From the NCBI GenBank assembly GCA_014190015.1, contig BJFT01000008.1:1-43473 (forward strand): a DNA stretch of 43,473 bases. The letters run 5' to 3'. The translations under genes were made by a program, and so were the position numbers. The notes below the pieces were generated by a model that made no database searches, was not told the origin of the DNA, and worked only from the letters and a program-made list of their open reading frames with translations. This document shows, in pieces, positions 1 to 43,473 of this stretch; the stretch's first letter is position 1; each line of letters starts with the position of its first letter. This stretch comes from Actinomycetes bacterium (lineage in GTDB: Bacteria; Actinomycetota; Actinomycetes; Nanopelagicales; Nanopelagicaceae).

Positions 1-801
1 CGCGCAATTGTTTTTCATCACGGGACACCTGCCAGCGCATCGCTCTGGAGTCAATGGTTTACATATGCAGCAGATCTCGGAATTCGTGCAATCTCCTATA
101 GCCGCGCAGGTTATGGAACTAGCGATCGTAATTATGGCCGTAGCATCGTCAGCGTTAACAAAGATATTTCAGAAGTATTGGCGTCAAAAGGTATTGAACG
201 ATTTGTTGCAATTGGTTGGTCTGGTGGCGGCCCACATGCACTCGCAAATACGTTGCTAGATACAAATGTTGGCGCAATTACTCTGGCTGGCGTCGGTGCA
301 TTCGGTGTAGATGATTTAGATTTTCTCGAGGGCATGGCACAAGAAAATCACGATGAATTCGGAGCATCGTTGCAAGGCGAGGATGTTATTCAAAAATGGT
401 TTGTTGATAATGCAACAGCATTTAAATCAGCAGGTGGTGTAGAAATTCGCGAAGCATTTGGAGGATTAATTAGCGAGGCTGATAAGAAATCTATGGAAGG
501 CTCTTTTGCAGATGTAATTGCGTCGGCAATTCGATCAGGACTAGCCGTCAGCTTCGATGGTTGGGTAGATGACGACGTTGCATTCACAAAACCGTGGGGA
601 TTCGATCTTGCATCAATAAATAAGCCAGTAAAGATTTGGCAAGGCGATCAGGACTATATGGTTCCGCACACACACTCACATTGGTTGAAAAAACATATTC
701 CAACCGCCGAACTCACATTTATTCCCGGCCAAGGTCACGTCACTTTATTAGTTGATTACACAGACAAAGTATTTGATCAAGCAAAAGAGCTACTTGCATA
801 A
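1..801 (+). CDS. Alpha/beta hydrolase, 5' end outside window
   Basis: The reading frame is open from the first base of the window, so the gene is cut at its 5' end. A TTG at 178 is only an internal codon. The visible part starts with an oxyanion-hole type HGTP motif, followed by the nucleophile elbow GWSGGGP (Ser codon at 220-222). An acid-containing GDQDYMVP segment and a C-terminal GQGHV histidine complete a classic catalytic triad. This is the TAP/epoxide-hydrolase-like branch of the alpha/beta-hydrolase fold, cytoplasmic in what is visible. The substrate cannot be told. The stop codon is immediately followed by the ATG of the MFS gene, so the two are probably co-transcribed. The fold is secure; the exact activity is not. 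Confidence 0.88.
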   Translation, partial: RAIVFHHGTPASASLWSQWFTYAADLGIRAISYSRAGYGTSDRNYGRSIVSVNKDISEVLASKGIERFVAIGWSGGGPHALANTLLDTNVGAITLAGVGAFGVDDLDFLEGMAQENHDEFGASLQGEDVIQKWFVDNATAFKSAGGVEIREAFGGLISEADKKSMEGSFADVIASAIRSGLAVSFDGWVDDDVAFTKPWGFDLASINKPVKIWQGDQDYMVPHTHSHWLKKHIPTAELTFIPGQGHVTLLVDYTDKVFDQAKELLA

Positions 802-2034
802 ATGATTCTTAATTCAGCAACGTTAAGAGAGTTTTTAGATGTATTAAATCCATATTCACGCAAGATGATCTTTGGCGTCATGCTCAGCGCCATTGGTACG
901 GGAATGACTCTCTCTCTGCTTTTGGTTTATTTGCATGATATGCGTGGATTTACAAATACTTTCGGTGGCTTCTTACTCTCATACGGGGCTGCGGTTTCAC
1001 TTCTAATTGGTGGCCCAGTGGGAACATTGATTGATCACATTGGTCCAAAGAAAGTAATTATCGTTGGCCTAATTGCTGAGGCGATAGGGACTGGTGGCTG
1101 GGCAGTTGTTCAGAGTCACCGAGACGCAATTATTGTCATGACAATTCAATCATTTGGTGCTGCCTTTATCTGGCCACCAATGAATGTAATGCTCACACGG
1201 CTGAGTGAAGAAAAAGATCGGCAGAAGATTTTCGGCCTTAATTTTATGGTTTTAAACCTTGGAATAGGCGTTGGGGGAGTCTTCGCATCCTTGGTTATCA
1301 CTGAAGGATCACTAAGTTCATTTCAAACTATGTACATCCTGGATTCATTCACTTTTCTGCTATTTCTCTTCGTAGTTTTGCTGATTCGCACACCCAAGGT
1401 GGGCAAGTACATTCCCGAAGCACACGAACCTAAAGGTGGAAGTTACAAAGATGTGTGGGCCAACAAGAGAATTGTTTTATTAAGCATTTCTGGATTAGTT
1501 CTATTGATCTTTGGTTATGCAAGTTTGCAAGCCGGACTTCCAATTTATGCAACGCAATATCTAGATCTCTCTCCGAAGTGGCTCGGTATTTTTTATGCCG
1601 CCAACACGATTTCAATTGTTTTGTTCCAGCCAGCTGTTCTGCGAAGGCTCAATAGAGAATCAAAATACAAAGCACTCATCGCTGTAGGAATTATCTGGTC
1701 TATATCCTGGGCTGTTGTTGGAATCTCACCATTGTTGCCGCTGATAGCAGGAGCTTTGATGCTCTGTGTTAGCCAAATTGTTTTTGCTTTTGGCGAAATG
1801 ATTTGGTCTCCAACAATGCCAGCTCTTGCAAATGATTTGTCTCCGGAACACATTCGTGGAAGAACTAATGCACTCATTGGTTTGCAATGGGGTGTTTCCG
1901 GGGTCCTAGGACCAGCAATTAGTGGACCGATGCTCGGAGCAGGTCTAGAGAGTGCGTGGATTTTTACAATGCTCATAGGAGCATTGTTGCCCTTGCCCTT
2001 ATTTATGCGATTGAAAAAACTCGCAGAAAAATAA
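802..2034 (+). CDS. MFS transporter
   Basis: A 410-residue polytopic membrane protein with about twelve hydrophobic segments. It carries the Major Facilitator motif A (GTLIDHIGPKK) in the loop after the second helix. A central cytoplasmic loop (KYIPEAHEPKGG) separates the two six-helix halves. Its ATG directly follows the stop of the alpha/beta hydrolase, suggesting an operon and translational coupling. The stop abuts the stop of the convergent lipoprotein gene with no spacer. The family resembles drug or small-molecule exporters, but the sequence gives no substrate. Confidence 0.9.
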   Translation: MILNSATLREFLDVLNPYSRKMIFGVMLSAIGTGMTLSLLLVYLHDMRGFTNTFGGFLLSYGAAVSLLIGGPVGTLIDHIGPKKVIIVGLIAEAIGTGGWAVVQSHRDAIIVMTIQSFGAAFIWPPMNVMLTRLSEEKDRQKIFGLNFMVLNLGIGVGGVFASLVITEGSLSSFQTMYILDSFTFLLFLFVVLLIRTPKVGKYIPEAHEPKGGSYKDVWANKRIVLLSISGLVLLIFGYASLQAGLPIYATQYLDLSPKWLGIFYAANTISIVLFQPAVLRRLNRESKYKALIAVGIIWSISWAVVGISPLLPLIAGALMLCVSQIVFAFGEMIWSPTMPALANDLSPEHIRGRTNALIGLQWGVSGVLGPAISGPMLGAGLESAWIFTMLIGALLPLPLFMRLKKLAEK

Positions 2035-2580
2035 TTAAGCTAGCTTGCCCTTTGCTTCAACGATGTTGACTGCGTTATTTGTAAGTACAACTGTCAGCTC
2101 ATCGCCAGCAGCACCTGGGCAAGACAGACCCCATGCAAATGTGATTGAGGCGCCAGCAGCAAGTGGAGTTTGAGGTGCACCATCCATCTTTGCATCGCCA
2201 TCAAAAATATCTACACACTCACCAGCGGGTGTGCTTCCTTTAACAATGAGAGTTGCAAGATCAAGATCTGCACCAGATCCGTTACTAACGGAAACATTAA
2301 AACGCTGATTAATTTGTCCTGGCAATTGCCCTGCAGCAAATTTTCCTGGAGAGAATTTTGCTGGAGATGAGATAGTAAAAGAGTTCTTATCTGGAGTTAC
2401 AACCGCTGCGTCAAATGCACCTTTAGCTTGCGCTTCTTCTTCGACTGTATTTACGAGTGCTTCACCCTCGGCAGCAGTGGTGGAATCTGACTCAGTTCCG
2501 CCGCCGCATGCGCTCAAGGCAAGGGCTAGAAGAAGAGCTGTCGCTCCAGCAGAAACATTGCGAGCGGTCCGTGTGAACAT
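2035..2580 (-). CDS. Secreted lipoprotein of unknown function
   Basis: I chose the ATG at 2580 because a strong GGAGG lies five bases upstream of it. The longer frame to 2616 would put that Shine-Dalgarno inside the gene. The 181-residue product has a basic start, a hydrophobic Ala/Leu stretch and a lipobox LSAC (Cys25), so it should be lipid-anchored on the outer face of the membrane. A low-complexity Gly/Ser/Thr linker follows, then a beta-rich domain of about 110 residues with two cysteines (ECVDIF and LSCPG) that may form a disulfide. The domain looks like the extracellular immunoglobulin-like DUF4352 type, but I do not recognise it firmly. It is convergent with the MFS gene and divergent from the peptide importer. 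Confidence 0.8.
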   Translation of the reverse strand: MFTRTARNVSAGATALLLALALSACGGGTESDSTTAAEGEALVNTVEEEAQAKGAFDAAVVTPDKNSFTISSPAKFSPGKFAAGQLPGQINQRFNVSVSNGSGADLDLATLIVKGSTPAGECVDIFDGDAKMDGAPQTPLAAGASITFAWGLSCPGAAGDELTVVLTNNAVNIVEAKGKLA

Positions 2581-2654
2581 GTATTCCTCCATCTGGGCAA
2601 GTAATTCCTTGCGCAATGTGTAAATCTTGGGTGTAACTCTTATGCATCAAAGTA

Positions 2655-2660
2655 TAGAGT
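2655..2660 (+). promoter_or_regulatory. -10 hexamer of leaderless oppC promoter
   Basis: TAGAGT lies exactly 7 bases before the ATG at 2668 and there is no Shine-Dalgarno. This predicts transcription starting at or next to the start codon. I see no convincing -35 element at standard spacing. Confidence 0.55.
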
Positions 2661-2667
2661 ACGAGCC

Positions 2668-3636
2668 ATGACAACGAGCGTCGAAACATCACGCGATAGC
2701 GAAGCGGGCATTCAAGGTCGCAGTCCGCGCCAGATTGCGTGGAGCCGCTTCAAGCGAAATAAAGTCGGAGTTATTGCAGCGGTCATCAGCATCACATTGC
2801 TTTCGCTCTCACTCTTCGCGCCAATCGTCTGCAAAATTTTAGGGATCGATCCAGATACGTTAAACCTCGATGTTCTCAACACCAGTGGTATCCCCGATCT
2901 GCCAAATGGTGGAATCAGCGCAGATCACCCACTTGGACTCATCCCTGGCACCGGTCGCGACTTACTTGCACAATTACTTTACGGTTCACGCATGTCATTT
3001 ATGGTTGCAATCTTGACAACCTTTACAAGCCTTACGATCGGATTATTTGTTGGAATTATTGGAGGTTATTTCCGCGGTCGAGTCGATAATTCAATCGGAC
3101 GCTTTACAGATTTTATTCTTGCATTTCCTGCATTTTTTATGATTGTTGCTCTTAGCGAACCTGTAGTAAAAAGAATTGAGAGCACAGGAATAGCTCAAGG
3201 AAACTCTGCTCGCATTATCTTTCTAGTTTTCTTCTTATCCTTCTTCGGATGGCCAGGTTTTTCTAGACTTATTCGTTCGCAAATTTTAAGTTTGCGCGAA
3301 AGAGATTTCGTAACTGCTGCCGAAGCAATGGGTGCAAAAAGATCTCGAGTAATTCTTAAAGAGTTACTGCCAAATGTGTGGGCACCAGTAATTGTTGTGG
3401 CATCGCTTTCACTTCCAGGTTATCTCGCAGCAGAGGCAGTGTTTTCATTCTTAGGTCTGGGCGTTCAACCACCTGCATCAACCTGGGGAATTTTGCTTTC
3501 CAACGCATCTCGTTATGTGACTGTAATGCCGAGCTTTTTCTTGATTACCGCTGGATCATTGGTAATCGTCGTTTTGGCCTTTAACTTGGTCGGCGATGCG
3601 CTGCGAGATGCGCTAGATCCACGCGCAGACCGCTAA
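2668..3636 (+). CDS. oppC: Peptide/nickel-type ABC transporter permease (OppC/DppC family)
   Basis: A 322-residue inner-membrane permease. It has an N-terminal cytoplasmic segment ending in WSRFKRNKVGVIAA (the usual OppC N-terminal region), a large extracytoplasmic loop, and a transport domain containing the EAA-type coupling motif (AAEAMGAKRSRVILKELLPN). It ends with the typical family tail, ALRDALDPRADR. It should pair with permease B (5592-6590) and the two ATPases to import oligopeptides or dipeptides. It is the first gene of the cluster and is separated from B by the binding-protein gene, which is unusual. The start has a leaderless-type promoter. The exact substrate (di- or oligopeptide, or nickel) is not determined by sequence. 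Confidence 0.93.
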   Translation: MTTSVETSRDSEAGIQGRSPRQIAWSRFKRNKVGVIAAVISITLLSLSLFAPIVCKILGIDPDTLNLDVLNTSGIPDLPNGGISADHPLGLIPGTGRDLLAQLLYGSRMSFMVAILTTFTSLTIGLFVGIIGGYFRGRVDNSIGRFTDFILAFPAFFMIVALSEPVVKRIESTGIAQGNSARIIFLVFFLSFFGWPGFSRLIRSQILSLRERDFVTAAEAMGAKRSRVILKELLPNVWAPVIVVASLSLPGYLAAEAVFSFLGLGVQPPASTWGILLSNASRYVTVMPSFFLITAGSLVIVVLAFNLVGDALRDALDPRADR

Positions 3637-3738
3637 TTCACCCCGCTCTTCGTTCACCTCTTATTCACAATTTGGACACTTTCTGCTTGACTGTGCGCTC
3701 GGGAGCAGCCCGCGCCCCTCAACTGAAAGGACCAATGA

Positions 3739-5493
3739 ATGAGCAGCATTTCCGCTCTTCGTCGCGCCGTGGTTGTCACTGCCGCTAGTTCACTCGTTAT
3801 CTCTGCAGCTCTTGTTGCAGGATCACAAGTTGCTAACGCTGCAGAAACACCTCGCACAGGAGGAACTCTTGTTCTTCTCGAGCACGAACCACGTCTTGAT
3901 CACTTAGATCCAAGCCGTATTTACACAGGACGCGACTTAGCGTTTATGAACTCTTTCCACACTCGCACACTCGTTGCGTACAACCCAGTTCCAGGTGCTG
4001 CAGGTGCAAATATTGTCCCTGACTTAGCAACAAACACTGGTGTACCAAGCAACAGTGCAAAGACATGGAAATTCACACTTCGTCCAGGAACTAAGTTCGA
4101 AGATGGAACACCTATTACATGTGAGCACGTTCAGTACGGTACATCTCGCGTATTCGCTACAGATGTCATTACTGATGGTCCTGCATACCTTTTGTCATGG
4201 TTAGACATTCCAAAAGATGCTGACGGAAACTCAATCTTCACAGGTCCATACAAGAACACACCAGCAGGTCTAGCAGCATTTAAGAAGGCTGTTTCTTGTT
4301 CAAAGGACAACCGCACAATTACATTTAATTTGAACAAGTCAGTAGCTGACTTCAACTACTTGGCTACATACGGAACAATCTCACCAGTTCAAGCAAAGTT
4401 TGATAATGGTGATGCGTATGACCTCAAGCCACAGGCAACTGGTCCATACAAGATTTCTGTAAACAACAAGACTGAACTAGTTCTAGTTCGTAACAAGTTC
4501 TGGTCAAAGGCATCAGATCCTGTACGTACTCCTTATCCAGACAAGGTTGTGATCAAGTTTGGTCTAGATGAAGAAGTTCAAGATCAGATCTTCCTTGAAG
4601 ATTCACAGCCAAATGCTATGAACTTCAATGGTCCACTTCCAACAAATAAGGACAAGTTCTTCACAAACGATGAGTATAAGAACCGTCGTATGAATAACTC
4701 TGATCCATATGCAATTTATATTGCCTTTAACTTAGCCAAGATGCCATGTCTTGAAGTTCGTGCAGCGATGTATTATGCACGTAACGCGAAGGCACTTCTT
4801 GATTATGCAGGCGGACCTACATATGCAGGTTCTTATGCTACTGGCGTTATCAGCCCATTAGTAGCACTTGATTACGCTCCTACAAAGGTTGTTGGTCCAG
4901 GAAGCCCAGACTTCATGCCAGAAGGAAACATTCCTAAGGCAAAGGCGCTTCTAGAAACAGCAAAGACTAAGTGTCCTGCTGATTACAAGAAGGCAACCGA
5001 AGATGGAATCTTGATTGACGTTCGTCAATCATCAACATTGAATGACACAATTCCAATTAACGAGGCAGCTTATGCTCGCGCTGGAATTAAGGTGAAGTTC
5101 AACATCATCGCTTCTGGTTACTACTCAACAGTCATGAACCCTGCAAAGCAGAGTGATATGTCGAGTGCCGGATGGGGTGCTGACTGGGCTAACGCATCAA
5201 CAGTTATCCCTGAACTCTTCGCATCATTCGGTGGATTTAACTTGTCACAGAACTCAAATGATCCTGCATACAAGGCATTTGAAGACAAGGTAAACATCGC
5301 GATGAAGACAACTGATCGTAAGAAGCAGGCAGAAATGTGGAAGGCTCTTGATAAAGAAGCCATGAAGAACTTCTGGGTATTACCAACAACATTTGGTAAA
5401 GCTCAAGAAATCTGGGGTTCAGGCCTCGGTGGCGTCTTCTTCTGGGTTCCACAAGGTAACCCTGCATACGGCAAGATTTGGGTAAAGAAGTAA
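3739..5493 (+). CDS. oppA: ABC transporter substrate-binding protein, family 5 (OppA/DppA)
   Basis: A 584-residue exported binding protein. It has a Sec signal peptide ending near VANAAETP (residues 1-36) with no lipobox, followed by the family-5 opening TGGTLVLLEHEP. The motif LRPGTKFEDGTPIT is the classic SBP_bac_5 signature. Upstream is AAAGGA about eight bases before the ATG, and the 102-base spacer after oppC contains a GC-rich inverted repeat (CGGG/CCCG near 3700). Lysine codons are almost all AAG and aromatic/Asn codons favour C endings, unlike neighbouring genes, which suggests very high expression. A 13-bp perfect hairpin follows the stop. It delivers peptides to the OppBC channel. 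The ligand is unknown. Confidence 0.93.
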   Translation: MSSISALRRAVVVTAASSLVISAALVAGSQVANAAETPRTGGTLVLLEHEPRLDHLDPSRIYTGRDLAFMNSFHTRTLVAYNPVPGAAGANIVPDLATNTGVPSNSAKTWKFTLRPGTKFEDGTPITCEHVQYGTSRVFATDVITDGPAYLLSWLDIPKDADGNSIFTGPYKNTPAGLAAFKKAVSCSKDNRTITFNLNKSVADFNYLATYGTISPVQAKFDNGDAYDLKPQATGPYKISVNNKTELVLVRNKFWSKASDPVRTPYPDKVVIKFGLDEEVQDQIFLEDSQPNAMNFNGPLPTNKDKFFTNDEYKNRRMNNSDPYAIYIAFNLAKMPCLEVRAAMYYARNAKALLDYAGGPTYAGSYATGVISPLVALDYAPTKVVGPGSPDFMPEGNIPKAKALLETAKTKCPADYKKATEDGILIDVRQSSTLNDTIPINEAAYARAGIKVKFNIIASGYYSTVMNPAKQSDMSSAGWGADWANASTVIPELFASFGGFNLSQNSNDPAYKAFEDKVNIAMKTTDRKKQAEMWKALDKEAMKNFWVLPTTFGKAQEIWGSGLGGVFFWVPQGNPAYGKIWVKK

Positions 5494-5522
5494 TCCACAT
5501 CTAGTCACTTAAGTTGAAGTAC

Positions 5523-5558
5523 AGTGCCCCTGAGGTTAGAAATTTCCTCAGGGGCACT
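5523..5558 (+). terminator. Strong intercistronic hairpin between oppA and oppB
   Basis: A perfect 13-bp inverted repeat (5523-5535 with 5546-5558, arms AGTGCCCCTGAGG and its complement) has a 10-base loop and lies 29 bases after the oppA stop. No T-tract follows, so it is not a textbook intrinsic terminator. It more likely stabilises the 3' end of an abundant oppA mRNA or causes partial termination, lowering expression of permease and ATPase genes relative to the binding protein. Confidence 0.75.
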
Positions 5559-5591
5559 TACTTGAAATTCATTAATTAATTCTTAGGAGAT

Positions 5592-6590
5592 ATGAGCATG
5601 GTGAGATTTATCGGACGGCGAATCTTTTTCGCTATCGTTACAATCTTGCTCGTCTCAGCAGCAGTCTTTGCAATCTTTTCTTTTCTTCCTTTTGATCCAG
5701 CATCTCTGACGTGTGGACAACGTTGTACACCGCAAATCATCGAAGGCAACAGAATTAAATTGGGCTTTGATAAGCCGATCTATGAGCAATATTGGCTCTT
5801 TTTATCTGGAATTTTTGTCGGCCGAACATATGGTTCTGGTTCTGCAGCCTTTAGCTGCCCGGCACCAGCATTTGGTTATTCATTTAATGAAAATGCCTGC
5901 GTAACAGACATGATTAAAGAGTCATTGCCAATCACTTTAAACCTTGCAGTCGGCGCACTTGTTATTTGGTTAGTGCTCGGAATCTCACTCGGTGTCATTG
6001 CTGCAAAATTTAAGAATCGCTGGCCAGATACATCAAGTTCCGTCTTCGTTTTACTTGGAACATCACTTCCAACATTCGTAACAGGTTTAGCACTCCTTAT
6101 CTGGGTATCAATCAAATGGAAAATCGTTCCGATGTCACTGGATGGTTATGTATCGGTCCTTGATAGCCCGAGCCGATGGTTTATGTATTTCATCTTGCCG
6201 TGGATCACACTGGCAATTGCATACGCGGCTCTGTATACGAGATTTACACGCGCTGCAGTTTTAGACACTTTGGGCGAGGATTATATTCGTACCGCTCGAG
6301 CAAAAGGCGTTAGAGAACGTACCGTGCTCTTTAAGCACACTTTACGAGCAGTGCTTGCTCCAATTGTGACATTGGCTGGATTAGATTTTGCAGGCCTTGT
6401 TGGTGGCGCAATTATTACGGAAACTATTTTTAATTTACCTGGGCTTGCTCGACTGACTCTTCGCTCAGTGTATGAATTTGACTTACCTGTCGTGCTCGCA
6501 ACGACAATTTTGGCGGCAGTAGTTGTAATCGTCATGAACCTCATTGTGGATATGCTCTACGCCGTTTTAGATCCGCGGGTGCGAATCTAA
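5592..6590 (+). CDS. oppB: Peptide/nickel-type ABC transporter permease (OppB/DppB family)
   Basis: A 332-residue membrane permease with the OppB-type start (RFIGRRIFFAIVTILLVSAAVF), a periplasmic loop and the coupling segment EDYIRTARAKGVRERTVLFKH. It ends in the family tail YAVLDPRVRI. A good AGGAG sits just before the ATG at 5592; a second ATG six bases on is also possible. The loop contains four cysteines (CGQRC near residue 41 and two further on) that may form disulfides outside the cell. The stop TAA overlaps the ATG of the ATPase gene by one base (TAATG), so translation is coupled. It forms the membrane channel with oppC. Confidence 0.93.
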   Translation: MSMVRFIGRRIFFAIVTILLVSAAVFAIFSFLPFDPASLTCGQRCTPQIIEGNRIKLGFDKPIYEQYWLFLSGIFVGRTYGSGSAAFSCPAPAFGYSFNENACVTDMIKESLPITLNLAVGALVIWLVLGISLGVIAAKFKNRWPDTSSSVFVLLGTSLPTFVTGLALLIWVSIKWKIVPMSLDGYVSVLDSPSRWFMYFILPWITLAIAYAALYTRFTRAAVLDTLGEDYIRTARAKGVRERTVLFKHTLRAVLAPIVTLAGLDFAGLVGGAIITETIFNLPGLARLTLRSVYEFDLPVVLATTILAAVVVIVMNLIVDMLYAVLDPRVRI

Positions 6591-7624
6591 TGTCAGAGTT
6601 ATTACGTATTAATGATCTACACGTTGCATTTCCAACAGATGATGGATTGGTGCGCGCAGTAGATGGCGTTTCACTAACAGTTTCTCAGGGCGAAACCGTA
6701 GCCATTGTTGGCGAATCAGGATCTGGAAAAACCGTCACAAGTCTTTCTGTAATGGGATTACATAAAAAGGGCACTGCCGAAATAAGTGGCTCGATCAGCG
6801 TTGCTCATGATGGTGGTTTCCTCGATGTGATTACGGCAAGTGAAGAAGAAATCCGCAGCATGCGTGGTCGAAGCGTTGCGATGATTTTCCAAGATCCAAT
6901 GTCAGCTCTGCACCCTTATTACAAAATCGGCGACCAACTTGCTGAAGCGTATTTGGTTCATAACCCAGGTAAGAAAAAAGAGGCTGCAGCACGCGCAGTT
7001 GAGATGCTGGATCTCGTTGGAATCTCTGAGCCAGCACAACGAGCAAAAGAGTTTCCACATCAATTTTCGGGCGGTATGCGCCAGCGCGTAATGATCGCAA
7101 TGGCTCTCATGAATTCACCAAAGATGTTAATTGCCGACGAACCAACAACCGCTCTTGATGTAACCGTTCAGGCTCAAATTTTGACGCTCTTAGCTTCACT
7201 TCAAAAAGAGTTCAACATGGGAATTTTGCTTATTACGCACGACCTCGGTGTAGTTGCTCAAGTTTCTGAGAAAGTAAATGTCATGTACGCAGGACGTATC
7301 GTCGAACAAGGCGGCGTCGATGACATTTTCTACAATCCAATGCAGCCATACACATTGGGTCTGCTCAAATCTGTTCCACGAATTTCAGCAACTGGCTCAG
7401 AACGCCTCAAGGCAATTCCTGGCCAACCACCATCTCTTATTAGTTTGCCTGCAGGATGCGCATTTGCACCACGTTGTGAATACATCAAATTTGCCGATAG
7501 CAATGCGTGCGCAACACAGATGCCAGCACTCGTTGGAACAAGCGCTGGACATACATCACGCTGCCACATCGATGAATCAAAGCGCCAAGCATCCTTTGCA
7601 GAAGCCATGAAGGAGGTGCGCTAA
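6590..7624 (+). CDS. oppD: Oligopeptide ABC transporter ATPase (OppD/DppD family)
   Basis: A 344-residue ATPase with Walker A GESGSGKT (41-48), ABC signature FSGGMRQRV, Walker [13 protein letters not shown] and the H-loop THDLGVV. The C-terminal oligopeptide/dipeptide transporter extension ([13 protein letters not shown], later CATQMP and RCHID) contains the cysteine cluster that binds an iron-sulfur cluster in some relatives. It is translationally coupled to oppB upstream and oppF downstream through TAATG overlaps. It works as a heterodimer with OppF on the cytoplasmic face. Confidence 0.95.
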
Positions 7625-8595
7625 TGAGTAAGGAGATAATTCTTAGCGTCACTGATCTCACTAAGCATTTCCCAGTTAAGAAATCTAAAGATCGCAAGAA
7701 AGCCGTGGTCAAAGCTGTCGATGGAATCTCATTTGATTTACACGCCGGCGAAACTCTTGGCTTGGTCGGTGAATCTGGTTGCGGTAAAACAACAGCTGGA
7801 CGCACAATTTTGAAATTAACTGAGCCAACTTCTGGCAGCATCGTCTTTGAAGGTCAAGACATCACAAAGTTTAAGCACGGCAAAATGACATCTCTGCGTG
7901 CACAGATGCAGATCATTTTCCAAGATCCGTATTCAGCACTTAATCCGCGTCAAACAATCGGCAAGATTATTTCGGCACCATTTGAAATTCAAGGAGTCAA
8001 TCCAACTGGTGGAGTTAAAAACGCAGTGCAATCACTCATGGAGCGCGTGGGCTTAAACCCAGAGCATTACAACCGCTATCCACACGAATTCTCTGGCGGA
8101 CAACGCCAGCGCATCGGTATTGCTCGAGCGATTGCACTTAAGCCACGTTTTATTGTCGCTGACGAACCAGTGAGCGCACTGGATGTATCGATTCAGGCAC
8201 AGGTCATCAACTTACTCGATGACTTACAGCGCGAAGATGGCATCAGCATGGTTTTCATTGCACACGACTTATCTGTAGTTCAACATATTTCAGATCGAGT
8301 TGCAGTTATGTACTTGGGCAAGGTTATGGAAATCGGGCCAACAGCTAATCTCTATCACTCTTCACACCACCCATACACAAAGGCGTTGCTATCTGCTGTT
8401 CCACAACCAGATCCACGTTCTGAAAAATCACGTGAGCGAATTATTTTGTCCGGCGATCTTCCAAGCCCAATTAATCCACCATCAGGGTGCGTATTTAATA
8501 CACGGTGCTGGAAAGCCCAGGACAAGTGCCGAACTGAGGTTCCACAGCTTGTGCAACTCGGTGGAACTCAAGTCGCCTGTCACTTCCCTGAATAA
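7624..8595 (+). CDS. oppF: Oligopeptide ABC transporter ATPase (OppF/DppF family)
   Basis: A 323-residue ATPase with Walker A GESGCGKT (49-56), signature [15 protein letters not shown], Walker [13 protein letters not shown] and H-loop AHDLSVV. The C-terminal region has the family Cys motif ([17 protein letters not shown]) and ends CHFPE. The ATG overlaps the oppD stop by one base. It is the last gene of the importer cluster. No terminator hairpin is visible in the 14 bases before the convergent metallopeptidase gene, so the two transcripts probably overlap at their ends. Confidence 0.95.
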
Positions 8596-8609
8596 TCTGG
8601 CCTGAATAA

Positions 8610-10574
8610 TCACCAAATACGAACGCGCTCTGACTCTTTCATCCAGAGCTTATTTTTCTCACTGACTCCAAAGGCTGTATAGAACTCATCGATATTTCGC
8701 ACGATGGCGTTACATCTAAATTCATATGGAGAGTGCGGATCAGTTGCAATGCGGCGGCGTAATTCTTCTGGGCGAACTTTTCCGCGCCATGCTTGTGCCC
8801 ATGCAAGAAAGAAGCGTTGTTCACCTGTTAAACCGTCGATAACGGGCGCTGCTGCACCATTTAAAGCCAGTAAATAAGCCTTATACGCGATGCTCAGGCC
8901 GCCAAGGTCTCCAATGTTTTCTCCCACTGTCAGAGCGCCATTCACGGTGATGTCAGGGGTTTCTTCGGGGGATAGCGCATCAAATTGTGCGATTAATGCG
9001 TTTGCGCGGATTTCGAATTCATCGCGATCACTTTGAGTCCACCAATCGACCATGTTTCCATCGCCATCGTATTTAGAACCTTGATCATCAAAGCCGTGGC
9101 CGATTTCGTGGCCAATGACCGCACCGATTCCGCCGTAATTAACTGCAGGGTCAGCGTCCAAATCAAAAAACGGCGGCTGCAAAATCGCTGCCGGAAATAC
9201 GATCTCATTCATGCCCGGGTTGTAATAGGCATTAACTGTTTGCGGAGTCATGTACCACTCGCTGCGATCAACAGGTACGCCGATTTTGGCTAATTCGTAA
9301 TTGCGAGCAAAGGCTGAGATTCGACCAAGATTTCCGAAGAGGTCATCTGCTGAAATTTCTAGCGTTGAATAGTCACGCCACTTATCTGGATAGCCAATCT
9401 TGGGAGTGAACTTTGTCAGTTTTTCAAAAGCCTTTGTCTTAGTTGCTTCACTCATCCATGACAATTCGCTGATACTGATGCGATAGGCCTCAATTAAATT
9501 TGCCACTAGTTCGTTCATGGCAGCTTTCGCAGCAGGTGGGAAATGGCGCTCTACATAGATGCGACCTACTGCTTCGCCCAATGAGCCTTCGACTAATGAA
9601 ACGCCGCGTTTCCAGCGCTCGCGAATCTGTGGAGTGCCAGAGAGAGTAGTTCCGTAGAAAGCAAAGTTCTGTTGCACGATTGCATCGTTGAGGTATGGCG
9701 CAGATCCGGAAATCAACTGCCACTTGAGCCATAGCACCCAGGCGTTGCGATCGAATTTTTCAAGAAGTGCAGAAACTCCAGAAAAGAAATCTGGTTCGCG
9801 AACAATGACGGTTTCAAAAGCTTTTGCTGGTACTTCACCGCATTTTAGCCAGAGTGGAAAATCAAGAGCTGGTGCAAGCTTTTCTAATTCCGCGCGACTG
9901 TGTTTGTTATAGGTCAGAGTCGCATCACGATCGCGGACTTGATCCCAGTGGCATGCAGCAATGGAAGTTTCAAGTGCCAGGATTGATTTGGCATCATCGA
10001 CTGAAGCATTGATGCCCGCCAGTGCAAACATCTTTACAACGTGCTCGACGAAGGCCTCGCGAATTGGTGCGTATTGTTCTTCGCGGTAATACGACTCATC
10101 GGGCAAGGAGAGTCCGCCCTGACTTAGATAAATAATGTTGGTATCTGAATCCATGGCATCTGTGTAAATAGATGCACCGAATATTCCGCCAACGCCCTTC
10201 ACTTCAAGGACAGACATTGTCGAGATGAAATCTGAAACCGAAGTGATGGCATCGATGGCAGCAAGGTCGGCGGTAAGGGGAGATATACCGAGCTTTTCAA
10301 TTGCATCAGTATTCATAAATGAGCGATAGAGATCGCCGATCTTCTGGGCATCTCCATTGTCGCCGGCTGTTGCGTGGGCGCTTTCAATAATTTCACGAAC
10401 CTGGGCTTCAGCCTCATCGTGGAGGGCATATGCCACTCCATCGGATGCGCGATCTGCCGGAATCTGGTGGGACTTCAGCCAACCACCGTTGAGGTGGCGA
10501 TATAAATCATCGCCGGGCGCGAAAGATGGATCAACGTGTGTCAGATCTATTCCGCTTTTTAGCGCCATCTTCAA
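8610..10574 (-). CDS. M13-family zinc metallopeptidase (PepO/neprilysin-like)
   Basis: A 654-residue enzyme of normal family length. The zinc motif HEIGH is at residues 489-493 (VIGHEIGHGFDDQG), the third ligand lies in GENIGDLGG, and the substrate-binding NAYYNPGMNEIVFPA segment precedes the zinc site. There is no signal peptide or membrane anchor, so it is probably a cytoplasmic oligopeptidase like other actinobacterial M13 proteins. It could process peptides delivered by the neighbouring importer (inference). The start is TTG at 10574 or ATG at 10568. A GGGG run upstream fits either. It diverges from marR with a shared 57-bp control region containing a palindromic operator. Confidence 0.95.
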   Translation of the reverse strand: MKMALKSGIDLTHVDPSFAPGDDLYRHLNGGWLKSHQIPADRASDGVAYALHDEAEAQVREIIESAHATAGDNGDAQKIGDLYRSFMNTDAIEKLGISPLTADLAAIDAITSVSDFISTMSVLEVKGVGGIFGASIYTDAMDSDTNIIYLSQGGLSLPDESYYREEQYAPIREAFVEHVVKMFALAGINASVDDAKSILALETSIAACHWDQVRDRDATLTYNKHSRAELEKLAPALDFPLWLKCGEVPAKAFETVIVREPDFFSGVSALLEKFDRNAWVLWLKWQLISGSAPYLNDAIVQQNFAFYGTTLSGTPQIRERWKRGVSLVEGSLGEAVGRIYVERHFPPAAKAAMNELVANLIEAYRISISELSWMSEATKTKAFEKLTKFTPKIGYPDKWRDYSTLEISADDLFGNLGRISAFARNYELAKIGVPVDRSEWYMTPQTVNAYYNPGMNEIVFPAAILQPPFFDLDADPAVNYGGIGAVIGHEIGHGFDDQGSKYDGDGNMVDWWTQSDRDEFEIRANALIAQFDALSPEETPDITVNGALTVGENIGDLGGLSIAYKAYLLALNGAAAPVIDGLTGEQRFFLAWAQAWRGKVRPEELRRRIATDPHSPYEFRCNAIVRNIDEFYTAFGVSEKNKLWMKESERVRIW

Positions 10575-10595
10575 TCTGCCCCTGACTCTTTAAGT

Positions 10596-10611
10596 AGTTG
10601 AAAGTTCAACT
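10596..10611. promoter_or_regulatory. Probable MarR operator
   Basis: A perfect inverted repeat AGTTGAA-AG-TTCAACT lies between the divergent metallopeptidase and marR genes. Its size and AT-rich dyad are typical of MarR-family operators. It overlaps the candidate -35 (TTGAAA, 10598-10603) of the marR promoter, so binding would repress marR and probably the metallopeptidase. Confidence 0.75.
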
Positions 10612-10618
10612 TCTCGCG

Positions 10619-10624
10619 TACCAT
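10619..10624 (+). promoter_or_regulatory. -10 hexamer of leaderless marR promoter
   Basis: TACCAT lies 7 bases before the ATG at 10632, with TTGAAA 15 bases upstream inside the palindrome. There is no Shine-Dalgarno before the ATG. Confidence 0.55.
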
Positions 10625-10631
10625 TATCTCT

Positions 10632-11111
10632 ATGGCAGACGCTACAACACCTAAATGGCTCAATCCATCTGAGATGAAGGCTTGGCGTCGATACATCATT
10701 GCTAGCCGCCGATTGCTAGAAGCGCTGGATTCTGACTTAGCACCACACGATGTATCCATGGCTGACTATGAAATCTTGGCTCAACTTAGTGATGCTCCAG
10801 ATCGCAGAATGCGGATGAGCGAATTAGCAGATGTTGCCATGCTGTCTCGCTCGCGCCTTTCACATCGCATGAAAGTGATGGAGAAAGCGGGCTGGGTAAA
10901 ACGAGAAGCATGCCCAGTAGATAAACGTGGATATTTTGCAGTGATGACGCCTAAGGGATGGAAAGCAATTGTTGCTGCAGCTCCTGATCATGTGGCCAGT
11001 GTGCGCTCGCGATTTGTTGATCACTTAACAAAGGCTGATCAAGTTGCACTTGCTGAAATATTTGATCGAGTTGGTAATGAGTTAAGAAATTCAGACAGAG
11101 AATTGGATTAG
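10632..11111 (+). CDS. MarR-family transcriptional regulator
   Basis: A 159-residue winged-helix regulator. The central DNA-binding part reads MRMSELADVAMLSRSRLSHRMKVMEKAGWVKREACPVDKRGYFAVMT: helix-turn-helix followed by the MarR wing with its conserved D-R-G motif. Flanking helices should form the dimer interface and ligand pocket. The divergent position and the palindrome upstream suggest it represses itself and the M13 peptidase. The ligand is unknown. A single cysteine sits in the recognition/wing region (REACPVD), so redox sensing is possible but unproven. A bidirectional terminator follows the gene. Confidence 0.92.
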   Translation: MADATTPKWLNPSEMKAWRRYIIASRRLLEALDSDLAPHDVSMADYEILAQLSDAPDRRMRMSELADVAMLSRSRLSHRMKVMEKAGWVKREACPVDKRGYFAVMTPKGWKAIVAAAPDHVASVRSRFVDHLTKADQVALAEIFDRVGNELRNSDRELD

Positions 11112-11124
11112 TTATTTAGAAAGC

Positions 11125-11158
11125 AAAAAAGCCCGCCACTTTCGTGGCGGGCTTTTTT
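11125..11158. terminator. Bidirectional intrinsic terminator
   Basis: A 9-bp GC-rich perfect stem (GCCCGCCAC / GTGGCGGGC, 11131-11152) with a TTTC loop is flanked by A6 on the left and T6 on the right. It ends marR on the plus strand and the basic repeat protein on the minus strand. Confidence 0.93.
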
Positions 11159-11172
11159 AATAAGCGAAATGC

Positions 11173-11510
11173 TTACTTTGCTGCTGCCTTCTTACGACGG
11201 CGGCGCTTTGGAGCTGCCGCAGCAGCTGCCTTCTTACGACGACGCTTTGGAGCTGCCTTCTTAGCAGCTGCCTTCTTACGACGACGCTTTGGAGCTGCCT
11301 TCTTAGCAGCTGCCTTCTTACGACGACGCTTTGGAGCTGCCTTCTTTGCAGCAGCCTTCTTACGACGACGCTTTGGAGCTGCCTTCTTTGCAGCAGCCTT
11401 CTTACGACGACGCTTTGGAGCTGCTGTTGTAGCAGCCTTCTTACGGCGACGCTTTGGAGCTGCTGATTTAGCAGCGGCCTTCTTGCGACGCTTTGGAGCA
11501 GATTTCTTAG
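11173..11510 (-). repeat. 42-bp tandem coding repeats
   Basis: Roughly eight imperfect copies of a 42-bp unit, each containing GCCTTCTTACGACGACGC followed by TTTGGAGCTGC on the plus strand. Two adjacent pairs in the middle are nearly identical, which suggests recent duplication or gene conversion. Copy number may vary between strains. Confidence 0.85.
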
Positions 11511-11532
11511 CTGCAGCCACGTATTTCTCCAT
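11173..11532 (-). CDS. Histone H1-like Ala/Lys/Arg/Pro repeat protein
   Basis: About 119 residues from the ATG at 11532. A TTG at 11559 would add nine residues (MGDGSEPFR), and the start is uncertain because no strong Shine-Dalgarno is visible. After a short MEKYVAAAKK head the whole protein is a tandem array of a roughly 14-residue unit like KKAAPKRRRKKAAA. It has essentially no acidic or hydrophobic residues, and the last unit has four arginines. The DNA repeats as a 42-bp unit. It resembles the C-terminal tails of actinobacterial HU proteins and eukaryotic H1 or chlamydial Hc1/Hc2, but has no globular DNA-binding domain. Likely a nucleoid-compacting or polyanion-binding protein (inference). 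The antisense reading of this repeat is an artefact. Confidence 0.8.
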   Translation of the reverse strand: MEKYVAAAKKSAPKRRKKAAAKSAAPKRRRKKAATTAAPKRRRKKAAAKKAAPKRRRKKAAAKKAAPKRRRKKAAAKKAAPKRRRKKAAAKKAAPKRRRKKAAAAAAPKRRRRKKAAAK

Positions 11533-11718
11533 TCGGAATGGTTCGGATCCGTCACCCAAACCTGTTCGTGGAATAGTGTGACTGGAATTGCGCCGTAATG
11601 CCAGTCAATTTGTAAAAAAAGATAGCGCGTGTCGCAAATTAATTTTCTTAATATTTTGTGCATTTCGGTAAAAAAATCGGAGTAAAAATTAAAAAAATTG
11701 GGTAATTTTTCGCCGAAA

Positions 11719-12999
11719 TTACTTTTCGTCGCGGTTTTTTTGCTCCAATTCGCGAATTTTTCGCATTTCAACGGCAAATTCGTTCGTTTCGGCGTCATAT
11801 TTTCTAAATTTCGGTAAAAAACTCGCCAGTAACGCAACCATAAAGACGCAGATGAGACCTCCTGCTGTCACCGAAAAGGTAAGGCTGGTGGCCGCTGCCA
11901 TTGATGCCGCGCGAAGTTGTCCGGCCAATGGTCCAATGGAGTACGAAAGCAATTCGATACCAGCTAAGCGACCGCGCAGATTGTCCGGGATGGTTTGGTT
12001 CCAGATCGTTCCGCGAAATAGGGCACTGATCATGTCGGCGCCACCTGCAATCGCCAAGAACAAGAGCACCAATATCAGTGAGTTAGAAATTCCTGCCAAT
12101 GCAATTGCTGCGCCCCATCCAATTGCTGCCCAAATGATTGCGCGTCCATGGAATCGATAGGTTTTTATCCAGCCGCTAGTCAATGTGACGACGACAGAAC
12201 CAACTGTTACTGCGGCATATAAAAATCCGAGTGCCCAAGGTGCGCCCAATTGGTCGGCCCAGAACGGATAAAGTGCAGTTGGCATTGCAAAAAACATTGC
12301 AGCCAAATCTATTAAGTATGTTCCTGTTAAATCCTGTCGGCTAAATGCATATTTGATTCCATCTAATAAGCCACGCAGGGATGGCTTTTCGGCCTCTGGG
12401 TTGGCAGGCACTGATCCCACTCGTGCAAGAAAAAGAAGTGAAATAAAGAAAGTAAAAACATCGAAGCCATAACCGGCAGATATAGAGATGGTTGAAATAA
12501 CAATGCCACCAATTGTTGGCCCGATGATCACACCTATCTGCCAACGAAGACTCATAAGTGCACTCGCTGCTGGCAAATCTTTATGGCCCACGATGCGCGG
12601 CAATATTGCATCCGCACTTGGTCGCTGTAATCCATCGACGGATGCAAATAAACCAGCCATCACATATATAACCCAGACCTTGGGTTCAGAGCTCAGTGAA
12701 TTAAGGAGCAAGATGCCAGATAGAACTAGAGCTGCTGCCTCTGTTGCCCAGACCATCTTCTTTCGATCGACATAGTCCGCCAGAACTCCACCATAGAGGC
12801 CAAATAAAATCAGTGGAATTATCTCGATGGCGCCGACGATACCGACAGCAACGTATGAGTTGGTTAGTTCTTTAATCTGAAATGGAATTGCGACGTATGT
12901 GACCATCGAGCCGAGGTATGAAATAAGTCCCGACGCCCACAAGTTTCTAAAGTCGGGGTATTTCTTCAGCGGCGAGATATCAATCGCAAATTTACTCAC
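11719..12999 (-). CDS. MFS exporter (EntS/MFS_3-like)
   Basis: A 426-residue transporter with twelve predicted membrane helices and MFS motif A (GGVLADYVDRKKM). The domain arrangement resembles the enterobactin-exporter (EntS) branch of MFS. It ends in a charged cytoplasmic tail (MRKIRELEQKNRDEK). The GTG start at 12999 is chosen because TAATAT lies exactly six bases upstream, giving a leaderless start; that hexamer overlaps the panB stop codon. The gene is nine bases downstream of panB, so it may also be read through from panB. The last 100 bases and the 159-base spacer downstream are strikingly AT-rich. Substrate unknown. Confidence 0.9.
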   Translation of the reverse strand: MSKFAIDISPLKKYPDFRNLWASGLISYLGSMVTYVAIPFQIKELTNSYVAVGIVGAIEIIPLILFGLYGGVLADYVDRKKMVWATEAAALVLSGILLLNSLSSEPKVWVIYVMAGLFASVDGLQRPSADAILPRIVGHKDLPAASALMSLRWQIGVIIGPTIGGIVISTISISAGYGFDVFTFFISLLFLARVGSVPANPEAEKPSLRGLLDGIKYAFSRQDLTGTYLIDLAAMFFAMPTALYPFWADQLGAPWALGFLYAAVTVGSVVVTLTSGWIKTYRFHGRAIIWAAIGWGAAIALAGISNSLILVLLFLAIAGGADMISALFRGTIWNQTIPDNLRGRLAGIELLSYSIGPLAGQLRAASMAAATSLTFSVTAGGLICVFMVALLASFLPKFRKYDAETNEFAVEMRKIRELEQKNRDEK

Positions 13000-13005
13000 C
13001 TGCAG

Positions 13006-13011
13006 ATATTA
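13006..13011 (-). promoter_or_regulatory. -10 hexamer of leaderless MFS promoter, overlapping panB stop
   Basis: TAATAT on the minus strand is six bases before the GTG at 12999. Its first three bases are the TAA stop codon of panB. Confidence 0.5.
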
Positions 13012-13821
13012 CTTAAAGGATTGCTCCGCGCCAGGAAAACGAGAACCGGCAACATCGCTGGCCCATTCTTTGGTGGCATCGAGCATTTCGGTGCGCAGAT
13101 TGCGATACGCCTTCGCCAATTTCGGTGGATTCTTTGTAATGCCCATCAAATCCGTCCATACCAATACTTGTGAATCGCAATCAACACCGGCGCCGATTCC
13201 AACGGTTGGAATCGATAACTCCTTGGTAATTCGGGCAGCTAAATCTGCTGGCACTAACTCCAGAACTATTGCAAAGGTGCCGGCCTTTTGTAGGGCAATG
13301 GCGGCTTCAAGAATTGCATCCCCATCGGTTCGACCCTGGACTTTGTAGCCCCCCAATTGGTGAAGAGATTGTGGAGTAAATCCGAGGTGGCCCATTACTG
13401 GAATTCCGGCGGCTACTAATTTTTCAACTGTTGAAATGCGAGCGCCTTCGATCTTTACTGCCATGGCACCAGATTCTTTAAAGAAGCGAGTTGATGTAGC
13501 AAGTGCTTGTTCTGGAGATTCTTCATATGAACCAAAGGGCAGATCAGCAACAACCATTGCGCGCTGTGATCCGCGAACAACGGCGCGCACCAACGGAATC
13601 ATTTCATCGACAGTTACCGGGATTGTGTTTTCAAAACCTAAGAAGTTATTGCCAGCGCTATCGCCAACTAAGAGGACAGGGATTCCGGCTTCATCAAAAA
13701 TCGATGCCGTCATCGCTTCATAGGATGTAAGCATCGGCCATTTTTCGCCGCGCTTTTTTGCATCGGCTAAATCAGCAATCGTGACGCGACGATGCGTGGC
13801 TCCGCCATATAGGGATTCCAT
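13009..13821 (-). CDS. panB: 3-methyl-2-oxobutanoate hydroxymethyltransferase
   Basis: Makes ketopantoate from 2-oxoisovalerate using 5,10-methylene-tetrahydrofolate, the first committed step of pantothenate/CoA synthesis, in the cytoplasm. The 270 residues match the usual length. Signature segments are LTSYEAMTASIFDEAGI, LLVGDSAGN (metal/substrate site), VKIEG, GIPVMGHLGFTPQS and GIGAGVDCDSQVLVW. A clear GGAGGT Shine-Dalgarno precedes the ATG, so unlike many neighbours this transcript has a leader (13822-13898, shared with divergent nadE). No other pan genes are in the window. Confidence 0.96.
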   Translation of the reverse strand: MESLYGGATHRRVTIADLADAKKRGEKWPMLTSYEAMTASIFDEAGIPVLLVGDSAGNNFLGFENTIPVTVDEMIPLVRAVVRGSQRAMVVADLPFGSYEESPEQALATSTRFFKESGAMAVKIEGARISTVEKLVAAGIPVMGHLGFTPQSLHQLGGYKVQGRTDGDAILEAAIALQKAGTFAIVLELVPADLAARITKELSIPTVGIGAGVDCDSQVLVWTDLMGITKNPPKLAKAYRNLRTEMLDATKEWASDVAGSRFPGAEQSFK

Positions 13822-13886
13822 GAAAAGACCTCCAGCCTCAAGGCTTCATGCGAAGTCCCTGGGTACAAGCCAAAGCGTACTAGAAG

Positions 13887-13892
13887 TAGGCT
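13887..13892 (+). promoter_or_regulatory. -10 hexamer of leaderless nadE promoter
   Basis: TAGGCT lies six bases before the ATG at 13899, with no Shine-Dalgarno. Confidence 0.55.
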
Positions 13893-13898
13893 TAACGT

Positions 13899-15560
13899 AT
13901 GAAGTTGCGCGTAGCACTCGCACAGATCAACCCAACCGTTGGTGATCTTGCTGGCAATGCTGCTCTCATTTCGAAGTACGCAAAAGAAGCGCACGCAGCA
14001 TCAGCCGATGTCGTTGTTTTTCCAGAGATGGTTTTAACTGGCTATCCAGTTGAAGATCTTGCGATGCGCGCATCATTTAGAAGCGCAAGCAAAAACGCTC
14101 TGGCACAACTTGTTTCAACTCTTGAACCATCGATTGTCTCTGTCATTGGCTATCTCGATGAATCAGTAAATGGTGCTCCGCAAAACAGAGTTGCCATTGT
14201 TTATGGTTCAAAGGTTGTAGCTACTTACACAAAGCGCCACTTGCCAAACTATGGCGTCTTTGATGAGTTTCGAAACTTTGTACCCGGCGACTCTTCCCTT
14301 GTTATCCGAGTTAAAGGCGTAGATATAGGTATCGCAATCTGCGAAGACATCTGGCACTCATTGGCAGATCTTGCAGCCCGCAAACCAGGACTCGTCCTCG
14401 TGCCAAATGGTTCGCCGTATGAGAGAAATAAAGATGATGTGCGATTAGCTCTTGTTCAAAAGCGAGCTAAAGAAGTTGGCGCACCTCTTGCATACGTCAA
14501 CATGACTGGTGGCCAAGATGATCTCGTATTTGATGGCGACACCATTGTTGTTGACGCAAAGGGTTCTGTAATTTCTCGCGCCGCACAATTTGAAGACCAG
14601 CTGCTAGTAGTTGATATCGAATCAGCCACGCAGACTTCTAAACCAGATGTCGTGATTTCAGAGAATGGCGCAGAAGCATCTGGCGCCGTTGCTCCTGCAG
14701 TTGCGATGCGAATGAGTGATCACCAAGAAATCTGGAACGCACTTGTGATGGGTCTTCGCGATTATGTCTCCAAGAACAAATTTAGATCCGTCGTGGTTGG
14801 TCTATCTGGCGGAATTGATTCAGCCCTCGTTGCAGCAATTGCTGTCGATGCACTGGGCGCGAAGTGCGTCAACGGCGTTGCGATGCCAAGTAAGTACTCA
14901 TCCGATCACTCAGTCGAAGATGCCACAGCCTTTGCTGCAAATACCGGCATTCACTTTAGAACTGTTGCTATTGAAGCAATGGTGCAATCATTTATGGAGT
15001 CCATAACTCTTAAAGCAGTGGCCGCTGAAAATATTCAAGCACGTGTTCGCGGAACAACGTTGATGGGTATTTCAAATCAAGAAGGCCACCTTGTACTTGC
15101 TACCGGAAACAAATCAGAGCTCGCAGTTGGATACTCCACTTTGTATGGCGATGCCGTCGGTGGTTTTGCTCCCATTAAAGATATTTATAAAACTGATGTA
15201 TGGGCGCTGGCACGATGGAGAAATGAGCAAGCGATTTCTCGCAATGAGGTCGCACCCATTCCTGTGCGCTCTATTGAAAAAGAACCGAGCGCGGAATTAC
15301 GTCCAGATCAAAAGGACTCTGATTCGTTGCCAGAGTATGAATTATTAGACCAACTCTTAACTCGCTACGTCGATGGCGATGAAGGATCTGCGGCGCTAAT
15401 TGCAGCAGGTTTTGATAGCGCACTAGTTATGCGCGTTATTGGTTTGGTGGATAAGGCTGAATACAAGCGCCGCCAATATCCACCTGGCACCAAGGTTTCA
15501 GCACGCGCATTTGGAAAAGATCGCCGCTTGCCGATGACTTCACGCTGGAGCGAAGCGTAA
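13899..15560 (+). CDS. nadE: Glutamine-dependent NAD+ synthetase
   Basis: A two-domain, 553-residue enzyme converting nicotinate adenine dinucleotide to NAD+ with glutamine as ammonia donor. The N-terminal nitrilase-type glutaminase domain shows its catalytic triad: Glu43 in FPEMVLTGYP, Lys112 in TKRHLPNYG and Cys148 in AICEDIW. The C-terminal synthetase domain has the ATP-pyrophosphatase P-loop SGGIDS (303-308) and the GNKSELAVGYSTLYGD segment. The start has a leaderless-type promoter. The next gene is a glutamine synthetase, which makes the co-substrate, so the pairing is metabolically sensible. Confidence 0.97.
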   Translation: MKLRVALAQINPTVGDLAGNAALISKYAKEAHAASADVVVFPEMVLTGYPVEDLAMRASFRSASKNALAQLVSTLEPSIVSVIGYLDESVNGAPQNRVAIVYGSKVVATYTKRHLPNYGVFDEFRNFVPGDSSLVIRVKGVDIGIAICEDIWHSLADLAARKPGLVLVPNGSPYERNKDDVRLALVQKRAKEVGAPLAYVNMTGGQDDLVFDGDTIVVDAKGSVISRAAQFEDQLLVVDIESATQTSKPDVVISENGAEASGAVAPAVAMRMSDHQEIWNALVMGLRDYVSKNKFRSVVVGLSGGIDSALVAAIAVDALGAKCVNGVAMPSKYSSDHSVEDATAFAANTGIHFRTVAIEAMVQSFMESITLKAVAAENIQARVRGTTLMGISNQEGHLVLATGNKSELAVGYSTLYGDAVGGFAPIKDIYKTDVWALARWRNEQAISRNEVAPIPVRSIEKEPSAELRPDQKDSDSLPEYELLDQLLTRYVDGDEGSAALIAAGFDSALVMRVIGLVDKAEYKRRQYPPGTKVSARAFGKDRRLPMTSRWSEA

Positions 15561-15564
15561 TTTC

Positions 15565-15580
15565 GTAACATTGCCGTAAC
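15565..15580 (+). promoter_or_regulatory. GTAAC-N6-GTAAC direct repeat upstream of glnA (GlnR-like box)
   Basis: Two direct GTAAC repeats with 11-bp periodicity sit just upstream of the glnA -10. Actinobacterial GlnR, an OmpR-family nitrogen regulator, binds 11-bp-spaced GTnAC/GAAAC half-sites. The match here is two half-sites only, so assignment to GlnR rather than another OmpR-type regulator is inference. Confidence 0.5.
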
Positions 15581-15590
15581 GAGGCTTTGG

Positions 15591-15596
15591 CACTAT
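15591..15596 (+). promoter_or_regulatory. -10 hexamer of leaderless glnA promoter
   Basis: CACTAT, six bases before the ATG at 15603, keeps the most conserved A2 and T6 positions. It supports the upstream ATG over the internal one at 15621. Confidence 0.45.
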
Positions 15597-15602
15597 CTGC
15601 CT

Positions 15603-16913
15603 ATGTCCCCAGAACAAGAAATGTCTAAGCAGCAAGAGTTTGTTATTCGAACCCTTGAAGAACGCAACATCCGATTCGTACGTTTGTGGTTTACAGATGT
15701 TTTGGGCTTTCTAAAATCCGTTGCAATTGCACCCGCCGAATTAGAGAACGCATTCGCCGAAGGAATTGGTTTTGACGGTTCTGCTATCGAAGGATTTGCG
15801 CGCGTAACAGAGTCAGATATGTTGGCAAAGCCAGATCCTGCAACCTTTTCAATCTTGCCATGGCGCACAGAAGCACCAGGTGCTGCGCGAATGTTCTGCG
15901 ACATCACAATGCCAGATGGTTCACCATCTCCTGCTGACCCACGAAATGTTTTACGTCGCACACTAAATAAAGCAGCGCAGATGGGTTACACCTGTTACAC
16001 GCACCCAGAAATTGAATTCTTCTTATTTAAGTCACGACCAGAAACGGGCGAAGCGCCAGTTCCCGTAGATCAAGGCGGATACTTCGATCACACACCAGCA
16101 GTTGTTGGTCATGACTTCAGACGCCAAGCAATTACGTTGCTTGAAGCAATGGGAATCTCTGTCGAATTTAGCCACCACGAAGGTGGACCAGGACAACAAG
16201 AAATTGATTTACGTGATGCAGATGCATTAAGCACTGCAGATAACATCATGACATTTCGTCATGTCATCAAAGAAGTTGCACTCGATCAAGGCTTCTTTGC
16301 ATCTTTTATGCCAAAGCCATTTACCAATCATCCTGGCAGCGGAATGCACACTCACGTCTCACTATTTAAGGGCGAAGAGAATGCTTTCTATGATGCAAAA
16401 GCTGAATTTAATTTATCCAAGATCGGTCGCTCATTTATTGCTGGCATCTTGGCACATGCTGCAGAAATAACTGCTGTTACAAATCAATGGGTTAATTCAT
16501 ACAAACGTTTACATGGCGGCGGAGAAGCACCAGCACTCGTTAATTGGGGACCTAGTGATCGTGGCGCATTAGTGCGCTTGCCGATGTATAAGCCAGGAAA
16601 AGAAAACTCAACGCGCATTGAATTTAGATCACCTGATTCTGCGTGCAATCCATACCTGGCATACGCTGTCATGATTGCAGCAGGACTTAAGGGAATTGAA
16701 AAGAATTACGAACTATCTGCTTCTAATGATTTGCAGACTCTGCCAACTAATCTCAACGAAGCTATTTTGGCGATGGAAAAGAGCGAACTCGTTCGCGAGA
16801 CATTAGGAGAGCACGTCTTCGAATACGTGTTGCGCAATAAGCGTGCTGAATGGCAGGACTATCGCCGCCAAGTAAGTGCCTACGAATTAGATAGGTACAT
16901 CCCAGTTCTTTAG
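15603..16913 (+). CDS. glnA: Glutamine synthetase, GlnA2-type
   Basis: A 436-residue type I glutamine synthetase (glutamate + ammonia + ATP to glutamine). Key motifs are the N-terminal FDGSAIEGF loop, the metal/ATP segment NHPGSGMHTHVSLF and the NSYKRLHGGGEAPALVNWG segment. The N-terminus LEERNIRFVRLWFTDVLGFLKSVAIAPAEL closely follows mycobacterial/streptomycete GlnA2. The NLYDLP adenylylation site of GlnA1 is absent (the equivalent stretch reads ASNDLQTLPTNL), so control by adenylyltransferase is unlikely. The ATG at 15603 fits a leaderless start; homologues align better from ATG 15621. The heliorhodopsin gene begins 25 bases after its stop. Confidence 0.96.
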   Translation: MSPEQEMSKQQEFVIRTLEERNIRFVRLWFTDVLGFLKSVAIAPAELENAFAEGIGFDGSAIEGFARVTESDMLAKPDPATFSILPWRTEAPGAARMFCDITMPDGSPSPADPRNVLRRTLNKAAQMGYTCYTHPEIEFFLFKSRPETGEAPVPVDQGGYFDHTPAVVGHDFRRQAITLLEAMGISVEFSHHEGGPGQQEIDLRDADALSTADNIMTFRHVIKEVALDQGFFASFMPKPFTNHPGSGMHTHVSLFKGEENAFYDAKAEFNLSKIGRSFIAGILAHAAEITAVTNQWVNSYKRLHGGGEAPALVNWGPSDRGALVRLPMYKPGKENSTRIEFRSPDSACNPYLAYAVMIAAGLKGIEKNYELSASNDLQTLPTNLNEAILAMEKSELVRETLGEHVFEYVLRNKRAEWQDYRRQVSAYELDRYIPVL

Positions 16914-16925
16914 TACTTGGTGGGA

Positions 16926-16931
16926 TAAATT
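16926..16931 (+). promoter_or_regulatory. -10 hexamer of leaderless heliorhodopsin promoter
   Basis: TAAATT lies seven bases before the ATG at 16939 in the 25-base gap after glnA, and there is no Shine-Dalgarno. The heliorhodopsin gene can therefore have its own transcript besides read-through from glnA. No strong -35 is visible. Confidence 0.55.
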
Positions 16932-16938
16932 TGTCCCT

Positions 16939-17703
16939 ATGAGCAAAGAGATCACATCAGCAGGTTTACGTCGCACCAACATCATCGCCGGTATTTTCCA
17001 CTTACTGCAAATGGCTGCAGTTCTGGCCCTCAGCAGCGATTTCTCACTACCAATTACTGCGACATACATGTCTGGTCCTCCAGGAACAACGTATGCAGAT
17101 CCAGTTGTTCTCTTTGATACTCCAATCGGATTAACAGTTGGAATCTTCTTGGGATTATCTGCACTAGCTCACTTCATTGTTGCAAGCCCACAATTTTTTC
17201 CACGATATTCAGCAGGTTTAGCGCAGAAGCGAAATTATTTCCGCTGGGTTGAATATTCAATTAGCTCATCAGTAATGATCGTGCTGATTGCACAAGTAAC
17301 TGGTGTTTCAGAGATTTCTGCAATCATCTCAATCTTTGGCGTCAATGCCTCAATGATTTTGTTCGGGTGGCTTCAAGAGAAGTACGAACAACCAGGCAAT
17401 GGGGGATGGCTTCCATTTATCTTTGGTTGCATCACAGGAATCGTTCCTTGGATTGCGTTGCTCTTTTATGTATTCGGTATTGGCGGAGCAAGTGAAACTA
17501 AGGCCCCAACATTTGTTTACATAATCGTCTTAACAATTTTCTTATTCTTTAACTCATTCGCACTCGTGCAATGGTTGCAGTACAGGAAGGTTGGAAAGTG
17601 GTCTGATTACATGCGTGGAGAGCGCACCTACATCACGCTCTCACTCATTGCTAAATCAGCACTTGCTTGGCAAATATTTGCCAACACACTAATTCCTACG
17701 TAA
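16939..17703 (+). CDS. Heliorhodopsin
   Basis: A 254-residue seven-helix retinal protein of the heliorhodopsin family, very similar in motif order to the founding 48C12 protein. Lys239 in SLIAKSALAW is the retinal Schiff-base lysine, Glu105 in FRWVEYS the counterion, and Ser235 and His21/His78 match the conserved 48C12 residues with a constant offset of two. Other hallmarks are FGVNASMILFGWLQEKY, FFNSFALVQWLQY and YMRGERTYI. The family has an inverted topology (N-terminus inside), a slow photocycle and no ion pumping by most members, and is thought to be sensory or regulatory. It lies directly after glnA. The product of the crtYc/crtYd genes at 39 kb could lead to retinal, but no blh-type cleavage gene is in the window. 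Confidence 0.97.
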   Translation: MSKEITSAGLRRTNIIAGIFHLLQMAAVLALSSDFSLPITATYMSGPPGTTYADPVVLFDTPIGLTVGIFLGLSALAHFIVASPQFFPRYSAGLAQKRNYFRWVEYSISSSVMIVLIAQVTGVSEISAIISIFGVNASMILFGWLQEKYEQPGNGGWLPFIFGCITGIVPWIALLFYVFGIGGASETKAPTFVYIIVLTIFLFFNSFALVQWLQYRKVGKWSDYMRGERTYITLSLIAKSALAWQIFANTLIPT

Positions 17704-17737
17704 GGGATGCACTTTAAGCATGTGCTGAAACCTTTAC

Positions 17738-17767
17738 TTGCCTGAAAACACAGGCTGGGGTTACCAT
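17738..17767 (+). promoter_or_regulatory. Promoter of leu leader/leuA
   Basis: A -35-like TTGCCT (17738-17743) and -10 TACCAT (17762-17767) are separated by 18 bases. The -10 is six bases before the leader-peptide ATG, so the leader itself is leaderless. Confidence 0.65.
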
Positions 17768-17773
17768 TTACGC

Positions 17774-17821
17774 ATGACACTTCGCAGCCTCCTCCTTAGC
17801 TGCCGTGGCGGGGCCAAATAA
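17774..17821 (+). CDS. Leucine-rich leader peptide upstream of leuA
   Basis: A 15-codon open frame, MTLRSLLLSCRGGAK, contains three consecutive leucine codons (CTC CTC CTT, 17789-17797) and a fourth earlier. It starts on a leaderless promoter and ends 72 bases before leuA. Its 3' half forms the left arm of a strong hairpin. This is the layout expected of leucine-responsive attenuation by ribosome stalling, and corresponds in position to the actinobacterial LEU element described upstream of leuA. Confidence 0.8.
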   Translation: MTLRSLLLSCRGGAK

Positions 17822-17872
17822 TCGGTCCCCTCGCCGCGGGGTTTGTCGTACCGGTTAAACAGACAAATCCCG
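17803..17872 (+). promoter_or_regulatory. leuA leader RNA with mutually exclusive hairpins (LEU element)
   Basis: Hairpin A pairs 17803-17815 with 17824-17839 (about 13 bp with small bulges; left arm inside the leader peptide). Hairpin B pairs 17837-17847 with 17862-17872 (11 bp including one G-U). They share bases 17837-17839, so they compete. Hairpin B ends nine bases before the leuA Shine-Dalgarno (AAGGAG, 17881-17886), and no U-tract follows. Control of leuA translation, or a pseudoknot as proposed for the family, is more likely than an intrinsic terminator. Confidence 0.75.
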
Positions 17873-17875
17873 TAA

Positions 17876-19609
<1,734 letters not shown>

Positions 19610-19619
19610 TTGCCACCAG

Positions 19620-19625
19620 TACCTT
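19620..19625 (+). promoter_or_regulatory. -10 hexamer of leaderless recO promoter
   Basis: TACCTT is seven bases before the ATG at 19633, within the 23-base gap after leuA. There is no Shine-Dalgarno. Confidence 0.5.
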
Positions 19626-19632
19626 TGCCTGC

Positions 19633-20364
19633 ATGAGCCTGTACCGCGATGAAGCAATCATCTTGCGCACGCAGAAATTAGGCGAAGCAGATCGCATCAT
19701 CACCATGCTTACTCGCGAACACGGACGTGTGCGCGGAGTCGCAAAAGGTGTTCGTCGCACAATGTCGAAATTCGGTGCGCGCCTCGAACCAGGCAGCCAC
19801 GTTGATATTCAGATGCACATCGGAAAAACTTTTGACACTGTCACACAAGTTGAAGCGTTAAGAAATTACGGCGAAGCAATCACAGATGATTATCAGCGCT
19901 GGACAATTGCCTCAGCGATTTTAGAAACATCCGAACGTTTTACGGCGCAAGAGCGCGAACCTGCTGTGCAAGAGTTTCACTTAGTTGTTGGTGCGATGAA
20001 AGCACTCTGTGATGATCGCTATGACCCAGCACTTGTATTAGATGCGTTCTTATTGCGCTCTCTTGCACTCGGTGGATACGCACCATCAATGACAGATTGT
20101 TCTCGGTGCGGTACACCAGGACCGCACAGATACTTTTCTCTTGTCGGTGGTGGTTCTGTTTGTCTTGAGTGTCGACCATCTGCTTGTGCAACTCCACAAC
20201 CAGAAACTCTTGAATTAATGGCAGCTCTGTTAAGCAGTGATTGGGAGAGCGCCAATAAGAGCGAAGGAAAAAATCGTCGCGAGGCTAGTGGATTAATCGC
20301 TGCTTATTTACAATGGCACCTTGAACGCGGATTGCGTTCATTGCCAATTGTGGAGCGCGTATGA
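19633..20364 (+). CDS. recO: DNA repair protein RecO
   Basis: A 243-residue protein that loads RecA with RecR during gap repair. The N-terminal OB-fold starts with the hallmark [20 protein letters not shown]. Four cysteines in the C-terminal domain (CSRCG near residue 156 and CLEC near 184) form the zinc site. The stop overlaps the uppS ATG by four bases (ATGA), the usual actinobacterial recO-uppS arrangement. Confidence 0.96.
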
Positions 20365-21059
20365 ATATCCCAGAGCACGTTGCAATCGTTATGGATGGCA
20401 ATGGTCGCTGGGCAAAAGATCGCGGACTGCCACGAACAAAGGGCCACGAAGCCGGCGAAGCAGCACTCTTTGATGTTGTAGAAGGTGCGATTGAATTTAG
20501 TGTTAAAGAAATTAGCGCATATGCATTCTCAACAGAGAATTGGCGGAGATCACCTGATGAAGTGAAATTTCTTATGGGGTTTAATCGCGATGTCATCAGA
20601 CGTCGGCGAGATGAAATGAATGCGATGGGCGTTCGCGTGCGCTGGGTTGGTCGCCCAAAGAGATTGTGGTCAAGCGTTATTGCGGAGCTCGAAGAAGCGG
20701 AAGAGTTAACTAAGAAGAATAAAACCCTTACTTTAAACATGTGCGTTAATTACGGAGGCCGCTCAGAAATCGTAGATGCGGCCACAGAACTTGCTCGCGA
20801 TGTTAAGCGGGGCAAAATCAAGGCTGATGCAATTACTGAAAAAACATTTGCTAAGTATTTAGATTCACCGACTATGCGCGATGTGGATTTGTTCTTGCGT
20901 TCATCGGGTGAGCAACGCACAAGCAATTTCTTGCCCTGGCAGAGCGTTTATGCCGAAATGGTTTTCATGGATGTTTTGTGGCCAGATGTAACTCGCAAAA
21001 CTCTGTGGAAAGCTATTGAGGAGTACAACAAACGAGATCGTAGGTTCGGAAAAGCTTAA
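20361..21059 (+). CDS. uppS: Isoprenyl transferase (cis-polyprenyl diphosphate synthase)
   Basis: A 232-residue enzyme extending allylic diphosphates with isopentenyl units in cis, giving the lipid carrier for peptidoglycan. Catalytic Asp12 lies in [19 protein letters not shown], followed by the KGHEAG region. [13 protein letters not shown] and the C-terminal [19 protein letters not shown] complete the family signature. It overlaps recO by four bases and its stop abuts the stop of convergent zur. Chain length (C50 or C55) cannot be told. Confidence 0.95.
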
Positions 21060-21425
21060 TCAGCACTTAGAACAGAGGCCGAATATTTCAGCCGTATGCC
21101 CAACATCTCTGTAACCAAACTCTTCAGCCATAGTTTTGGCCCACTTTTCGATTGCGCCACCTTCAATTTCAACTGTGTCGCCACAACTCTTACATACAAG
21201 ATGGTGATGGTGAGTTTCTCCACAGAGACGATAAATTGCTTCGCCATCTTCGCGGCGTAAAAGATCAACAATCTTGTCATCTACCAATGACTGGAGTGCC
21301 CGATAAACAGTTGTTAATCCGATTCCGTCACCTTCTCTGCGCAGGATTTGATGCAGTTCTTGAGCGCTGGCAAAACCACCAGTTCGCTCAAGAACTGCTA
21401 TCAATTTGAGATTTGATTTACTCAT
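21060..21425 (-). CDS. zur: Fur-family zinc uptake regulator (Zur-like)
   Basis: A 121-residue repressor. The start is the ATG at 21425, which overlaps the end of the ZIP transporter gene by eight bases; the longer frame upstream is only the shadow of the transporter tail. It has an N-terminal winged helix (SAQELHQILRREGDGIGLTTVYRALQSL), then the THHHHLVCKSCGDTVEIEG metal/dimer domain. It ends with LCSKC, giving two CxxC pairs for the structural zinc. Co-transcription with a ZIP transporter and a Fur/Zur box upstream argue for Zur rather than iron-sensing Fur, but metal specificity is inference. Confidence 0.9.
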   Translation of the reverse strand: MSKSNLKLIAVLERTGGFASAQELHQILRREGDGIGLTTVYRALQSLVDDKIVDLLRREDGEAIYRLCGETHHHHLVCKSCGDTVEIEGGAIEKWAKTMAEEFGYRDVGHTAEIFGLCSKC

Positions 21426-22269
21426 GACCTTCTTCATCATGGTGATCTTCTTCTGAATGACCTTCTTCATCATGGTGATCTTCTTCGGAATGAATTCCTT
21501 GTTCTGCCCCATGTGCATGTGCGTCACCTGAGTGCAGGTATGCAACAAGTCCCCACATCACAAGAACACCAGCGATGGTTGCAACCATTGTCCAACGTGA
21601 AGAGTGACGAGAGTGCGCTTCCGGCAAGATGTGTGAAGTAGCAAGGTAAATAACGATTCCAGAAAACGCTGCTAAGTACAGTGCAATTAAATTATTATTT
21701 AGAACAAGAGTTGTACCGATTGCAGCTCCACCAACTCGAGCCACGGCATCGATACCTAACAAGCCAATACTCTTCTTGCCCCATAGACCAGATTTGATTA
21801 GGAATGAAACTGTATTGAGACCATCGCTAAAGGCGTGAACTAAGAGTGCAATAAAGACGGCAACACCTAAATCAGAACTGACTTTGAAGGCAACACCGAG
21901 TGCTAAACCATCTAGGAAAACGTGACCGCCCATAGCGATTGCGCCAAATGCACCCGTAAGGTTTCTAGAGTGTTTGTGATCGTGACCGTAATCAGATTCG
22001 GATGGTTCGTGAGAACCAAATAATTTTTCATAAAAGTGGAGTAACAAGAATCCGGCGATGAGCGCCACAGAAACTGCAGGTGCATGCAGAACTTCTTGGG
22101 TGCTTAACTCAAAAACTTCTGGCAATAGGTCAAAGGCAACTAAACCGAGGAGCAAACCTGCGGAGAGACCAAGAACTAAGTGGAGGCGATCTTTTGCACG
22201 AAGCGCGAGAGCTCCACCGGCAAAAGTTGAGATGGCAGTAAGGGCTGCGAGTCCAATGGCGATATTCAT
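21418..22269 (-). CDS. ZIP-family metal transporter with His-rich tail
   Basis: A 283-residue membrane protein of the ZIP family, probably importing zinc. The transport helices contain GGHVFLDGLALGVAF and the paired HAFSDGLNTVSF segment, with the usual His/Asp metal ligands. A His-rich cytoplasmic loop (HDHKHSRN) lies in the middle. The C-terminus carries an exact tandem duplication of HSEEDHHDEEG, a metal-binding tail likely acting as a zinc sensor or buffer. TACGTT six bases before the ATG gives a leaderless start with a Zur-type box over the -35. It is the first gene of a transporter-regulator operon. Confidence 0.92.
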   Translation of the reverse strand: MNIAIGLAALTAISTFAGGALALRAKDRLHLVLGLSAGLLLGLVAFDLLPEVFELSTQEVLHAPAVSVALIAGFLLLHFYEKLFGSHEPSESDYGHDHKHSRNLTGAFGAIAMGGHVFLDGLALGVAFKVSSDLGVAVFIALLVHAFSDGLNTVSFLIKSGLWGKKSIGLLGIDAVARVGGAAIGTTLVLNNNLIALYLAAFSGIVIYLATSHILPEAHSRHSSRWTMVATIAGVLVMWGLVAYLHSGDAHAHGAEQGIHSEEDHHDEEGHSEEDHHDEEGHE

Positions 22270-22275
22270 GGCCAG

Positions 22276-22281
22276 AACGTA
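22276..22281 (-). promoter_or_regulatory. -10 hexamer of leaderless ZIP-transporter promoter
   Basis: TACGTT on the minus strand is six bases before the ATG at 22269. The metal-responsive box lies directly upstream over the -35 position. Confidence 0.55.
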
Positions 22282-22288
22282 GCATAAA

Positions 22289-22309
22289 TGGAAATGATTT
22301 TCATTTTCA
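22289..22309. promoter_or_regulatory. Fur/Zur-type operator
   Basis: On the minus strand the core reads GAAAAT-GAAAAT-C-ATTTCC, the 6-6-1-6 layout of Fur-family boxes with an actinobacterial Zur flavour. It covers the -35 of the ZIP-zur operon and also lies about 30 bases upstream of the -10 of the divergent ABM-domain gene. Confidence 0.8.
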
Positions 22310-22339
22310 TCCTCTCTCCAGACTCTAAAACCCAGGGTC

Positions 22340-22345
22340 TAGGCT
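22340..22345 (+). promoter_or_regulatory. -10 hexamer of leaderless ABM-gene promoter
   Basis: TAGGCT is six bases before the ATG at 22352. There is no Shine-Dalgarno. Confidence 0.5.
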
Positions 22346-22351
22346 CAGACC

Positions 22352-22636
22352 ATGCACGCAATCGCCAGATTTAACGTCCCGTTAGGCGAGGCTGCTCATT
22401 TTCAGACCTTGCTCGCTACTGCGCTGGATGCATTTTCAAAGTGCCCAGGTTTTAGCGATGGTCACTATGGGCAGAACTTGGATGATCCAACGTTGTGGTC
22501 ACTAGTCACGCAGTGGGAAAACGTGGGCTCTTATCGCCGCGCACTTAGCAATAACGATGTAAAGATGAATGCAGTTCCAACTCTTGCACGCGCCATCGAT
22601 GAGCCGGGTGCATATGAATTACCTTATTCAGAGTAA
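22352..22636 (+). CDS. Small antibiotic-biosynthesis-monooxygenase (ABM)-like protein
   Basis: A 94-residue cytoplasmic protein with the dimeric ferredoxin-like alpha/beta pattern of ABM-domain proteins: an N-terminal beta strand (MHAIARFNV), a helix, then GFSDGHYGQNLDDPTLWSLVTQWENVGSYRRAL. Members range from quinone or haem-degrading oxygenases to proteins with no known activity, and nothing here fixes the reaction. It diverges from the ZIP-zur operon across an 82-bp region that contains the Zur-type box, so zinc-dependent control is possible. Confidence 0.75.
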   Translation: MHAIARFNVPLGEAAHFQTLLATALDAFSKCPGFSDGHYGQNLDDPTLWSLVTQWENVGSYRRALSNNDVKMNAVPTLARAIDEPGAYELPYSE

Positions 22637-22703
22637 AATTTAACTACGGATCGCAACACATGTTGCTTTAGCCGCCGACAGCCAGCCGGATGGAGAAATT
22701 GAA

Positions 22704-24083
22704 ATGGCAACGGATCGTTTAGAAAATATCGTTAGTCTTGCAAAGCGTCGTGGGTTTGTTTATCCCTCATCAGAAATTTATGGTGGCTTGCGAGCGTCAT
22801 GGGATTACGGCCCACTCGGAGTCGAACTAAAAAATAACGTAAAGCGCCAATGGTGGAAATCCATGGTCACAGGTCGCGAAGATGTTGTCGGTATTGATTC
22901 ATGCGTCATCTTGGCCAAGGAAGTCTGGGAAGCATCCGGACACGTTGCAACGTTTTCTGATCCACTGACAGAGTGCACATCTTGTCATAAGCGATATCGC
23001 GCAGATCATTTACTTGAGGCCTATGAAGCAAAGCATAAGAAAGCTGCGGCGTCGCTCACTGAAGTGAACTGCCCTGCTTGCGGAAACAAAGGTCAATTCA
23101 CCGAACCTAAACAATTTAGCGGAATGCTGAAGACTTATCTTGGACCAGTAGAAGATGAATCTGGTCTTGCATTCTTGCGTCCAGAAACTGCGCAAGGAAT
23201 CTTCATTAACTTTGATCAAGTGATGACAACATCACGCAAAAAACCACCATTTGGTATTGGCCAAATCGGTAAGTCATTCCGCAATGAAATTACGCCAGGA
23301 AACTTTATTTTCAGAACTCGTGAGTTCGAGCAGATGGAGATGGAGTTCTTCGTAGTTCCAGGAACTGATGAAGAGTGGCACCAATATTGGATTGATACGC
23401 GCATGGCTTGGTATGTAGACCTTGGAATTAATCCAGAGCGTCTTCGTATTTATGAACATCCAAAAGAGAAGTTGTCACACTATTCAAAGCGCACAGCAGA
23501 TATCGAATACAAATTCGAATTTGCAGGCACTGAATGGGGCGAACTCGAAGGTGTTGCAAACCGCACAGACTTTGATTTAAAGGCGCACTCAGCTGCATCT
23601 GGCAAAGATCTTTCATACTTTGATCAAGAAAAAAATGAACGCTGGACACCATTTGTTATCGAACCTGCAGCAGGTGTGGATCGCGCAACTCTTACATTCT
23701 TAATGGATGCATTTACTGAAGATGAAGCGCCAAATAGCAAGGGTGAAATGGAAAAGCGTGCGGTTCTAAAACTTGATTACCGCTTGGCACCAATCAAGGT
23801 CGCAGTTCTTCCATTGTCACGTAACGCTGATTTATCACCGAAAGCACGCGACCTTGCAGAGAAACTGCGCAAGAACTGGAATATCGATTTCGATGACGCC
23901 GGTGCTATTGGTCGTCGCTATCGCCGCCAAGATGAAATCGGTACTCCATATTGCATCACTGTTGACTTTGAAACACTTGAAGATCATGCAGTAACAATTC
24001 GCGATCGTGACACGATGGCACAAGAGCGCATTGCACTCGATCAGGTTGAAGCATGGTTAGCGCCACGTCTACTCGGTTGCTAA
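22704..24083 (+). CDS. glyS: Glycine-tRNA ligase (dimeric class II)
   Basis: A 459-residue alpha2-type glycyl-tRNA synthetase. It starts with the family hallmark [18 protein letters not shown] zinc-finger insertion (CTSCHKRY and CPACGNKG) follows, then class II motif 1/2 regions ([37 protein letters not shown]). The anticodon-binding domain includes [13 protein letters not shown] and a [16 protein letters not shown] segment. GGAGAA precedes the ATG. The 3' end overlaps the start region of the dus gene. A 67-base leader (22637-22703) shows no T-box-like pattern I can support. Confidence 0.97.
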
Positions 24084-25219
24084 AACCACTCACACTTCCA
24101 CTTGCCTCTGGCGATCATGTAATTGATCCGCCAGTTGTATTGGCACCAATGGCTGGCATCACTAACGCACCATTTCGCATGCTCTGCCGCGAACAAGGTG
24201 CTGGTCTGTTTGTCTCTGAAATGGTTACAGCGCGTGCTTTAATCGAACGTCGTCCAGAGACGTTGCGCATGATTGAACCAGGTAAAGGCGAATGGCCGCG
24301 TTCTGTTCAGTTATACAGCGTTGATCCACACACAATGCGTGCTGCAGTCACCATGCTCGGTAAAGAAAACTTAGCTGATCACATTGATATGAACTTTGGT
24401 TGCCCTGTTCCAAAAGTTACTCGCAAAGGCGGGGGAGCAGCACTTCCATTTAAGCGCAATCTTTTTAGTGCAATTGTTGGCGCAGCAGTTGAAGCTGCAA
24501 AACCTTTTGGCATTCCTGTCACCGTAAAAATGCGCATCGGAATCGATAGCGATCACCACACGTATCTGGAAGCCGCAAAATCAGCAGCCGACTTAGGTGT
24601 TGCGTGGGTTGCACTTCATGCGCGCACAGCGGAACAAATGTATGAAGGTAAATCAGATTGGTCTGCAATTACTCGACTAGTTGAGCACTTAAAACCAACA
24701 GGTGTGCCAGTACTTGGTAACGGAGATATTTGGTCAGGCGCCGACGGAATTGAAATGGTGCGCCAAACAGGGTGCGCCGGCGTTGTTGTTGGGCGTGGAT
24801 GTTTAGGACGCCCTTGGTTATTTGCGGATTTAGTCTGCGCATTTAATGGCGGCACAGAGCGCACATTGCCAACTCTTCATCAGGTGCGCGAAGTGATGTT
24901 CAGACATGGCGAACTAATTGTTGATTACTTTGAATCTGAAGATCGTGGTTGCCGTGATTTACGTAAACATATGGCGTGGTATCTCAAAGGATTTAGAGTG
25001 CACCGTGAATTACGTAGACAATTTGGTTTAATCGAATCCCTTGCAAATATGCGCGAATTATTGGATCAATTAGATGATCAGCCATATCCAATCGAAGTCG
25101 GCGAAAAACCGCGTGGTCGCACTAGCCATGGCCGCCCTGTTACCTTGCCAGATCGTTGGTTGGAAGATCCAGATGAGATGGCTGCCATCGAACTAGAAGA
25201 TGCATTTTCGGGTGGATGA
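24053..25219 (+). CDS. dus: tRNA-dihydrouridine synthase
   Basis: An FMN-dependent enzyme reducing uridines in the tRNA D-loop, DusB-like, up to 388 residues. Signature segments are [18 protein letters not shown] (FMN site), the catalytic cysteine in [40 protein letters not shown] and GNGDIW...[13 protein letters not shown]. The start is either ATG 24053, overlapping glyS by 31 bases, or TTG 24077, overlapping by seven; homology starts only near residue 20, so both are open. The stop overlaps the next ATG by four bases. Confidence 0.95.
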
Positions 25220-25872
25220 TGTTTATCTTTAGATTCATTCGTCGCATATTCACACTAATTTTTCTAATTATTTTGGCCATCCCGACGTATGCAGTTGGAA
25301 AAACTTATTATTCGGCGCACTATCCACTCGTTCGTGAAGCAGATGTCATTGTTGTTATGGGAGCTGCGCAATTCGATGGTCGCCCTGGTGATGTATTTGA
25401 AGCACGTTTAAGTGAAGCAAAGAGAATTTATGATCAAGGTCTTGCTCCATTAATTATTACTGTTGGCGCAAAGGCACCAGGTGATCGCACAACGGAAGCC
25501 GCATCAGGAAAAGCATGGCTCGTCACTGCAGGTGTGCCCTCTCGGAACATCATTGCGCTAGAAAATGGTCGCGACACATTGGTGAGCACAAAGGCGTATG
25601 TACGTGAAATGAAAAAGCGCGAATTAAAAAACGTCATCATTGCGACAGATCCGTATCACTGCCGTCGTTCTATGTCGATGGCAAATGATCGCGGATTGGT
25701 TGCTACGTGTTCACCTGTTCAATTTGGACCGAATTCACTACGCAATTCGAGCAAAAAATATTTGATTCGTGAATCTGGAGCGTATTTGGCATACATCACC
25801 TTGGGTCACCTTGGAATCAATATCAGTGACCATATAGATGGCCAGAAGATTCTCGATAAGGTTATTTCATGA
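25216..25872 (+). CDS. DUF218 (YdcF/SanA-like) membrane-anchored protein
   Basis: A 218-residue protein with an N-terminal membrane anchor (FRRIFTLIFLIILAIPTYAV region) and a DUF218 domain starting at ADVIVVMGAAQFDGRPGDVFEARL. The domain continues with LIITVGAKAPGDRTTEA and ends around IIATDPYHCRRSMSMAND. SanA/YdcF proteins are linked to envelope integrity in enterobacteria, but the biochemical reaction is unknown. It overlaps dus and dgt by four bases on each side, so the three are translationally coupled. Confidence 0.88.
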   Translation: MMFIFRFIRRIFTLIFLIILAIPTYAVGKTYYSAHYPLVREADVIVVMGAAQFDGRPGDVFEARLSEAKRIYDQGLAPLIITVGAKAPGDRTTEAASGKAWLVTAGVPSRNIIALENGRDTLVSTKAYVREMKKRELKNVIIATDPYHCRRSMSMANDRGLVATCSPVQFGPNSLRNSSKKYLIRESGAYLAYITLGHLGINISDHIDGQKILDKVIS

Positions 25873-27089
25873 GCGTCTACAGTGATCGCGACAACGAACG
25901 CTTTTTGGATGAACCGCAAAAGCGCGCAGGTCGCACAGAATTCATGCGCGATCGTGCACGCGTTATTCACTCAGCATCTCTTCGTCGTTTAGCTGCAAAG
26001 ACTCAAGTAGCAGTTCCTTGGGAAAATGATTTTCAACGTACACGTTTATCTCACTCACTTGAGTGCGCACAAATTGGTCGCGAACTCGGTGAATCACTCG
26101 GTGCAGACCCTGATCTCTTAGACACCGCCTGCCTTGCACATGATTTAGGACATCCACCATTTGGTCACAACGGCGAAGAAGCTCTTGCAGAAATTGCAAA
26201 GAGTTGCGGTGGCTTCGAAGGTAACGCACAGAGTTTTAGATTACTTACTCGATTAGAGGCAAAGACAGTTGATGCGGATGGTCGCTCTATTGGTTTAAAT
26301 CTCACTCGCGCATCATTAGATGCAGCAACTAAATATCCGTGGCAACGAGCAATTAATCCTCGCAAATTTGGTGTCTATGACGATGATGTAGAAATCTATA
26401 AGTGGATGCGCGCAGATGCCCCAGAAGGAAAGCGTTGTATTGAAGCGCAGATTATGGATTGGTCTGATGATGTTTCATATTCGGTTCACGATTTAGAAGA
26501 TGCCATCGTTGCTAACCAAGTTCATGTTCGCACATTTGAAGATGATTTTGATGAAATTTATGCGAGCATGACTGAAGACTATGGAAGCAATGCAACAAAG
26601 GCCGAAGCAACTGAAGCTCTGATTAGATTGCAAGAGCTTTCATGTTGGCCAATTAATTACAACGGTAGCCACCGATCTCTTGCTCGCTTAAAGGATTCAA
26701 CGAGCCAACTGGTAGGTCGCTTTGTTGTTGCTGCTGAGAATAAGACGCGCGCAATCTATGGCGACGAACCACTTGCTAGATATGGCGCAAACCTGGAAAT
26801 TCCACGCGAGCAATTACTTGAAGTAGATTTCTTAAAAGCAGTTGCCGGTCATTATTTAATTCGCGCCGCCGAATCACAAGAGCGTTATGCAAAGCAAAAG
26901 ATTGTTGTCGTTGAATTAGTAGATCTTTTGTATAAGAGCGCACCAAAGGCGTTAGATGCAATTTTTATCGATGATTGGAATCGTGCAGCCGATGATGGCC
27001 AGCGCCTTCGCGTAGTAATCGACCAGATTGCCGCGCTGACTGACCCGGGTGCATACGCCCTGCATGCTCGTCTGACTCAAAATCGCTAA
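25869..27089 (+). CDS. dgt: Deoxyguanosinetriphosphate triphosphohydrolase-like protein
   Basis: A 406-residue HD-domain phosphohydrolase that removes triphosphate from dNTPs. HD-domain metal ligands are visible: RTRLSHSLECAQIGREL (His62), LAHDLGHPPFGHNGEEAL (His91-Asp92) and the later DWSDDVSYSVHDLEDA. It starts with ERFLDEPQKRAGRTEFMRDRARV, typical of the actinobacterial form. It precedes dnaG, a conserved actinobacterial order that links nucleotide-pool control to replication. Its TAA stop forms part of the dnaG -10 hexamer. Confidence 0.95.
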   Translation: MSVYSDRDNERFLDEPQKRAGRTEFMRDRARVIHSASLRRLAAKTQVAVPWENDFQRTRLSHSLECAQIGRELGESLGADPDLLDTACLAHDLGHPPFGHNGEEALAEIAKSCGGFEGNAQSFRLLTRLEAKTVDADGRSIGLNLTRASLDAATKYPWQRAINPRKFGVYDDDVEIYKWMRADAPEGKRCIEAQIMDWSDDVSYSVHDLEDAIVANQVHVRTFEDDFDEIYASMTEDYGSNATKAEATEALIRLQELSCWPINYNGSHRSLARLKDSTSQLVGRFVVAAENKTRAIYGDEPLARYGANLEIPREQLLEVDFLKAVAGHYLIRAAESQERYAKQKIVVVELVDLLYKSAPKALDAIFIDDWNRAADDGQRLRVVIDQIAALTDPGAYALHARLTQNR

Positions 27090-27092
27090 AGT
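27087..27092 (+). promoter_or_regulatory. -10 hexamer of leaderless dnaG promoter, overlapping dgt stop
   Basis: TAAAGT is six bases before the ATG at 27099. Its TAA is the dgt stop codon. There is no Shine-Dalgarno. Confidence 0.55.
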
Positions 27093-27098
27093 GCGCAT

Positions 27099-28946
27099 AT
27101 GAGCGGACGCATTAAAGAAGAAGATGTTACCTATCTTCGCGAACGTGTTCCGATCGATGAAGTAGTTGCGGATTACGTACAACTTAAATCAGCAGGTGGC
27201 GGACAGAAAAAAGGTTTATGTCCTTTCCACGACGAGAAATCTCCTTCATTTCACGTAACACCTAGCAAGGGTTTTTATCACTGCTTTGGTTGCCAGGCCA
27301 GTGGCGATGTCATCTCATTTCTAATGAAGATGGATCACTTAACATTTACTGAAACTCTCGAACGTCTTGCAGATCGCATTGGTTACACACTGCGTTATGA
27401 CGAGAACTCATCTGGTCCTTCAGTTCCATCTGGAATGCGTTCTCGCTTAATTGCGGCAAATGCAGCAGCTGCAACGTATTACCAAGAACAACTCAACACT
27501 TCACCGGATGCTGCCCATGGTCGCGATCTGCTGATGAAGCGCGGATTTGATAAGGACGCGTGCAAACTATTTGGAGTTGGATTCGCACCCGATGATTGGG
27601 ATTCACTCACGAAGCACTTACGTGCACAAGGTTTTACTATCGACGAACTAGAAACTGCTGGTCTTTCAAAGATGGGTCAGCGCGGACCAATTGATCGTTT
27701 TCGTAATCGTTTAACGTGGCCAATTAAGGATATTACTGGCGACGTTGTTGGATTTGGCTGTCGCAAGTTAGCTAGTGATGAAGAAGATCAAGGCCCTAAA
27801 TATCTCAATACTCCTGAGACACCGATCTATAAGAAGAGCCAAGTTTTATACGGTTTAGATGTTGCAAAGAAAGAGATTGCAAAGAAGCGTCAAGCTGTAA
27901 TTGTTGAAGGTTACACAGATGTGATGGCTGCTCACCTAGCCGGAATCACAACAGCGGTTGCAACGTGCGGTACTGCATTCGGCGCAGACCACATTCGCAT
28001 CTTGCGCAGATTGCTAATGGATGATGATGCATTCCGCGGAGAAGTTATCTTTACATTCGATGGTGATGCTGCGGGGCAAAAGGCTGCGCTTCGAGCATTT
28101 AGTGATGATCAAAAGTTTGTCACTCAAACATTTGTGGCAGTCGAACCAGATGGATTAGATCCATGTGATCTTCGCCAAAATAAAGGTGATGCAGCCCTAC
28201 GTGATTTGATTGCAAGACGCGTTCCACTCTTTGAGTTTGCAATCCGCGCAGAGTTGGCAAAATATAACCTCACTACTCCTGAAGGTCGCATCAGTGCACT
28301 CAATGCTGCTGCGCCACTTGTTGCTCAAATTCGCGATAAGTCGTTGCGTCCCGAGTATTCACGTTCCTTAGCAGGCTGGCTCGGTGTTGAGGTCGAACAA
28401 GTTTCTGGTGCGGTTGCAACCGCAATGAAGAAGACACCACAAGTAAGTGTTGATCCAACTGCTCCAGAAGTTATCCCACAAGAGTGGCGTCCAGATCCGC
28501 AAGAGCCGCGATTAATTCTTGAACGCGAAGTTTTAAAAGCGCGCTTGCAGGCACCAGCTTTATCAACTGATTTCAACTCCCTTGAACCAACTGCTTTCAC
28601 ACATCCGGCGTATCAAGAGTTGCGTGCAGTAATTGATCAGATGGCACCAGAAAATACCGCGCTGACAATAGATAAAATCACAAATGAAAATATGAAGTCT
28701 TTATTCACTGAATTAAATGTCGAACCAATTCGCGCAGATGGTGCAGTCACCGAACATTACGTAGCAAGCATCATTGCGCGCTTGCGCGAAGTCTCTGTTT
28801 CTCGCGCAATTGCAGAACTCAAATCAAGTTTGCAAAGACTCAATCCAGTTGAAAATGAAGCCGAATACAACGCCGCCTTCGCCCAACTTGTGGCCCTTGA
28901 AAGCACTCGGCGTACCTTGCATGATCTTGCCCTCGGCGGGCTTTAA
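27099..28946 (+). CDS. dnaG: DNA primase
   Basis: A 615-residue replicative primase. The CHC2 zinc finger is complete (Cys41, His44, Cys62, Cys65 in CPFHDEKSPSFH and FYHCFGCQ). Next come the primase core (about residues 130-250) and the Toprim domain with VIVEGYTDVMAAHLAG and TFDGDAAGQKAA. A C-terminal helicase-interaction domain follows (from about 440). The start is leaderless. The nearby tRNA-Asn in the same direction matches a common actinobacterial arrangement. Confidence 0.97.
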   Translation: MSGRIKEEDVTYLRERVPIDEVVADYVQLKSAGGGQKKGLCPFHDEKSPSFHVTPSKGFYHCFGCQASGDVISFLMKMDHLTFTETLERLADRIGYTLRYDENSSGPSVPSGMRSRLIAANAAAATYYQEQLNTSPDAAHGRDLLMKRGFDKDACKLFGVGFAPDDWDSLTKHLRAQGFTIDELETAGLSKMGQRGPIDRFRNRLTWPIKDITGDVVGFGCRKLASDEEDQGPKYLNTPETPIYKKSQVLYGLDVAKKEIAKKRQAVIVEGYTDVMAAHLAGITTAVATCGTAFGADHIRILRRLLMDDDAFRGEVIFTFDGDAAGQKAALRAFSDDQKFVTQTFVAVEPDGLDPCDLRQNKGDAALRDLIARRVPLFEFAIRAELAKYNLTTPEGRISALNAAAPLVAQIRDKSLRPEYSRSLAGWLGVEVEQVSGAVATAMKKTPQVSVDPTAPEVIPQEWRPDPQEPRLILEREVLKARLQAPALSTDFNSLEPTAFTHPAYQELRAVIDQMAPENTALTIDKITNENMKSLFTELNVEPIRADGAVTEHYVASIIARLREVSVSRAIAELKSSLQRLNPVENEAEYNAAFAQLVALESTRRTLHDLALGGL

Positions 28947-29021
28947 CTCCGCTTCGATTTAGACCACCCCTTCGCCGTGCGCTAGAGTGTGCGCTCGTTA
29001 CTCTTCGTGAATAGCGAATAG

Positions 29022-29093
29022 TCCCTGATAGCTCAATGGCAGAGCAGCCGGCTGTTAACCGGCAGGTTCTTGGTTCGAATCCAAGTCAGGGAG
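29022..29093 (+). tRNA. tRNA-Asn (GTT)
   Basis: A full cloverleaf: acceptor TCCCTGA/TCAGGGA, D-arm GCTC/GAGC, anticodon stem GCCGG/CCGGC with loop CTGTTAA (anticodon GTT at 29054-29056), T-arm CTTGG-TTCGAAT-CCAAG, and G discriminator as usual for Asn. CCA is not encoded. A TAGAGT at 28983-28988 may be its -10. Confidence 0.97.
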
Positions 29094-29151
29094 CAGGAAT
29101 TTCTCAGGCTTCTCTCAGGTTAAATGAATACTTTCTGGCAACGCCTAAAGA

Positions 29152-29550
29152 ATGGGATCACCAATGAATCGCAGAGGCTTTATTCGCACTACAGCAATTG
29201 CTGCGGGTGCACTGATTTTTGGTCGTGCGCAATCTGCAGTTGCAGCTGCTCCAAAGAAGATAATCAAAGTCTCTAAGTTTCCAGTTGGTGCTTCTCAGCA
29301 ATTTGTTGCAACCAATGGCGCTCCGGCATTTTTATTTCGCACAAAGACCGGAGTATTTGCTTACTCTGCCATTTGTACGCATCAAGGTTGCACAGTTGAA
29401 TACTTAAAGGCAGGCAAGAAACTTGTCTGTCCATGTCACCGTGCCTCATTTGATCCATTTAATGGGGGCAAAGTTATTTCAGGTGAAGCAAAGGGTCCAC
29501 TTGCCAAAATTAATGTATCTATTAAAAGCGGATGGGTTGTGCAGTCGTAA
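29152..29550 (+). CDS. Rieske [2Fe-2S] protein with Tat signal
   Basis: A 132-residue exported iron-sulfur protein (start at ATG 29152 or ATG 29164). The N-terminus NRRGFIRTTAIAAGALIFG is a twin-arginine signal, so it would be folded in the cytoplasm and exported. The cluster ligands are complete: CTHQGC and CPCHRASF about 17 residues later, followed by the FNGGKVISGEAKGPL segment typical of small Rieske proteins. No cytochrome b is in the window, so it is not an obvious bc1 subunit. It may be a stand-alone electron carrier or partner of an envelope oxidoreductase. Its stop is directly followed by the HtrA ATG. Confidence 0.92.
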   Translation: MGSPMNRRGFIRTTAIAAGALIFGRAQSAVAAAPKKIIKVSKFPVGASQQFVATNGAPAFLFRTKTGVFAYSAICTHQGCTVEYLKAGKKLVCPCHRASFDPFNGGKVISGEAKGPLAKINVSIKSGWVVQS

Positions 29551-30669
29551 ATGAAAAAAAGTAGCATCAATGTAGTTATTGCCTTTGTTCTTGGTGCAAG
29601 CGTTGCCGGTGGTATAGCAGTTGCAGAAAACAACAATACCGGTGGTGTAAAAGCTTGCGTGGATAACAAAACGAAAGCGCTGTATTTATCAGCAGATGGC
29701 AAGTGCGCAAAGGGACGCTCACCCCTTGAACTAACTACAAATGATTTTGATGTGAAAAATCTTGCTGCAACGATTACTCCATCAGTAGTTTCTATTGCAG
29801 TTGAAGCAGGTTCACGTAGCGGAACTGGCTCTGGCTGGGTCTATAAGTCCAGCGCAACTTCTTCATACATAATTACAAATAATCACGTGATTGAGTCCGC
29901 AGCCCTATCCGGAACAATCACTGTCGAATTTTCTAATGGTGATCAGATTGATGCAAAGATTATTGGTCGAGATAAGGCCTATGACCTAGCTGTGCTTCAA
30001 ATTAATCGAGGAAACCTTGCAGCACTTAATCTTGGCGACTCGACAAAGTTAGTTGTTGGCGAATCTGTAATGGCAGTTGGCTCTCCACTTGGATTGGCTT
30101 CGACCGTTACAACTGGAATCATTTCAGCGCTTAATCGTCCAGTATCTGCCGGAAGCGTTGGTGCAGAATCATTCGTTAATGCGATTCAAACAGATGCTGC
30201 AATTAATCCCGGTAACTCAGGGGGAGCGTTAGTGAATTCACAAGGTCAAATTATTGGTGTGAATTCCGCAATCGCAACGCTTTCATCAGGTGGCACAAGC
30301 GGAAGCATCGGACTTGGTTTTGCTATTCCAATCACAGAGGCAAAGCGCGTGATTGACGAAATTATTACTTCTCCTACAAACACATCTACACGACCAGTTC
30401 TTGGTGTCTTCTTTGATAACACCTACGAAGGAAATGGCGCTCGTATTCTTCGACTCTCTCCAGGTGAGGCTGCCGAAAACGCAGGAATTCCAGTGGGATC
30501 AATCGTTAAGTCAATTGGTGGACAACGAGTAACTGATCAAGTCAGTGCAATCGTTCGTATTCGCTCTTTCGCACCAGGTGCCACAGTTGCTGTCACAGTT
30601 GAATTACCAAATGGCAGTGGAGTTAGAACCTTTACAGTTAAATTGGGCAAAGCGCCATCTAATGGTTAA
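29551..30669 (+). CDS. HtrA/DegP-like trypsin-type serine protease with PDZ domain
   Basis: A 372-residue exported protease. It has an N-terminal membrane anchor or signal (INVVIAFVLGASVAGGIAVA) followed by a small two-cysteine motif (ACVDNKTKALYLSADGKC) of the kind seen in many actinobacterial secreted proteins. The protease domain has His112 (NNHVIE), Asp145 (AYDLAVLQ) and Ser223 (GNSGGALVN). A single PDZ domain covers about 283-365. It probably degrades or refolds damaged envelope proteins. Starting immediately after the Rieske stop suggests co-expression. Confidence 0.94.
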   Translation: MKKSSINVVIAFVLGASVAGGIAVAENNNTGGVKACVDNKTKALYLSADGKCAKGRSPLELTTNDFDVKNLAATITPSVVSIAVEAGSRSGTGSGWVYKSSATSSYIITNNHVIESAALSGTITVEFSNGDQIDAKIIGRDKAYDLAVLQINRGNLAALNLGDSTKLVVGESVMAVGSPLGLASTVTTGIISALNRPVSAGSVGAESFVNAIQTDAAINPGNSGGALVNSQGQIIGVNSAIATLSSGGTSGSIGLGFAIPITEAKRVIDEIITSPTNTSTRPVLGVFFDNTYEGNGARILRLSPGEAAENAGIPVGSIVKSIGGQRVTDQVSAIVRIRSFAPGATVAVTVELPNGSGVRTFTVKLGKAPSNG

Positions 30670-30672
30670 TCT
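30667..30672 (+). promoter_or_regulatory. -10 hexamer of leaderless ACT-gene promoter, overlapping htrA-like stop
   Basis: TAATCT is six bases before the ATG at 30679. Its TAA is the stop codon of the protease gene. Confidence 0.5.
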
Positions 30673-30678
30673 GTAGCC

Positions 30679-30918
30679 ATGGCACTCTTTCGTTTATCTA
30701 TTTCACTACCTGATCAGCCAGGTTCACTCGGCGCTTTGGCATCTGCCATTGGTTTTGCAGGTGGAGATATTCGAGAGCTCACTGTGACTAAATCAGAGGC
30801 TGGAAAAGGCTTTGATGATTTAACTGTTGCTATTCCTGGCAGTGACCCAACTGATTTATTAAATATTCTCGGATCAATCGGTGGCGTTGAAGTAATTGAG
30901 ATTAAACCAATTAACTAG
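30679..30918 (+). CDS. Small ACT-domain protein
   Basis: A 79-residue stand-alone ACT domain. The pattern LFRLSISLPDQPGSLGALASAIGFAGGDIRELTV is the typical beta-alpha-beta opening with the ligand-binding D-x-PGSL loop, followed by the second half DDLTVAIPGSDPTDLLNILGSIGGVEVIEI. Such proteins bind amino acids and regulate enzymes in trans. The ligand and partner are unknown. It overlaps the end of the convergent galE by eight bases. Confidence 0.88.
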   Translation: MALFRLSISLPDQPGSLGALASAIGFAGGDIRELTVTKSEAGKGFDDLTVAIPGSDPTDLLNILGSIGGVEVIEIKPIN

Positions 30919-31861
30919 CTTTAAACGTATCTTCAACCATCTGATCTAAAGTCCGCACGGGCCTCCAATTAAGCAGCATCTCTGCCTTATCTATATTGGC
31001 AACTAATACAGCAGGATCTCCCGCACGTCTTGGCGCATCAATTGTTTGCAGTGGCGAGTTTTTAACGCGAGAAACAGCGGCAACAACTTCTGCAACTGAA
31101 TATCCACTGCCAGAGCCGATGTTGAAAACATGATGTTCTGAGGGAGTTAGATATGCAAGAGCCCGCATATGAGCATCGATTAAATCGATAATGTGAACAT
31201 AATCGCGCACACAGGTTCCGTCTTTAGTATCCCAATCGCGCCCAAAGATTCGAAGCGGTGAATCAGATGTTGCACGTAGCGCATTAGGAATCAAATGCGT
31301 TTCGGGATCATGACGCTCAGCCAACCATCCACGCTCTGTCTCTAGCGCTCCTGCCACATTGAAATAGCGCAGCGATACAGCGGCCACTTGTTGGGTCAGT
31401 GCTGCAGAATCTAACTCTCGCTCAATTGCTAATTTTGTTTCACCATAAGGATTTGTTGGTGCGCACTTGGCGGTCTCTGAGACGGGAGATGACTCTGGTT
31501 CGCCATATGTTGCAGCCGAAGATGAGAAGACTATTTTCTTAATGCCCAACATATTCATCTGATCAAGCAAAACCTTTGTGCCTGCAACATTTACTTTGCG
31601 ATACAAATCTGGTTTTTCAACTGATTCGCCAACCAAAGATTTGCCCGCAAAGTGCATCACTGCTTCACACCCTTTAAGTGCACGCGAAACCATGTCGGAA
31701 TCGAGCAAAGATCCTTGAACAAAGCGAACTGTTGGTGGCAGTGAATCGACGTGACCGGTGCTGCAATCATCAAGCACTGTTACATCATGGCCGCTGTTTT
31801 TTAGTATTTCCACAGCATGAGAGCCGATATATCCGGCGCCCCCTGTGACCAAGATTTTCAT
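30911..31861 (-). CDS. galE: UDP-glucose 4-epimerase
   Basis: A 316-residue short-chain dehydrogenase-type epimerase that interconverts UDP-glucose and UDP-galactose. The NAD-binding GGAGYIGSHAVEIL is at the N-terminus. SSSAATYGEP and catalytic YGETK follow, with the family segment LRYFNVAGA after them and GRDWDTKDGTCVRDYVHI further on. It is directly downstream of galT (no spacer) and forms the end of a glpK-galT-galE operon. Together with GalT it completes the later Leloir steps; no galK is in the window. Confidence 0.96.
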   Translation of the reverse strand: MKILVTGGAGYIGSHAVEILKNSGHDVTVLDDCSTGHVDSLPPTVRFVQGSLLDSDMVSRALKGCEAVMHFAGKSLVGESVEKPDLYRKVNVAGTKVLLDQMNMLGIKKIVFSSSAATYGEPESSPVSETAKCAPTNPYGETKLAIERELDSAALTQQVAAVSLRYFNVAGALETERGWLAERHDPETHLIPNALRATSDSPLRIFGRDWDTKDGTCVRDYVHIIDLIDAHMRALAYLTPSEHHVFNIGSGSGYSVAEVVAAVSRVKNSPLQTIDAPRRAGDPAVLVANIDKAEMLLNWRPVRTLDQMVEDTFKAS

Positions 31862-32971
31862 TTACTTCAGCTTTACTTCTCGCAATTGCGCAGCAGATTG
31901 TTCTGGACGTAAATCCATAATGAATGCGCCCATCGAAGATTCTGAACCTGCTAAATACTTAAGTTTTCCAGGTGCACGGCGCACACTTGTAATCTGCCAA
32001 TGCAGACGTAATAAGTCACGACCTTCGCGTACAGGCGCTTGATGCCAAGCTGCGATGTAAGCCATTGGAATATCAAAGACGCCATCTAGACGCTGTAGAA
32101 CTTCTTTGGCAATCGCAGGGTATGCATCAGCAACTTCTGGAGTGAGTTCGCTTAAATCTGCAACAGATACCTTCGGTGCAACGTGGATTTCAAATGAATA
32201 ACGAGCAGCGTATGGAACGTAGGCAACCCAGTGTTTGTTTTCCGCAACAATGCGCTCTTCATCTTTGATTTCGCGAGCAACAATTTCATCGAACAAAACC
32301 TTGCCAGTGCGCTCTTTATGTTTCTTCGCCACTTCAAGCATTCGAGAAACCTTTGGGGGAATATAAGAGTAGGCATAAATCTGGCCGTGAGGATGAGCAA
32401 GCGTCACACCAACTTCTTCGCCGCGATTTTCAAATGGCGTGATGTGATGAATGAACTTCTCTTTCGATAATTCGCGAGTGCGATCCATCCATGCTTCAAG
32501 AAGAACACGAATTCGCTCGGTGCTTAAATCTTTAAATGACTGCCCGTGATCTGCAGTAAAACAAATGACTTCACACTTGCCGGCAGCGCTTCCAGTATCT
32601 GTATCTGGTCCTGCCATATCTGGTAGCGCCCAATCACCTTCTGGGGGGCGAAGTGAAGGAGATTTGTTATCAAATACAACTACTTCAAAATCTTCCTCTG
32701 GAACTTCTGTCAGATTTTCACCAGTTGATGGACAGAGTGGACACAACTCTTTCGGCGGTAAAAACACACGACCTTGTCGATGTGCAGCCATGGCAACCCA
32801 TTCATTAACGAGTGGATCTAAACGAAGTTCACCGATACCTGGTTGCTCTGCTTTTTCGCGTTTATCACTTGCAGCTCGCGCTTGACTCTGTGTGTCGTAA
32901 TAACGAATGGTGCGGCCATCAGAGAGTGGACGATCAGTGCGCGTGACACCTGCGCCAAGAGTAGAGCTCAT
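31862..32971 (-). CDS. galT: Galactose-1-phosphate uridylyltransferase
   Basis: A 369-residue enzyme exchanging UMP between UDP-glucose and galactose-1-phosphate. It has the histidine-triad active site LAHPHGQIYAYSY, the zinc-type CPLCPS segment near the N-terminus, and the matching FENRGEEVG motif. The C-terminal half ends with WHQAPV and the LHWQITS segment. It lies seven bases after glpK and directly before galE. A TAGAGT nine bases before the ATG could give an extra start, but operon read-through from glpK is likely. Confidence 0.95.
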   Translation of the reverse strand: MSSTLGAGVTRTDRPLSDGRTIRYYDTQSQARAASDKREKAEQPGIGELRLDPLVNEWVAMAAHRQGRVFLPPKELCPLCPSTGENLTEVPEEDFEVVVFDNKSPSLRPPEGDWALPDMAGPDTDTGSAAGKCEVICFTADHGQSFKDLSTERIRVLLEAWMDRTRELSKEKFIHHITPFENRGEEVGVTLAHPHGQIYAYSYIPPKVSRMLEVAKKHKERTGKVLFDEIVAREIKDEERIVAENKHWVAYVPYAARYSFEIHVAPKVSVADLSELTPEVADAYPAIAKEVLQRLDGVFDIPMAYIAAWHQAPVREGRDLLRLHWQITSVRRAPGKLKYLAGSESSMGAFIMDLRPEQSAAQLREVKLK

Positions 32972-32978
32972 AGTGTTA

Positions 32979-34448
32979 TTACTCTATCCAATTAAGAGTT
33001 CGCTCTACTGCTTTCTTCCATAGTTTGTATTTTTCTTCGCGTGCCGTTGCGCTTTGTGTTGAACTCCAACGTCGATCTTCATGCCAGTTATTGCGCAAAT
33101 CTTGAGGAGACTTCCAGATACCGATTGCAAGACCGGCGGCATAAGCAGCACCGAGAGCTGTGGTCTCGATAACTTTCGGACGAACAACGTCGATTCCCAT
33201 GACGTCAGCTTGAATCTGCATTAATAAATTATTTGCTGTCGCGCCACCATCCACACGCATTTGTGTCAGAGTTACTTTGCTATCTGCAGCCATCGCATCC
33301 ATTACATCGCGAGTTTGATAAGCAATGGCTTCAAGAGCTGCGCGCGCAATATGTTCTTTTTTTGTTGCCCGAGTGAGCCCAACTAATACACCTCGTGCAT
33401 CGCTTCGCCAGTATGGTGCAAATAACCCCGAAAATGCAGGGACAAAATAAATCCCATCACTATCTGGCACGGATGTAGCCAAGGCCTCTACTTCATTAGA
33501 TGATTTGATGATTCCGATTTGATCACGCAGCCACTGAATCGCAGAACCTGTAACAGCCACAGAACCTTCGAGAGCATAGACAGCAGGTGCTTCACCGAGT
33601 TTGTAACACAAAGTAGTGAGTAATCCATGTGTTGAACGAACGATATTTGTTCCGGTATTTACTAGTGCAAAGTTTCCAGTCCCATACGTGGTTTTTGAAT
33701 CGCCCACACCAAAGCACGCTTGCCCGATCATTGCGCCTTGCTGATCGCCCACCATTGATGCAATTGGTACGCCATCTTTTGTCTTTGCAAAAACATGTGA
33801 AGTTGGTTTTATATCTGCTAAAACTTTTCGTGGAATACCAAAGAGTGAGAGTAGATCTGGATCCCAATCCAACGTTTCAAGATTCATCAGCGCTGTTCGG
33901 CTGGCATTAGTGACATCAGTAGCAAAAGTTCCACCTGATAAATTCCAGAGAATCCAACTATCAATAGTTCCAATACGTGCATTGCCAGATTGAATTGCAA
34001 CCTTGACTGCGTGCACGTTATTGATTAACCAATTCATCTTGCTTGCTGAAAAATATGGTGCTATTGCTAATCCTGTGCGGTGAATAACGTTTTTCTTATC
34101 TCCATCGCTTAAATCATTCATAAAATCTGCAGTTCGGGTGTCTTGCCATACAAGTGCGTTGTGCAGTGGGGCACCAGTTGTGACATCCCAAGCGATTGTT
34201 GTTTCTCGCTGGTTTGTAATACCAATCGCGGCTAAATCACTACCTTTTATTCCAGCTTTTTCTAATGCCCCAGCCATTACTTTTTGAGTGTTTGCCCAAA
34301 TTTCGGCCCCGTCGTGTTCGACCCAACCCGCTTGGGGCAAAATTTGCCGATGCTCTAATTGATGGGATGCAATAAGTTCGGCATCTTCATTAAAGATCAT
34401 GAATCGGGTACTAGTTGTGCCCTGATCAAGTGAGCCTATAAAAGTCAT
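32979..34448 (-). CDS. glpK: Glycerol kinase
   Basis: Phosphorylates glycerol to sn-glycerol-3-phosphate. At 489 residues it is normal length. The ATP-binding opening GSLDQGTTSTRFMIF, substrate segments WVEHDGAEIW and NQRETTIAWD, and the C-terminal DGGATANNLLMQIQAD and TTALGAAYAAGLA are all present. A GAGGG precedes the ATG. It diverges from glpD over a 74-bp region, so the two can be induced together. Linkage with galT-galE in one operon is unusual. Confidence 0.97.
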   Translation of the reverse strand: MTFIGSLDQGTTSTRFMIFNEDAELIASHQLEHRQILPQAGWVEHDGAEIWANTQKVMAGALEKAGIKGSDLAAIGITNQRETTIAWDVTTGAPLHNALVWQDTRTADFMNDLSDGDKKNVIHRTGLAIAPYFSASKMNWLINNVHAVKVAIQSGNARIGTIDSWILWNLSGGTFATDVTNASRTALMNLETLDWDPDLLSLFGIPRKVLADIKPTSHVFAKTKDGVPIASMVGDQQGAMIGQACFGVGDSKTTYGTGNFALVNTGTNIVRSTHGLLTTLCYKLGEAPAVYALEGSVAVTGSAIQWLRDQIGIIKSSNEVEALATSVPDSDGIYFVPAFSGLFAPYWRSDARGVLVGLTRATKKEHIARAALEAIAYQTRDVMDAMAADSKVTLTQMRVDGGATANNLLMQIQADVMGIDVVRPKVIETTALGAAYAAGLAIGIWKSPQDLRNNWHEDRRWSSTQSATAREEKYKLWKKAVERTLNWIE

Positions 34449-34522
34449 ATATCCCTCTAAAATGAAAGTCGCGTTACGATTAGCCTATCTACACATCACT
34501 TTCAGAGACAAGGACTAAGTCG

Positions 34523-36181
34523 ATGTTTTCATCAGCGCTGGACTCCGACCAGAGAGATGCAGCGCTGTCATCCTTGGCCAAAGAGCAATTTGATATTTTA
34601 ATTATCGGCGGCGGAGTTACAGGAGTTGGCGCCGCTCTCGACGCAGCATCACGTGGATTAAAAGTTGCCCTCGTTGAAGCATCAGATCTTGCATCCGGAA
34701 CATCTAGTCGCTCCAGTAAATTAATTCACGGTGGCTTGCGTTATCTTGAACAATACGATTTTAAATTAGTACGTGAAGCACTTCACGAACGCGAACTCAT
34801 GGTCTCATCCCTTGCCCCGCACTTAGTAAAGCCACTTGCATTCTTGTATCCGCTTCACGAAAAAGTACGCGAGCGCACCTATGTTGGAGCAGGTCTTGCA
34901 CTCTATGACGCGCTTCGCGGATTTAAGCGTGCGCTGCCGGGACACAAGCACATAAGTCAGAAAAAGATTGCAGAAATTGCACCATCACTTCGTCCAGATA
35001 TCGTTACTGGTGCAGTTAAGTATTTTGATGCTCAAGTAGACGATGCACGTCACACAATGATGATTGCGCGCACTGCAGCCAGACACGGTGCAGTGATTGC
35101 AACAGGCGTAAAAGTTGAGTCACTGATTAAAGATGGCAAGCGCGTAACAGGTGTAAAAGCACGCGAGACCGAAACTGGAAAATTAATCACGATCAAAGCC
35201 ACTGCAACTGTAATGTGCGCCGGAATCTGGAGCGATCAGCTCCACGAATCATTTGGACTTAAAGCCGGCTATAACGTCACCATGAGTAAAGGTGTACATA
35301 TTGTTCTGCCAAAGAACGCGATTAAATCTAAAGAAGGAATAATTTTAAAGACTGCGGTTTCGGTTCTCTTTCTGATTCCTTGGGCAGATAAGTGGATTGT
35401 TGGTACAACTGATACTCCCTACACCGGTGATCGTGGGAAACCACTCGCTGACCGCGCAGATGTTGAATACATCATCAATGAAGCCAATAAAGTATTAAAA
35501 CCAAAACTCAAAATTGAAGATGTCATTGGCGTGTATGCGGGATTGCGCCCGCTCGTTGCAAATAAGAAAGACTCGACAACAACAAAGCTTTCACGCGAGC
35601 ACACCGTAGATCGCAGCGCACCAGGCTTTGTCAGTATTGCCGGTGGCAAGTACACGACCTATCGCGTAATGGGTAAAGATGTTATTGATTTGGCTGGCAT
35701 TGAATTACGCCGGTTAATTGCAGAGAGTGTCACAGACAAACTTCCTATTGTAGGAGCCGATGGTTATTACGCATTGATGCAACAAGCTGAGCGAATCGCA
35801 GATGAAAGCGGGCTAAGTACCGAAAGTGTTATTCACTTACTCAATCGCTATGGCTCACTCATCAGTGAAGTTCTCGAAGTTATCCACGATGATCCAAAGC
35901 TTGCAAAGCCACTGACAAAGGATCTGCCGTATCTCAAAGCAGAGATTTACTATGCCGCAAGTCATGAAGGCGCACGCAGCGTTGATGACGTTATTTCACG
36001 CCGCACACGACTGGCCTTTGAGGCACCAAATAGCGCAATGGATTTAGCAAATGACGTTGCAACAATTATTGCGCCAGTACTTGGATGGACTCCAAAGCAG
36101 AAAAAGGATTCCGTCAACGCATATCTAGATATTGCCGAGCGCGAAATTGAATCTATCGAAGAAGCACTAGCTAGCGCTTAA
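34523..36181 (+). CDS. glpD: Glycerol-3-phosphate dehydrogenase (FAD, aerobic)
   Basis: Oxidises glycerol-3-phosphate to dihydroxyacetone phosphate at the inner membrane surface and feeds electrons to the quinone pool. The 552 residues start with a Rossmann FAD motif (IIGGGVTGVGAALDAASRG). The family segments SGTSSRSSKLIHGGLRYLEQ and SIAGGKYTTYRVMGKD follow, then the C-terminal DAO_C domain. An AAGGA lies upstream of the ATG. It completes glycerol catabolism with divergent glpK. It overlaps the convergent GH25 gene by four bases. Confidence 0.96.
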   Translation: MFSSALDSDQRDAALSSLAKEQFDILIIGGGVTGVGAALDAASRGLKVALVEASDLASGTSSRSSKLIHGGLRYLEQYDFKLVREALHERELMVSSLAPHLVKPLAFLYPLHEKVRERTYVGAGLALYDALRGFKRALPGHKHISQKKIAEIAPSLRPDIVTGAVKYFDAQVDDARHTMMIARTAARHGAVIATGVKVESLIKDGKRVTGVKARETETGKLITIKATATVMCAGIWSDQLHESFGLKAGYNVTMSKGVHIVLPKNAIKSKEGIILKTAVSVLFLIPWADKWIVGTTDTPYTGDRGKPLADRADVEYIINEANKVLKPKLKIEDVIGVYAGLRPLVANKKDSTTTKLSREHTVDRSAPGFVSIAGGKYTTYRVMGKDVIDLAGIELRRLIAESVTDKLPIVGADGYYALMQQAERIADESGLSTESVIHLLNRYGSLISEVLEVIHDDPKLAKPLTKDLPYLKAEIYYAASHEGARSVDDVISRRTRLAFEAPNSAMDLANDVATIIAPVLGWTPKQKKDSVNAYLDIAEREIESIEEALASA

Positions 36182-37512
36182 TTCTTGATCTGACCTCGGC
36201 AACCATCTGTCTTAGGTTTTACTACTGGCTTCTTTGTTGGCTTAGGAGTTGGTGTCGTTAAAGCTTGCTCAATAGTTATGGTAATTGGTTGCGATGAAGT
36301 GGCGTGTGTTTCTGAGTTATCTTCAAAAACAATCGTTCCGTTCCAGACTCCGGCAGGTATTCCTGCAACCGAGAGAGTCCATGAACCGCTGGTTGCGCGT
36401 TCTGCTCTCTGCTTGAGAGAAACCCCCATTGGATTTGCTGGATCTTGAACAAACTTCACAGTGCCCGTTACTACTGGTTCGAGAGTTGGACGCATAACAT
36501 CGACATCAACAACTAGCGGTCGATTGGTATTACTAAAGGTCACAGATTTAATAGTCATAAAACTTGGTTCGCCTACAGGCATGAAATCTGCAGGCTCTGG
36601 TATCCATGAACCCTTGCGCAATGAAGCAAATGCATCAGGTGTTCCTCTAAATACATTGAGATCTAATCTGGAACCCGGCACCCCATACTTAGGTGCAATT
36701 CCACATGAGGTGTACTGCCACATAGTCCACTGTGCTTTGCAATTTGCTGCAGTCCATGAGTGCACATAACAACCACTATTTTTCATACCGGGATGATTTG
36801 TTGGCACCGCTGGATCGATTCCATATTGCGCTAGCCAGAGTGGGTATTGGGCTAATTCAGGACTGCGCTTCATTGAGCTTTCAAGAAAATTTGAGTACGA
36901 ATAAAGAATCGGCTTGCGTCCAGTTTTTTGCCAGATTTCACGTAAAAAAGTTTCAGACCACGTAGTCACAGTATTTCGCGATGCATATTTAGAGCAGCTG
37001 CCACTTGAACGGTATTGAACGCACTTATTTTCTATATCTAGTGCAACTGGAAGATCTTTTTCAGTTAAACCACCAATTGATGCAATGCGCCATAAAACTT
37101 TTTGTGCCTGTACTTGAGCATCTTTAATCACCAAGGTTTTTGTTGGCACATTAGGCAACACTGCGTAGTGATAAAAACCTGTATAGATACCTGCAGCGTG
37201 CGCTGCTTCACGATCAATCTTGAGCCACTTACGGGCAAGCGCGTCGGCTTCATCCCGAGTATCTGATCCCTTGATCATCACAAAATTTAAACCAGCTTCA
37301 CGCATCTTTTTAAAGTTAATGAGTTTTCCATTTGGATGCTGCCATCTACTGATGTCGGCGCCATGAATACGTGAGCCCGGTCCCTTTAATTCAATTGCCG
37401 CCAGAGGACCAGCGTCATTGATCACTGGAACTTCATTTGCATGGGCTGAAACAAAGCCATTTGAAAATACCGCAAAGAGTGCAATTGCAATGATCAGAGT
37501 TTTGTTTTTCAT
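36178..37512 (-). CDS. Secreted GH25-type lysozyme (muramidase)
   Basis: A 444-residue exported protein. The signal peptide runs to about VSAHA (residues 1-25). The glycoside hydrolase 25 domain has its acidic residues in GADISRWQHP (Asp53) and ALDIEN (Asp159, Glu161), plus YTGFYHYAV and WLAQYG typical of the barrel. Four or more cysteines may form disulfides. A C-terminal Ig-like domain and a Pro/Thr/Lys-rich tail (TPTPKPTKKPVVKPK) could bind or cross the wall. Likely cell-wall turnover. It overlaps the small upstream gene by four bases. Confidence 0.92.
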   Translation of the reverse strand: MKNKTLIIAIALFAVFSNGFVSAHANEVPVINDAGPLAAIELKGPGSRIHGADISRWQHPNGKLINFKKMREAGLNFVMIKGSDTRDEADALARKWLKIDREAAHAAGIYTGFYHYAVLPNVPTKTLVIKDAQVQAQKVLWRIASIGGLTEKDLPVALDIENKCVQYRSSGSCSKYASRNTVTTWSETFLREIWQKTGRKPILYSYSNFLESSMKRSPELAQYPLWLAQYGIDPAVPTNHPGMKNSGCYVHSWTAANCKAQWTMWQYTSCGIAPKYGVPGSRLDLNVFRGTPDAFASLRKGSWIPEPADFMPVGEPSFMTIKSVTFSNTNRPLVVDVDVMRPTLEPVVTGTVKFVQDPANPMGVSLKQRAERATSGSWTLSVAGIPAGVWNGTIVFEDNSETHATSSQPITITIEQALTTPTPKPTKKPVVKPKTDGCRGQIKN

Positions 37513-37775
37513 GCCAACTCTTCAATCACAACATCAAGCCCAAAAACTTCGTTAATTGCAGAAGCAAGAACCTCTTTATGTTTTGGTCGCACCGCTTGAT
37601 ATTCGTGACTTGATGCAAACTTACGTGCATCTGAGAAATCTAAAGTCAGCACGTTGTTCTCAAAAGACGCAAGACGAGCATCGAAGAAAACCAACCAAGC
37701 TATTCGATCGTTGGATTCGAGCAGGTCTAATACTTCATTCCACCTAGAACGAAGAGTGCCCAGATCGGTATCCAT
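37509..37775 (-). CDS. Short protein resembling the C-terminal domain of DNA polymerase III tau/gamma
   Basis: An 88-residue soluble protein. The pattern LRSRWNEVLDLLESNDRIAWLVFFD, then FENNVLTLDFSDARKF, then AINEVFGLDVVIEEL, resembles the small alpha/beta domain found near the end of actinobacterial DnaX. Here it stands alone without the AAA+ clamp-loader part. The resemblance is by eye only. TATCGT lies seven bases before the ATG, so the start looks leaderless. Its stop overlaps the GH25 start (ATGA), so translation is coupled to a secreted lysozyme, an odd pairing. Confidence 0.7.
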   Translation of the reverse strand: MDTDLGTLRSRWNEVLDLLESNDRIAWLVFFDARLASFENNVLTLDFSDARKFASSHEYQAVRPKHKEVLASAINEVFGLDVVIEELA

Positions 37776-37782
37776 TTCGCGG

Positions 37783-37788
37783 ACGATA
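37783..37788 (-). promoter_or_regulatory. -10 hexamer of leaderless promoter for the DnaX-tail-like gene
   Basis: TATCGT on the minus strand is seven bases before the ATG at 37775. There is no Shine-Dalgarno. Confidence 0.5.
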
Positions 37789-37798
37789 CCTGATTACC

Positions 37799-38041
37799 TT
37801 AAACAACCACCTCTTCTAATCCTGTGAGAAAAGCAAGAGTTAATAGAACTCTCATATTGCTGCTTACGTGAGGACAGATATCGAAAGTGCGAGCAATTCT
37901 GCCGACCATCTGCTCAACAGATTTTTCGGTAACAAAGTGAAGCCGTGCAATTTCAGCATTACTCATTCCCTGGGCAAGCATCGAAAGTGTCTCGCGTTGG
38001 AGCAGAGTTAAGAGTGGAAAGTCTGTTGAGTAAATACTCAT
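37799..38041 (-). CDS. Stand-alone LuxR-type helix-turn-helix protein
   Basis: An 80-residue protein that is essentially only a GerE/LuxR DNA-binding domain: LLTLLQRETLSMLAQGMSNAEIARLHFVTEKSVEQMVGRIARTFDI follows the canonical L-T-x-R-E...G-x-S-N-x-E-I-A...S...K-V-x-x-H-x-x-x-I pattern with variations. There is no receiver or ligand-binding domain. A perfect 15-bp palindrome sits two bases before the ATG, suggesting autoregulation. The target genes are unknown. Actinobacteria have comparable small proteins, but I do not assign a symbol. Confidence 0.8.
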   Translation of the reverse strand: MSIYSTDFPLLTLLQRETLSMLAQGMSNAEIARLHFVTEKSVEQMVGRIARTFDICPHVSSNMRVLLTLAFLTGLEEVVV

Positions 38042-38043
38042 AA

Positions 38044-38058
38044 GTGACTGTAAGTCAC
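38044..38058. promoter_or_regulatory. Palindrome over the start of the LuxR-type gene
   Basis: GTGACT-GTA-AGTCAC is a perfect inverted repeat ending two bases before the ATG at 38041. It overlaps a TACAGT (38047-38052, minus) that could be the -10. A bound regulator would block transcription or leaderless initiation. Confidence 0.6.
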
Positions 38059-38097
38059 CTTTTACTCAAAAGGAAGAGATTAGTCGCCGTGTTTATC

Positions 38098-38943
38098 CTA
38101 TTTAAGAATTTGGGAGATAACTGAGCGTAACTCAGGAATTATTGATTCAGCAGAAATCGGTCCACCGCGTGATGCGCTCTTTGCTGCGTTTGCATGGATT
38201 AATGCAGCCGTTGCAGCCAGTGAAGCCAAGTAATTTGAATCATTTAATACTTCGATGAGATGTGTAGCAACTAATGCTCCGAGAATTCCTGCAAGAACAT
38301 CACCGGTTCCTGCTGCTGCAAGCCATGGCGTTGCGACAGGAAGTTCGATTAATTCTGATTCATTTGCAACGTATGTGCGTGATCCTTTGAGAAGTACTGT
38401 CACGCCCAAAGTTTTTGCAGCAGTCATTGCCCACTTCTTTGGATTACCTTCGATTGCTTCGGCTGTCACCGAAACTCCACGTGAATTAAGCAAACGTGCG
38501 AGTTCGCCACTGTGGGGTGTAATCACTGTTGGTTGTTCAAGTTGTCCTGCCAATTTCAAAGCACCAGCATCTAGCACCGTTGGTACTCCTTGAATTTTTA
38601 ATGATTTGAAATTGCGATAACGAATCCAAGTAGTAAGTGAAGAGTACTTACGCGCATCTATGCCTGAACCAACTATCCATGCAGAGACATTTCCTGGATG
38701 ACATACAACAGAAGGAGTCTGGTGTAGTACTAAATGATCAAGACCGCTGGATGCATAAAAGCGAATCATTCCTACACCTGTTGCAGCTGCAGCCGAAGTT
38801 GTAAGAACTGACGCACCTGGATATTGCGCAGAACCAGTAATTACGCCAAGTACTCCGCGCGAATATTTGTTATCGAGATCGCTAGGAACAGCGATGCACT
38901 TCTTTGCATCTTTAGTGCTCCATTTTTTAACAACTGTTGTCAT
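38098..38943 (-). CDS. nnrD: ADP-dependent (S)-NAD(P)H-hydrate dehydratase
   Basis: Repairs damaged hydrated NAD(P)H using ADP. The 281 residues cover only the YjeF C-terminal, ribokinase-like domain: KYSRGVLGVITGSAQYPGA, TPHSGELARLL, VLLKGSRTYVA and the catalytic GTGDVLAGILGALV. The epimerase (YjeF N) domain present in many bacterial fusions is missing and no separate epimerase is in the window. The ATG at 38943 lies one base after the mature end of tRNA-Met on the same strand, with no Shine-Dalgarno, so its mRNA probably comes from tRNA processing. Confidence 0.93.
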   Translation of the reverse strand: MTTVVKKWSTKDAKKCIAVPSDLDNKYSRGVLGVITGSAQYPGASVLTTSAAAATGVGMIRFYASSGLDHLVLHQTPSVVCHPGNVSAWIVGSGIDARKYSSLTTWIRYRNFKSLKIQGVPTVLDAGALKLAGQLEQPTVITPHSGELARLLNSRGVSVTAEAIEGNPKKWAMTAAKTLGVTVLLKGSRTYVANESELIELPVATPWLAAAGTGDVLAGILGALVATHLIEVLNDSNYLASLAATAALIHANAAKSASRGGPISAESIIPELRSVISQILK

Positions 38944-38944
38944 G

Positions 38945-39018
38945 TGGGGCGGGTCGGGCTCGAACCGACGACGACGGAATTATGAGTTCCGGGCTCTAAC
39001 CAACTGAGCTACCGCCCC
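38945..39018 (-). tRNA. tRNA-Met (CAT), probably elongator
   Basis: On the minus strand: acceptor GGGGCGG/CCGCCCC, D-arm with AGTTGGTTA, anticodon stem CGGAA/TTCCG, loop CTCATAA (anticodon CAT at 38982-38984), T-arm with GGTTCGAGCC, discriminator A, no encoded CCA. The D-arm and ACTCATAAT loop resemble elongator Met; an Ile tRNA with modified CAT anticodon cannot be fully excluded. A TAAGAT a few bases upstream is a plausible -10. Confidence 0.93.
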
Positions 39019-39048
39019 TTCACTGCTGTTGAATCTTACTTTTAATTC

Positions 39049-39354
39049 TTAATCCCTAGAAATTCCGCGCCTGCCCAGGTATTCCCAAATACCCATTACG
39101 CCAAGAATTAAGGCAAAACCAAAGAGCAGATCTTCAGCCGGTGCAGATGCTATTCGAAGTCCGAATATTGCATCAGGGCTATACATAACTATATTTCGAG
39201 AAGTTAGCCACCAATTAGTTAGTAATTGAAATGGCAAGATGATTGCATAAGAAGCCCAAAATGCACGGCGCTTTAAAAGCGGTTGGCTGGACACAGTTAA
39301 ATCAATAATGATTGCAATGATTGCCGCAGCAATTGCGATTTGGCTATATGTCAT
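39049..39354 (-). CDS. crtYd: Lycopene cyclase domain protein (CrtYd-type subunit)
   Basis: A 101-residue membrane protein with three hydrophobic helices and the lycopene-cyclase-domain signature SAPAEDLLFGF. Actinobacterial carotenoid cyclases of this kind are heterodimers of two small homologous subunits. This is the downstream one and overlaps its partner by 11 bases. It cyclises lycopene ends, giving beta-carotene or C50 end groups; beta-carotene would be the precursor of retinal for the heliorhodopsin at 17 kb. No other crt genes are here. Confidence 0.9.
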   Translation of the reverse strand: MTYSQIAIAAAIIAIIIDLTVSSQPLLKRRAFWASYAIILPFQLLTNWWLTSRNIVMYSPDAIFGLRIASAPAEDLLFGFALILGVMGIWEYLGRRGISRD

Positions 39355-39676
39355 AGCGCTGCTTCCAATGCTTATTTACTGTGGTGACAGCTTCGATTGT
39401 CATTAGCGCAGCGAGCGGAATTATGGTGAAAAAGAGAAATTCTTCGAGAGGAATATCAAATGGTCCGTAGATGCCGAGTGTTTGCTTGCGATCAAAAAAC
39501 CAGTGACCTTGCTTGATTGCGTAAGCATCCCAAATTAAAAAGAGCAGCGAAACTGGTGCAATGCTCAGGGCAGCTCTTTTAATTCGGCGGAGTACGCCAA
39601 CTTTAAGGACAATTTCTAGCCAGAATGATCCGCAGATCACAAAGAGCAACATCGCCATGTATGAAAACTTGAGCAC
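39344..39676 (-). CDS. crtYc: Lycopene cyclase domain protein (CrtYc-type subunit)
   Basis: I chose GTG 39676 (110 residues) because GAGAAG lies seven bases upstream. TTG 39682 and ATG 39658 are alternatives; the long frame to 39769 runs into the divergent peptidase gene and is unlikely. Three membrane helices and the motif FDIPLEEFLFF identify the first half of the split lycopene cyclase. The ATG of crtYd lies 11 bases inside its 3' end, so the subunits are translationally coupled and made in equal amounts. Confidence 0.88.
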   Translation of the reverse strand: MLKFSYMAMLLFVICGSFWLEIVLKVGVLRRIKRAALSIAPVSLLFLIWDAYAIKQGHWFFDRKQTLGIYGPFDIPLEEFLFFTIIPLAALMTIEAVTTVNKHWKQRYDI

Positions 39677-39703
39677 ATACAATCTTCTCACAAGGTGATG
39701 CGA

Positions 39704-39709
39704 TAACCT
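39704..39709 (+). promoter_or_regulatory. -10 hexamer of leaderless M23-peptidase promoter
   Basis: TAACCT is seven bases before the ATG at 39717. The intergenic space shared with divergent crtYc is only about 40 bases. Confidence 0.55.
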
Positions 39710-39716
39710 CGGCAGT

Positions 39717-40313
39717 ATGTTTAGACGCACTGCATTAATCGTTGCAATATTGCTCACAGCCACCATCACCCCTGCGGTGGCAGCTCCGAACTATGTGTTT
39801 CCAGTCCCTGATTGCAAGGTCAACTATGCACGTGCCCACCACGATTATCCGGCCACCGATATTTTGGCTAATAAAGGGTGCAAGTTTGTTTCACCCGTTG
39901 AAGGCGTCGTTGATGAAGTAAATCGCACAGATAACTGGAGCGGTAAAACTAATTTAGGTATTGATCGTGGGGGATTGTATGTCTCCGTGATTGGCACAGA
40001 TGGAGTGCGCTATTACGGATCACACTTGCGCACAATTGTGAGAAGCATCGAGCCTGGTGTGGCAGTTAAGGCAGGACAAATACTTGGAACAATTGGAAGC
40101 ACCGGCAGCGCTCGCGGAACTGCGCCACATCTTCACTTTGGAATTTCTTGGCCAACACCATCACAACCAAATGTATGGTGGGTACGTCGCGGAGTTGTAT
40201 TGCCGTGGAAGTATTTAGAAGCATGGAATCAAGGAAAAGATTTATCTCCTGCAAAAGCTGTTGCTGCCCAATTAGCAAAAGTTGGCGAGATTCCGCCACC
40301 GCCTAAAAAATAA
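39717..40313 (+). CDS. Secreted M23-family (LytM-like) metallopeptidase
   Basis: A 198-residue exported endopeptidase. A signal peptide ends near PAVAAPN (residue 23). The catalytic zinc motif is complete: HHDYPATDI (His and Asp ligands) and HLHFGIS. Between them the beta-sheet core contains the G-V-V-D-E-V and GSTGSARGTAPHLHF segments. It likely cuts peptide cross-links during wall growth. Two cysteines (DCKVNY and GCKF) flank the first zinc ligands and could form a disulfide. A strong terminator follows. Confidence 0.93.
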   Translation: MFRRTALIVAILLTATITPAVAAPNYVFPVPDCKVNYARAHHDYPATDILANKGCKFVSPVEGVVDEVNRTDNWSGKTNLGIDRGGLYVSVIGTDGVRYYGSHLRTIVRSIEPGVAVKAGQILGTIGSTGSARGTAPHLHFGISWPTPSQPNVWWVRRGVVLPWKYLEAWNQGKDLSPAKAVAAQLAKVGEIPPPPKK

Positions 40314-40316
40314 GAA

Positions 40317-40354
40317 TAAAAAAATCCCCGGTACTTTCGCACCGGGGATTTTTA
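40317..40354. terminator. Bidirectional intrinsic terminator
   Basis: The stem AATCCCCGGT / ACCGGGGATT (40323-40332 with 40341-40350) has an eight-base loop, extended by A-run and T-run flanks. It ends the M23 gene on the plus strand and cspA on the minus strand. Confidence 0.92.
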
Positions 40355-40373
40355 GTAAAGCTAGTTAGTGTTA

Positions 40374-40577
40374 TTAGGCAGGGTTTACTGCATCAGCCTG
40401 AGGACCCTTTGGACCCTGTACGACCTCAAATGAAACTGCCTGACCCTCTTCAAGGGACTTGTAACCGTTTCCTTGAATTGCTGAGTAGTGAACGAATACA
40501 TCTTGTCCGCCACCATCAACTGCAATGAAACCGAAACCCTTTTCAGAGTTGAACCACTTAACTGTGCCTGTTGCCAT
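40374..40577 (-). CDS. cspA: Cold-shock protein (CspA family)
   Basis: A 67-residue single-domain RNA/DNA chaperone. RNP1 KGFGFI and RNP2 VFVHYSAI are intact, with the usual start [17 protein letters not shown] and the end [12 protein letters not shown]. It melts secondary structure in mRNA. An AAGGAAAAG precedes the ATG. A long upstream region (40578 to about 40790) with a 9-bp hairpin close to the Shine-Dalgarno suggests the structured leader typical of csp genes. Confidence 0.97.
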
Positions 40578-40603
40578 GTTTTTACTTTTCCTTCGATATG
40601 TGG

Positions 40604-40626
40604 GTGTTTAAGAAATCCTTAAACAC
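40604..40626 (-). promoter_or_regulatory. Hairpin in cspA 5' leader
   Basis: The inverted repeat GTGTTTAAG / CTTAAACAC has a 9-bp stem and five-base loop, and lies about 27 bases before the cspA start. AT-rich, so it would melt easily; it may be a thermo-responsive or stabilising leader element. The rest of 40627-40843 shows no gene I can support, only a 12-bp palindrome (CATGTGAACATG, 40656-40667). Confidence 0.5.
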
Positions 40627-40843
40627 GGTCTTCCTCTTGCGCCAGCGATACCGAGCATGTGAACATGAAACGGGTACTGATTAAGCGTCCGACTAAGGAA
40701 AAGAGTACCTGCTACTGGTTGGTTCACCTAAAGCGGGACTAGACAGTTGAGCGCAACAGGAGCACAATTTAGGCAATAACTCCTGCAAGCGCTGGTGGAC
40801 TGGGGAAGGTCGCATCAAGAGCGCACCTTGCTAGGAGATTTAA

Positions 40844-41323
40844 ATGCTTACTCGTGGATCCCTTTATATCCATTCCTGCCCGTCTGCCTTAAAACACCAT
40901 GTCGAATGGTCGCTTCAATCCATCCTGGGCAAAGGGATTTCGCTCTCATGGCGCACACAACCATTGATGGCTGGCACATACCGAGCAGAAATCACCTGGC
41001 GCGAGAAAACAAGTAAGTGTGCAGAGATAGCAACAGCTCTTCGTTCATGGCACTACGTGCGATTTGAAGTTCGCGATGAGTCAGAAAACGGCGGAGATTT
41101 CTATCGCTTCACACCAGATCTTGGAATCCATCGCGCAAGTATTGATGGAGCCGGATCTATTTTGATAAATGAAAACCAAATTACCGCAGCACTCGATAAG
41201 AGTTTTGATGAGGAAGCACTTCGTGCCGCACTGGAAAGTGCACTGGGTACTAAGTGGGAACTCGAACTCGAGCCGCTGCGGGCAGTTGATATGAATGAGC
41301 GCTCGCACTTGCAAGCAATTTGA
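40844..41323 (+). CDS. DUF3145 family protein
   Basis: A 159-residue protein conserved across Actinobacteria. The opening TRGSLYIHSCPSALKHHVEW, the segment WRTQPLMAGTYRAEITW and the later FTPDLGIHRASIDGAGSILINENQI follow the family pattern, and it ends in a helical part. The function is unknown; no catalytic motif is visible. A good AGGAG lies six bases before the ATG. It is followed by the SIMPL gene in the same direction. Confidence 0.9.
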   Translation: MLTRGSLYIHSCPSALKHHVEWSLQSILGKGISLSWRTQPLMAGTYRAEITWREKTSKCAEIATALRSWHYVRFEVRDESENGGDFYRFTPDLGIHRASIDGAGSILINENQITAALDKSFDEEALRAALESALGTKWELELEPLRAVDMNERSHLQAI

Positions 41324-41352
41324 TTAACAGAAAATTCACAGAAGAAAAGAGT

Positions 41353-41358
41353 TAGAAT
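41353..41358 (+). promoter_or_regulatory. -10 hexamer of leaderless SIMPL-gene promoter
   Basis: TAGAAT is six bases before the ATG at 41365. There is no Shine-Dalgarno. Confidence 0.6.
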
Positions 41359-41364
41359 AAGCAC

Positions 41365-42120
41365 ATGAGCATAAACAATCCGCAATCCGCAATCGAGCGT
41401 ACAAAGTCAATTACATTAATCGTTGTTGCCGTAATCATGGCAGTCGCGGTCGGCGGTGGATTAGTACAAGTAGGTGCAGGTTTTGCATCTCGCTCCAATA
41501 GCGGCATCACTGTCACCGGTTCTGCAAAGACAGAAGCAGTTGCAGACAATGTTGTGTGGACACTTAATGCGTCACAAACAAGTGCCAATGTTGCAGATGC
41601 AGTGCGCAAAGTCGGCTCAGATGTTGAAGCTCTCACAAACTATTTAACAAAGGGTGGCGTTCCAGCGGATGCGCTAACACTCGGCGCAGTTTCAACATAT
41701 GCCAACCAGGAGTACAGCAATGGAAATAACACAGGACGCATCCTTAATTACGTTGCTAATCGCGACCTTACGGTTCGCTCAAAAGATGTAGAACTAATCT
41801 CTCGCTTAAGCCAGGGAATCGGTGCGCTCTTGCAGACAGGCGTAAACGTTAATAACTACGGCCCGCAGTATTACGTCAGCACTCTTCCAGATCTTCGCCC
41901 ACAATTATTGGCAGAGGCCATGAAGGATGCGCAAGTTCGCGCAAAGGCAATGACTGATGCAGTCGGTGGTGGAGTTGGACAAGTTCTAGCCGTTAAGAGT
42001 GGTGTCATTCAAGTGACTACTCCTGATTCAACGATGACTGCCGATGTCGGTGCCTATGACACAAGCACAATTCAAAAGACTGTGACAGCAACTGTCTCAG
42101 TAACTTTTAAGACAAAGTAA
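41365..42120 (+). CDS. SIMPL-domain (DUF541) protein
   Basis: A 251-residue protein with one N-terminal membrane helix (SITLIVVAVIMAVAVGGGLVQVG) and an extracytoplasmic SIMPL domain. The family pattern GITVTGSAKTEAVADNVVWTLN, later DALTLGAVSTYANQEYS and the central helix AEAMKDAQVRAKAMTDAVGG are clear. Such proteins form oligomeric assemblies outside the membrane, often with unknown function; BP26 of Brucella is a relative. It ends one base before the convergent carboxylase gene. Confidence 0.9.
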   Translation: MSINNPQSAIERTKSITLIVVAVIMAVAVGGGLVQVGAGFASRSNSGITVTGSAKTEAVADNVVWTLNASQTSANVADAVRKVGSDVEALTNYLTKGGVPADALTLGAVSTYANQEYSNGNNTGRILNYVANRDLTVRSKDVELISRLSQGIGALLQTGVNVNNYGPQYYVSTLPDLRPQLLAEAMKDAQVRAKAMTDAVGGGVGQVLAVKSGVIQVTTPDSTMTADVGAYDTSTIQKTVTATVSVTFKTK

Positions 42121-42121
42121 C

Positions 42122-43473
42122 TTAAAGCGGAATATTGCCGTGTGAACCACGGCGATGTGGTGCTTCATTGATTGCTCTTGCAAGGGCAGAGCGAGTTTTG
42201 TTTGGTTCGATGATTTCATCGACTGCGCCAATTTCAACTGCGCGAGTTATGCCACCAGATACTTTGTCGTGTTCTGCAGCGAGAGTTAACTCTGTTGCTT
42301 CTCGTTGATCTTCAGGTAAATCTGCAAGTAAACGACGATTTAATACGCGCACAGCAGCGACTGCTCCCATGACGGAAACTTCTGCATCTGGCCATGCAAA
42401 TACTTTTGATGCACCGAGGGATTTAGAGTTCATCGCAACATAGGCACCGCCGTATGCACGGCGAGTAATAAGAGTGACTCGGGGGACAACGGATTCGGCG
42501 AATGCGTGAAGCAGTTTTGCACCGCGACGAACTGCGCCTTCCCACTCCTGTCCGGCGCCAGGTAAGAAACCTGGAACATCTGCAATTACGATCAGCGGAA
42601 TACCAAAGGCATCGCATGTGCGAACAAAACGTGCAGCTTTTTCTCCGGCAGCAGCATCAAGAACACCACCGATGTGTGCTGGGTTGTTGGCAATAACACC
42701 AACAGTTGCGCCACCGAGTCTGCCAAGGACAGTGGTCATGTTTTCTGCCCACATTGGCAATAGTTCTAATTTTTCAGCATCTGAATCCAAAATTGCATCG
42801 ATGAGTGGGTGTACTTCATAGCTTCGCTTATGCGCATCAGGAACGTGAACAGAAAGATCAGTGTCTGTGATGTTTGTATTCATTGTGCCTTGATTAGCAA
42901 AGAGTGAAGTGAGATCTCTGATTTCACTAAACGCTTCTTCTTCAGTGTGAGCAATAACGTGTGCAACGCCGCTGTTTTTACGGTGTGCATCTGGGCCACC
43001 GAGTGTTGCAATATCTATTTTTTCACCGGTAACAGATTTAACAACTCCGGGACCTGTAACAAAGATGCGACCTTCGGGGGCTAGAACAACGATGTCAGTC
43101 AGCGCTGGTCCGTAAGCACCACCACCTGCTGCTGGTCCGAGGATGAGAGATAACTGTGGAATGCGACCACTCGCTGCAACCATTGCAGAGAAGACTTCAC
43201 CGAATGCGCTTAAGGAAGAAACTCCATCACTTAAACGCGCACCACCTGAGTGCCAAATACCAATGATCGGCAGTTGTTCTTTCATTGCTGCTTTGTATGC
43301 CTCAACAATTACGTGAGCGCCATCGGCTCCGAGTGCACCACCTTGTTTTGTGGCATCGGATGCAAAGATAATTACTTTGTTTCCTTTTATTGATCCGGTT
43401 GCAGCAACCATTCCACAATCAGTGCGGGGGAAAAGTAATTCATGTGCGCCGTTATCAACTAAACGTTGAATAC
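42122..43473 (-). CDS. accD: Acyl-CoA (acetyl/propionyl) carboxylase beta chain, 5' end outside window
   Basis: The frame stays open through the window edge (IQRLVDNGAHELLFPRTDCG precedes the first internal Met), so about 450 residues of the C-terminal part are visible. Carboxyltransferase motifs are SGGARLSDG, GPAAGGGAYGPALTD (acyl-CoA site), GGVLDAAAGEKAARFVRTC and VPGFLPGAGQEW. It ends RGSHGNIPL, like mycobacterial AccD6. It transfers carboxyl groups from biotin to acetyl- or propionyl-CoA for fatty-acid synthesis. Acyl-chain specificity is not resolved. Confidence 0.94.
   Translation of the reverse strand, partial: IQRLVDNGAHELLFPRTDCGMVAATGSIKGNKVIIFASDATKQGGALGADGAHVIVEAYKAAMKEQLPIIGIWHSGGARLSDGVSSLSAFGEVFSAMVAASGRIPQLSLILGPAAGGGAYGPALTDIVVLAPEGRIFVTGPGVVKSVTGEKIDIATLGGPDAHRKNSGVAHVIAHTEEEAFSEIRDLTSLFANQGTMNTNITDTDLSVHVPDAHKRSYEVHPLIDAILDSDAEKLELLPMWAENMTTVLGRLGGATVGVIANNPAHIGGVLDAAAGEKAARFVRTCDAFGIPLIVIADVPGFLPGAGQEWEGAVRRGAKLLHAFAESVVPRVTLITRRAYGGAYVAMNSKSLGASKVFAWPDAEVSVMGAVAAVRVLNRRLLADLPEDQREATELTLAAEHDKVSGGITRAVEIGAVDEIIEPNKTRSALARAINEAPHRRGSHGNIPL

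Follow-up and report, generated by a model that had tools for sequence, protein, structure and literature searches.

The window analysed is the whole 43,473-nt stretch of contig BJFT01000008.1 (assembly GCA_014190015.1), and the host genome is 1.25 Mb in size and 92% complete. By inference, the host is a lake bacterium of the genus Candidatus Planktophila. The genes nadE, glnA2, heliorhodopsin (HeR) and leuA follow one another in the same direction, with panB divergent from them (Table 1). HeR stands 25 nt behind glnA2; the coordinates of both genes and the gap, as given in an earlier note on this DNA, were reproduced exactly. The position of HeR, directly after a GlnA2-type glutamine synthetase (GS) and downstream of nadE, is that used by Cho et al. 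to define the GS group of HeRs. Between HeR and leuA, a leader peptide is followed by a hairpin and T tract (17829-17841), an attenuator-like arrangement that sets HeR apart from leuA. Related leader peptides, reading RSLLL.CRGG or MKLRGLLLIRRSEA, occur at many loci of the family, and an Rfam search of the HeR-leuA junction returned zero matches. Elsewhere in the window, the minus strand encodes a histone H1-like protein with lysine/alanine/proline/arginine repeats (11173-11559, KKAAPKRRRKKAAA repeats).

Table 1. Features of the nadE-glnA2-HeR-leuA locus, in window coordinates.
Feature	Position	Strand	Basis and remarks
panB	13009-13821		Divergent from nadE-glnA2-HeR-leuA
nadE, NAD+ synthetase, co-directional upstream gene	13899..15560	+	ORF; order shared by 10-kb loci of genomes with adjacent glnA2 and HeR and by Cho et al. 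(PMC9529153)
GlnR/MtrA-type box (GTnAC-N6-GTnAC) before glnA2, GTAACATTGCCGTAAC	15565..15580	+	Family-locus survey; consensus from PMC10704036
-10-like element CACTAT, leaderless-type start of glnA2	15591..15596	+	6 nt before ATG; weak consensus match; related elements at many family loci
glnA2, GlnA2-type glutamine-synthetase-like enzyme, 436 aa	15603..16913	+	ORF, profile, class-wide comparison, residue alignment; S53->A, N264->P, Tyr397 loop deleted
Imperfect palindrome over the HeR -10 element, GGGATAAATTTGTCCC	16922..16937	.	Restricted to the window clade (L013, L019, L057, L058)
-10 element TAAATT of the putative HeR leaderless promoter	16926..16931	+	7 nt before ATG; TANNNT conservation
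Heliorhodopsin (HeR), 254 aa	16939..17703	+	ORF, profiles, alignment; K239 Schiff base, E105 counterion, S235, H21, H78; R216, K217, K220, D223 in ICL3
leuA leader peptide, MTLRSLLLSCRGGAK	17774..17821	+	Sequence; related leader peptides at many family loci
leuA, right-hand neighbour of HeR	17894..19609	+	ORF; glnA2-leuA is the family gene order elsewhere without HeR

The HeR product gave full-length matches to Pfam PF18761 (332 bits against a cut-off of 26.7, 8e-100) and NCBIfam NF038020 (348 bits against a cut-off of 100, 2e-104), and 48C12 aligned to it without gaps at a two-residue offset. H21, H78, E105, S235 and K239 are all present and were invariant among 80 aligned HeRs, which bears out the earlier claim that every key HeR residue is kept. 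By profile and alignment the protein is a true heliorhodopsin, for which retinal binding, an inverted topology and a long photocycle are predicted. Searches of the 92% complete assembly for a type-1 rhodopsin and for a retinal-forming BCD dioxygenase, each run without a positive control, gave no match. Deeply different HeRs, 40-46% identical, were seen at L124-L127 (Planktophila genomes G172, G151, G227 and G207), L128 and L133; these lie at other genome positions and have Shine-Dalgarno-like upstream sequences.

The glnA2-HeR pairing and its biochemical effect have already been published for the same bacterial group, and the earlier note's account of the literature was right on this point. 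AbHeR and AbGS of strain IMCC26103 bind weakly, with a Kd of about 6 uM in the abstract and far higher Kd values given for the mutant series, and AbHeR stimulated AbGS activity in the light, both with in vitro assays and in a glnA mutant of E. coli, by a small factor of 1.1- to 1.6-fold (PMC9529153). K/D residues at AbHeR positions 216/217/220/223 affected AbGS binding (PMC9529153). At the loop positions tested by Cho et al., the window HeR carries R216, K217, K220, D223 and Q151; position 216 was Lys in 33/34 adjacent HeRs and is Arg here. The basic ICL3 residues at 216, 217 and 220, by which GS-group HeRs are recognised, were found in the window HeR and also in non-adjacent HeRs. They were about equally conserved in close HeRs located away from glnA2, and are therefore not a signature of the glnA2 pairing; a comparison of adjacent and non-adjacent HeRs yielded no adjacency-specific binding residue at 216/217/220. 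Residue frequencies at position 151 did differ between the two sets, though not uniformly, and the remaining column differences mostly tracked clades.

Compared with the GlnA2 of most of the other families listed in the class, the window GS showed 71-77% identity, and a GlnA2 match at E<=1e-80 was found in 290/297 class genomes, nearly always in single copy. The catalytic residues Asp50, Glu327, Arg339 and Arg359 are kept, as are all metal, ATP and glutamate residues checked. Ser53 is replaced by Ala and Asn264, an ammonium-site residue, by Pro; at Tyr397, a deletion has removed the 16 residues around that position. Ala53 and Pro264 recurred in GlnA2s across the class (the Pro being replaced by Ala in two of those sampled). 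The 397 loop is retained, with Trp at that position, in the GlnA2 of other families, whereas its deletion was common to all sampled members of the window family, HeR-adjacent or not. The one-per-genome distribution and the residue replacements identify the window GS as the class-wide GlnA2 paralogue. The earlier note had taken it for an ordinary glutamine synthetase, which has to be corrected: the enzyme is a GlnA2 without Asn264, and the same genome holds a separate canonical GlnA1 with S53, N264 and Y397. A third GS adjoins genes for an aldehyde dehydrogenase, an SDR, a class-I amidotransferase and an amino-acid permease (L035, own contig C5, 3602-10353), a context that probably reflects amine (polyamine/ethanolamine) utilisation. 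At L013 (G247, 256-1445), glnA2 is split into two frames by a frameshift near residue 210 with an intact HeR behind it; this may be a sequencing error or a broken enzyme beside a retained HeR.

GlnA2 of S. coelicolor (SCO2241) is a gamma-glutamylpolyamine synthetase that has the same Asn264->Pro replacement and cannot replace GS (PMC8998196). The GlnA2 identity of the HeR partner, together with this polyamine-ligating orthologue, calls into question what the light effect of HeR serves. It is possible, although we lean towards doubting it, that the partner, like S. coelicolor GlnA2, mainly ligates glutamate to polyamines (or to other amines) and that light tunes amine use or detoxification, which would alter the substrate and not the pairing and is compatible with the modulator role favoured below. 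The altered positions 53 and 264, the missing Tyr397 and the separate GlnA1 all point this way, as does the finding that glutamine does not rescue glnA2 essentiality in M. smegmatis (PMC6142876). Cho et al. pointed out this Pro in AbGS as well and allowed for another reaction; their assay supplied glutamate and ammonium only (PMC9529153). With these two substrates AbGS nevertheless released phosphate, and it partly, if slowly, rescued the E. coli glnA mutant (PMC9529153). The third GS, moreover, is the likelier dedicated amine-catabolism enzyme of the genome. We know of no polyamine assay of AbGS.

Upstream of glnA2, the exact GTAAC-N6-GTAAC box was present in 36/59 loci of the family, at a constant distance of 38-39 nt to the ATG, with near variants in the rest; its frequency in shuffles was 0.03%. 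A related GlnR-type box precedes glnA1. Published GlnR boxes match the glnA2 box (PMC10704036), and MtrA has been reported to bind GlnR boxes, to judge from a title cited in that paper. A GlnR gene was not found in the assembly (92% complete), where the only OmpR regulators found were RegX3-, MtrA- and TrcR-like, as named by sequence and neighbours, and the glnA2 box may therefore be MtrA's.

The HeR gene has TANNNT 7 nt before its ATG and no Shine-Dalgarno sequence, the pattern of leaderless genes (TANNNT at 6-7 nt from the start codon). For adjacent HeRs, TANNNT at this distance was seen in 31/31 distinct upstream sequences, a gap as short as 24 nt included, although these sequences are kin and do not amount to 31 independent trials. 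It was also seen in 24/36 non-adjacent close HeRs, most of the others having CANNNT, and distant HeRs mostly had Shine-Dalgarno-like upstream sequences in its place. The proposal that HeR has its own leaderless promoter, made in the earlier note, is thus well supported by conservation of the -10 element. A sigma-70 scan, whose counts equalled those in shuffles, did not call this promoter. The palindrome over the -10 element, perfect in L058 and weaker in L057, is a possible operator. Co-transcription of glnA2 with HeR had likewise been suggested as possible, and strand-specific nadE-GS-HeR transcripts have been reported for Planktophila/Nanopelagicus relatives (Bulzu et al. 2021, PMC8612252).

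The survey of glnA2-HeR synteny covered 251 genomes of the family, and the counts take genomes in which both genes could be placed; a few adjacent pairs may be hidden by fragmented assemblies. The conserved synteny for which the earlier note had looked to freshwater Actinobacteria held in Planktophila, where HeR was directly after glnA2 in 33/56 genomes, and failed beyond it, with 0/41 genomes in the other genera of the family (closed genomes included) and 0/28 elsewhere in the class. The 33 pairs were always co-directional, with gaps of at most 46 nt in 29 and of 412-448 nt in 4. At loci without HeR, leuA came after glnA2, either directly or with other cargo between; by sequence inspection this cargo included an antisense DinB-like ORF, a Gfo/Idh/MocA oxidoreductase and others.

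The adjacent HeRs did not form one clade (AU test on the HeR tree, p = 6.6e-4), and neither did the adjacent GlnA2s (AU test on the GlnA2 tree, p = 6e-65); single vertical inheritance of the pair was rejected on both trees. The slot behind glnA2 houses several HeR lineages, and the lack of a single HeR clade indicates that it was refilled or re-used. The HeR tree took a minimum of four label changes, against one gain and fifteen losses, whereas on the GlnA2 tree one gain and four losses equalled the five-change minimum, and the LeuA tree, for the right flank, did not force more than one origin. Given the LeuA tree and the equal costs on the GlnA2 tree, recurrent insertion of HeR and a swap of its alleles within the slot were not separable. 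The window HeR was 86% identical to the HeR of another genus (G001), while their GlnA2s were only 79% identical; compared with the adjacent Planktophila that are not of the window clade, GlnA2 identity was 84-89% and HeR identity 70-80%. This discordance implies that HeR alleles have moved.

These patterns bear on a reading in which the two genes are neighbours by position only: the junction tolerates insertions, and a mobile HeR lands or is exchanged there, bringing its own promoter and a function unrelated to GlnA2. We regard this as a serious possibility, short of probable. It would account for the leaderless -10 element at all adjacent loci, for the other cargo in the same junction, for the discordant HeR and GlnA2 identities and for binding residues that are not specific to adjacency, and it fits with reports that other HeRs have other neighbours (PMC11109279). 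It fits less well with the 33 genomes that have a co-directional HeR behind glnA2, in most of them no more than 46 nt away, with the sharing of the slot by several HeR lineages, and with the measured binding and light effect of a homologous pair.

The earlier note had also observed that the synthetase lacks the adenylylation tyrosine, and the deletion in fact takes the whole loop. Adenylylation of GSI-beta enzymes (GlnA1) is recognised by Tyr397 together with GlnE; the position is deleted in the window GlnA2, and a GlnE search of its own genome found none. Above the cut-off, glnE (PF03710) was present in 0 of 30 other Planktophila (one match was sub-threshold) and in all of the genomes from other families (31/31), and it was not found in 16/18 other family members searched. 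Without glnE, no synthetase in the Planktophila searched would be adenylylatable by GlnE. Within the family, only genus g6 (G005, G020) retains glnE, and the few kb of surrounding sequence retrieved contained no glnA2. The further argument that a synthetase without adenylylation needs another control was rejected, because GlnA2 lacks Tyr397 class-wide, HeR-adjacent or not, and glnE is absent from Planktophila; the conserved GlnR/MtrA-type box before glnA2 also speaks against it.

Where a genome listed both genes, glnE came after glnA2 and shared its strand in 14/15 cases; in the 15th the two were on different contigs. HeR here holds the place that glnE has in other families. HeR might on this basis be thought to fill the adenylyltransferase slot and to have taken over post-translational control of GS, with the contrast in glnE between Planktophila and the other families in its favour. 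The loss of glnE is nearly family-wide, however, and apparently preceded the arrival of HeR behind glnA2 in one genus; none of the 41 other family genomes has HeR in the slot, and the GlnE target Tyr397 is absent from GlnA2. Because of the family-wide loss and the missing target residue, we give this idea little weight and consider it very improbable.

The locus is a further member of the published HeR-GS group of freshwater Actinobacteria, with HeR seated in the glnA2-leuA junction. The best explanation, to which we give close to an even chance, is that HeR is a positive, light-dependent modulator of the GlnA2 encoded next to it. HeR would be expressed both from a leaderless promoter of its own, for which the sequence evidence is strong, and through transcripts that run on from nadE-glnA2, as reported for relatives. 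Anchored in the membrane, it would act on the GlnA2 dodecamer through its basic third cytoplasmic loop in a light-dependent way. This modulator role is favoured by the intactness of both genes, the retained HeR key residues, the ICL3 residues at AbGS-binding positions, the binding and light effect of Cho et al., the transcripts of Bulzu et al., the 33 co-directional pairs and the several HeR lineages in one slot. Against it stand the small published effects, binding lysines that do not track adjacency, the location of HeR elsewhere in most of the family (0/41 adjacent), an HeR promoter kept even at a 24-nt gap, a junction that takes other genes, and the lack of a detected BCD gene in the search made without a positive control. 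From the published pair we infer that HeR may bind GlnA2 and stimulate it in the light in this organism, with some importance for nitrogen use, and it is plausible that light controls GlnA2 in vivo.

A more specific version pairs the Planktophila HeR, as a light-dependent partner, with a GlnA2 of gamma-glutamylpolyamine type and not with glutamine synthesis; different HeR lineages would have been repeatedly recruited to, or exchanged in, the slot behind glnA2 held by glnE in other Actinomycetes. We consider this combination unlikely; if a polyamine-type GlnA2 is the partner, light would gate the use of polyamine nitrogen in a group that ranks among the most abundant lake bacteria. Heliorhodopsins are without an agreed function, and HeR-GS is among the few pairs with a measured partner. 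That the pairing is restricted to a genus, and that the partner is a GlnA2 paralogue whose studied Streptomyces orthologue makes no glutamine, bears on how the 2022 result is read. The gene identities and order, the promoter element and the GlnA2 type are direct observations at this locus; new here are the genus limit of the pairing, the mobility of HeR alleles, the conservation of promoter elements and the recognition of the partner as a GlnA2.

The closest known system is the AbHeR-AbGS operon of Actinobacteria bacterium IMCC26103, which shares the order nadE-GS-HeR...leuA with the window and belongs to a GS group that includes three Planktophila species (PMC9529153). The Ser->Ala and Asn->Pro replacements of the window GlnA2 are found in AbGS as well, and AbHeR is also of the 48C12 subfamily. 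The window differs in having R216 for K216 and Q151 for E151, in lacking the Gfo/Idh/MocA gene between HeR and leuA, and in a 25-nt gap where a palindrome peculiar to the clade overlies the -10 element. Cho et al. placed one promoter before nadE, whereas glnA2 and HeR of the window each have a conserved promoter-like element. In the Class 1 HeR transcripts of Ca. Planktophila and Nanopelagicus, GS, NAD+ synthetase and HeR are on one strand-specific transcript; these are metatranscriptome contigs of relatives, with unmapped promoters, and do not come from this genome (PMC8612252). S. coelicolor GlnA2 (SCO2241) is probably the same paralogue, as judged from the one-per-genome, class-wide distribution and the loss of Ser53 and Asn264, and its promoter is bound by GlnR (PMC8998196), in keeping with the GlnR-type box of the window glnA2. 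The 48C12 heliorhodopsin (PDB 6SU3, 6UH3) is of the same family as the window HeR and shares all its key residues, whereas the GS near 48C12 is further away and only 37% similar to AbGS (PMC9529153).

Follow-up and report, generated by a model that had tools for sequence, protein, structure and literature searches.

The closest described arrangement is the tRNA punctuation of mammalian mitochondrial DNA, in which the excision of tRNAs from a shared transcript creates mRNA 5' ends that lie at the start codon or about one base away; the resulting mRNAs are leaderless and carry a 5' phosphate. A tRNA gene placed directly 5' of a protein gene is also known from Escherichia coli, where thrU-tyrU-glyT-thrT-tufB forms one transcript and the tufB leader contains a Shine-Dalgarno site. 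An earlier description of tRNA punctuation in bacteria was not found in a literature search that left most subscription journals outside its scope.

Two further bodies of work bear on the locus described here, and both concern Actinobacteria. In a dRNA-seq study of Cutibacterium acnes, cuts inside an encoded CCA are reported to fall 'always between the Cs', which according to its authors had been undescribed in bacteria until then; C. acnes is stated to lack an obvious tRNase Z, and the responsible nuclease, unknown to the authors, was thought possibly to act on tRNAs without CCA as well (PMC3848588). The same between-Cs cuts are given for most of the 12 CCA-encoding tRNAs of Streptomyces coelicolor (PMC4681348). 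Leaderless mRNAs, known from actinobacteria such as Mycobacterium (PMC4633059), open directly with the start codon. They need a 5' phosphate, and their translation declines as 5' bases are added and the start codon moves away from the 5' end (PMC9031893).

The window, meaning the whole stretch of DNA analysed here, is 43,473 nucleotides long and comes from a member of the Nanopelagicaceae. Its minus strand carries, in this order, a tRNA-Met(CAU) gene (39018-38945), a single C (C38944) and the ATG of nnrD (38943-38941), in the following surroundings:

39344..39769, minus strand: second lycopene-cyclase-domain gene (PF18916 / TIGR03462)
39049..39354, minus strand: lycopene-cyclase-domain gene, a possible source of read-through (PF18916 / TIGR03462)
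39033..39038, minus strand: TAAGAT, a -10-like promoter hexamer (TANNNT class) of the tRNA, kept in species G069 and G014 (alignment)
39019..39032, minus strand: 14-nt spacer from the -10 box to the tRNA 5' end, diverged between species, unlike the tRNA-nnrD junction (alignment)
38945..39018, minus strand: tRNA-Met (CAU), CCA not encoded (ARAGORN; RF00005, 65.8 bits; acceptor pairing)
38944..38944, minus strand: C74, the encoded first base of the CCA position (C74 counts in tRNA genes)
38098..38943, minus strand: nnrD, ADP-dependent NAD(P)H-hydrate dehydratase, 281 aa, its ATG adjoining C74 (ORF, PF01256, N-terminal alignment)

In the acceptor stem the 5' GGGGCGG pairs with CCGCCCC, which places the discriminator at A38945. 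That the nnrD ATG stands one base after the tRNA on the same strand, as first noted from the bare sequence, is thus borne out by ARAGORN, acceptor pairing and the ORF (38943-38098; 126 bits to the NAD(P)H-hydrate dehydratase family PF01256). As in mitochondrial punctuation, the start codon lies within 1-2 bases of the 3' end of a same-strand tRNA; unlike there, the organism is a free-living actinobacterium, only some genes are involved, and C74 is encoded and retained. Like E. coli tufB, nnrD directly follows a tRNA, but it does so without a Shine-Dalgarno leader. We propose, at a probability of roughly 0.7, that the tRNA and nnrD are co-transcribed, that a nuclease other than RNase Z cuts the transcript after C74 to leave a leaderless nnrD mRNA, and that the same device is reused across the genus. 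It is probably a bacterial variant of mitochondrial tRNA punctuation in which a putative other nuclease replaces tRNase Z.

The position of the cut is suggested by the tRNA genes themselves. In five genomes of the genus (this one, with tRNA loci L071-L097, and G014, G015, G063 and G075), 183 of the 184 tRNA genes encode C74, the exception looking like a pseudo-tRNA. About three quarters of these genes have no encoded CCA, and C74 is present in 136 of the 137 that lack it; base 75 of the CCA-less genes is freely A, G or T and rarely C (6/137). Five other Actinomycete genomes gave C74 in all 49 sampled tRNAs, most of them without CCA. This near-invariance means that C74 is part of the tRNA gene and that the start codon begins at base 75. 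Since C74 is kept in genomes both with and without RNase Z, it is not simply an RNase Z substitute. The encoded C74 that goes with actinobacterial processing after this base is therefore found here, and, going beyond the C. acnes and S. coelicolor data, its retention now extends to tRNA genes that have no CCA.

RNase Z (TIGR02651) finds nothing better in this genome than 29 bits to a ComEC-like protein (777-codon frame), the hits of PF12706 are limited to that protein and an RNase J, both named from their own sequences, and in G014, G015, G063 and G075 (99% complete) the best RNase Z matches reach 20-30 bits or are absent; other Actinomycetes (G038, G039, G052 and G054) score 245-282 bits with TIGR02651. 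With no credible TIGR02651 match in the five genus genomes, and none to PF12706 in this one beyond those two proteins, tRNase Z was rejected as the cutting enzyme, and the sequence-only reading, which had named it, is probably wrong on this point. Of the canonical RNase Z pathway for CCA-less tRNAs, the rnz gene is thus missing and the CCA-adding enzyme is present (TIGR02692, 728 bits, C27:6179-7567). Mitochondria use ELAC2/RNase Z, which is absent here; C. acnes is reported to share the absence of tRNase Z (PMC3848588), and S. coelicolor differs from this genome in having a homologue.

An RNase Z-type cut right after the discriminator would yield a C-AUG mRNA with a one-base leader, whereas a cut after C74 would let every tRNA-C-ATG junction give an mRNA that starts with AUG. 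The geometry fits the discriminator cut equally well, and this is where canonical RNase Z cuts in most bacteria (PMC10673834). However, none of the five genus genomes, of which four are 99% complete, yields a detectable RNase Z, and both the invariant C74 and the cuts mapped after C74 in related bacteria, which come from other orders and mainly from CCA-encoding tRNAs, point one base further; we regard a discriminator cut as unlikely. The 5' end of the nnrD mRNA is accordingly expected at 38943, and the earlier placement at 38944 is probably mistaken. A cut after C74 would resemble the processing in C. acnes and S. coelicolor, likewise Actinobacteria (PMC3848588, PMC4681348). The passages of those two accounts that describe the cut make no connection with mRNA 5' ends; in the present genome the presumed cut coincides exactly with start codons.

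The arrangement had been treated as a single locus and turns out to be a pattern of the genus. In the tRNA neighbourhoods of this genome and of the four single-contig genus genomes G014, G015, G063 and G075, a single base separates the discriminator from a start codon (offset 1) behind five tRNAs of this genome; with loci from other species included, eight gene families of the genus show this spacing:

Met to nnrD, offset 1, this genome
Ala-TGC to cyclophilin, offset 1, this genome
Ala-GGC to SDR (short-chain dehydrogenase), offset 1, this genome
Gln-TTG to an NTP transferase, glmU-looking, offset 1, this genome
Leu-CAA to an ANTAR response regulator, offset 1, this genome
Ala-GGC to a class I tRNA synthetase, leuS-like, with GTG start, offset 1, G063 and G075
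Arg-TCT to an orn-like gene (named by eye only), offset 1, other species of the genus
Leu-GAG to an apt-like gene (named by eye only), offset 1, other species of the genus

Across the five genomes, 13 start codons of long ORFs fall at offset 1 and none at offset 0 or 2; offsets 3-13 hold three starts in total, all at 3-4, with 5-13 empty, and offsets 14-80 hold a mean of 0.94 starts each. The peak at offset 1 has a nominal Poisson P of 3e-11 and, because orthologues are not independent, was also collapsed to anticodons, which gives 0.002. Start codons at offset 1 are more frequent than chance.

A widely conserved case is tRNA-Leu(CAA)-C-ATG-response regulator: of 30 species, 25 have the ATG in frame at offset 1. 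These species are related, and the counts are not independent events. The N-terminal extension before the core of the offset-1 response regulators is 3, 4, 5, 6, 9, 11, 12, 13, 14 or 15 residues long. A start that stays fixed against the tRNA while the length of the protein N-terminus varies speaks for selection on the distance between tRNA and start codon. In four of the five exceptions the leader is several tens of bases long and contains a purine-rich, Shine-Dalgarno-like stretch. In the fifth, L380 (G001:C17), the offset-1 ATG opens a seven-codon ORF that ends at TGA and shares its frame with the response regulator; either a mutation or a fault in the assembly accounts for this short ORF, or it encodes a leader peptide.

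Such spacing might in principle reflect compaction only, with start codons pushed against C74 as the last required tRNA base, the precise cut having no role and occasional precursors, or 5' ends of unrelated origin, being used to express nnrD. The genome is small (1.25 Mb), and the exact nnrD junction occurs in two of the sampled species only, this one (G000) and G069. Compaction nevertheless predicts a run of short offsets, at odds with the 13 starts at offset 1, the three at 3-4 and the empty positions 2 and 5-13; it also leaves the tRNA-Leu/response-regulator offset to be kept in 25 species despite the changing N-terminus. Moreover, the bases directly 5' of the nnrD ATG belong to the tRNA, so no Shine-Dalgarno site is possible there. 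We hold this explanation to be slightly less probable still than a discriminator cut. In a related version, C74 could be retained for RNase P or another tRNA contact, offset 1 then being the limit of compaction.

Between the two species that share the nnrD junction, the first 19 bases after C74 differ at one position and the 14-nt 5' leader of the tRNA has diverged. In G031, tRNA-Met is also followed by nnrD, but with a longer leader carrying an SD-like AAAGG. A class-wide scan for a tRNA T-arm followed by CATG returned mostly coding-like matches in GC-rich genomes, and none of the loci it gave could be confirmed as a tRNA-C-ATG junction outside the genus; a search for related loci with the nnrD alignment reached mostly distant genera and was uninformative on the junction.

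The likely source of the nnrD transcript is indicated by the distribution of promoter boxes. TANNNT hexamers are enriched 7-19 nt 5' of tRNA starts (184 tRNAs, five genomes), and the nearest such box 5' of nnrD is the TAAGAT of the tRNA; none lies between it and the nnrD ATG, that is, in the 88 nt before the ATG. The nnrD transcripts therefore likely arise from the tRNA promoter or through transcription running in from upstream. The nearer lycopene-cyclase-domain gene ends 30 nt 5' of the tRNA on the same strand; the start of the second (39344..39769) probably lies inside the frame opened by the longest-ORF GTG, to judge from a shorter orthologue at L040. Most relatives have a box of their own for nnrD: 10 of 17 nnrD orthologues in the genus have TANNNT 6-7 nt before the ATG, and four have an SD-like site instead. 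This spacing would make the start codon the transcription start. The same peak at 6-7 nt is seen window-wide, with 11 of the 68 candidate starts there and about 0-2 at each other spacing, and leaderless mRNAs are, judged by it, common in this genome. The box in the relatives implies that nnrD was already leaderless; in this species and G069, the tRNA occupies the former place of the nnrD promoter.

A dedicated promoter inside the tRNA gene, starting a leaderless transcript at the nnrD ATG, would match the leaderless boxes of those relatives, but the only place for its -10 element is the GC-rich T-arm/acceptor and TANNNT is missing throughout the 88 nt; we rejected it for want of this box and find it very improbable. 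The known actinobacterial leaderless 5' end is a transcription start and bears a triphosphate, whereas the one proposed here would arise by tRNA processing and bear a monophosphate.

An nnrD start further downstream, or internal initiation on a long mRNA, gained no supporting point and is scarcely credible, because the next in-frame ATG is codon 59, downstream of the conserved KYSRGVLG motif. The motifs 5' of codon 59 are invariant in an alignment of 13 orthologues, residues near KKW and the KCI motif are conserved among orthologues, and on this N-terminal alignment a later start codon was rejected. Upstream of the ATG, no in-frame ATG, GTG or TTG occurs up to the nearest stop. The ATG at 38943-38941 is thus the only plausible start.

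We propose that the tRNA-Met and nnrD would form one transcript from the tRNA promoter (-10 TAAGAT, 39033-39038), possibly joined by transcripts that run through from the lycopene cyclase genes. The tRNA 5' end would be generated by RNase P, and a putative 3' endonuclease other than RNase Z would separate C74 from base 75 (38944/38943). Upstream of the cut this would leave a tRNA ending in A73-C74, to be completed by the CCA-adding enzyme, and downstream of it an nnrD mRNA beginning with 5'-phosphate-AUG and translated as a leaderless mRNA; several other genes of this genome and genus may be served by the same device. The suggestion that tRNA maturation could give nnrD a leaderless 5' end without a separate promoter is in this respect well supported by the comparative evidence. 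More broadly, it seems somewhat more likely than not that C74 and base 75 are parted by a widespread endonuclease other than RNase Z, that Actinomycete tRNA genes encode C74 for this reason, and that this compact lineage, by setting start codons exactly at base 75, has turned the cut into a general mRNA-start device coupling gene output to tRNA maturation. If true, tRNA punctuation would extend beyond organelles and provide a way to make leaderless mRNAs that dispenses with a dedicated promoter, and an obligatory encoded C74 would offer a reason for the between-Cs cuts in CCA and for the absence of tRNase Z in some actinobacterial lineages. Since the start codons mark the required cut site, the search for the missing 3' endonuclease becomes directly testable.

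Several smaller observations accompany this locus. The genome has three CAU tRNAs, namely the window copy, L085 and L086 (initiator type); one of the non-initiator copies is presumably tRNA-Ile(CAU), which makes the tRNA-Met label of the window copy less than certain. Just after the first base of nnrD, a hairpin, UGACAACAGUUGUUA, lies within codons 1-6 (window 38925-38943, minus strand) and is largely kept in G069; this small 5' hairpin in the coding region could hamper leaderless initiation or otherwise influence it. In G014 (single contig, 99% complete) nnrD is apparently missing (0 matches), although the tRNA-Met persists there behind the same promoter (L041). In other Actinomycete families (L029-L038) nnrD matches fall mostly in open frames some 400-650 codons long, the size that nnrE-nnrD fusions should have, and in the genus nnrD stands alone. 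Elsewhere in the window, an 88-aa ORF (37509-37775, minus strand) between a small LuxR-type HTH gene and a GH25 gene weakly resembles the gamma/tau subunits of DNA polymerase III.
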